From assembly GCA_013152295.1 (NCBI GenBank), contig JAADGQ010000154.1, positions 1 to 38,833 of the forward strand: a stretch of DNA of 38,833 nucleotides, in the 5' to 3' direction. The translations under genes and the position numbers were made by a program. This DNA comes from Gammaproteobacteria bacterium (lineage in GTDB: Bacteria; Pseudomonadota; Gammaproteobacteria; JAADGQ01). Below, in pieces: positions 1 through 38,833 of this stretch. The notes under the pieces are model-generated. The model searched no databases. It was given only the letters and a program-made list of their open reading frames with translations, and was not told where the DNA came from. Every line of letters begins with the position of its first letter. The stretch's first letter is position 1.

Positions 1-2
1 CC

Positions 3-344
3 CACCTGGAGCTGACCATGATCCACGAGGCCATGATCCTCGAATACAGTGGCCGCCACCTGGCGCTGATGGAGTGGGCGGCGCAGCTCAAACTGATGAT
101 CTACGGCGTGCTCATCGCCAACATCTTCTTCCCCTGGGGCATCGCCACCCGGCTCAGCGGCGGCGCACTGCTTGGCGCCGCAGCCGCCATTGGACTCAAG
201 CTGGCGCTGCTAGGCGTGGTACTGGCCGTGGGCGAGACGGTACTGGCCAAGATGCGCCTGTTCCGCGTGCCGACTTTTCTGGTGCTGGCCCTGACCCTGG
301 CGCTGATCGGTCTGTTGAGTCACATCATTCTGGAGGTGGCATGA
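3..344 (+). CDS. hyfC: HyfC/NuoH-like membrane subunit (5' truncated)
   Basis: This is the C-terminal part of a NuoH/HycD/HyfC-type subunit, which anchors the peripheral arm of group-4 hydrogenases and complex I to the membrane and lines the quinone/ion path. The reading frame is open from the first bases of the window, so the gene starts upstream. Visible are the conserved stretch with MIHEAMILEYSG followed by LALMEWAAQLKLMIYG, which matches the loop and helix typical of HyfC, and then three hydrophobic helices. The stop overlaps an ATG (ATGA at 341-344). It is followed by hyfE, F, G and I in the usual order. The family assignment is firm; the symbol follows E. coli hydrogenase-4 naming although the complex is probably not a hydrogenase. 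Confidence 0.85.
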   Translation, partial: HLELTMIHEAMILEYSGRHLALMEWAAQLKLMIYGVLIANIFFPWGIATRLSGGALLGAAAAIGLKLALLGVVLAVGETVLAKMRLFRVPTFLVLALTLALIGLLSHIILEVA

Positions 345-394
345 TGCCCACCCTACGCGGGGCATTTACCAGCACGGAGGCGGTGCGATGCTGA
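341..394 (+). other. 17-codon coupling ORF between hyfC and hyfE (possible)
   Basis: An ATG overlaps the hyfC stop by 4 bases (ATGA) and opens a 17-residue frame (MMPTLRGAFTSTEAVRC). It ends at 392-394, just inside the hyfE start at 388. The arrangement would let ribosomes terminate and re-initiate from hyfC to hyfE. It may instead be chance, or the remnant of a lost gene; E. coli has hyfD at this place. No homology is claimed. Confidence 0.2.
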
Positions 395-1062
395 CCCAGC
401 TGCCCCTCTACCAGCAGGCCATCCTCACCCTGGCGGCCATGATCCTGTTCACGTCTTTCGCCCTACTGGCGCAGCAGCGGGTGCTCTCCATGATCCATGT
501 GTTCGCTTGGCAGGGCTTGCTGGTGGCCGCCACCACCGTCCTGGTAGCCTACGACAGCAGCGCCCACCACCTGTATTTCTCCGCTGCCCTGACCCTAGTG
601 TTGAAGGTGCTGCTCATCCCCTGGCTGCTGCACCGCTTGGTACACCGTCTCGGCATCCATCGCCAGGCCCACACCGTGGCGCACCCGGCGCTGGTGCTGA
701 TGGTGGCTGCGGCGCTGGTGATCTTCGCCTATTACGTGACTCTGCCCATCCACCAGTTGGCTCACTCGATTACCCGCAACACCATCGCCATCAGCATGGC
801 CGTAGTGCTGTTGGGCATGCTCATGCTCATCACCCGCAACAAGGCGGTGTCGCAGGTGATCGGCTTCATGTCACTGGAGAACGGCCTGTTCTTCGCCGCC
901 GTGGCCGCCACCCACGGCATGCCCATGGTGGTGGAGCTGGGTATCGCCTTCGACGTGCTGGTGGTGGCGGTGATCTTCGGCGTGTTCTTCTTCCACATTC
1001 GCGACAGCATCGACTCGCTGGACGTGGATCGGCTCAACCGCCTGGCGGAGCGCGAGCCGTGA
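388..1062 (+). CDS. hyfE: HyfE-like membrane subunit
   Basis: A 224-residue integral membrane protein of the HyfE family (E. coli HyfE is about 216 aa). The N-terminal part resembles a MrpC/NuoK-like three-helix unit duplicated in one chain. About seven hydrophobic helices are visible, with the family-typical segment SQVIGFMSLENGLFFAA near residue 160. That segment carries the conserved membrane glutamate found in NuoK-type antiporter subunits. The start is chosen at the ATG preceded by GGAGG (about 376-380). The stop overlaps the hyfF GTG (GTGA at 1059-1062), so the genes are translationally coupled. Role by family: part of the ion-translocating membrane arm. Confidence 0.9.
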   Translation: MLTQLPLYQQAILTLAAMILFTSFALLAQQRVLSMIHVFAWQGLLVAATTVLVAYDSSAHHLYFSAALTLVLKVLLIPWLLHRLVHRLGIHRQAHTVAHPALVLMVAAALVIFAYYVTLPIHQLAHSITRNTIAISMAVVLLGMLMLITRNKAVSQVIGFMSLENGLFFAAVAATHGMPMVVELGIAFDVLVVAVIFGVFFFHIRDSIDSLDVDRLNRLAEREP

Positions 1063-2546
1063 GCGCCCTGCAGTTCACTCTCGGCATCCCGCTACTGTCC
1101 AGCGTGCTGCTGGCCCTGTACGGTCAGCGGTCGTGGGCCGCTACCCTCAATTTGTGGGCAGCAGGCGCGGGTTTCGCCGCCAGTGCGTGGCTGGCCTGGG
1201 GCGTGCTGGAACACGGTGCGCTGGGTGGTGGTGCGAGCCAGCTCTACATCGACAGCTTCAATGTCTATCTGATCGTCCTGACCGCCTTCGTTGGCGCCAC
1301 CACGGCGCTGTTTTCACGCCCCTACATGGCGCAGGAGGAGGAGAGCGGGCGGCTCTCGGCCAGGCGCCTGCGGCTCTACCACGCCAGCTACCAGGGCTTC
1401 CTGTTCACGTTGCAACTGGCGTTGTCCACCAATAACCTCGGCGTGCTGTGGGTGGCCATGGAGGGGGCGACCCTAGCCACTGTGTTGCTGGTCAGCCTGT
1501 ACCGCACCCCGGAGGCCATCGAGGCGGCGTGGAAGTACTTCATCATCTGCGGCGTGGGCATCGCCCTGGCCCTGTTCGGCACCGTGTTGGTCTACTTCGC
1601 CGCCGCGCAGGTGATCCCGGACCCGGAGCAGGCTCTGCTGTGGAGCGAGCTGGCCCGCCACAGCGCCGAGCTGGAGCCGGTGGTGATGGCCATCGCCTTC
1701 GTCTTTCTGCTGGTGGGCTACGGCACCAAGGTGGGTCTGGTGCCCATGCACACCTGGCTGCCGGACGCCCACTCTGAGGGTCCCACGCCCATGTCGGCGG
1801 TGCTCTCCGGGCTGCTGCTCAACGTCGCTCTGTACGCCGTGGTGCGAGTGAAGATCCTTACCGATGGCGCGCTGGCCGCGCATCCTGGGGTGCACGACCC
1901 GCACCTGCCCGGCTACCTGATGATGGGCTTCGGCCTGTTGTCGTTCCTGGTCGCCGGTCTGTTTCTGCACCGCCAGCGCGACATCAAGCGCCTGTTCAGC
2001 TATTCCTCCATTGAGCACATGGGCCTGATGACCTTCGCCTTCGGCCTCGGCGGGCCGCTGGCCACCTTCGCCGGTCTGCTGCACATGACCGTGCATTCGC
2101 TGACCAAGTCGGCCATCTTCATCACCGTCGGCCACGCCAGTCACATCGCCGGCAGCCAGGGCATGGAGCAGATCCGCGGCCTGATCCGCACCCAGCCGGT
2201 GGTGGGCTGGGGCCTGCTCATCGGCACCGCCACCATCGCCGGCTTCCCGCCCTTCGGCGTCTTCGTTAGTGAATTCCTCTTGCTCAGCGCCACCATGGCC
2301 GCTCAGCCCTGGCTGACCCTGCCTCTGCTGGTGGGGCTCGGCGTGGCCTTCGCCGGCCTATTCCGCCACGTCCAGCCCATGGTCTACGGCGACTTGCCAG
2401 AGGGCCAGAGCGCCGTGCGGGCCAACATGTGGCCGGTGGCCATCCAGCTCACTCTGGTGCTGTGGCTGGGCCTGGCTATTCCCGCCTTTCTTGCCCAGTG
2501 GTTCGATCAGGCCACGCTGCTGATCAGCGGGGAGGGGCTGTTGTGA
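1059..2546 (+). CDS. hyfF: HyfF-like proton-translocating (NuoL/M/N-type) subunit
   Basis: A 495-residue antiporter-like membrane subunit (E. coli HyfF is about 526 aa), related to NuoL/M/N and MrpD. The hallmarks are present in order: VAMEGATLATVL with the conserved membrane glutamate (near residue 134), AAWKYF with a lysine near 158, GTKVGLVPMHTWLPDAHS with the central lysine near 223, SYSSIEHMG, and HSLTKSAIF with a lysine near 350. These are the charged residues that make up the ion channel in this family, so the subunit looks functional. The start is taken as the GTG overlapping the hyfE stop; the frame is open further upstream, but that part is only the shadow of hyfE. It is coupled to hyfG by another GTGA overlap at 2543-2546. 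Confidence 0.9.
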   Translation: MSALQFTLGIPLLSSVLLALYGQRSWAATLNLWAAGAGFAASAWLAWGVLEHGALGGGASQLYIDSFNVYLIVLTAFVGATTALFSRPYMAQEEESGRLSARRLRLYHASYQGFLFTLQLALSTNNLGVLWVAMEGATLATVLLVSLYRTPEAIEAAWKYFIICGVGIALALFGTVLVYFAAAQVIPDPEQALLWSELARHSAELEPVVMAIAFVFLLVGYGTKVGLVPMHTWLPDAHSEGPTPMSAVLSGLLLNVALYAVVRVKILTDGALAAHPGVHDPHLPGYLMMGFGLLSFLVAGLFLHRQRDIKRLFSYSSIEHMGLMTFAFGLGGPLATFAGLLHMTVHSLTKSAIFITVGHASHIAGSQGMEQIRGLIRTQPVVGWGLLIGTATIAGFPPFGVFVSEFLLLSATMAAQPWLTLPLLVGLGVAFAGLFRHVQPMVYGDLPEGQSAVRANMWPVAIQLTLVLWLGLAIPAFLAQWFDQATLLISGEGLL

Positions 2547-4144
2547 CGGCAGGTGTGAACCGCTTCGACTGGTTGTCGGAATTCCTCGCCCGCTGCGAGG
2601 ATGAGATGATCCGGGTGCGCGGCAGCTCCGTTCGCGCTCTGGCCCCCGCCCACCTGCTGCACCTGGACGTAGAGGACTGGGGCCGCACCGCTGCTGTGGC
2701 CAAGGAGCTGGACTGCCGCTGGTGCGCCCTGTGGGCCGAGCAGCTGGACGCTGAGACCCTGCAGGTCAACGCCTGCCTGAGCCGCGAGGGCGACTACTTT
2801 GTGTTGCGCGCCGCCGTACCTCTGGCCACCCCGGTGCTGCCCTCGCACACCCCTGTGTACCCCGCCGCCAACCGTCCCGAGCGCCATGCCCAGGACCTGT
2901 TCGGCCTAGTCTTCAGCGACCACCCGGACCACCGCCGCTGGATTCGCCACCAGGCCTGGGCCGAGGACCACTACCCTCTGCGCCACGATTTTCCTGCGCG
3001 CCCCGAGGGCGTGGGCGAGACCCCACCCGACAGCGGCTACCCCTTCTTCCAGGCCCAGGGTAGCGGCGTCTACGAGATCCCCGTGGGGCCGGTGCACGCT
3101 GGCATCATCGAGCCCGGCCACTTCCGCTTTCAGGCGGTGGGCGAGACAGTGCTGAATCTGGAGGAACGCCTGGGCTACGTGCACAAGGGCATCGAGAAGA
3201 TCGCCGAGGGCCGCATGCCCGAGGCCCTGGCGCGGTTGGCCGGGCGGGTCTCCGGTGACACCACCGTGGCCCACGCCTGGGCTGCCTGCCAGGCTATGGA
3301 ACGCGCCGCCGGGGTGGATGTGCCATCGCGCGCCTTAGCCATCCGCGCCGTGCTTGCCGAGCGCGAACGCATCGCCAACCACTTGGGCGATATCGGCGCC
3401 ATCTGCAACGATGTGGGCTTCGCCTTCGTCCAGATGCAGTGCTCACGCTTGCGCGAGGACTGGCAGCGCGGCAACCAGTTCGTGTTCGGCCACCGCCTGC
3501 TCATGGATCGCGTGGTGCCCGGCGGTGTGTGGCGCGACCTCACCCCCCAGTGTGCCAAACTGCTGCTGACGGAAAACGCCAGGCTGCGCAGTGAGCTGGA
3601 CGAACTGTTGTCCATCCTCGACGATCACCCCTCGCTGGAAGACCGCCTACTTGGCACTGGCGTGCTGCCTGCGGAGACGGCCCGCACCCTCGGTGCAGTA
3701 GGCTACTTGGCCAAGGCCAGCGGCATCGATCTCGACCTGCGCCGCGATCACGGCTATGCCCCTTACGATCGGCTTACAGTGGATTCTCCCTGCCTGCAGG
3801 CGGGCGACGTGGCTGCCCGCTTGCAGGTGCGCGCCGCCGAGATTCGCCACTCCCTAGAGCTGTTGGAACACCTGCTCAAGCGCCCGCCCGTCGGCCCCGT
3901 GCAGGCTGGGTGGCGCACCCCGGCAGCTGGCGCCGAGGGCCTCGGCCTAGTGGAAGGCTGGCGCGGCGAGATCATCACCCACGTGCGCTTCGGCGACGAC
4001 GGCCGCATCGCGCGCTTCTTTCCCCGCGACCCCAGCTGGCTCAACTGGCCGATTTTGGAGCAGCTCATCCACGGTAACATCGTCCCCGACTTTCCAGTGT
4101 GCAACAAATCCGTCAACGGGTCGTACTCGGGGCAGGATTTATAG
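2543..4144 (+). CDS. hyfG: HyfG-like large subunit (NuoC-NuoD fusion) lacking NiFe ligands
   Basis: A 533-residue fusion of a 30-kDa NuoC-like domain (about 1-150, ending at the PERHAQDLFGLVFSDHPDHR signature) and a 49-kDa NuoD/hydrogenase large-subunit domain (about 170-533, with LEERLGYVHKGIEK). In real group-4 hydrogenases the N-terminal L1 motif is RxCGxC and the C-terminal L2 motif DPCxxC; the four cysteines bind NiFe. Here L1 reads RVSGDT (S237 and T240 replace both cysteines). L2 reads DFPVC, a single Cys520 followed by NKSVNGSYSGQDL and the stop, with no maturation tail. The active site is therefore absent, as in Ehr complexes. The start is the GTG at 2543, preceded by GGAGGGG and overlapping the hyfF stop. 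Confidence 0.9.
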   Translation: MTAGVNRFDWLSEFLARCEDEMIRVRGSSVRALAPAHLLHLDVEDWGRTAAVAKELDCRWCALWAEQLDAETLQVNACLSREGDYFVLRAAVPLATPVLPSHTPVYPAANRPERHAQDLFGLVFSDHPDHRRWIRHQAWAEDHYPLRHDFPARPEGVGETPPDSGYPFFQAQGSGVYEIPVGPVHAGIIEPGHFRFQAVGETVLNLEERLGYVHKGIEKIAEGRMPEALARLAGRVSGDTTVAHAWAACQAMERAAGVDVPSRALAIRAVLAERERIANHLGDIGAICNDVGFAFVQMQCSRLREDWQRGNQFVFGHRLLMDRVVPGGVWRDLTPQCAKLLLTENARLRSELDELLSILDDHPSLEDRLLGTGVLPAETARTLGAVGYLAKASGIDLDLRRDHGYAPYDRLTVDSPCLQAGDVAARLQVRAAEIRHSLELLEHLLKRPPVGPVQAGWRTPAAGAEGLGLVEGWRGEIITHVRFGDDGRIARFFPRDPSWLNWPILEQLIHGNIVPDFPVCNKSVNGSYSGQDL

Positions 4145-4153
4145 GTAGGTAAG

Positions 4154-4657
4154 ATGCTGAGAATTTTCGACAAGATCCGCCGCGTCGGAATCGTCACCGA
4201 ACGCGCGCCGCGCGACATCGAACTGGAGGCTTTGGGCAAACAGGTCAAGCGCCACATTGACGGGCGCTTCAGTGGCAGCCTCGCCATCCGCGTCGTGGAT
4301 GCTGGCTCCTGCAACGGTTGTGAGCTGGAGATTCACGCCCTCAACAACCCTTACTACGACGTGGAACGCTTCGGCGTGCACTTCGTTGCCTCACCGCGCC
4401 ACGCCGACGCCCTGCTGGTCACGGGTCCTGTGTCGCGCCACATGGAGGCCGCGCTGAAGCGCACTTACGCTGCCACGCCCAGCCCCAAGTGGGTGATCGC
4501 CTGCGGTGACTGCGCCTGCGACGGCGGCGAGTTCGGTGTGAGTTACGCCAGTTGCGGCGCGGTGGAAAACGTCATCCCGGTGGACGTGGTCATCCCCGGT
4601 TGCCCGCCTGCACCCCGCAACCTGCTGCGCGGGCTACTAGCGGCGATGGCAGGGTGA
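4154..4657 (+). CDS. hyfI: HyfI/NuoB-like [4Fe-4S] small subunit
   Basis: A 167-residue NuoB/HyfI-type subunit that carries the terminal [4Fe-4S] cluster (N2 equivalent) next to the large subunit. The cysteine pattern is complete: GSCNGCE (C53, C56), GDCAC (C120 within it) and PGCPP (C150). It is shorter than E. coli HyfI (about 250 aa) and closer to minimal NuoB-like subunits. It follows hyfG by 9 bases, with a weak GGTAGG site upstream of the ATG. It is the last gene of the operon and converges on guaA. With the large subunit lacking NiFe but this cluster intact, electrons could still reach the large-subunit cavity, as in complex I. No HyfH/NuoI ferredoxin subunit is seen in the visible part. 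Confidence 0.9.
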   Translation: MLRIFDKIRRVGIVTERAPRDIELEALGKQVKRHIDGRFSGSLAIRVVDAGSCNGCELEIHALNNPYYDVERFGVHFVASPRHADALLVTGPVSRHMEAALKRTYAATPSPKWVIACGDCACDGGEFGVSYASCGAVENVIPVDVVIPGCPPAPRNLLRGLLAAMAG

Positions 4658-4728
4658 GGTTTTTCGTTAGCATGAAGGCCGAGAGGGTTGGTGGCGAGCG
4701 TTGCCAGTCAATACCTGCCATTAGCAGG

Positions 4729-6342
4729 TCACTCCCACTCAATCGTCGCAGGTGGTTTGCCGGAGATGTCGTAGGCCACTCGTGAAATACCGGCGACTTC
4801 GTTGATGATGCGTCGCGAAACAAGGTCGAGCAGATCGTAGGGCAGGTGTGCCCAACGTGCGGTCATAAAGTCAATGGTCTCAACGGCGCGTAGCGCAACC
4901 ACATAGTCGTAGCGGCGTCCATCGCCCATGACGCCTACCGACTTGATGGGCAGAAATACGGCGAAGGCCTGACTCACCTGCTCGTAGAGATTATGGTTGC
5001 GCAGCTCTTCAATGAAGATGGCATCCGCTTCGCGTAGCAGGTCGGCATACTCTTTTTTGACCTGGCCGAGAATGCGCACGCCCAGCCCTGGCCCCGGAAA
5101 CGGGTGGCGATGGACCATGTCATGGGGCAATCCTAGCTCGACGCCAAGCTTGCGCACTTCGTCTTTGAACAGTTCGCGTAGCGGTTCGATCAGTTTGAGG
5201 CGCATGTTTTCCGGTAGGCCACCGACGTTGTGGTGGGTTTTGATCAAATGCGCTTTGCCGGTCTTGGCACCTGCGGACTCAATCACGTCGGGGTAGATGG
5301 TGCCCTGCGCCAGCCAGTTCACGTCGCTGAGTTTGGCCGCCTCCTCTTCGAAGATGTCGACAAACAAGTTGCCGATAATTTTGCGTTTCTGTTCGGGATC
5401 ATCGACCCCCTTGAGGTGGCGCAAGAAACGCTGCTCGGCATTAACCCGGATCACGCGAATGCCCATGTGGCGGGCAAACGTGGCCATTACTTGATCGCCC
5501 TCGTTTTTGCGCAGCAGTCCGTTATCGACAAATACACAGGTGAGTCGATCACCGATGGCCTGGTGCAGCAGCGCCGCAACCACCGATGAATCGACGCCGC
5601 CCGACAGACCCAGCACAACCTGATCATCACCGATCAGATCATGCACATGCTCAATGCTCTCGGCGACGATATTCTTCGTGGTCCATAGCGCTTCGCAGCC
5701 GCAGATGTCGGTGGCAAAACGTTGCAGAATGCGGCCGCCTTGATGGGTGTGCGTCACTTCAGGGTGAAACTGCAAGCCGTAAAAACGCCGTGTTTCGTCT
5801 GCCATGCCTGCGATGGGGGCGGTGTCGGTGCTGGCGATCAGCTTGAATGAACCGGGCAGCTCGACCACTTTGTCGCCGTGGCTCATCCACACATCGAGCA
5901 GACCATAACCCTCGACTGTGGTGTGATCTTCGATGTCGCGCAGCAGTTTTGAGTGGCCACGCGCACGTACCTGGGCGTAACCGAATTCGCGCTGATCGGA
6001 GGGTTCGACCGTGCCGCCCAGCTGTGCGGCCATTGTCTGCATGCCGTAGCAGATACCGAGCACCGGCACGCCCAGCTCAAATACCGAGCCATGCACGCGC
6101 GGCGGCTGCTCGCAGGTGACGGACTCTGGGCCACCGGACAAGATGATGCCCCTGGGTTGGAATGCCGCAATCGCTGTGGGCTCCGCGTCGTAGGGGTAGA
6201 TTTCGCAGTAGATGCCGATCTCGCGAATACGCCGCGCGATGAGCTGGGTGTACTGTGATCCAAAGTCGAGAATCAGTAGCCGGTGTGCATGGATATTGGC
6301 TTTGGCGGTTGTGTTGGTGCTGGTTTCAGTTTCGCGTTGCAA
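4729..6342 (-). CDS. guaA: GMP synthase (glutamine-hydrolysing)
   Basis: Converts XMP to GMP with ATP and glutamine, the last step of de novo GMP synthesis in the cytosol. The class I glutamine amidotransferase domain is N-terminal, with the nucleophile in GICYGMQT and the histidine in FHPEVTH. The ATP-pyrophosphatase domain follows with its P-loop GLSGGVDSS, then the C-terminal dimerisation domain ending in ATIEWE. The length of 537 aa compares with 525 in E. coli, because about 12 extra residues precede the conserved NIHAHR. The start codon here is TTG; no in-frame ATG exists before the conserved N-terminus, and a GTGAGATG stretch upstream may serve as the ribosome site. It lies downstream of guaB as in the usual gua operon, but separated from it by an inserted palindromic element. 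Confidence 0.97.
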
Positions 6343-6370
6343 CGTCTACATCTCACTTAAATGATTGTTA

Positions 6371-6435
6371 GAGACCTTTGCTCGACTCATTTTTAACGCC
6401 GCTGGGGCGGAAAATATGAATCGTGCAAAGGTCTC
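6371..6435. mobile_element. 65-bp palindromic MITE in the guaB-guaA gap
   Basis: The element has perfect 11-bp terminal inverted repeats (GAGACCTTTGC at 6371-6381, GCAAAGGTCTC at 6425-6435). The whole unit folds as an imperfect palindrome: arms 6370-6400 and 6406-6436 match at 26 of 31 positions around a 5-base loop. It is flanked by identical TGTTA pentamers (6366-6370 and 6436-6440), as expected of a target-site duplication, whose inner TTA also fits a TNA target. The ends look like those of some IS5-family transposons from memory. It has no coding capacity. As RNA it would form a long hairpin inside the gua transcript and could affect guaA expression. Confidence 0.75.
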
Positions 6436-6487
6436 TGTTAATCGGGAAGCATCTATCCAACACTCCCGAGCCACTCGTCAACGGCTA

Positions 6488-7948
6488 TCAGTCCGTTCGA
6501 TAGTTCGGTGCTTCTTTGATAATGGTCACGTCATGCACGTGGCTTTCGCGCATGCCCGCACTGGTAACGCGTACGAAACTCGCTTTTTTTCGCACCTCAG
6601 CGATATTTTTGCAACCGGTGTAACCCATGCTGGCGCGCAGCCCACCCAACAGTTGGTGAACGATGGCAATCATTGTGCCTTTGTAGGGTACGCGCCCTTC
6701 GATGCCTTCCGGGACCAGCTTCTCTGTGCCGCCACTATTTTCCTGAAAATAGCGGTCACTGGAGCCCTGCTGCATGGCGCCGAGCGAGCCCATGCCACGG
6801 TACGATTTGTAGGAGCGTCCCTGATAGAGTTCGATCTCGCCCGGTGCCTCGTCGGTGCCTGCAAACATGCTGCCGATCATTACGCAGTGTGCTCCGGCAG
6901 CAATTGCTTTGGCAATATCCCCGGAGTAACGGATGCCGCCATCGGCGATCAGTGGTACACCGCTTTTCTGTAGTGCCTCTGCCACGTTGGATATGGCGGT
7001 AATCTGCGGCACGCCCACGCCAGAGATAATGCGCGTGGTACAGATCGAGCCGGGACCGATACCCACCTTCACGGCATCCGCGCCAGCTTCGACCAGCGCG
7101 GTCGCGGCGGCAGCGGTGGCGATGTTGCCGCCGATTACCTGTACGTCGGGGTAGCGCTGTTTCACTTGGCGCACCCGATCCAGCACACCTTTGGAGTGGC
7201 CGTGAGCGGTATCGACCACCAGGACATCGACGCCTGCTGCCACCAGCGCTTCGACGCGCTCATCGGTGCCTGCGCCCGTTGCTACGGCAGCACCGACACG
7301 CAGCCTGCCCAGTGAATCTTTGCACGCCAGCGGGTTGTCTGTGGATTTCTGGATATCTTTGACGGTGATCATGCCGCGTAGCTGAAAACCATCATTAACA
7401 ACCAGCAGTTTTTCAATACGGTGTTTGTGCAGCAGACCCAGTATGGTTTTGCGGTCAGCGCCCTCTTTAACAGTGACCAGCTGCGGCTTTGGCGTCATGA
7501 TGCTGGTGACAGGGTTGTCGAAGCGCGTTTCGAAGCGCAGATCGCGACTGGTGACGATGCCCACCAGAGCTTCACCATCGACTACCGGCACGCCTGAGAT
7601 GTTGTTGGCGCGGGTGATGTCGAGCACTTCACGAATGGTGACGTTGGGTGAAACAATGATCGGGCTGCTGATTACGCCGCTCTCAAATTTCTTGACGCGG
7701 CGCACCTCTTTGGCCTGCTCTTCGGCCGACATATTTTTGTGGATAATGCCGATGCCGCCCTCCTGAGCCAGGGCGATAGCCAACTTTGCCTCTGTCACCG
7801 TATCCATGGCTGCGGAGAGCAGCGGGATATTGAGTGCAATTTCGCGGGTCAGTGCTGTCTTCAGCGTGACCTCATTGGGCAGAACTTCGGAGTAGTCGGG
7901 CTGGAGCAGCACATCATCAAAAGTGAGCCCTTCTTCTATGACGCGCAT
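6488..7948 (-). CDS. guaB: Inosine-5'-monophosphate dehydrogenase
   Basis: Oxidises IMP to XMP with NAD, the committed step to guanine nucleotides. The protein is 486 aa, the normal bacterial length. The barrel starts with [16 protein letters not shown] and is interrupted by two CBS domains (about 95-210), which in this family bind ATP/GTP or ppGpp and modulate activity. The catalytic cysteine lies in [10 protein letters not shown], and the flap includes [10 protein letters not shown]. The start ATG has an AAGGA site 9 bases upstream. It is read from its own probable promoter and followed by guaA after 145 bases that hold the palindromic element. Confidence 0.97.
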
Positions 7949-8017
7949 GTGCTTTTTCCTTGTAGTGAGCCTTGGTAGAGCCTGGCCAAACCAGTGGGTG
8001 AGAAAAATTAACTCACC

Positions 8018-8046
8018 ATTTTATTTCATTATTTTTGTTTGCACAA
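8018..8046 (-). promoter_or_regulatory. Probable sigma-70 promoter of guaB
   Basis: On the minus strand TTGTGC (8041-8046) and TAAAAT (8018-8023) are separated by exactly 17 bases, with an A/T-rich spacer. Directly downstream is a 6-bp palindrome (GGTGAG at 7997-8002, CTCACC at 8012-8017 on the plus strand). It would lie at the transcription start and could be an operator or a 5' hairpin. The guaB ATG is about 60 bases further on. This is pattern-based only; no start site is known. Confidence 0.5.
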
Positions 8047-8071
8047 TTTGTATCCGTTTTAGTGTTGAATT

Positions 8072-8989
8072 TTATACAGATTCAGCGCTGGGATTAGGCA
8101 CGATGCAGGTCGCTAACGACTGCCCTAATACCACTGTGTCACCTGCTTGCAGGGTCGGTGCCCACTCAACCTGTCCGGCGGCGAACAGCAACACGACGGT
8201 TGATCCCATGTTGAAACGGCCCATCTCTTCACTGCGTGCCAATACGACTGGCTGCGCTGCGCTGCGGTAATCATTGCACTCGACAGTCGTCGTTGGCGGC
8301 CGTGGGATGTAGCCGCTCCAGATGGTCTCGATGCCTGACACAAAAAGCGCGCCCACCGGGACCATCGCCATCGGACCCACGTCGCTATCAAACAGTGCAA
8401 CCAGACGTTCGTTGCGCGCAAACAGCCCTGGCACCGTGCGCGCCGTTGCATCGTTGACGCTGAACAGTCGGCCCGGAATATAGATGCTCTCCAGCAGACG
8501 CCCGCCCAGAGGCATATGGATGCGGTGATAATCTTTTGGCGAGAGATAGATTGTTGCGAAGCTACCGCCATGAAACAGTTTTGCCCGCTCTGAGTCGCCG
8601 CCGAGCAGTGTCTGCAGATCAAACCAGCGCCCTTTGGCCTGAAAAATCCGTCCATCGGTAATCGCGCCGATTTGGCTTATCTTGCCGTCGACGGGGGAGA
8701 CCACCTGGCGCGGATCATCCGCCACCGGGCGCGCACCGGGCTTGAGAGCGCGCGTAAAAAATGCGTTAAAATCGGCGTAGCTCTGTGGATCGGCACTCTG
8801 CGCAATGGTCATATCAATGCCGTAGAGACGAATGAAATGTTTGATGAGCCTGTTTTTCAGCCACGGCTGTTGAAGCCGCGTCAGACGATAGATGCAGCGA
8901 GATAGTGCATGGTGGGGCAAGATATACTGCGGCAAAACGAAGAGGTAGTCTGCCAGTCGCTGCCAAAAGCTTGGTGGTTGGGCACTCAT
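8072..8989 (-). CDS. psd: Phosphatidylserine decarboxylase proenzyme
   Basis: Makes phosphatidylethanolamine from phosphatidylserine at the inner membrane. The proenzyme of about 305 aa is of usual length. Conserved segments are FNAFFTRALKPGARP, SPVDGKI, FHGGSFATIYLSPKDYHRIHMP and the processing site FNMGSTVVLLF. There the Gly-Ser bond is cut and the serine becomes the pyruvoyl cofactor; the common LGST is MGST here, with the reacting residues kept. The start is taken as the ATG at 8989, because the frame upstream begins only with a TTG. It faces away from pncC, with about 107 bases between the two starts, and lies upstream of the guaB promoter. Confidence 0.95.
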   Translation of the reverse strand: MSAQPPSFWQRLADYLFVLPQYILPHHALSRCIYRLTRLQQPWLKNRLIKHFIRLYGIDMTIAQSADPQSYADFNAFFTRALKPGARPVADDPRQVVSPVDGKISQIGAITDGRIFQAKGRWFDLQTLLGGDSERAKLFHGGSFATIYLSPKDYHRIHMPLGGRLLESIYIPGRLFSVNDATARTVPGLFARNERLVALFDSDVGPMAMVPVGALFVSGIETIWSGYIPRPPTTTVECNDYRSAAQPVVLARSEEMGRFNMGSTVVLLFAAGQVEWAPTLQAGDTVVLGQSLATCIVPNPSAESV

Positions 8990-9096
8990 GTTGGATGCGT
9001 CCAAAATGGCGCATGATAACGCTTCTGCGATTTAGCCATCAAATTCGAATCGATATTTCCGCAGATTTGCCAGAGACAACTGTACCAAGGTCAACC

Positions 9097-9606
9097 ATGC
9101 ACGCTTCAGTCAATACTCAAAAGTGCGGCTTGTACACGCTGGCCGAGCGAGTCGGCGCGCTGCTTGAAACCCGTCACTACACACTAGCAACCGCAGAGTC
9201 ATGCACTGGTGGCTGGATCGCGCAGGCTGTTACCGCCATTCCTGGCAGTTCGCACTGGTTTGAGCGCGGCTTCGTCACCTACTCAAATCGCGCCAAAGAG
9301 GAGATGCTCGGCGTACGCCATGCAACGCTCGAACAGTTCGGCGCAGTGAGTGAGCAGACCGTCACCGAGATGGCCGCAGCGGTCCTGACTTTGAGTGATG
9401 CAGATGTTAGCGTTGCTGTCAGCGGCATTGCTGGTCCTAGCGGTGGCAGTAATACACGGCCCGTGGGGTTGATTTGGTTGGCGTGGGCGATGAAAGGGGA
9501 GCCGCCGTTTGCCACTTGTCATCGCTTTAGCGGTGATCGGCAGCAGATCAGGTATCAGGCGGTGGTTGCTGCACTTGGAGGGGTTGTTAACGTTGTGGAC
9601 TCTTGA
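9097..9606 (+). CDS. pncC: Nicotinamide-nucleotide amidase (CinA C-terminal domain family)
   Basis: A 169-residue stand-alone CinA C-terminal domain protein (E. coli PncC is about 165 aa). It deamidates NMN to nicotinate mononucleotide in the pyridine nucleotide cycle. Signature motifs are ATAESCTGGWIAQ, GSSHWFERGFVTYSN, EQTVTEMA and VSGIAGPSGG. The start is set at the ATG giving MHASVNTQ; the frame is open for 64 more codons upstream, but these overlap psd on the other strand and are not conserved-looking. In many gammaproteobacteria this gene precedes recA. Here recA does not follow, and the next gene belongs to an AT-rich cassette. Confidence 0.92.
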   Translation: MHASVNTQKCGLYTLAERVGALLETRHYTLATAESCTGGWIAQAVTAIPGSSHWFERGFVTYSNRAKEEMLGVRHATLEQFGAVSEQTVTEMAAAVLTLSDADVSVAVSGIAGPSGGSNTRPVGLIWLAWAMKGEPPFATCHRFSGDRQQIRYQAVVAALGGVVNVVDS

Positions 9607-10012
9607 ACTCGATTCTAGTCCCTTCATTATGCTAGGATACCGTCCGGCCTATTTTGGGTGGCTTTTACTTTTAGCGGTATCAGATGGTTGTGTTGGTGAA
9701 GCCGTTGGGGGTATTTTCTTAAACATCAATAGATTGTGGATAGAATCCAGCTTCGTCGCCTCAAGTTATCGCTGATTAACTGCTAGTCGGAGTAACCCGT
9801 CTGTCGGACGCATTTTCAGGTTGGTTGTTGTTGAAATCGTCCTCCCATGTTGCTCAATGTTCACTTTTCTGTGTTCGTCGATGAGAAAAACCTTTCCCCG
9901 GTTTCAGATGCCCATCAATTCAGGTGCATCTGTCTAAATCTTCTACTAGCTTATCGAACACCCTTATGGTTGGACGACTCTGAAATTATCTGAGAAGTTG
10001 CTGTTGAATTCC
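9607..10012. other. About 400 bases without a recognisable gene
   Basis: This stretch lies between pncC and the AT-rich nucleotidyltransferase cassette. I see no convincing frame; a short open frame at 9509-9775 overlaps pncC and looks non-coding. The base composition drops from the pncC level toward that of the cassette. It may be the left border of an inserted block, but I find no terminal repeat, tRNA or integrase. Confidence 0.4.
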
Positions 10013-10042
10013 TTGAAAAAAACTGTTTTTACCACGTATAGA
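10013..10042 (+). promoter_or_regulatory. Probable promoter of the nucleotidyltransferase cassette
   Basis: TTGAAA (10013-10018) and TATAGA (10037-10042) are 18 bases apart. The predicted start lies about 20 bases before the ATG at 10070, which has a strong GAGGAG ribosome site at 10059-10064. This supports independent transcription of the three-gene cassette. Confidence 0.5.
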
Positions 10043-10069
10043 TATCCGAAATATCGGTGAGGAGTATAA

Positions 10070-11713
10070 ATGCATATTGTCATTCCTATGTCTGGAATTG
10101 GTAAAAGATTTATTGATGGTGGCTACGATGTTCCGAAACCACTCATTGAAATTGATGGGAAGCCAATTATTCAATATGTCGTTGAGCTGTTTCCAGGGGA
10201 GACGAAATTTACTTTTATTTGCAATCATATTCATCTTGAAACAACGCAGATGAGAGAGACGTTGATGGCGATTGCGCCTCATGGCGAAATTGTAGCGATT
10301 GACACTCACGTATTAGGCCCTGTTTATACCGTGGCGCAGGTGATGGATCGTATTGACGATGATGAAGAGGTGATCGTTAATTATTGTGATTTTGGCACCT
10401 ATTGGGACTACGATGATTTTTTATCACACACGCGTAATCGAGATGCTGATGGCGCCATTGTTTCATACAAAGGTTTTCACCCCCACATGCTGGGTGCGAC
10501 AAAGTACGCGACGATACGTGAGACTGAGCAATGGATGCTGGAAATCAGAGAGAAAGGGTCATTTACGAATGACAGAATGAGTGAGTTTGTCTCTAATGGA
10601 ACGTATTATTTTAAAAAAGGGAGCTACGTTAAAAAATATTTCAGTGCGCTGATGGATCGGGATATCAGCCTCAACGGTGAGTTTTATGTGAGCCTGATCT
10701 ATAACTTGTTAATCGATGATGGGCTCAAGGTATCAGTGTATGACATTCAGCATATGCTGCAGTGGGGAGAGCCCTTTGATTTTGGATCATACCGTAACTT
10801 TAGCAACTATTTTAAGCGCACTGTTCATGATGTTCCGGGCTGGAAGCCTCAAGTCAAATCAGTAACATTAATTTCACTGCTAGATCGTGATCGCCTCTTC
10901 GAGGCTGAGGGGTATGACCTGCCAAAGCCCTTGTTGCCCGTCAGCGGTATGCCAATGACTGTGTTGGCAAACAGGCAGTTACCAAGTAGTGAAAAAAATG
11001 TATACATCTGTTCAACAGATGATTGTGAGAAATATGGGCTTGATCAGTCGATAAGAGACCAAAACCCTGAAGCTATTGTCGAGATGGTCGATAACGCTGC
11101 TGGTGGATCTGTCATGAGTTATCGTTCAGGGCTAAAGCATGTCGATGGCGCGTCTCCACTGTTAATTGGCTCATGTGACAGCAGTGTGCTGTGGGATCAT
11201 GATAAGTACCAGTCTCTGCTCGATGATCAATCTATAGATGCCATTGTCTGGACCTTTAAAGGGTACCCTCCTGCGATTGTCAGGCCTGCTGGGTATGGGT
11301 GGGTTGTTGCAGATAGTGGGATTGCAACGAGCATCAGCGTTAATGCGCCGCTTTCAGATAATCCAGAAGCTGATTACGCGAGTATCGGTGTTTACTATTT
11401 TAGATCGGCTTCCATGGTGAAATTGGTTCTCGATGGACTGGATAAAGGTGATGCGTGCATCGATGACGCATATGATTTAAACAGCTTGATGAATGCATTG
11501 ATCAAGCAGGGCAAAAAAGTTGCTATTTTTGAAGTTGACTCTTATATCTCCTGGGGTACGCCTGGTGAATATGAGACGTTTAATTACTGGCAAAGTTTTT
11601 TCCATAAAAATAGAGATCACATTTATGATCTTGGAAATGACCCATTTGTAGATAAAAAATCGTTGCAGAGTCTCGTCGACAAGTTTACTGATTTTAAGCA
11701 AAATTTTATTTAA
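10070..11713 (+). CDS. Tandem (duplicated) sugar nucleotidyltransferase
   Basis: A 547-residue protein made of two nucleotidyltransferase (Rossmann, PF00483-like) domains. Domain 1 (about 1-260) begins IPMSGIGKRFIDGGYDVPKP, the classic NTP-binding signature with the catalytic Arg and the PKP lysine, and has a candidate metal aspartate in NYCDF. Domain 2 (about 270-540) keeps the spacing and a similar GYDLPKPLLPVSGMP, but its glycine-rich loop is replaced by LISLLDRDRLFEAE, and its aspartate sits in GSCDSS. Domain 1 is therefore probably catalytic and domain 2 possibly regulatory or altered in specificity. Both halves share the WGxPxxxxxYxxF end pattern (WGEPFDFGSYRNF, WGTPGEYETFNYW). The substrate is unknown; a role in activating a sugar or small alcohol phosphate for an envelope glycan is inferred. 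Codon and base use are AT-rich, suggesting transfer. Confidence 0.8.
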   Translation: MHIVIPMSGIGKRFIDGGYDVPKPLIEIDGKPIIQYVVELFPGETKFTFICNHIHLETTQMRETLMAIAPHGEIVAIDTHVLGPVYTVAQVMDRIDDDEEVIVNYCDFGTYWDYDDFLSHTRNRDADGAIVSYKGFHPHMLGATKYATIRETEQWMLEIREKGSFTNDRMSEFVSNGTYYFKKGSYVKKYFSALMDRDISLNGEFYVSLIYNLLIDDGLKVSVYDIQHMLQWGEPFDFGSYRNFSNYFKRTVHDVPGWKPQVKSVTLISLLDRDRLFEAEGYDLPKPLLPVSGMPMTVLANRQLPSSEKNVYICSTDDCEKYGLDQSIRDQNPEAIVEMVDNAAGGSVMSYRSGLKHVDGASPLLIGSCDSSVLWDHDKYQSLLDDQSIDAIVWTFKGYPPAIVRPAGYGWVVADSGIATSISVNAPLSDNPEADYASIGVYYFRSASMVKLVLDGLDKGDACIDDAYDLNSLMNALIKQGKKVAIFEVDSYISWGTPGEYETFNYWQSFFHKNRDHIYDLGNDPFVDKKSLQSLVDKFTDFKQNFI

Positions 11714-11770
11714 TGGGTTTTTATTATTTAGCTATTTTTTAGCTACTGTTGAGTGTATTGGTGTTTGACT

Positions 11771-12397
11771 ATGACTAAGATTAAAGCAGTAATATTCGAT
11801 ATGGATGGCGTACTCATCGAAGAGAAGGGTTGGCACTATGATTCTCTCAATATGGCTCTTAAGTTGTTTGGCCATGAGATCAGCCATCACGACCATCTTG
11901 TTACTTATGATGGTCTGCCGACAATGAAAAAGTTGGAGATGCTAAGTATTGAGCGAGGTTTGCCTAATGCGCTGCATAAGTTCATTAATGAGATTAAGCA
12001 GCAGTACACGCTTGATATGATCTTCACTCGTTGCAAGCCGACTTTTAACCACCAATTTGCGCTATCTCGGTTGAAGAGTGATGGTTATCGATTGGGCGTT
12101 GCATCGAATTCAGCCAAGCTGACGGTAGATACCATGATGCATAAATCAACATTGGTCGACTATCTTGATTTCATGTTCTCATATCAAGATGTGAAGGAGC
12201 CAAAGCCCAATCCAGAGATCTACAAGAAGGCTATAAATTTTTGGGGTTTTTTGCCTGAAGAGTGTGTGATAGTTGAGGATAATGAAAACGGCATCAAAGC
12301 GGCGAAAGCTTCAGGCGCCCACGTGTTAGAAGTGCTCGGTGTGGACGATGTCACGTACAAAAATATTATCGAAAAAATTCAGCAGGTAGAGGCGTAA
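11771..12397 (+). CDS. HAD-superfamily phosphatase/phosphoglucomutase-like hydrolase
   Basis: A protein of about 208 aa of the HAD superfamily, beta-phosphoglucomutase-like subgroup. Motif I is IFDMDGVL (nucleophile Asp plus acid/base Asp), motif II is VASNSA, the motif III lysine lies in KEPKPNPEIY, and motif IV is VIVEDNENGI. An alpha-helical cap is present (about 20-85). It probably hydrolyses or isomerises a phosphorylated sugar. The ATG at 11771 is chosen because it sits directly before the conserved TKIKAVIFD. It lies between two nucleotidyltransferases, 4 bases before the next start, so it likely makes or cleans up the phosphate substrate that those enzymes activate. The exact substrate cannot be read from the sequence. 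Confidence 0.85.
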   Translation: MTKIKAVIFDMDGVLIEEKGWHYDSLNMALKLFGHEISHHDHLVTYDGLPTMKKLEMLSIERGLPNALHKFINEIKQQYTLDMIFTRCKPTFNHQFALSRLKSDGYRLGVASNSAKLTVDTMMHKSTLVDYLDFMFSYQDVKEPKPNPEIYKKAINFWGFLPEECVIVEDNENGIKAAKASGAHVLEVLGVDDVTYKNIIEKIQQVEA

Positions 12398-12401
12398 ACT
12401 G

Positions 12402-13139
12402 ATGCTAAATATACTCATCCCGATGGCCGGAAAGTCTGTTTTTTTCGAACACAGTAATTATATGTTTCCAAAATCGCTGTCTGAAGTGAGAGGGCAGCCG
12501 ATGATTCAATGTGTAATTGAAGATTTAAATACTATCGATGAGGATATCAATTATATATTTGCGATAAATAAAGAGGACTGCAAAAAATTTCATCTTGATA
12601 ATGTATTGAAACTGTTGACGGATGACAAAGCGGAAATTATTCGTGTTGATGGCGAAACGTCTGGCGCTGCATGTACCGCGCTGCTGGCGATTGAATCGAT
12701 CAATAATGATGATCCATTAATCATCTCAAATTCGGATCAGAAATTTGATTGCAGGCTGGATAGTTTTATTAAAGATTTTGTTCAGCGTGATTTAGACGCC
12801 GGCGTCATCTGCTTCAACTCAGTTCATCCCCGTTGGTCTTATGCACTTACCGATGAGAGTGGACGCGTCGTTGAGGCATCCGAAAAAAGACCCATTAGCA
12901 AGCAAGCGATCGCTGGTTTTTTCTATTTTAAACACGGAAAAGATTTTGTTCGTGCGGCCATGGAGTCCATTGTTAAAGATGCCAGCATCGGTGGTAATTA
13001 CTATATCGCACCTGTTTTAAATGAGATGATATTGAGTAATAAAAATATTGGGATCGGTAGTGTTGAGAATAAAAATTATCACACTTTCTATTCGCCACAG
13101 CTCCTTGAAGAGTATAACCGTGGACAACATTGTGATTGA
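12402..13139 (+). CDS. Nucleotidyltransferase-like protein with altered NTP loop
   Basis: A 245-residue single-domain nucleotidyltransferase-like protein. The N-terminus IPMAGKSVFFEHSNYMFPKS aligns with the family signature, but the GxGxR loop is AGKSVFF and the usual PKP is PKS. The metal-site region ISNSDQKFD is well kept, as is the ETSGAACTALLAIESI segment, which matches the base-recognition GTA/GAA region. It is related in sequence to both halves of the product of 10070-11713. It probably transfers a nucleotide to a sugar or polyol phosphate, or has become a partner subunit. It is the last gene of the AT-rich cassette. No glycosyltransferase, export or polymerase genes accompany the three. 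Confidence 0.75.
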   Translation: MLNILIPMAGKSVFFEHSNYMFPKSLSEVRGQPMIQCVIEDLNTIDEDINYIFAINKEDCKKFHLDNVLKLLTDDKAEIIRVDGETSGAACTALLAIESINNDDPLIISNSDQKFDCRLDSFIKDFVQRDLDAGVICFNSVHPRWSYALTDESGRVVEASEKRPISKQAIAGFFYFKHGKDFVRAAMESIVKDASIGGNYYIAPVLNEMILSNKNIGIGSVENKNYHTFYSPQLLEEYNRGQHCD

Positions 13140-13311
13140 TGTTGAAGGCTCGCAAAAAGAGTGACTGCCTGATGTTACGCGCCCCGGTAATTTTCGTTGC
13201 GATAGTGGCATAAAACAGCGAGATATTTGACCCGAGCTAGTATCCATGCTGGCTGACAGCGTGCCCCTTAACGCGCATTTTGCGTTATCATGCTGGGTTT
13301 TATTTCTCGTC

Positions 13312-13350
13312 GCTGCCGCTTGCAGTAACTGTAGCAATAGCAAGCGCAGC
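13312..13350 (+). other. Hairpin in the prfC 5' region
   Basis: GCTGCCGCTTGC (13312-13323) can pair with GCAAGCGCAGC (13340-13350), leaving a single-base bulge and a 16-base loop. No T-run follows, so it is not a simple terminator. It sits about 65 bases before the prfC start and could be a leader structure. The rest of the gap (13140-13415) shows no gene and no clear terminator for the upstream cassette. Confidence 0.35.
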
Positions 13351-13415
13351 AATCGGCGAGATTCGGTTCTGAGTACGCGCACCGATCTGTGCGCAAATTG
13401 AAGGAAATCCAAGGT

Positions 13416-15002
13416 ATGTCATCCGGCTCCATGGCTGATGAGATCGGGCTGAGACGCACGTTCGCGATCATCTCGCATCCCGACGCAGGTAAAACCACAC
13501 TCACCGAAAAACTGCTGTTGTTCGGCGGTGCGATTCAGCTTGCGGGGTCGGTCAAGGGTCGCAAGGCGGCACGTCACGCCACATCGGACTGGATGAAGAT
13601 GGAGCAGGAGCGCGGTATTTCGGTCACCTCATCGGTGATGCAGTTTCCCTACGGCGACAACATCATCAACCTGCTCGATACGCCGGGCCATGAAGATTTC
13701 TCGGAAGATACCTACCGCACGCTGACTGCCGTCGATTCAGCGCTGATGGTGATCGACGTGGCCAAGGGCGTGGAGCAACGCACGGTGAAATTGATGGAGG
13801 TGTGCCGCCTGCGCGATACGCCGATCATCACCTTTATTAATAAGATGGATCGCGAGGGCCGTGATCCGATTGATCTGTTGGATGAGGTCGAAGGTGTGCT
13901 CGGCATTCAATGTGCGCCGATGACCTGGCCCATCGGCATGGGCAAAGGGTTTAAGGGGGTGTTTCACCTCTACGAAGACAAAATCGAAGTCTTCAGCCCG
14001 ACCCATGCGGGACGCATTAATGAGGCGGAGATCATTGAGGGGCTGGATAATCCGCGCCTTGATGAGCTGTTCGGCGACATCATCGACGACTTTCGCGAAG
14101 AGATCGAATTGGTGCGCGGTGCCAGTCATGAGTTCGACCGGCAGGCCTTTCTTGAGGGTCGCCTGACGCCGGTCTATTTTGGTTCAGCGATTAATAACTT
14201 CGGCGTTAAAGAGCTGCTCGATGCGCTCTCTCAGTATGCGCCGGGGCCGCTGCCGCGAGCGACGAAAACGCGTGTGGTCGAGGCTGACGAAGAGACGTTC
14301 AGCGGTTTCGTGTTTAAAATTCAAGCCAATATGGACCCGCAACACCGTGACCGCGTGGCGTTTATGCGCATCTGTTCGGGTGCCTATGAGAAAGGCAAAA
14401 AGATCAAACATGTGCGCATGGGCAAGCAGGTGCAGATCGCCAACGCCATCACCTTCATGGCTCAGGATCGCTCTCATGTGGAGCAGGCATTCTCCGGCGA
14501 TATCATCGGCCTGCACAATCACGGCACCATTCAGATCGGTGACACCTTCACCATGGGCGAAGATCTCAAATTTACCGGCATTCCCCACTTTGCACCTGAG
14601 CTGTTTCGGCGCGCGCGGCTGCGTGATCCACTCAAAAGCAAACAGCTTTTAAAAGGATTAGAGCAGCTCAGCGAAGAGGGTGCTACTCAGCTGTTCAAGC
14701 CGGTGGCGAATAACGACCTGATTCTCGGCGCAGTGGGTGTATTGCAGTTCGACGTGGTTGCAGAGCGTCTGAAAAGCGAATACAAGGTGGATTGTCAGTT
14801 TGAGCAGGTCAACGTGGCGACCGCGCGCTGGGTGATCTGCGACGATGAGAAGATGCTCGAAGAGTTCAAACGTCGCGCAGAGATTAATATCGCTATTGAT
14901 GGAGGCGGTGACCTCGCTTACCTGGCACCGACTCGCGTCAATCTGGATGTGACCATCGAGCGCTGGCCCGATATACAGTTTCTGGATACGCGCGAGCACT
15001 GA
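13416..15002 (+). CDS. prfC: Peptide chain release factor 3
   Basis: RF3 is the GTPase that releases RF1/RF2 from the ribosome after termination. The length of 528 aa compares with 529 in E. coli. G-domain motifs are G1 [10 protein letters not shown], the switch with [15 protein letters not shown]3 DTPGHEDF and G4 NKMDREG; the family-specific C-terminal domain runs to the end. The start is taken as the ATG giving [18 protein letters not shown], with AAGGAAA about 9 bases upstream. A GTG nine codons earlier is the alternative. It is followed by leuS after 65 bases. Confidence 0.96.
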
Positions 15003-15064
15003 TCGCCGTTGGTAGACTGCTTAAAAACACTATAAAAAGATAGAAAATCAGGATTACGGTATAA

Positions 15065-17527
<2,463 letters not shown>

Positions 17528-17576
17528 TTTGTCGCTGCTTAGGTTCGATTGTCCGAATTAATAGGGCCAGTTCTTG

Positions 17577-18107
17577 ATGAATATATCGATGAGTAGGCGT
17601 AGTTTAAAGATTGGCCTATTGGGGTTGCTGATCACGTTATTGCTATTGGTGGAGGCGTGTGGTTTTCGTCTGCGTGGCAGCACCGATATATCGCTGACGC
17701 TGGCCGATACTTATGTGACCGGCAGTGCGGCTCAATCGCGTCTCGCTGTTGAGTTGCGCCGCGCGTTACGTCAGTCGGGCGTTACCGTGGTTGAGAGTCG
17801 TGATGTAGCTGAACAGATCCTCACCCTGGACGCAGAACGAAAGGGGCGCCGCGCCGCTTCGCTGAATACGCGTGGCAATATTCAGGATTATGAGCTGCGC
17901 TACGAGGTCGACTTTAGTCTGAGCAGCCGTGCCGGTGAGGTTGTGCTGCCACGCCAGACGGTGACTTTGGTGCGTAGCTACAGCTACGATCAAGATCAGG
18001 TGCTGGCCAAAGATCGAGAAGAGCAGAGCCTCTACCGCACCATGCGCAGTGAATTGGTGCGCAACATCATGCGTCGCCTGCAGGCTGTTGCGCGGCGTCA
18101 GCCGTGA
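17577..18107 (+). CDS. lptE: LPS-assembly lipoprotein LptE
   Basis: An outer-membrane lipoprotein that plugs and assembles the LptD barrel for LPS export. About 176 aa; the signal peptide ends in the lipobox LLVEACGFRLRG with the lipidated cysteine near residue 28, and the CGFRLRG start of the mature protein is diagnostic. The rest includes LAVELRRALRQSGV and the typical C-terminal YRTMRSELVRNIMRRL. The ATG at 17577 is preferred over a TTG one codon earlier and an ATG four codons later. It follows leuS by about 50 bases, as in most gammaproteobacteria, but holA, the usual next gene, is absent and mazG follows instead. Confidence 0.92.
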   Translation: MNISMSRRSLKIGLLGLLITLLLLVEACGFRLRGSTDISLTLADTYVTGSAAQSRLAVELRRALRQSGVTVVESRDVAEQILTLDAERKGRRAASLNTRGNIQDYELRYEVDFSLSSRAGEVVLPRQTVTLVRSYSYDQDQVLAKDREEQSLYRTMRSELVRNIMRRLQAVARRQP

Positions 18108-18134
18108 TGCCGTTAGCCGTAATGGGGCGTTGTC

Positions 18135-18995
18135 ATGAGCATTGATGCCAACGCCATGGAGCAACTGCTGCATATCATGGCGCGCCTGCGCGACCCGGAT
18201 AGCGGTTGTCCGTGGGATCGCCAGCAGACCTTTGCTTCTGTGGTTCCTCACACACTGGAAGAGGCTTACGAAGTCGCCGATGCGATTGAGAGTGGTGATC
18301 TTGAGGCGCTAAAAGGGGAGCTGGGCGATCTGCTGTTTCAGGTGGTATTTTATGCGCAGCTGGGCAGAGAGTGCCAGGCTTTTGAGTTTGATGATATTGT
18401 TGCCGCCATCAATGACAAGCTGATCCGCCGCCACCCGCATGTGTTTTCCGATGTCGAGATTGATAGCGCTGAGGCGCAGACGGCTGCGTGGGAGTCCTAC
18501 AAAGCGCAAGAGCGTGCTGAACAGCGGGCCAGTACGATGGGTGTTGTTGGCGAGGAGCCAGCCAGTCTGCTCGACGGTGTGATTCACGCACTGCCTGCTC
18601 AAACTCGTGCAGTCAAACTGCAGCGACGCGCAGCACGGGTCGGTTTTGACTGGCAGAGCGTGCATCAGGTGTTCGATAAAATTTATGAAGAGATCGATGA
18701 AGTTAAAGCAGAGCTTGCGAAAAGCGCTAATCAAGCGCGCATTGCTGAAGAGATTGGTGACCTTATTTTTGCTTGCACCAACCTTGCCCGTCTCGCCGAC
18801 GTTGATCCTGAGACGGCACTAAGAGGCACGAATAGCCGCTTTGAGAGCCGCTTTAAAAACATGGAGCAGCGTTTGGCACAACGCGATTGTGATCCTGCAA
18901 AAGTTAAGTTGACTGCCGAGGAGTGGGAGGCGTTATGGCAGCAGGCAAAGCGTGATGAAGCCATCGATTCTGCGGGTACATCAGCGAAGTGCTAA
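18135..18995 (+). CDS. mazG: Nucleoside triphosphate pyrophosphohydrolase MazG
   Basis: Hydrolyses NTPs and dNTPs to monophosphates and PPi, a house-cleaning and stress function. 286 aa with two MazG repeats. The first has MARLRDPDSGCPWDRQQTF, the acidic EEAYEVADAIESGD and GELGDLLFQVVFYA, which hold the metal-binding Glu/Asp set. The second has DKIYEEIDEVKAEL and EEIGDLIFACTNLARL. It starts 27 bases after lptE and is probably cotranscribed with it. It converges on pilZ, with only 37 bases and no obvious terminator between the two stops. Confidence 0.95.
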   Translation: MSIDANAMEQLLHIMARLRDPDSGCPWDRQQTFASVVPHTLEEAYEVADAIESGDLEALKGELGDLLFQVVFYAQLGRECQAFEFDDIVAAINDKLIRRHPHVFSDVEIDSAEAQTAAWESYKAQERAEQRASTMGVVGEEPASLLDGVIHALPAQTRAVKLQRRAARVGFDWQSVHQVFDKIYEEIDEVKAELAKSANQARIAEEIGDLIFACTNLARLADVDPETALRGTNSRFESRFKNMEQRLAQRDCDPAKVKLTAEEWEALWQQAKRDEAIDSAGTSAKC

Positions 18996-19032
18996 AACGT
19001 CACAAACAGGAGTGGTGCGTTCACAGCGTCGT

Positions 19033-19401
19033 TTACATGGTATGGGTATAACGGTCTGATTTAAGTGCGCCGGCCAGATAGGTCTCTATTTTGTTGCGCG
19101 CGGCGGCGCCATCTTCTGTACTGAACTGAATGCCTATTCCGGCAACCCTCGTGCCCTGCGCCCCCTTGGGTGTAATCCATACCACCTTGCCAGCAACGGG
19201 CAGCTTTTCCGGGTTTCCCATCAGTGTTAACAGCAGAAACACTTCGTCACCCAGTAGATAGGGTTTACTGGTGGGAATAAAAAGGCCGCCGCTTTTAATG
19301 AACGGCATGTAGGCGGAGTACAACGCACCTTTGTCTTTAATCGTAAGGGAGAGTATCCCTCTGCGTGGGGTGCCGCTGCCTACTGAACTTTGCTCATTCA
19401 T
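19033..19401 (-). CDS. pilZ: Type IV pilus assembly protein PilZ
   Basis: A 122-residue PilZ-domain protein of the type IV pilus PilZ group, the family member next to holB in Pseudomonas and relatives. Segments GILSLTIKDKGALYSAYMPF and GGLFIPTSKPYLLGDEVFLL, and the end VAGIGIQFS, match that group. The RxxxR c-di-GMP-binding motif is not evident and the second motif is degenerate (SGGLFIPT), as in PilZ proper, which acts through PilB/FimX rather than binding the nucleotide. It is the last gene of the pabC-mltG-tmk-holB-pilZ run. No pilus structural genes are in the window. Confidence 0.9.
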   Translation of the reverse strand: MNEQSSVGSGTPRRGILSLTIKDKGALYSAYMPFIKSGGLFIPTSKPYLLGDEVFLLLTLMGNPEKLPVAGKVVWITPKGAQGTRVAGIGIQFSTEDGAAARNKIETYLAGALKSDRYTHTM

Positions 19402-19447
19402 CGCGCTATGCCCTGACTGTAGTGACCGGTGTAACCGGGCAGAGTCG

Positions 19448-20431
19448 CTATTTAGCCCAGCCGATCAACAGATCCTCTAAAAGAAGTTGAGCGTTACATT
19501 GGCGCTCTATCAAACGGGCTGTCTCAATTGCCTTGTCCAGCCGTGTATGCAGTTGTTGCAACGTTAAATGCGCCGATAGATCCAGTAACTGAGGGCGGAT
19601 GTCGTCGTTGATAACCCGTGGTGGCGTCGATGTCGACCTGAGCCGGATCATGTCCTCAATCCACGTCCTCATCCAATATAGCGAATCTTGATGGCCAAAC
19701 TTTAACCATTTGCTGGCAACGGCCAGCGGGTCACTACGGCCCGTTGCCAGCTGAATCAGCTGTTGCAACATCTCTGCACGGTGGGCCGGTAGCCCGTCAC
19801 GCGCCATCTGCAACGCACGCAAAGGGGCGCCGTCAGCCAGCGTCAGCAGCAGTGGCAAGTCGTGGCTGCCATCGATCTCCTGTTGCAGCCACTGCAGTGC
19901 CTGTTGCTGGGAGGGGCGTGCCACGCTCAACTGTTGGCAGCGGCTCCGAACTGTCGCGGTCAACGTTGCTGCACGGCTGCTGACGAGGATCAGCAGCGCG
20001 TCAGAGGGGGGCTCTTCCAGCGTTTTGAGCAAGCTGTTGGCGGCGGCAAGATTCATCTGCTCGGCGGGGGAGATCAACACTACTTTGTAGCCCCCGGCAT
20101 GCGATTTAAGTGCCATGTATTGACCAACACCGCGAATCTGATCGACACTGATCACCTTGCCCGCTTCGTGCGGCACGACTTGCAGAAAATCGGGGTGCGT
20201 CTGTGCAGCACAGAGCTGGCAATCACGACACTCGCCACAGGGCAGCGCGTCACGGCCACGTTGTCGGCACAGCAGGGCATGGGCTAACAGACGTGCCAAA
20301 TGGTTTTTGCCAACGCCGTGGGCGCCGCTCAGCAGTAGTGCGTGAGGCAGTGTGTCATCGTGCAAGCGCTGTGCAATGGTTTGCCACAACGGCTGTTGCC
20401 ACGGCAGTTGCGAAGGGGGTGTGTTACGCAT
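19448..20431 (-). CDS. holB: DNA polymerase III delta-prime subunit
   Basis: Clamp-loader subunit of the replicative polymerase. 327 aa (E. coli 334). AAA+ fold with the modified P-loop GAHGVGKNHLA, a zinc module CGECRDCQLC followed by THPDF, the Walker B-like region and the sensor SRC motif (VRSRCQQL). The start is the ATG giving MRNTPPSQLPW, which overlaps the tmk stop by 8 bases. The frame is open 66 codons further up, but that part lies inside tmk. Overlap with tmk means translational coupling. It is followed by pilZ after about 46 bases. Confidence 0.95.
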   Translation of the reverse strand: MRNTPPSQLPWQQPLWQTIAQRLHDDTLPHALLLSGAHGVGKNHLARLLAHALLCRQRGRDALPCGECRDCQLCAAQTHPDFLQVVPHEAGKVISVDQIRGVGQYMALKSHAGGYKVVLISPAEQMNLAAANSLLKTLEEPPSDALLILVSSRAATLTATVRSRCQQLSVARPSQQQALQWLQQEIDGSHDLPLLLTLADGAPLRALQMARDGLPAHRAEMLQQLIQLATGRSDPLAVASKWLKFGHQDSLYWMRTWIEDMIRLRSTSTPPRVINDDIRPQLLDLSAHLTLQQLHTRLDKAIETARLIERQCNAQLLLEDLLIGWAK

Positions 20432-21083
20432 CGGCGGGGGGGGCAGATTTGCTGAATTCATCGATAATAGCTGCGATAGATGCCTGCACGGTGGCAAGAT
20501 TCCGACTGGTATCCACGACTCGAAAACGTTGAGGGGATTGTTGTGCCAGCGCCAGATAAGCGGCGCGTACACGGTTAAAAAAGGCTTCGGCCTCTTTTTC
20601 AAAACGATCTTTTTTGCCGCGCTTGCCAACGCGCTGCAGACCGAGTGCTACCGGCGCATCCAGCAGTAGTGTTAAATCGGGTTGCAGATCACCTTGTACC
20701 CAATGTTTTAGTTGATCAATGCGCTGCACGGCAATGCCGCGTCCTCCTCCCTGGTAGGCGTAAGTGGCGTCAGTGAAGCGGTCACTTACCACCCATGCCC
20801 CGCGTTGCAGCGCGGGGCGAATCACGCGGGCGATATGGTCGGCGCGGGCGGCGAACATGAGCAGCAGTTCGGCATCGTCAACCATGCCCTCTTTGCGTTG
20901 TGTTAGCAGCAGTTCGCGCAGCTGTTCGGCCAGTGTGGTCCCCCCCGGTTCGCGGGTGATGCAGACATCCAACCCTTTGTCCGTCAGCATGCGCTGCACA
21001 AACGCAAGGTTGGTGCTTTTGCCAACGCCCTCTATCCCTTCAATCGTGATGAAACGACCGTGGTTTACTGTTTTTTCTGTCAT
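20424..21083 (-). CDS. tmk: Thymidylate kinase
   Basis: Phosphorylates dTMP to dTDP. 219 aa. P-loop IEGIEGVGKST, the DRx signature SDRFTDATYAYQGGGRG and a LID with RGKKDRFEKEAEAFF, which carries the basic residues of the E. coli-type enzyme. It lies between mltG (21 bases upstream) and holB (8-base overlap), the standard gammaproteobacterial order. Confidence 0.96.
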   Translation of the reverse strand: MTEKTVNHGRFITIEGIEGVGKSTNLAFVQRMLTDKGLDVCITREPGGTTLAEQLRELLLTQRKEGMVDDAELLLMFAARADHIARVIRPALQRGAWVVSDRFTDATYAYQGGGRGIAVQRIDQLKHWVQGDLQPDLTLLLDAPVALGLQRVGKRGKKDRFEKEAEAFFNRVRAAYLALAQQSPQRFRVVDTSRNLATVQASIAAIIDEFSKSAPPADA

Positions 21084-21104
21084 CGATTGTTCGCTATCGT
21101 CCGA

Positions 21105-22154
21105 CTACTGCTTGACCGGCATGGAGGAGAATGCGCGCTTGCGCCCCCTTAACTGATACTTGATCACCGCCGCGTTGTGGTCATCCAGATTGCTGGAGAA
21201 CTGGTGCGTGCCATCACCACGGGCGACAAAGTAGAGCGCATCGCCTGGGGCGGGATTAAGTGCTGCACGTATGGCATCACCACCCGGCATTGCGATGGGG
21301 GTGGGCGGCAGGCCACGGTGGCGGTAGGTGTTGTAGGGTGACTTTGAGCGCAAATCCGCTTTCCTGATGTTGCCGTCGTAGGCATCGCCCAAGCCGTAAA
21401 TGACAGTTGGGTCTGTCTGCAGGCGCATTTTTTTCTTCAGACGGCGCACAAACACACCGGCGATCTCGGCGCGCTCGTGGGCCTGTCCGGTCTCTTTTTC
21501 AACGATCGATGCCATAATCAACGCCTCATAGGCATTTTTGTAGGGCAGATCTTTGGCACGCTGCTGCCAGCTTTCGCTGAGCTGCTTTTCCATCGCGCGG
21601 TGGGCGCGTTTCAAAAAATCCACGTCGGTGGTCGCGCGTGGAAAATGATAGGTGTCAGGGTAAAAACGCCCCTCCGGGTGTTGCTCGGGCCAACCCAGCA
21701 CAGCCATAACCTGGGCGTTATCCACCCCCTTCAAAGTATGTTTCAGCTGAGGCTCTGCGCGAATGATCGCCATCATTTCGCGAAAGGTCAGCCCTTCGAT
21801 GAGGGTCAATGCATGCTGAACGGCTTTGCCCTGCACGATAATGTCGAGAAATTGCACCGGTGTGGTACCAGCGCTGATTACGTATTCGCCCGACTTGATT
21901 CGGTGAGCATTGTCTTGCCAGCGTGCCAGCCAGACCAGATATTCCGGCTTGTCGAGAATGCCTTTCGCTGCGAGATCTTTGGCCAGCTGTTTGATGTTCA
22001 TCCCCGGCTCAACCAGATAGTGCAGCTCTTTTTCCTGGATGCGCAGCGGCGTCTGCAAAAACTGCTTGGCATCCATATACAGCCAACCGCCCAGTAGGCT
22101 GCCGATCAATATGCTCAATCCGAAAAATTTAAACATCAGCTCTTTAAATCCCAT
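21105..22154 (-). CDS. mltG: Endolytic murein transglycosylase
   Basis: A YceG-family inner-membrane enzyme that cuts nascent glycan strands and so sets their length. 349 aa. One N-terminal membrane segment (about 8-25), a LysM-like region with VEPGMNIKQLAKDLAAKGI, and the catalytic domain with ALIMASIVEKETGQ holding the active-site glutamate. Further conserved parts are LQTDPTVIYGLG, SPYNTYRHRGLPPTPIAMPG and LYFVARGDGTHQFS. It starts 12 bases after the pabC stop, so the two are one unit. Confidence 0.96.
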   Translation of the reverse strand: MGFKELMFKFFGLSILIGSLLGGWLYMDAKQFLQTPLRIQEKELHYLVEPGMNIKQLAKDLAAKGILDKPEYLVWLARWQDNAHRIKSGEYVISAGTTPVQFLDIIVQGKAVQHALTLIEGLTFREMMAIIRAEPQLKHTLKGVDNAQVMAVLGWPEQHPEGRFYPDTYHFPRATTDVDFLKRAHRAMEKQLSESWQQRAKDLPYKNAYEALIMASIVEKETGQAHERAEIAGVFVRRLKKKMRLQTDPTVIYGLGDAYDGNIRKADLRSKSPYNTYRHRGLPPTPIAMPGGDAIRAALNPAPGDALYFVARGDGTHQFSSNLDDHNAAVIKYQLRGRKRAFSSMPVKQ

Positions 22155-22166
22155 AACAGCACTGTT

Positions 22167-22985
22167 TTATTCGCAATTCATAGCGTTGGCGATGCGTCGA
22201 GTCAATGACTGCGCATCACTGGCGCTGGGGTAGAGAGTCTCCTCCAGTTTTCTCACTGGCAGTAGTCCGATCAGTGCGTTGGTTATAAACAGCTCATCTG
22301 CACGGAGCAGATCTTGCACAGTGACTGTCGTGACCGATAGCGGAATGGCCAAGCGTTGTGCGATCTGCAAAACCTGTTCGCGAACAACCCCGGCAACACC
22401 GCATGCAGATAGATCGGGCGTCAACAGCTGGCTCTCACGGACAATAAAAAGGTTACTCATAGTGCCCTCGATAACATGCCCGTTGATGTCTTGCATGATA
22501 CCTTCAAAAATATCCGCCTCATACCATTCGTCGCGCGCCATGACCTGCTCCAGCCGGTTGAGGTGTTTGAGGCCCGCCAGCAGTGGATTACAACCTAGGC
22601 GCGTTGTACACCAGCGCAGCGCAACCCCTTGTGTAAAGTAGTGTGCGGGATAGGGATGCAGCGGATGCAGCTCTAAAATGCGTGTGCAGGGTAGGCCCTG
22701 TGATGGGCGGTAACCTCTCTTTGCAGCACCACGCGTGATGATGATTTTGAGTACAGCGTGCTGCTCGTTGGTACAGAGCTGTAGCGCTTCATCGCGCAGG
22801 AGGTTGGTATCAACCGGGGTGAATCCTAGGCGTTCACTGCCCGCTTGTAGGCGACGCATATGTTGCTGCCAACGCAGTGGTTGGCCATTGTCGATTTTGA
22901 TGGTCTCAAACAGGCCGTCACCGTAGTGCAGACCACGGTTGTTGAGACTGATCTGTGTGGATGCTTTACCGTTGACAAGTGGCAT
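22167..22985 (-). CDS. pabC: Aminodeoxychorismate lyase
   Basis: A PLP enzyme of fold type IV that makes p-aminobenzoate from aminodeoxychorismate for folate. 272 aa. Motifs are NNRGLHYGDGLFETI, the PLP lysine in GLKHLNRLEQVMAR, EGTMSNLF and ADELFITNALIGLLPV. It is first in the run pabC-mltG-tmk-holB-pilZ. In many relatives fabF and acpP lie upstream; here a 181-base gap and then a GGDEF/EAL gene on the same strand precede it. Confidence 0.93.
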   Translation of the reverse strand: MPLVNGKASTQISLNNRGLHYGDGLFETIKIDNGQPLRWQQHMRRLQAGSERLGFTPVDTNLLRDEALQLCTNEQHAVLKIIITRGAAKRGYRPSQGLPCTRILELHPLHPYPAHYFTQGVALRWCTTRLGCNPLLAGLKHLNRLEQVMARDEWYEADIFEGIMQDINGHVIEGTMSNLFIVRESQLLTPDLSACGVAGVVREQVLQIAQRLAIPLSVTTVTVQDLLRADELFITNALIGLLPVRKLEETLYPSASDAQSLTRRIANAMNCE

Positions 22986-23166
22986 GATACAGGCAGGAGA
23001 GAATCGGAATCAGTGCAGAGTAAAGCGGGGGAGATGCCCGCTGATCGAAGACGCAGCAGGATGGCGGAATTTCTATCTGTTTGCAAGCTTTTCAGCCACA
23101 AAATAGGGGGGGTAAAAAACGATGTTTTTAATTTTTCTTTGTCACACGGTTTGTAGGATCCGTGTA

Positions 23167-25137
23167 TCAGCTACACAACCAGCCGACCCTGAGCAGTTTG
23201 ATGACCTCGTTGCTCGGCAGTGGTTTGCTGAAATAGAAGCCCTGTATCTGATCGCACGCTTCACCGCGCAAAAACGCCAGCTGGTCCTTGCTCTCAACAC
23301 CTTCGGCAACGACATCCAGTTTCATTGTGTGAGCCATGGCGATAATGGTTTTGACGATGGCCGCATCGTCCTGGTTGAGGGTCACATCGTTAATAAACGA
23401 GCGGTCGATTTTCAGGCAGTGAATCGGAAAACGTTTCAGATAGTTGAGCGATGAATAGCCGGTGCCAAAATCATCGATTGCGATGCGGATACCTCGCTCA
23501 CGCAGCACAGCCATCATCTCCATCGTTGCATCGACATCGCCGATGATAATGCTCTCGGTTAGTTCAAGCTCCAGGTAGCTGGGATTGGCGCCGGTCTCGC
23601 TGAGAATGGTGTCGACCACAACCACAAAGTTTGGGTCTCTGAGCTGGCAGGCTGAGAGATTAACCGCAACCCGCACCATGTGGCCCTGTTTGTGCCACTC
23701 GCTCATCTGCCGACACGCCTCCCACAACACCCATTCGCCAATAGGAATAATCATGCCGATATCTTCGGCAATGGGTATAAAGTCGGCGGGCGAGACGAAC
23801 CCTTCACTTTCGCTGATCCAGCGTATTAGTGCTTCGACGCCGCTGATTTTGCCGCTTACGGCATCCACTTGTGGCTGGTAGTGAAGAACAAATTCCTGCT
23901 TCTCCAACGCAGAGCGCAGATGCGTCTCCAGCCGCAAGTGCTGCAACGCTTTTGAGTTCATGCCGCTGGAGTAAAATTGAAAGTTGTTGCGTCCCTGATT
24001 TTTTGCTGAATACATTGCCAAGTCAGCATTTTTCAGCAGTGTTTCGGTATCTTCACCATCTTCGGGGTAGAGAGCGATGCCGATGCTTGAGGTCATGCAG
24101 ACCTCGTGATCGTTGATCACAAAGCAGCGTGACAGCTCGCTGGTAATGCGGTTGGCAACGGTGATCACCGCATCGATATCTTCAATGTCACTGATGATTA
24201 CGCTGAACTCGTCGCCGCCCAGGCGCAGTACTGAGGGGCTCTCGCCGCTATCGCCGATGCGCGTTACCGTGTCGGAGTCACGCAGGCAGGTGGACAGTCG
24301 ATTGGCCATGACAGTTAGCAGCTTATCGCCAACCTGGTGGCCCAGGCTATCGTTGATGCGTTTGAACATATCAAGGTCGAGAATAAAAATGGCAACCATT
24401 TTGTGGTTGCGTTTAGCCCTGTTTTTGGCAAGTTCCAAGCGATCTTCAAACAGCAGTCGATTGGGCAGGCCGGTCAATGCGTCATGACAGTACTGATCTT
24501 GCAGCTCTTTTGTACGTTTGACGATGGTCGCTTCAAGGCTCTTGTTCTGCTCATGAACCAGGCGGTAGAGTGCGCTGTTTTCGATGGCGTAGCAGCAGTT
24601 ACCCAAAATAATCGACAGTAGACCGCAGGCTGATGGCGAGGCTTTGTTCGCGCCGTTGGGCATGCCGGCAACAAACATCCCTTTGATTTCACCACTCATG
24701 CTCAATGCATGAAACGTCAGCGTGCTCTCATTGTTGCGCGACTGCATCAACACAGCACGGTTCTGATTGAGTGCCCACGAAAACTGACCCTGCTCAATCT
24801 GGTGCGTGATCTCGACAGAGAGCGCTGCGCTGTCGCACTGTTCGGAGTACCAGGCGATCTCGAATTCTGCACTCTCATCTGCGATCGTCAGAAAGGCACC
24901 GTACTGAAAATAGATCGCCTGCTGGATGAACTCCCAGGCATCGGTGTAGATTTCGTTGGCGTTGTTGTTGTGGCGGGTGCTGGCAAAAACGTTACACATG
25001 GATGCCATTAAATCCAGTGAATACATGTGCCAGCGATTTTCATCTTCGAGAAAGTCGATGCGCCGACTTAATTTAAGCAGTGATTCGTCTCTCTCTCCCA
25101 CTGCTATTTTGCTTTCGGGTATCAACGGGCTACTCAT
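23167..25137 (-). CDS. GAF-like/GGDEF/EAL c-di-GMP signalling protein
   Basis: A protein of about 656 aa. The N-terminal 200 residues look like a coiled start plus a GAF-type sensor domain. The GGDEF domain (about 220-385) has the intact active-site motif LRLGGDEFSVI and the DALTGLPNR signature. The EAL domain (about 395-645) has VEALIRW, DDFGTGYSSLNYLKRFP and EGVESKDQ, all catalytic-looking. Synthesis and breakdown of c-di-GMP are both possible. No membrane segment is evident, so it is probably cytoplasmic. The ATG at 25137 overlaps the upstream HDOD stop by 8 bases; an ATG two codons earlier is equally possible. The tight overlap suggests joint function with the HDOD protein. Confidence 0.92.
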   Translation of the reverse strand: MSSPLIPESKIAVGERDESLLKLSRRIDFLEDENRWHMYSLDLMASMCNVFASTRHNNNANEIYTDAWEFIQQAIYFQYGAFLTIADESAEFEIAWYSEQCDSAALSVEITHQIEQGQFSWALNQNRAVLMQSRNNESTLTFHALSMSGEIKGMFVAGMPNGANKASPSACGLLSIILGNCCYAIENSALYRLVHEQNKSLEATIVKRTKELQDQYCHDALTGLPNRLLFEDRLELAKNRAKRNHKMVAIFILDLDMFKRINDSLGHQVGDKLLTVMANRLSTCLRDSDTVTRIGDSGESPSVLRLGGDEFSVIISDIEDIDAVITVANRITSELSRCFVINDHEVCMTSSIGIALYPEDGEDTETLLKNADLAMYSAKNQGRNNFQFYSSGMNSKALQHLRLETHLRSALEKQEFVLHYQPQVDAVSGKISGVEALIRWISESEGFVSPADFIPIAEDIGMIIPIGEWVLWEACRQMSEWHKQGHMVRVAVNLSACQLRDPNFVVVVDTILSETGANPSYLELELTESIIIGDVDATMEMMAVLRERGIRIAIDDFGTGYSSLNYLKRFPIHCLKIDRSFINDVTLNQDDAAIVKTIIAMAHTMKLDVVAEGVESKDQLAFLRGEACDQIQGFYFSKPLPSNEVIKLLRVGWLCS

Positions 25138-26008
25138 CGTCATCACCCAAAAAGAGTTTGACCGCTTCGTGGTACTGCTCATTAATCTGGTGCAGCAGGG
25201 CGGGTAGCATTTTCGCCTGTATCGTTAGCAGAGCCCAGGCATCGTTGTTGAGGGGCGGAACAAAACGCTCGCCGCTGCTGCCAAGCTGCATGCTGTTGGC
25301 GATAATGTCCGCGACATGAACGGTGGCTGTCTCCAGCAGGTAACGTTCTGCCAGCATGGGGCTGTGGTGGTAGGCAACGGCTTCGATGTTTGATGCGGGC
25401 AGCCCCCACTCCTTGAGTAGTTTTCCGCCAATACGGGCGTGGTCAAGCCCTGATATTTCGCGCTCAACCTCGTAGAGCAGCTGGCTGCGTTTGTGGCTTT
25501 CGCTCAACAGCTGTTGTGCATGCTCGGGTAGTTCGGAGTAGATAATCAGGCGACCAATATCGTGCAGCAGGCCCAAGGTATAGTAGCGCTCTACATTGGC
25601 TTCGCGGCGCGCAATGGCGATCACCCGTGCGGCAATGCCGCAACCGATAGAGTGCCGCCAAAAAGCCTCCATTGAGACAAACTCGTCACTGACGCCGGAA
25701 AACAGTTTGATCACACTCGAAGCGAAGACCAGATCGCGCAGCTGCTGTGTACCAATCACTGTCATGGCGCGTGAAATGGTCTCGATTTTTGAAGGGAGGC
25801 TGAACAGCGCGCTGTTGGCAATTCTCAGTACGCGGGATGCCAAAGCAGTGTCTTCTGACATCACCCCGCCAATCTCACTAAATGAGCTGTTGGGATCATC
25901 TATCAACGCATCCAGACGCATTACCACCTCAGGCAGAGAGTAGAGACGCGCTGCATTTTTAATCAGCCGGTCTGTGTTGATCTTCGTTGCCACGTGCGGT
26001 GCTGCCAT
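25130..26008 (-). CDS. HDOD-domain signalling protein
   Basis: A protein of about 292 aa made of one HDOD domain, found in regulators linked to c-di-GMP, chemotaxis and stress. Conserved parts are LYSLPEVVMRLDALIDDP, SRVLRIANSALFSLP, AMTVIGTQQLRDLVFA, LGLLHDIGRLI (a histidine-aspartate pair is kept) and VAYHHSPMLAE. The start is the ATG giving MAAPHVATK, about 20 residues before the conserved region; an ATG 11 codons earlier is possible. It overlaps the GGDEF/EAL gene, and mutM lies about 200 bases upstream on the same strand. Confidence 0.88.
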   Translation of the reverse strand: MAAPHVATKINTDRLIKNAARLYSLPEVVMRLDALIDDPNSSFSEIGGVMSEDTALASRVLRIANSALFSLPSKIETISRAMTVIGTQQLRDLVFASSVIKLFSGVSDEFVSMEAFWRHSIGCGIAARVIAIARREANVERYYTLGLLHDIGRLIIYSELPEHAQQLLSESHKRSQLLYEVEREISGLDHARIGGKLLKEWGLPASNIEAVAYHHSPMLAERYLLETATVHVADIIANSMQLGSSGERFVPPLNNDAWALLTIQAKMLPALLHQINEQYHEAVKLFLGDDDE

Positions 26009-26011
26009 TGC

Positions 26012-26052
26012 TATATTGGGTGCTGAAATGCGCCTGAGCATAGCCCAATATA
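26012..26052 (-). other. Bulged hairpin before the HDOD gene
   Basis: A 9-bp perfect inverted repeat (TATATTGGG at 26012-26020, CCCAATATA at 26044-26052) is extended by a TGCT/AGCA pair after a 3-base bulge. It lies directly upstream of the chosen HDOD start on the minus strand and overlaps its alternative start. It could be an operator or a translation-affecting hairpin. There is no T-run to make it a terminator. Confidence 0.35.
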
Positions 26053-26206
26053 TCGGCAAGGCAGTGATGATCTTAAGCGTTGTAGTACTGTCTGGCAGAC
26101 GCCGTGATTGCCGCATCTTGCGTGTGAAAGCTCGCGTGCAGAGAGCCTTCGTATCAGAACGCAAGCGTGGCAGTGAGGCGGGGGTGGATGCGATGCGGAG
26201 GCGCGA

Positions 26207-27022
26207 TCAGCGTTGGCACTGACCACAGTAGCAGGTTGTGCGCTGTGCCTGGCGGATCTGCAGCAGTGCTGTGCCGCAGTGCAGGCATGCTTCACCGCCT
26301 CTGCCATATACGTTGAGCTGTTGCTGAAAGTACCCCGGCTGACCATCGCTGTGGTAAAAATCGCGCAGCGTGGTGCCCCCCTGGGCAATGGCGGAGGTCA
26401 GCGCATCTTTAATCGCCGTCGCCAGCAGGCGATAGCGCGCTAGTGAGATGCGCCCGGCGCTGCGCTCAGGGTGAATGCCTGCACAGAACAGTGCTTCGCT
26501 GGCGTAGATATTGCCCACGCCGACCACGACGTGGCTATCCATAATATATGGTTTAACCGCGATCGAGCGGCTACGGGATCTGGCAAACAGATAGTCACCA
26601 TCAAATTCGTCTTGCAGGGGCTCACAGCCCAGCTTTTTCAGTAGCGGATGGCTTAATGGTGGTCGTGTCGTCCACAGCACGCAACCGAAGCGGCGCGGAT
26701 CACGAAAGCGCAGGCAGCAGCCATCGCTGAAGATGATGTCCACGTGATCGTGTTTTTCTGGAGGTGTGTCGTGTTGCACAATGCGCAGAGAGCCGGACAT
26801 ACCCAAGTGGATGATCACGGTGCCTGCGCTGCTGCGCAGAAGCAGGTATTTGCCGCGGCGCTCTATCGCGTTCACCGTTTTGTTACGCAGCGCGCGGGCT
26901 AGTCGTGGCGGCAGCGGATAACGCAGGCGCGGCTGACGGACGACGACGTGTTGTACTTTTTTATTCAACACATGGGGCTCAATGCCCCGACGCGTAGTTT
27001 CAACTTCAGGTAGTTCAGGCAT
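26207..27022 (-). CDS. mutM: Formamidopyrimidine-DNA glycosylase
   Basis: Removes 8-oxoguanine and other oxidised purines. 271 aa (E. coli 269). The N-terminus [14 protein letters not shown] supplies the catalytic Pro1 and Glu2. Also present are the lysine in [30 protein letters not shown] and the C-terminal zinc finger CLHC...CYCGQC. It is upstream of the HDOD gene on the same strand, with about 200 bases between. Its upstream side holds a REP-type hairpin. Confidence 0.97.
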
Positions 27023-27059
27023 ATCGTTCGGTACATATTATGTGCTCTGCCAGATTTCC

Positions 27060-27129
27060 CGTAGGAGCGGCGCCTCGCCGCGATAGGACTTGGCAGCGAG
27101 AGACATCGCGGCGAGGCGCCGCTCCTACG
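27060..27129. repeat. REPIN: two REP units forming a 25-bp perfect hairpin
   Basis: A 25-bp arm (27060-27084) is the exact reverse complement of 27105-27129, with a 20-base loop. The arm begins GTAGGAGCGGCGCCTCGCCG, which is of the GTAGGAGCGG class of REP sequences known from Pseudomonas, Xanthomonas and Stenotrophomonas. These are mobilised by RAYT (TnpA-REP) transposases. It lies about 38 bases upstream of mutM and is the only copy I find in the window. Confidence 0.9.
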
Positions 27130-27454
27130 TCAGATGCATTTATCAAATGTGGCATAGAGCTGAAAGAGTTAAATGGTCGTTGAAAATAGTGATAAATTAA
27201 ACATGCATAAAAATTAATTGTTATAAAATTGCGGCCGATATATAAGATAATTCCAGATTGATATGGCAGGGCGCAGCAATAGCGTACCTACGTGCCATCC
27301 ATCAACAGGATCGGCGGTACATCCACCACGCTTGTTCAAGCAACGTACCGAACCGGAAGAACAGATCACATTCCCTCACGGAACTCAGCATATCGAGGCA
27401 TTACGGATATCCATATGATCTATTTAAAACATAAGCATATAGGAAGCGTACAGC
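27130..27454. other. 325-base gap before the chemoreceptor gene
   Basis: AT-rich for the first part (about 27170-27260), then of mixed composition. I see no gene. A GCCGATAT at 27234-27241 resembles the -10 box of sigma-28 promoters, which would suit a chemoreceptor gene, but no TAAA lies at the expected distance upstream. A GGAA ribosome site (about 27441) precedes the ATG at 27455. Confidence 0.4.
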
Positions 27455-29176
27455 ATGGCACTCAGCAAATTACTATTAGGCACCACAATACAAGCTAAGC
27501 TACTGTTCATTATGGCGATCTTTTTAGTCGCCATGATCGGCACCAATGCAAACACGTCGTTGAGTATCAACGGCATTGACCACGAAATTAATACAGTGGC
27601 GACAGTCGATATACCGATCACCGAAATGGTCACAAAAGTTGTTGAGCACCAGCTCAATCAAGCTGTTGCCTTCGAACGCAGCCTGCGTTTTGGCGGTATT
27701 GTGGCGGGCGAGGGCGACACTGCTTCGCAACAGTTTACACTCGCCGTCAAAAATTTTGAGCAGCTGGCGCATGAAGCGGATGCGGAGCTGGCAGCACTGG
27801 AGGCACTTGTACAAAAGGAGATCGCTCAATCCACTGATGGTACCCGAATTGCTGAGTTGAAACATGCTGACGAGCTGTTGAAGAAGATTGAAAAAGAGCA
27901 CGCAGAGTATGAAAAAATGGCCATGGAGACCTTTGCCCTGTCGGCTCGAGGGCAGCACCATGAAGCGGAAAAGTTGGCGGAGCGCTCCGAATCATTAGGG
28001 GATAAAGTCGATCATGAAGCCGAAGGGTTGTTGGCCGAGATCGAAAAGTACACGGACGAAGCGATGCTGACCATTGAAGAGCACGGCAAACACGCATTTC
28101 TGGTGATGTGGCTGGGTACTGCTGGCAGCGCCGTTATTGGGTTGTTGATTGCCCTCGCCATCGCGCGTTTTGTATCACGTGCGATGAACAGTGCCGCCGA
28201 GGCCGCACAGCGCATGGCTAGTGGAGATTTCTCTCTCGAGGTGGACAACACGATGGGTGCCACGGAGCAGAGTAAAGATGAGACCGGTCAGCTGACCGTT
28301 GCACTGATCGCCATGCAGAGCTCTCTTAAAGAGATGGTTCACGAGATCAATCGCAGCTCCGAGATGTTGGCCAGTGCGTCGGAGGAGACCTCAGCCTCGA
28401 CAACTCAGGCCAGCGATTCAGCAACGCTGCAGCAGTCAGCGACAGATCAATTGGCTACGGCCATGAATGAAATGTCCGCCACGGTGCATGAAGTGGCACA
28501 AAATGCCGCGACTGCCGCTACCTCGGCTGCACAGGCCGATAGCCATGCTCGGGATGGTCAGACCGTTGTTGATGATACGGTTGCCGCGATCAATGTGCTC
28601 TCATCTGAGATCAGCGAAGCCAGCGAGGTGATTCAGCAGTTGGCCGCGCACAGCGATCAGATTGGTTCAGTGCTGGATGTTATTCGCGGCATCGCTGAAC
28701 AGACCAATTTGCTGGCGCTGAACGCGGCTATCGAAGCGGCGCGGGCCGGTGAGCAGGGGCGCGGTTTTGCGGTGGTTGCTGACGAAGTGCGCACGCTGGC
28801 ACAACGCACTCAGGAGTCGACTCAAGAGATTCAAACCATGATCGAGCGTCTTCAGTCCGGTTCCAGTGAAGCGGTAAAAGTGATGGAGAAAGGTCGTAGC
28901 CAGGCCGAGTTGAGTGTTCAGCAAGCGGCCAAAGCGGGTAAATCCCTCGCGAATATCACCAAGTCTGTGGATGAGATTGTTGAGATGAATACGCAGATCG
29001 CCAGTGCCTCGGAGGAGCAGAGCGCGGTAACAGAAGAGATGAACCGCAACATTACCGATATTGCCAGCGTCGCGGTGCAGGCTGCTGAGGGTATTCGGGA
29101 CATATCACAAGCCAGCACCCATGTTGCACAGCAGGCCACGGAGCTGGAGGGGATGGTTGCTCAGTTCAAGGTCTGA
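27455..29176 (+). CDS. Methyl-accepting chemotaxis protein
   Basis: 573 aa. Transmembrane segment 1 lies at about 13-32, followed by a helical, acidic periplasmic domain (about 33-210, four-helix-bundle type, rich in Glu/Lys/Ala). Transmembrane segment 2 lies at about 212-235, then a HAMP domain (to about 290) and the long coiled signalling domain. The tip [20 protein letters not shown] and [18 protein letters not shown] is canonical for binding CheA/CheW. The C-terminus ([10 protein letters not shown]) has no CheR/CheB-tethering pentapeptide. The ligand is not recognisable. The gene stands alone, with no che genes nearby, and ends before a strong terminator. Confidence 0.93.
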
Positions 29177-29209
29177 GCTGTTTCACTTTAGCCTATAGGC
29201 TTGTAACTT

Positions 29210-29252
29210 TTGTAAAAAGTTTGCAAATAGCTTGTAAATAGCTTGTAAATAG
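29210..29252. repeat. 11-bp tandem repeats after the chemoreceptor gene
   Basis: Four consecutive 10-11-base units start with TTGTAA or a near match: TTGTAAAAAGT (29210), TTGCAAATAGC (29221), TTGTAAATAGC (29232) and TTGTAAATAG (29243). The period is about one helical turn. The last unit runs into the terminator stem. Confidence 0.7.
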
Positions 29253-29292
29253 AGAGGGGCTGGTCGGCAACGATCAGCCCCTCTCTATTTTG
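29248..29292. terminator. Strong bidirectional intrinsic terminator
   Basis: A 15-bp perfect stem (29248-29262 pairs with 29275-29289, GC-rich AGAGAGGGGCTG core) has a 12-base loop and is followed by T residues. It lies between the convergent chemoreceptor and Crp-type genes and can serve both. Confidence 0.85.
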
Positions 29293-29316
29293 CAGGCGTG
29301 CCTTTTGTCATTATTG

Positions 29317-29985
29317 TTAATAGCGGTGTGGTAGCGGTTTGTGAATGGTGATGTGCTTTTTGTTGACACTAATGTAGCCACCCACCGTCAGATCTTTCAT
29401 GATACGCGACACCATTTCACGCGAGGCACCCACGCGGCTGGCGATATCCTGTTGTGTCAACCTGAGTTCAATTACCGCAACATCGTTATGCTGCACGGCT
29501 AGATCCGTGAGCATTTTGGCAACGCGTCCGTAGACATCCATCAGTGCCAGGGCTTTAACCTGGTCTGTTAATCCATAGACGCGATGCACAAGATTCTTGA
29601 TCAGAGTGATGGCGATGTTGGGGTGTCTGGCCATCATGGCCAGAAATGCGCTCTTTTCGATGATTGAAAAAATCGAGTCTTCCACGGTCATTACCGACGC
29701 GGAGCGGTCTGTTTCACCGAGCAGAGCAAGCTCACCAAAATATTCGCCGATGCCCTGATAGTTAATGATCACCTCTTTGCCCTCTTCGTCATTCAGGTAG
29801 ATCTTTACCTTGCCTTGCAAAATCACGAAGAGGGAGTCGGAGCGCTCGCCATCGTGGATGACAACGTTGTTTTTGCGCACTTTGCGCGGTAGTGCACACT
29901 GTTCAAGCGCTCTTTTTTCGTCATCGCCCAAACCATTAAACAGCGCGACGCTGGTTAGCGAAACAACAGGTTTTGGATCTGGCAT
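29317..29985 (-). CDS. Crp/Fnr-family transcription regulator
   Basis: A protein of about 222 aa. The cyclic-nucleotide-binding domain (about 15-130) contains the phosphate-binding cassette FGELALLGETDRSASV, with the Glu and Arg-Ser that contact cAMP in CRP. The winged-helix domain has LTQQDIASRVGASREMVSRI; the recognition helix SREMVSR has the same R-E...R pattern as CRP (SRETVGR), predicting TGTGA-type half-sites. No Fnr-type cysteines are seen. The start is taken at the ATG giving MPDPKPVV; an ATG 29 codons earlier would add a low-complexity tail. It is divergent from the class III cyclase gene, which suggests that the cyclase makes its ligand (inference). Confidence 0.88.
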   Translation of the reverse strand: MPDPKPVVSLTSVALFNGLGDDEKRALEQCALPRKVRKNNVVIHDGERSDSLFVILQGKVKIYLNDEEGKEVIINYQGIGEYFGELALLGETDRSASVMTVEDSIFSIIEKSAFLAMMARHPNIAITLIKNLVHRVYGLTDQVKALALMDVYGRVAKMLTDLAVQHNDVAVIELRLTQQDIASRVGASREMVSRIMKDLTVGGYISVNKKHITIHKPLPHRY

Positions 29986-30137
29986 CGTTTTGCTACTGCT
30001 ATTTATAAAGGGGCGGCTTTGCGCCGCGTATTTGGTCGGAGTGTTTTTGACGGCATCGGGGGGGCACTGCATACTATGGACATGTGCGCTTTCCTATCAT
30101 GCCGACGATCTCTTTTAACCTCTGTTACCTCAGGGTA

Positions 30138-32414
30138 ATGCAAAAACTTGCAATGGGCAAACAGGGAATGACCGCCGTTTTGGCGGTGACTGTCATCTTG
30201 ATTGGTATCATTTTTAACCAGTTGCCCATTCAGCTCGTGTCGGAGAGAAGCCTTGGTTTGTCGCTTCTTTTCAAGTTGAGAGGTCCGCTTCCGGCACCGA
30301 CCGATGTGGTATTGGTCAGCATCGATAAAAGCACTGCCGATGCGCTTGACCTCAGCATTGAATTAAAAACCTGGCCGCGCCGGTTACACGCAAAACTGAT
30401 TGATAACCTTGCACGCGCCGGTGTCGCAGTCACGGTTTTTGACATCTATTTTAAAGGTGCAACGCGCACCGAAGATGACCAAGCCTTGGCGACAAGCATC
30501 GGCAATGCCGGTAATGTCGTGCTGTTTTCCCAGTTGCAGCGTGAGGTGACACCGCTGTTATCCTCGTCTGACACCGCAGTAACGACAATAGAGATCAATC
30601 GTGATCGCATGGTGGCGCCCTTTGAGCCCATCGCTGCCGAAGCCGCAGCCTTGGCGCTGTTTCCGCTGCCCAAAGTTTCGCTCAGCGTCAGCCAGTTTTG
30701 GGCTTTTTACGCGATGGATGCGCTGCCGACGTTGCCTGCTGCTGCGCTGGAGCTGTTCGTGCTATCTGACCCTGGCGCGCTGTTTACAGTGCTTGATAGC
30801 CTTCGCCCGCAGCAGAGCGGTGATATTCAGCAGCGCTTCGCCGCAACAAAAAGCAGCTCGGCGCTGGCGCTCAGTCTGCGTTCGCTATTCAGGAATGATC
30901 CCTCTTTAATCCATGCTGTACTGGCACAGTTCGACAAAAACGCAAAAAAAAGTCATCGCTTAGAAGCGCTGCTCAACATGTATCTCGCTGATAGTCGCCT
31001 CGATCTGAACTTCTATGGCCCGCCCCACACCATTACCCGTGTCCCCTACCTTGATGTGTTAAACGGCACTGAGGAGGCGTTGACTAAGGTTCGTAATAAA
31101 GTCGTCTTTGTCGGCTATTCGGGGCGTTTTTTGCCGGAGCAGCAAGATAGCTTTTACACAGTATTTTCCCAAAACAACGGATTGGATATCAGCGGGGTAG
31201 AGATTGCAGCGATGGCGTTCTCTAATCTTCTTCATCAACAAACTTTACACCCGGCACCTCCGGTTTTGTTTGCTATTGTTTACGGTCTGTTTATCACGCT
31301 GGTCGGTTATGCTTTGGCGCAACGCGCATCGGCGGGTGTGGCGATTGCTTGTATGTTGTTGCTCAGTGCTGCCTATTTTACGGTCAGCTATTTGCTGTTT
31401 GCACGTTATCAGCTATGGCTGCCGTGGGTTGTGCCACTGCTGGTTCAGACACCATTGGTGCTAATTTTTACACTGCTATGGCAGCATAAGCGCGTGCAGG
31501 CACGGCATGACAAGATACACCATGCTTTTGCGCGCTTTATTCCCGGTACTGCTGTTGAGCAGTTGGGTGAACATGGTGCGCAGTTGTTGTCGCGTGCTGC
31601 GTGTGCGGAAGCCGTCTTCGGTGTCTGCATGGCCACCGATGCCAGACAGTACACTCGGCTGGCGGAAAGCATGGATGCGCAGCGATTGCACGTGTTTATG
31701 AAGCGCTATTATGAAGGGCTGTTTGCGCCGGTCAGCAGGCATGGTGGATATGTCTCTGACATTGTCGGTGACGCAATGATGGCGATATGGCACGCACCAG
31801 AAACAGAGTGGGAATCACCTCAGTTGCGCGAGGCGGCCTGTCAAGCGGCGCTGGATATCGTTGCGCAGGAGCATAGACGCCTCTCTCAAGGTGGTGTTGT
31901 GTCGCTTAAAACACGCATCGGCATTCATTGCGGCGAGGTTTCAATCGGCCACATTGGTGCCGGTGATCACTATGAATATCGCGCGGTTGGCGATACGGTG
32001 AACACTGCGTCACGTATTGAGAACCTCAATAAACGGCTCGGTACCTCTATTTTGGTCTCGAGTGAGACGATTGAAAATCTGTCAATGCTACTTTCAACAC
32101 GATTGAGTTGCAGTCGAGAGTTGGGTGATTTTCAGTTTGTTGGCAAGAGCACGTCGATCAATATTCATGAACTGCTCAGCACTCAAGGCCATTGTAATGA
32201 CAGCATTGAGGCTATGACGGAGCTTTTTGCCAAGGGGCTGTGCGCATACCGTCAACAGTCGTGGTCTGTTGCCATCAGTAAATTCAGCGAGCTGTTACGC
32301 ATCGTCCCCGATGATGGCCCGGCACGCTACTATCTGCAACGCTGCCAGGACCTCACAACCTGCCACCCCTTAAGCGGATGGAGCGGGGTTATTGTGTTGA
32401 ATGAGAAGGATTAA
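30138..32414 (+). CDS. CHASE2-domain class III adenylate/guanylate cyclase
   Basis: A protein of about 758 aa. N-terminal membrane segment (about 10-30), large periplasmic CHASE2 sensor domain (about 35-370, with VLVSIDKSTADAL and VGYSGRFLPEQQDSFYTVF), three membrane helices (about 385-460) and a cytoplasmic cyclase domain (about 500-660). Both metal aspartates are kept (ATDARQYT and VGDAMMAIW), as are the Asn and Arg in AVGDTVNTASRIE. The purine-selecting lysine before the second motif is Asp (SDIVGD), so substrate and activity need testing. A TPR-like segment (AYRQQSWSVAISKFSELLRI) is near the end. The start is uncertain: ATGs occur at 30084, 30138, 30153 and 30168. It lies upstream of the FecR-TPR-barrel gene in the same direction. 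Confidence 0.88.
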   Translation: MQKLAMGKQGMTAVLAVTVILIGIIFNQLPIQLVSERSLGLSLLFKLRGPLPAPTDVVLVSIDKSTADALDLSIELKTWPRRLHAKLIDNLARAGVAVTVFDIYFKGATRTEDDQALATSIGNAGNVVLFSQLQREVTPLLSSSDTAVTTIEINRDRMVAPFEPIAAEAAALALFPLPKVSLSVSQFWAFYAMDALPTLPAAALELFVLSDPGALFTVLDSLRPQQSGDIQQRFAATKSSSALALSLRSLFRNDPSLIHAVLAQFDKNAKKSHRLEALLNMYLADSRLDLNFYGPPHTITRVPYLDVLNGTEEALTKVRNKVVFVGYSGRFLPEQQDSFYTVFSQNNGLDISGVEIAAMAFSNLLHQQTLHPAPPVLFAIVYGLFITLVGYALAQRASAGVAIACMLLLSAAYFTVSYLLFARYQLWLPWVVPLLVQTPLVLIFTLLWQHKRVQARHDKIHHAFARFIPGTAVEQLGEHGAQLLSRAACAEAVFGVCMATDARQYTRLAESMDAQRLHVFMKRYYEGLFAPVSRHGGYVSDIVGDAMMAIWHAPETEWESPQLREAACQAALDIVAQEHRRLSQGGVVSLKTRIGIHCGEVSIGHIGAGDHYEYRAVGDTVNTASRIENLNKRLGTSILVSSETIENLSMLLSTRLSCSRELGDFQFVGKSTSINIHELLSTQGHCNDSIEAMTELFAKGLCAYRQQSWSVAISKFSELLRIVPDDGPARYYLQRCQDLTTCHPLSGWSGVIVLNEKD

Positions 32415-32501
32415 GGGGCACTTTTATATGGCACTGCTTTAATAGGCTTGAGCTATAGCGCAGGAAAAATACTACAAAAACAGCTATTCAAGAGAATTTT
32501 C

Positions 32502-32529
32502 TGGACACCTTGGTGAATTTTTGTACAAT
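32502..32529 (+). promoter_or_regulatory. Probable promoter of the FecR-TPR-barrel gene
   Basis: TGGACA (32502-32507) and TACAAT (32524-32529) are 16 bases apart in the 316-base gap after the cyclase gene. It would give a leader of nearly 200 bases before the ATG at 32731, holding the tandem repeat. No terminator for the cyclase gene is visible, so read-through is also possible. Confidence 0.45.
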
Positions 32530-32694
32530 GGTTGCCACTGACTGGTTGACTCATCGACTCTCTTTCCCCCTTCAAATGACCAATATTGAATGCGTATCGT
32601 CCCTATTTTGACACTACAGAGCAGCGGCATTCGACGCACTTGTCGCGCTTTTTCTTCTGTATGTTCAGCTATTTTTGAAAAAAATCGATGCAAG

Positions 32695-32736
32695 AGGTCG
32701 TTGTGCCGAGGTCGCTATGCCGAAGTCGCTATGCCA
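32695..32736 (+). repeat. Three tandem 14-bp repeats over the translation start
   Basis: The units are AGGTCGTTGTGCCG (32695), AGGTCGCTATGCCG (32709) and AAGTCGCTATGCCA (32723). Each holds a GAGG or GAAG ribosome-site-like stretch 5 bases before a GTG or ATG (32703, 32717, 32731). Because 14 is not a multiple of 3, the three start codons are in different frames. Only the last opens the full-length gene; the first ends within 15 codons and the second at 32953. Confidence 0.8.
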
Positions 32737-35700
32737 GAGTTGCGTAGCAGGGAACTTGCTTGTAGCCCGTTATGGTTGCTGCTGCTGTGTGGTCTGTTTC
32801 CCACCGAAACGCTGGCTAGTAGCTGTGAAGTGTGGTCTGCCCGCGCCGAATCCATCGAGGGTTCAGTTGAGGTTCGCACTTTCGGCTTCAAACCTTGGGT
32901 TGCTGTCAGTTCAGGTGACAACTTTTGTCTTGGCGATACAGTTCGCGTGCTGAAAAACAGCCGTGCAGCTCTCTATCTCAATAATGGCACGCTATTGCGG
33001 CTAGATGAGCAGAGCGTTGTTACGTTCACGGGTGAGCAGGACGAAAAATCGTTCTGGCTTAAACTGGTTAAAGGTGTCGGACACTTTATCAGTCGCATCA
33101 AACACTCTTTTACAGTCGTGACCCCCTTTGTTAATGCAGCCGTTGAGGGGACTGAGTTTGTCGTGCAGACGACAGACGGCGGGAGCCGTGTCACCGTTTT
33201 CGAGGGCCAGGTTGCGGCGCATAATGAACTCGGTCGAATCACCCTGCGCAGTGGTCAATCGGCTACCGCGAGCGGACGCCATGCGCCGATGCTAATATCA
33301 GTTATGCAGCCTCGGGATGCTGTGCAGTGGGCGCTCTACTATCCACCACTGTTGCCTTTTGATGAGATGGCGTTGAGTCCGGCAGAAGGCAAGCTCGCGG
33401 CGTGGCAAGAGAAAACAGCGCAGTCGGTCGCACGCTATCAAACGGGTGATATCAGAGGCGCCCTTGAGAGCATTAGCGCCATCGGCGCAGAACCCAAAGA
33501 GACGCGCTTTTATCTCTATCGAGCGGCACTGAGTCTATCCGTGGGGCGTGTCGAGGTTGCCCGTCAGGCAATTCAGCAGGCTCTTCGGTTGCAGCAAAAT
33601 AATGCTTCGGCACTTGCTCTGCAAGCGATTATTGCTCTGGTTAATAATGATAAAGAGCGCGCGTTACAGCGTGCTAAGCAAGCAGTTGTCAGCGATGCCA
33701 GTGCCGTTAGCGCACAACTGGCGCTCTCTTACGCGCAGCAGGCCTATTTCGATTTAAAACAGGCGCGAATCACCATCGAGCACGCTGTAACGATACATGA
33801 ACATGATGCGCTGTTATGGGCTCGTTTAGCCGAGTTACACCTTATGTTTGGTGAACCGGAGGCTGCACAGGCAGCGGCGCAAAAAGCGATGGAACTTGCG
33901 CCCGGACTGGCGCATACGCACACAGTGCTCGGTTTCAGTGCACTGACCCACGGCGATTTAAGTGCGGCACAACAAGCGTTCACAACTGCTATCGAGTTGG
34001 AGCAGGGTGCTCCCCTGCCGCGTTTGGGGTTAGGTCTGCTGACGATTAACAGAGGGAAGCTTGAGCAGGGCCGTCATTACATTGAGGTTAGCGCAAGCCT
34101 TGACCCCAATAATGCATTAATCCGCAGCTATCTGGGTAAAGCCTATTTTGAAGAACGGCGTGACAATCTCGCGACAGACCAGTACTTGATGGCTGAACAG
34201 CTCTCGCCGCTGGACCCAACGCCGTGGTTTTACCAGGCAATTTTGGAGCAGACACTCAATCGTCCAGTGGTCGCTCTCAGTGCTTTGAATCGCTCGATCG
34301 AACTTAATGACAACCGCGCTATTTATCGTTCGCGCCTGCTGCTTGATGAAGACCGGGCTGCGCGAACCACTAGCCTGGCACGTATCTATCGCGACCTTGG
34401 CTTTAAACAGCAGGCTTTTCTGGAGAGTCAGAAGTCACTCAGCAGAGACCCGACCAATTACTCCGCACACCGTTTTTTGGCAGATACTTACGCGGGCGAG
34501 TCACGCCATGAAATTGCCCGAGTTAGTGAGCTACTACAGGCGCAACTGTTGCAGCCGCTGAGTTTGGGCCCGATTCAACCCCAATTGGCGGAGAGCAACC
34601 TGGCTCTATTTAATGAGGGTGGATCTGCGCGTCTGTCATTTAATGAATTTAACCGTCTTTTTGTGCGGAATGGCACCAGGCTACACAGTAATCTGCTTGT
34701 TGGCAGCAATAACACCTGGGCAGATGACTTTGTTGTCTCCGGCTTGAACGAGCGTTTTTCGTACAGCGTCGGACAGTTTCACTATGAGACAGATGGCTTC
34801 AGAGAGAACAATGATCTAACTCACGACATCTACAATGCGTTTGGCCAGATGCGTGTTACTCCCCGTCTAAGTCTGCAAGCCGAACTGCGCAGAAAAAAGA
34901 CGGCGCAGGGTGATCTTGTGCTTAACTTTGATCCGGCGGATTTCTCAACGGTTAACCGTCGCCGAGTGACACAAGATACCGCAAGAGTGGGTGGCCGTTA
35001 TCAATTAAGTGCGCAATCGAACACTATTTTTTCATATATTCACAGCAAGCGGGAGGGGAGGCAGCAATTATTGTCCCAGGCCCCTTCTGTGGTAGAGGCG
35101 GATGATAATAGAAGCGATCAAATAGAAGCCCAGTACCTTTTTCAGCACGAAAAATTTAATTTAACCACGGGCATCAGTGCCTACGACGTTAAGCAAAAGT
35201 TTGACAGTGCTTTTGATTGGAGTGCTATATTCGGCTCGAACTGCCCGCCGTTTCCGCCTGTGCCTTGCGGTGAAGTGGGCGAAAATCCAAGAAAAGCGCG
35301 CAGCGCTTATCTCTATAGTAATATTTTCACGACTTCAAAAATATGGAATATTGGCTTCAGTTATGATTCTGTTGAAAAGGGAGCGCTCGACTTGAATGAG
35401 GTGAGCCCGAAAATCGGTTTGCAATGGAGTCTTTCAGAGCAAACTACACTAAGAGCCGCCTATTTTGAAACCATTAAAAAAACATTAACGGTACAGCAGA
35501 CCATCGAGCCTACGCAGGTTGCAGGTTTTAATCAGCTATTTGATGATCACAACGGGACGCAATCTGCATTCACAGGGCTTGGTGTTGACTCTAAAATTAA
35601 CGCATCCCTTTTTGGTAGCGTTGAATTTTATCTTCGCGACCTTGATGTTCCCGTTTTCAGCGACACAAAAGTTACACAGTTTAACCGGAAAGAGGCGTTT

Positions 35701-36123
35701 TATCGTATTCAGATGGACTGGGCTGCGTACGCTCGTTGGGCAGCGTCAGTAAGATATCAACAAGAGAGAGTCAGCAATAAGGCGCCTGGCCCCGAACGCG
35801 TGGAGACGGCTCAAGTGCCTGTCAAAATTAGCTACTTTCATCCGAATAATGCTTTCGGAAAGCTCACTGCAACGCACGTTCGCCAGCATGTAACGCTGGA
35901 TTCCGGCACGTCATTTTCTTCTCGTACTGAGGCATTCTTCGTTGTCGATCTGGCTATTGGCTATCGCCTGCCCAATCGATGGGGGTCGATCACTCTAGAG
36001 GCTCGCAACCTGTTTGATAAAACGTTTATTTTTCAGGATCAGAACTTCATGCGTTCAGAGCCGGTTAGTTATGAGTTCATTCCAGAACGCACGATCATGA
36101 CTCAGCTTTCACTTAATATCTGA
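32731..36123 (+). CDS. FecR domain-TPR-outer-membrane barrel fusion protein
   Basis: A protein of about 1130 aa. Signal peptide (LWLLLLCGLFPTETLA, cleavage near residue 30), then a FecR-type domain (about 35-190) with LGDTVRVLKNSRAALYLNNG, VKGVGHFISRI and TPFVNAAVEGTEFVV. Next come many TPR helices (about 220-620, for example AQQAFTTAIELEQG and YLGKAYFEERRDNLAT). The C-terminal part (about 630-1130) is strand-rich and ends like a TonB-dependent-receptor barrel (GSITLEARNLFDKTFIFQDQ). No plug or TonB box is seen. The frame is open upstream to 32590, but the signal peptide fixes the start at 32731. Such a protein would sit in the outer membrane with its FecR and TPR parts in the periplasm. Function unknown; an envelope sensor, secretion or assembly role is inferred. 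Confidence 0.85.
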   Translation: MPELRSRELACSPLWLLLLCGLFPTETLASSCEVWSARAESIEGSVEVRTFGFKPWVAVSSGDNFCLGDTVRVLKNSRAALYLNNGTLLRLDEQSVVTFTGEQDEKSFWLKLVKGVGHFISRIKHSFTVVTPFVNAAVEGTEFVVQTTDGGSRVTVFEGQVAAHNELGRITLRSGQSATASGRHAPMLISVMQPRDAVQWALYYPPLLPFDEMALSPAEGKLAAWQEKTAQSVARYQTGDIRGALESISAIGAEPKETRFYLYRAALSLSVGRVEVARQAIQQALRLQQNNASALALQAIIALVNNDKERALQRAKQAVVSDASAVSAQLALSYAQQAYFDLKQARITIEHAVTIHEHDALLWARLAELHLMFGEPEAAQAAAQKAMELAPGLAHTHTVLGFSALTHGDLSAAQQAFTTAIELEQGAPLPRLGLGLLTINRGKLEQGRHYIEVSASLDPNNALIRSYLGKAYFEERRDNLATDQYLMAEQLSPLDPTPWFYQAILEQTLNRPVVALSALNRSIELNDNRAIYRSRLLLDEDRAARTTSLARIYRDLGFKQQAFLESQKSLSRDPTNYSAHRFLADTYAGESRHEIARVSELLQAQLLQPLSLGPIQPQLAESNLALFNEGGSARLSFNEFNRLFVRNGTRLHSNLLVGSNNTWADDFVVSGLNERFSYSVGQFHYETDGFRENNDLTHDIYNAFGQMRVTPRLSLQAELRRKKTAQGDLVLNFDPADFSTVNRRRVTQDTARVGGRYQLSAQSNTIFSYIHSKREGRQQLLSQAPSVVEADDNRSDQIEAQYLFQHEKFNLTTGISAYDVKQKFDSAFDWSAIFGSNCPPFPPVPCGEVGENPRKARSAYLYSNIFTTSKIWNIGFSYDSVEKGALDLNEVSPKIGLQWSLSEQTTLRAAYFETIKKTLTVQQTIEPTQVAGFNQLFDDHNGTQSAFTGLGVDSKINASLFGSVEFYLRDLDVPVFSDTKVTQFNRKEAFYRIQMDWAAYARWAASVRYQQERVSNKAPGPERVETAQVPVKISYFHPNNAFGKLTATHVRQHVTLDSGTSFSSRTEAFFVVDLAIGYRLPNRWGSITLEARNLFDKTFIFQDQNFMRSEPVSYEFIPERTIMTQLSLNI

Positions 36124-36200
36124 TTTTGGCATGTTGATTATTGACATATAAGGAGCTACACAAACGGTGGCATAACATGGAAAACTAAAGGAGAAGTATC

Positions 36201-36629
36201 ATGTCAACAAAATCATTATTAATCATTGGCACTATGGATAAAAAAGAGCCTGGCCGGGCAGGTCAGCGAAGCCGTTTTTTATTAAAATCGCAACTATTTC
36301 TATATTTGATCCTTGGTGGATGCCTGTTGCTTGGGTTTTCATCAGTAGCCGTGAGCGCACCGCCGCTGCAGGCGACAAAAGTGCTCAGCGACAAAATGGA
36401 TAGCGACCTTAAATTTAGCCAGAGTCGCGTTGCTTTGGTTTTGGTTGTTGATGAAAATGGTGCGATTCAGGCGCATCGTGGTGCAAAGACAAAAGCGCCG
36501 GTTCTTTCGAAGTTCCCCCTGCATGCTGCAGATATCACCAATATGACCGGTATTACTGTGTTTGCTACGAGTAATCCAAAAACGTGCTGGACAACCACCA
36601 GTGGTGACCTGTACTGCGTCGAGTGGTAG
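36201..36629 (+). CDS. Small exported or membrane-anchored protein, unknown function
   Basis: 142 aa with a strong ribosome site (AAAGGAGA, 36187-36194) before the ATG. A basic N-terminus is followed by one hydrophobic segment (about 33-53, LFLYLILGGCLLLGFSS) and a possible cleavage after AVSA. The remaining 90 residues are hydrophilic. The C-terminus holds a cysteine pair (PKTCWTTTSGDLYCVEW) that could form a disulfide in the periplasm. I recognise no family. It lies 77 bases after the barrel gene on the same strand and ends before a terminator, so it is probably the last member of that unit. The long N-region before the hydrophobic segment is unusual for a plain signal peptide. Confidence 0.75.
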   Translation: MSTKSLLIIGTMDKKEPGRAGQRSRFLLKSQLFLYLILGGCLLLGFSSVAVSAPPLQATKVLSDKMDSDLKFSQSRVALVLVVDENGAIQAHRGAKTKAPVLSKFPLHAADITNMTGITVFATSNPKTCWTTTSGDLYCVEW

Positions 36630-36672
36630 CAGGTCTGTCTTGAATTACGTTGTTTGATATTACATTGACAGA

Positions 36673-36702
36673 TGGTCGGCCTCTATGGGTCGGCCATTTT
36701 TT
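36673..36702 (+). terminator. Intrinsic terminator after the small exported protein gene
   Basis: TGGTCGGCC (36673-36681) pairs with GGTCGGCCA (36688-36696) as RNA, with two G-U pairs. The loop has six bases and six T residues follow (36697-36702). It would end the cyclase/barrel/small protein transcript. Confidence 0.75.
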
Positions 36703-36869
36703 CAAGATGTCACCTGAAAATTTATTTGATCGTTGATCAATCGACCGCAGTACCCACTCTTGTAAAAGAGTCAGCAATCACTCCTCCTATCCCATCAAGC
36801 GCACCAGTTTTATGTCGAAGCTTTGTGCATAGAAATGTCTCACGCATAAAAAATAGAGGTAGAACCTTC

Positions 36870-37292
36870 ATGAATGTTACCGAAATAGCTTTTGCAAAGC
36901 ATCTGGCTATCACAGTGCGTGATGATGGCCGACTTGAATTGCCATTCAACGATTATCTACAAAACCATCTGAATACCATTCATGCCAGTGCACAATTCGG
37001 TTTGGCGGAAACAGCGAGCGGTGCGCACCTGCTGTCGCTCTTCCCCGAACTTGCGCAAACAGTTGTTCCTCTGCTACGTGATGCGCAGGTCAAGTTTAAG
37101 CGACCTGCCACCAGTACTCTGTGCGCTTATCCCTCCACCGAAAAGGCGACGCTTACAAAGTTTAGCAAACAGATCACCAGTAAAGGGCGAGGCACGATTC
37201 GTGTTGATGTTGAACTTCGTGATGCGGAGGGTATGGTTGTCTGTGTTGCATCCTATCAGTGGTTTGTTCAGAAAATAGATGGCAACAGATGA
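36870..37292 (+). CDS. Hotdog-fold protein (DUF4442/PaaI-like thioesterase)
   Basis: 140 aa. The pattern LQNHLNTIHASAQFGLAETASG, followed by VKFKRPATST and a strand-rich C-terminus ending VASYQWFVQKI, matches hotdog-fold DUF4442-type proteins. These are related to acyl-CoA thioesterases, with the catalytic region on the long helix (NTIHASAQFGLAE). The substrate is unknown. The frame is open back to 36672, but that part covers the terminator, so the ATG at 36870 (AGAGG upstream) is chosen. The gene seems independent of its neighbours. Confidence 0.8.
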   Translation: MNVTEIAFAKHLAITVRDDGRLELPFNDYLQNHLNTIHASAQFGLAETASGAHLLSLFPELAQTVVPLLRDAQVKFKRPATSTLCAYPSTEKATLTKFSKQITSKGRGTIRVDVELRDAEGMVVCVASYQWFVQKIDGNR

Positions 37293-37352
37293 GTTTGTGA
37301 AAGCGATGCTGAATGGCAGGATTAATGGCAGGGTTTACTGAATCTGTTGGAT

Positions 37353-37439
37353 ATGCTTGAGGAGCAGTGGACAACCGTTGATAAAGCATGGATGATTGAA
37401 CTCAAGAAATATATATCTGTGACACGCAATTCGAGTTGA
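37353..37439 (+). other. Possible 28-codon ORF
   Basis: In the 212-base gap after the hotdog gene, an ATG opens a short frame with ordinary-looking codons (MLEEQWTTVDKAWMIELKKY and a few more residues). In-frame leucine codons just upstream are also protein-like. It may be a remnant of a larger gene. No ribosome site is visible. Confidence 0.2.
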
Positions 37440-37504
37440 GTTTCTATGTCTCCAGTCACTCACAGGACTTTTTCGTTCTTTACTTATGGATACCTTTTCT
37501 CGTT

Positions 37505-38146
37505 ATGAAACTTAAATCACGTACTTTTTTGTTGTTAATGACGCTTCTTTATTTGCCAATATCGTTTGCAGAGAATCAATTTGTTAAGGACATTAGCGAT
37601 TTTCGAGAAGTTTATCTGAAAGCGACGGATGGCAATGCACGCGCGGTGCGCAAGGCGATCAAAGGGGCTCGTGTGCTGGAGAGTCGGCACGGGAAAAGCC
37701 CATTAGTACTCGCTTATAAAGGTGGTGCGCTCGCTTTAAGAGGTTCAAACGCGGCTAAGCGCCCGCTCGATAGAATGCGTGAAACTGAAGAAGGGTTGGT
37801 GGTTTTGGATCGCGCTTTGCGCATGTTATCAAAACACAAAGGAGGTTACCTTGAAGCGATTGAGACTCGATTGGTAGCCGCCTTCATCTTTATCAACTTG
37901 CCAGATTCCCGTTTTCACCGTCTTAAAGCGGGAGATCGCCTGATTGAACAACTGCTGGCTCATCCAAAATTGATGCAGATGCCACAGAGTTTGCAAGCAT
38001 CTATCTATTTTGCAGCCGCGACCAGTGCTGAAAAACGTAATAACCCGGCACAGTCTAAACACTATCTGGAGCTAACAGTTAAGACAGATCGTGAAGGAAA
38101 GAATGGAAAAAAAGCACAGATGTTGTTGATGAATATGACTGATTAA
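37505..38146 (+). CDS. Exported protein of unknown function
   Basis: 213 aa beginning with a signal peptide (MKLKSRTFLLLMTLLYLPIS, cleavage after SFA). The mature part is mainly alpha-helical with a TPR-like feel: VRKAIKGARVLESRHGKSPL, YKGGALALRG and the final helix pair around AQSKHYLELTVKTDREGKNG. I recognise no family. The start is the ATG at 37505, because the signal peptide begins there; a TTG at 37436 opens the frame earlier. It stands alone between the hotdog gene and the HU-like gene. Confidence 0.75.
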   Translation: MKLKSRTFLLLMTLLYLPISFAENQFVKDISDFREVYLKATDGNARAVRKAIKGARVLESRHGKSPLVLAYKGGALALRGSNAAKRPLDRMRETEEGLVVLDRALRMLSKHKGGYLEAIETRLVAAFIFINLPDSRFHRLKAGDRLIEQLLAHPKLMQMPQSLQASIYFAAATSAEKRNNPAQSKHYLELTVKTDREGKNGKKAQMLLMNMTD

Positions 38147-38385
38147 ACGGGCAGGTTTTGCTGCATTGTAGGTTCATATTGATATTTTGGCGGTATTTTT
38201 GATTTTTTTACCCATTTTTCAGTGGTTTTCAGCGATTTATTCCACTAAAGGTATTGTAGAGTTTAATAAATAGTATAAAATTGGTGTCGATTTTGTTGTG
38301 TTACACTTTTTAAGGTTTTTTTAATAAGTGTTTTTTGAATTGTTTAAATAAGGCTCTAAAAGAGCGGAGTCTATCGGAGATTACT

Positions 38386-38833
38386 ATGGCAGTAAAAAAG
38401 AGAGCAGTTAAGTCAGTTAAAAAGAAGGCTTCTGTTAAAAAGAAAGCGGCTATCAAAAAAACCGCTATCAAGAAGAAATCATCTCCTGCTATAAGAGCAG
38501 CTGTTGCTAAAAAAGCTGTTAAAAAAACCGTCAAGAAAAAATCTGTCGCTAAAAAAACACGGGTTAAAGCTAAAGCAGCGGCTAGCAAATCTACCGCAAA
38601 AAAACTGACAGCTATCCGTACACCTTACACAAAAGCACAGTTGTTTAATGCGATTTCTGAAAATACCGGTATATCGAAAAAAGATGTGACGACGGTGTTT
38701 GAAGAGCTGGGTGTTCTTGTTGAACGTCATGTGAAAAAGAACTCTGCAGGTAAATTTACCATTCCAGGTTTAATGAAAGTGAATACCGTCAAGAAACCTG
38801 CTAAAAAAGCACGTAAGGGTATCAACCCCTTTA
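38386..38833 (+). CDS. Lysine-rich tail plus HU-type DNA-binding protein (3' truncated)
   Basis: The frame is open to the window end (149 codons). Residues 1-75 are nearly all Lys, Ala, Val, Ser and Thr in KKxxVKK-like repeats, resembling histone H1-like/AlgP tails. From about 80 an HU/IHF fold begins: YTKAQLFNAISENTGISKKD, VFEELGVLVERHVKK, GKFTIPGLMKVNTVKKPAKK and ARKGINPF, the last being the start of the DNA-binding arm. The ATG has GGAG 6 bases upstream. The protein is thus probably a nucleoid-associated protein with a disordered basic N-terminal extension. The C-terminus, beyond the window, is not seen. The 239-base upstream gap is AT-rich, with no clear promoter found. Confidence 0.88.
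   Translation, partial: MAVKKRAVKSVKKKASVKKKAAIKKTAIKKKSSPAIRAAVAKKAVKKTVKKKSVAKKTRVKAKAAASKSTAKKLTAIRTPYTKAQLFNAISENTGISKKDVTTVFEELGVLVERHVKKNSAGKFTIPGLMKVNTVKKPAKKARKGINPF

Follow-up and report, generated by a model that had tools for sequence, protein, structure and literature searches.

A putative envelope-spanning cyclic-nucleotide signaling module built on a FecR-TPR-barrel protein and a CHASE2 cyclase

In a gammaproteobacterial contig of 38,833 nucleotides (JAADGQ010000154.1; "the window" here means this whole stretch), we identified four neighboring genes that we hypothesize encode an envelope-spanning cyclic-nucleotide signaling module, with sensing or transport at the surface, a FecR-to-CHASE2 relay, and a Crp-like readout; we place the probability of this reading at roughly 55%. 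Under this hypothesis, an outer membrane barrel protein with FecR and TPR regions in the periplasm would sense or transport something at the surface, and a small, exported, Cys-tailed protein would act on it, either as a partner or as its cargo. The FecR domain of the barrel protein would signal to the periplasmic CHASE2 domain of an inner membrane cyclase, which would make a 3',5'-cyclic nucleotide, and in Gammaproteobacteria a divergently encoded Crp-like protein would be a main receptor and convert the signal to transcription. The unit of a large outer membrane protein and an inner membrane cyclase, often accompanied by a regulator, is conserved across bacteria and yet unstudied.

Locus organization and predicted protein architecture

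A first-pass annotation had described a Crp-type regulator divergent from a CHASE2 class III cyclase and, downstream of the latter, a FecR-TPR-barrel protein and a small exported protein ending at a terminator. We found the four open reading frames (ORFs) where it had placed them, and the divergent pair and the downstream order both agree with the ORFs, the Pfam domains, and a strong predicted terminator; the start codons alone need correction. Homolog alignments put the likely true starts inside the ORFs, at ATG 29985 (minus strand) for the Crp-like gene, ATG 30138 for the cyclase gene, and ATG 32731 for the barrel gene, so that the Crp/cyclase intergenic region spans about 150 bp, compared with 11 bp before, and the gap between the cyclase and barrel genes spans about 316 bp. 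Pfam matches are cNMP_binding and HTH_Crp_2 for the regulator, CHASE2 and Guanylate_cyc for the cyclase, and FecR, TPRs, and TonB_dep_Rec_b-barrel for the barrel protein. The neighboring genes encode an MCP and a DUF4442 protein, and the features of the set are as follows.

29317..29985, minus strand: Crp-like regulator, 222 amino acids (aa) from the homology-supported start; the ORF reaches 30072
29986..30137, no strand: Crp/cyclase divergent intergenic region, in which neither a CRP-consensus nor another conserved palindrome was detected
30138..32414, plus strand: CHASE2-class III nucleotidyl cyclase, 758 aa, three TM segments; ORF from GTG 30084
about 30201-31310, plus strand: periplasmic CHASE2 domain of the cyclase (predicted)
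about 31635-32102, plus strand: catalytic domain of the cyclase
31758..31760, plus strand: Asp codon, first purine-specifying position
31980..31982, plus strand: Arg codon, second purine-specifying position
32731..36123, plus strand: FecR-TPR-barrel outer membrane protein, 1130 aa, with signal peptide; ORF from 32590
32839..33297, plus strand: FecR domain of the barrel protein (model residues 37-189)
33310..34551, plus strand: TPR solenoid of the barrel protein (model residues 194-607)
34672..36117, plus strand: predicted 22-strand beta-barrel, TonB-dependent-receptor-like, no plug (model residues 648-1129)
36201..36629, plus strand: small exported protein, 142 aa, with a signal/lipobox-like segment
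about 36670..36702, plus strand: predicted intrinsic terminator (-20.8 kcal/mol, z -4.0)

The AlphaFold model of the barrel protein (pLDDT, 85.5; pTM, 0.82) contains a FecR domain, TPRs, and 22 strands. The closest PDB structures to the modeled barrel are the barrels of FhuE, FpvA, and FecA, and at the sequence level the barrel region drew only chance matches from the PDB. The barrel has the 22 strands of a TonB-dependent receptor but not the N-terminal plug, for which there is neither a Pfam match nor a counterpart in the model. Conservation within the family peaks in the C-terminal part of the TPR solenoid. The predicted fold, together with the CHASE2 and transmembrane layout of the cyclase, is consistent with the earlier proposal that the FecR and CHASE2 domains both face the periplasm.

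The small gene is present in most loci and evolves fast, and yet it retains a C-terminal two-Cys signature (...NPKTCWTTTSGDLYCVEW), common to small genes at the equivalent position elsewhere; the pattern occurs in 42 of 81 small genes downstream of the barrel gene versus 33 of 1103 control ORFs. A Pfam scan of the protein returned no family, only matches at chance level, and its predicted structure is poor (pLDDT, 62).

Association of the genes across phyla

The gene grouping is far above chance. The cyclase gene adjoins 63 of the 72 testable barrel genes across phyla and lies directly upstream of 62 of them; reciprocally, of the 33 gammaproteobacterial cyclase orthologs that could be tested, 27 have the barrel gene alongside. 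Pairwise distances among cyclases strongly track those among barrel proteins (Mantel r, 0.72; null maximum, 0.14). The first-pass annotation had held that its model would fall if the genes did not co-occur elsewhere, and they are in fact found together widely. The barrel family is distributed over Gamma- and Betaproteobacteria, Nitrospirota, Desulfobacterota, Brocadia, and Methylomirabilota. The Crp-like regulator is a lineage-specific partner, mostly gammaproteobacterial: its gene lies beside 22 of 35 gammaproteobacterial cyclase orthologs, is absent beside the other 13, and is rare in other phyla; sister genomes that lack the cyclase also contain related Crp-like genes.

Catalysis, nucleotide specificity, and alternative readings

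The CHASE2 domain (102.4 bits) and the class III catalytic domain (55.1 bits) both score above the Pfam cutoff. The cyclase has the metal-binding residues D519 and D563 and the transition-state residues N640 and R644 (ORF numbering); both metal Asp residues and the transition-state Arg are present in 63 of 63 relatives and the Asn is present in 60. The enzyme therefore looks intact from its residues, contrary to the inactive cyclase that had been named as fatal to the model.

The window cyclase has lost the adenine-specifying Lys: its purine-specifying pair is Asp/Arg, as it is for 35 of 38 gammaproteobacterial proteins, whereas 17 of 19 other CHASE2 cyclases have Lys/Thr; across phyla, none of the 63 relatives has Lys at the first position. 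Among published enzymes, those using ATP are recognized by Lys plus Asp/Thr and those using GTP by an acidic residue at the first position (PMC4215837, PMC7384201). The window cyclase departs from the canonical adenylyl cyclase pair of Lys plus Asp/Thr; set against the guanylyl rule (Glu plus Cys/Ser/Thr/Gly/His), its first residue is acidic, but Asp, and its second is Arg. Noncanonical specificity residues alone are no proof of a different product. Lys is lacking throughout the 63 relatives, a pattern that is hard to reconcile with selection for ATP. The product in this clade is probably other than that of an ordinary adenylyl cyclase, with cGMP as the first candidate.

The regulator belongs to the Crp-Fnr superfamily, having a Crp-type HTH and a cNMP-binding domain with an intact phosphate cassette (GE...RS), in which the equivalents of E72, R82, and S83 are invariant among relatives. 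Its recognition helix, SREMVSR, is the same as that of CRP. Its C-helix purine contact is Leu-Thr, versus Thr127-Ser128 in Escherichia coli CRP, and its score against the NCBIfam CRP equivalog (131.4 bits) is under the cutoff of 266. The same genome encodes a class I CyaA and a canonical Vfr-like CRP, the latter beside trpC, and has 14 cNMP-binding domains in all. The locus looks like a second cyclic-nucleotide circuit beside CyaA/Vfr, perhaps one not based on cAMP, and the unusual residues of enzyme and regulator alike suggest a signal apart from ordinary cAMP.

In 25 Crp/cyclase divergent intergenic regions, the CRP-type operator TGTGA-N6-TCACA was not enriched, and an unbiased palindrome scan of such regions (spacers of 0 to 11) found nothing clearly exceeding shuffles. 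Since no conserved CRP-type operator emerged from these regions, feedback of the regulator on the operon is unproven. The earlier proposal that cyclase output drives the adjacent regulator survives in part: the phosphate cassette is kept, as the proposal needs, whereas the lineage specificity of the regulator, its relatives without a cyclase, and the operator search weigh on the other side. We infer the direction of regulation, as we do the FecR-CHASE2 contact, the identity of the nucleotide, and the ligand or cargo. More tentatively, we suggest that a FecR-bearing receptor or pore might directly control a CHASE2 cyclase making a non-cAMP nucleotide (cGMP or a rarer one), that a matched, dedicated Crp receptor might be insulated from CyaA/Vfr, that such a unit might be common to ammonia oxidizers, Nitrospirota, sulfate reducers, and gammaproteobacteria, and that the small Cys-tailed protein might be its ligand or cargo.

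It is also conceivable, if on the whole unlikely, that, the Asp/Arg pair notwithstanding, the enzyme is an ordinary adenylyl cyclase whose surface-derived cAMP joins a common pool read by Vfr/CRP and others, with the Crp-like protein as one more cAMP receptor. Possible receivers abound among the cNMP-binding domains of the genome, CHASE2 adenylyl cyclases in Sinorhizobium meliloti supply cAMP to Clr (PMC5498481), and a more distant FecR-TPR/CHASE2 pair in Rhizobium has Lys/Ser, an adenylyl-type site. However, the uniform absence of Lys among the relatives, the presence of CyaA in the genome already, and the altered adenine contact of the receptor all argue for a distinct signal. A pyrimidine cyclic nucleotide, with the module as a Pycsar-like defense or stress circuit, seems highly improbable to us: although the window cyclase matches the PADLOC PycC profile (E value, 3.5e-22) and a PycTM effector gene lies divergent from the Rhizobium FecR-TPR/CHASE2-cyclase pair, class III cyclases in general match PycC profiles, the partner in the window is a transcription factor, and a CHASE2 domain with an outer membrane partner is ill suited to an intracellular phage sensor. 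Pycsar membership, considered on account of the PycC matches and the Rhizobium neighbor, was rejected, with no PycTM or PycTIR effector near the window.

We likewise doubt that the barrel protein is chiefly an export pore, as PgaA and BcsC are, for the small protein or a polymer, with the cyclase as a regulator or checkpoint of export and the Crp-like gene incidental. The PgaA/BcsC barrel is of the 16-strand type, and the barrel here is of the 22-strand TonB-receptor type; moreover, no polysaccharide genes adjoin it, and the Crp-like and cyclase genes form a recurrent divergent pair (20 of 35 testable gammaproteobacterial orthologs), all of which counts against such a pore, whereas the TPR-plus-barrel build without a plug and the small exported gene found downstream of the barrel gene at most loci, with its enriched Cys pattern, would suit one. 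That the genes are chance neighbors without a common function is barely credible; the barrel protein is indeed missing from the immediate sister genomes (G001 and G002), but the adjacency and Mantel results already refute this explanation for the cyclase-barrel pair.

Comparison with known systems

A published Campylobacterota cluster (PMC9239204) likewise combines a CHASE2 cyclase, a FecR outer membrane protein, and TPRs, proposed to act in one pathway and horizontally transferred, and the module is thus not wholly new. FecR and TPR are described there as distinct proteins, unlike in the window, and that cluster includes a cAMP phosphodiesterase, which is not found among the neighbors of the four genes. 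A Crp partner, the specificity change, the barrel fold, and a small Cys-tailed protein do not appear in the text consulted on that cluster. In the Burkholderia BiofilmReg operon (PMC5192318), a periplasmic FecR-domain protein is likewise encoded with a CHASE2 inner membrane sensor, but the output is a histidine kinase and response regulator, and FecR is fused to LysM instead of TPR and barrel. FecR-CHASE2 pairs recur independently in Burkholderia (PMC5192318), in Campylobacterota (PMC9239204), and in the Rhizobium FecR-TPR protein with its CHASE2 cyclase. CHASE2 serves as a sensor, but what it responds to is unknown (PMC5192318), and our hypothesis, if true, offers it a concrete periplasmic partner.

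CHASE2 cyclases also signal to a Crp-family regulator in S. meliloti (CyaD1/CyaD2/CyaK-Clr), where Clr targets include FecR- and TPR-domain envelope proteins (PMC5498481, PMC10127613) and Clr, with a TT motif, binds cAMP and cGMP alike (PMC10127613). That system differs in its separate loci, in the TT motif compared with Leu-Thr in the window, and in that no FecR-TPR-barrel fusion is described.

In FecA-FecR-FecI, as proposed for the window, outer membrane signaling involves a FecR domain together with a barrel of the TonB-receptor type. In the window, however, FecR is on the outer membrane protein itself, the plug is absent, and a cyclase is the inner membrane partner; the inner membrane FecR anti-sigma and ECF sigma factor of FecIRA are lacking, with no sigma factor among the neighbors. 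To our knowledge, CHASE2, FecR, and an outer membrane barrel are not involved in the CgrA circuit of Rhodospirillum centenum or the XC_0250/XC_0249 circuit of Xanthomonas. Both (PMC4681086 and PMC3770947, respectively) are bacterial cGMP circuits with a cNMP-binding receptor. If our hypothesis is true, the module would be a further route, besides FecIRA-type surface signaling, from the outer membrane to the cell via a cyclic nucleotide, and it would supply a naturally occurring enzyme and receptor whose altered purine recognition, kept across phyla, would help to predict nucleotide specificity from sequence. A literature search for Nitrosomonas europaea together with adenylate cyclase and FecR gave nothing; this species is among the cultured hosts that carry the cyclase-barrel pair.

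Gene organization and conservation

The first-pass annotation had proposed that four genes form an envelope-to-transcription cyclic-nucleotide system. Their placement was borne out, as was the end of the operon at a strong terminator (about 36670-36702):

29317-29985, minus strand: Crp-like regulator (Pfam cNMP_binding/HTH_Crp_2)
30138-32414, plus strand: class III nucleotidyl cyclase (CHASE2/Guanylate_cyc)
32731-36123, plus strand: outer-membrane barrel protein (FecR/TPR/TonB_dep_Rec_b-barrel)
36201-36629, plus strand: small exported protein (no match in a Pfam search)

In three of the ORFs, ortholog alignments show homology only from an internal position onward, which puts the probable starts at 29985 (minus strand) for the regulator, 30138 for the cyclase, and 32731 for the barrel protein.

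Full-length cyclase orthologs (33 to 45% identity) occurred in about 38 of 369 sampled genomes of the class. Reading of their neighborhoods placed the barrel gene next to the cyclase in 27/33 testable orthologs and the Crp-like gene in 22/35 (divergent in 20), with all three together in 17/32. Scanning GTDB species genomes with a barrel-protein profile gave 450 relatives, the best 79 loci of which include Chromatiaceae, Thiodiazotropha, Nitrosomonas, Nitrosospira, and Nitrosovibrio as well as Nitrospirota, Desulfobacterota, Brocadia, and Methylomirabilota. In 63 of the 72 testable loci, the barrel gene has the cyclase as its neighbor; 62 of these cyclases lie immediately upstream in the same orientation. 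Pairwise distances of the two proteins are strongly correlated (Mantel r = 0.72; null maximum, 0.14). The divergent Crp-like gene is rare outside Gammaproteobacteria (two Nitrospirota loci, L137 and L139), a different Crp/Fnr gene lies downstream in some Nitrosomonadales, and genomes lacking the module also hold Crp-like relatives (43 to 48% identity). Since the cyclase-barrel adjacency is widespread and the Crp-like gene patchy, we regard the cyclase and barrel protein as the core of the module and the regulator as an output specific to certain lineages. A small gene comes after the barrel gene in 84/116 cases. Some genomes carry two FecR-TPR-barrel genes (L062 and, in Nitrosomonas, L140, L146, L158, and L185).

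The host assembly (2.46 Mb, 181 contigs, 91.7% complete) encodes one CHASE2 protein, one class III cyclase, and 14 cNMP-binding domains. Because it also encodes a class I adenylate cyclase and, beside trpC, a Vfr/CRP-like protein, and because the regulator scores 131 bits against a CRP equivalog cutoff of 266, the circuit in the window comes on top of the usual cAMP system.

Predicted cyclase product and candidate receptor

The nearest solved structure to the cyclase by sequence, 2w01, is labeled adenylate cyclase in the PDB and is presumably Synechocystis Cya2. Cya2 is reported to be a guanylyl cyclase with a Glu-Gly specificity pair (PMC4215837). The cyclase of the window retains both metal-binding Asp residues, the transition-state Asn, and the transition-state Arg, a predicted active site that argues against the inactive enzyme named earlier as counterevidence. 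At the purine-specifying positions, 35/38 members of the gammaproteobacterial family have Asp and Arg; in 17/19 of the remaining CHASE2 cyclases from the class, these positions hold Lys and Thr. Among the 63 cyclases from barrel-gene loci across phyla, none has Lys at this site, and 39 combine exact Asp/Arg with otherwise intact catalytic residues. In published work, Lys with Asp or Thr denotes use of ATP and an acidic first residue that of GTP (PMC4215837, PMC7384201); lacking the Lys, the family does not carry the sequence signature of an adenylyl cyclase. A reasonable first guess for the product is cGMP, though an Arg in the second position has not been described as marking guanylyl cyclases.

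In close regulator orthologs, the equivalents of the CRP phosphate-binding residues E72, R82, and S83 are invariant, and the DNA-recognition residues agree with CRP in nearly all, as expected from the CRP-like recognition helix noted before. The CRP purine contacts Thr127-Ser128 are replaced by Leu-Thr in all but one close gammaproteobacterial ortholog. Sinorhizobium meliloti Clr, which takes both cAMP and cGMP, has Thr-Thr (PMC10127613). A search of 25 divergent Crp/cyclase intergenic regions turned up no shared palindrome, whether CRP-type or other. At L137 and L139, the divergent Crp-like proteins (36 to 37% identity) have Ala-Thr in the C-helix and the cyclases Asn/Arg, so that enzyme and receptor depart jointly from the gammaproteobacterial version.

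Envelope components

An AlphaFold2 model of the barrel protein (68 sequences; pLDDT 85.5, pTM 0.82) contained the following, with the strand count taken from the secondary-structure output:

residues 37-189: FecR beta domain
residues 194-607: TPR helices
residues 648-1129: 22 barrel strands

No plug domain is present in the model, and its top Foldseek matches in the PDB are the TonB-dependent receptors FhuE, FpvA, FptA, and FecA. The C-terminal TPRs and a segment past strand 13 (NQTxEPTQVAGFNQFFDD) are nearly invariant in the family. By this predicted architecture the FecR and TPR parts are periplasmic, in agreement with the orientation first proposed for FecR. We found no description of a plugless TonB-receptor barrel preceded by FecR-TPR in the literature searched.

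A BLAST search found no relatives of the small protein. Among 81 distinct small proteins, the C-terminus of 42 fits C-x(4-16)-C-x(0-4), compared with 33 of 1,103 control ORFs from the same loci (Fisher P = 3e-34, descriptive, as the pattern was picked after inspection of the sequences), and lipobox-like starts are enriched. A layout common among them starts with a variable N-terminus, which can be a lipoprotein signal, an anchor, or neither; the motif hhVhhDxxGxh follows, and a C-terminal stretch, which in the window is NPKTCWTTTSGDLYCVEW, comes last. The recurrence of the gene and its shared ending and layout indicate that it is a genuine, fast-evolving component of the module. Several Nitrosomonas small proteins resemble the small domain in two tandem copies.

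Proposed pathway and its precedents

Most likely, the barrel protein would sense or move something at the outer membrane, its FecR domain would signal to CHASE2 across the periplasm, and, in Gammaproteobacteria, the cyclase product would act on the Crp-like protein. We infer the FecR-CHASE2 contact chiefly because the pairing recurs with other outputs, namely, a histidine kinase in Burkholderia (PMC5192318) and a cyclase in Campylobacterota (PMC9239204). Rhizobium sp. BG4 plasmid pRPC2 (L191, 5253-11534) also pairs a CHASE2 cyclase, whose site is Lys/Ser, with a FecR-TPR protein. Divergent from this pair lies a gene for PycTM, a Pycsar effector, an arrangement that suggests cNMP-binding membrane effectors as possible further outputs of FecR/CHASE2 modules.

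The novelty first suggested for the system stands in part. A CHASE2 cyclase, a FecR outer-membrane protein, and TPRs were already proposed as a single pathway in Campylobacterota in 2022 (PMC9239204); new are the fusion of FecR, TPR, and 22 strands in one protein spread across several phyla, the Asp/Arg specificity pair with the altered receptor pocket, and the partners, a small Cys-tailed protein and, in Gammaproteobacteria, a dedicated Crp-like gene in divergent orientation.

Elsewhere in the window, GC-rich genes at the contig start (388-4144) apparently encode membrane and large subunits of a hydrogenase-4/complex I-like group. Positions 10070-13139 have low GC (about 0.42-0.47 versus 0.53-0.68 in the surroundings) and carry sugar-nucleotidyltransferase and HAD-type genes, possibly an acquired surface-sugar cassette.
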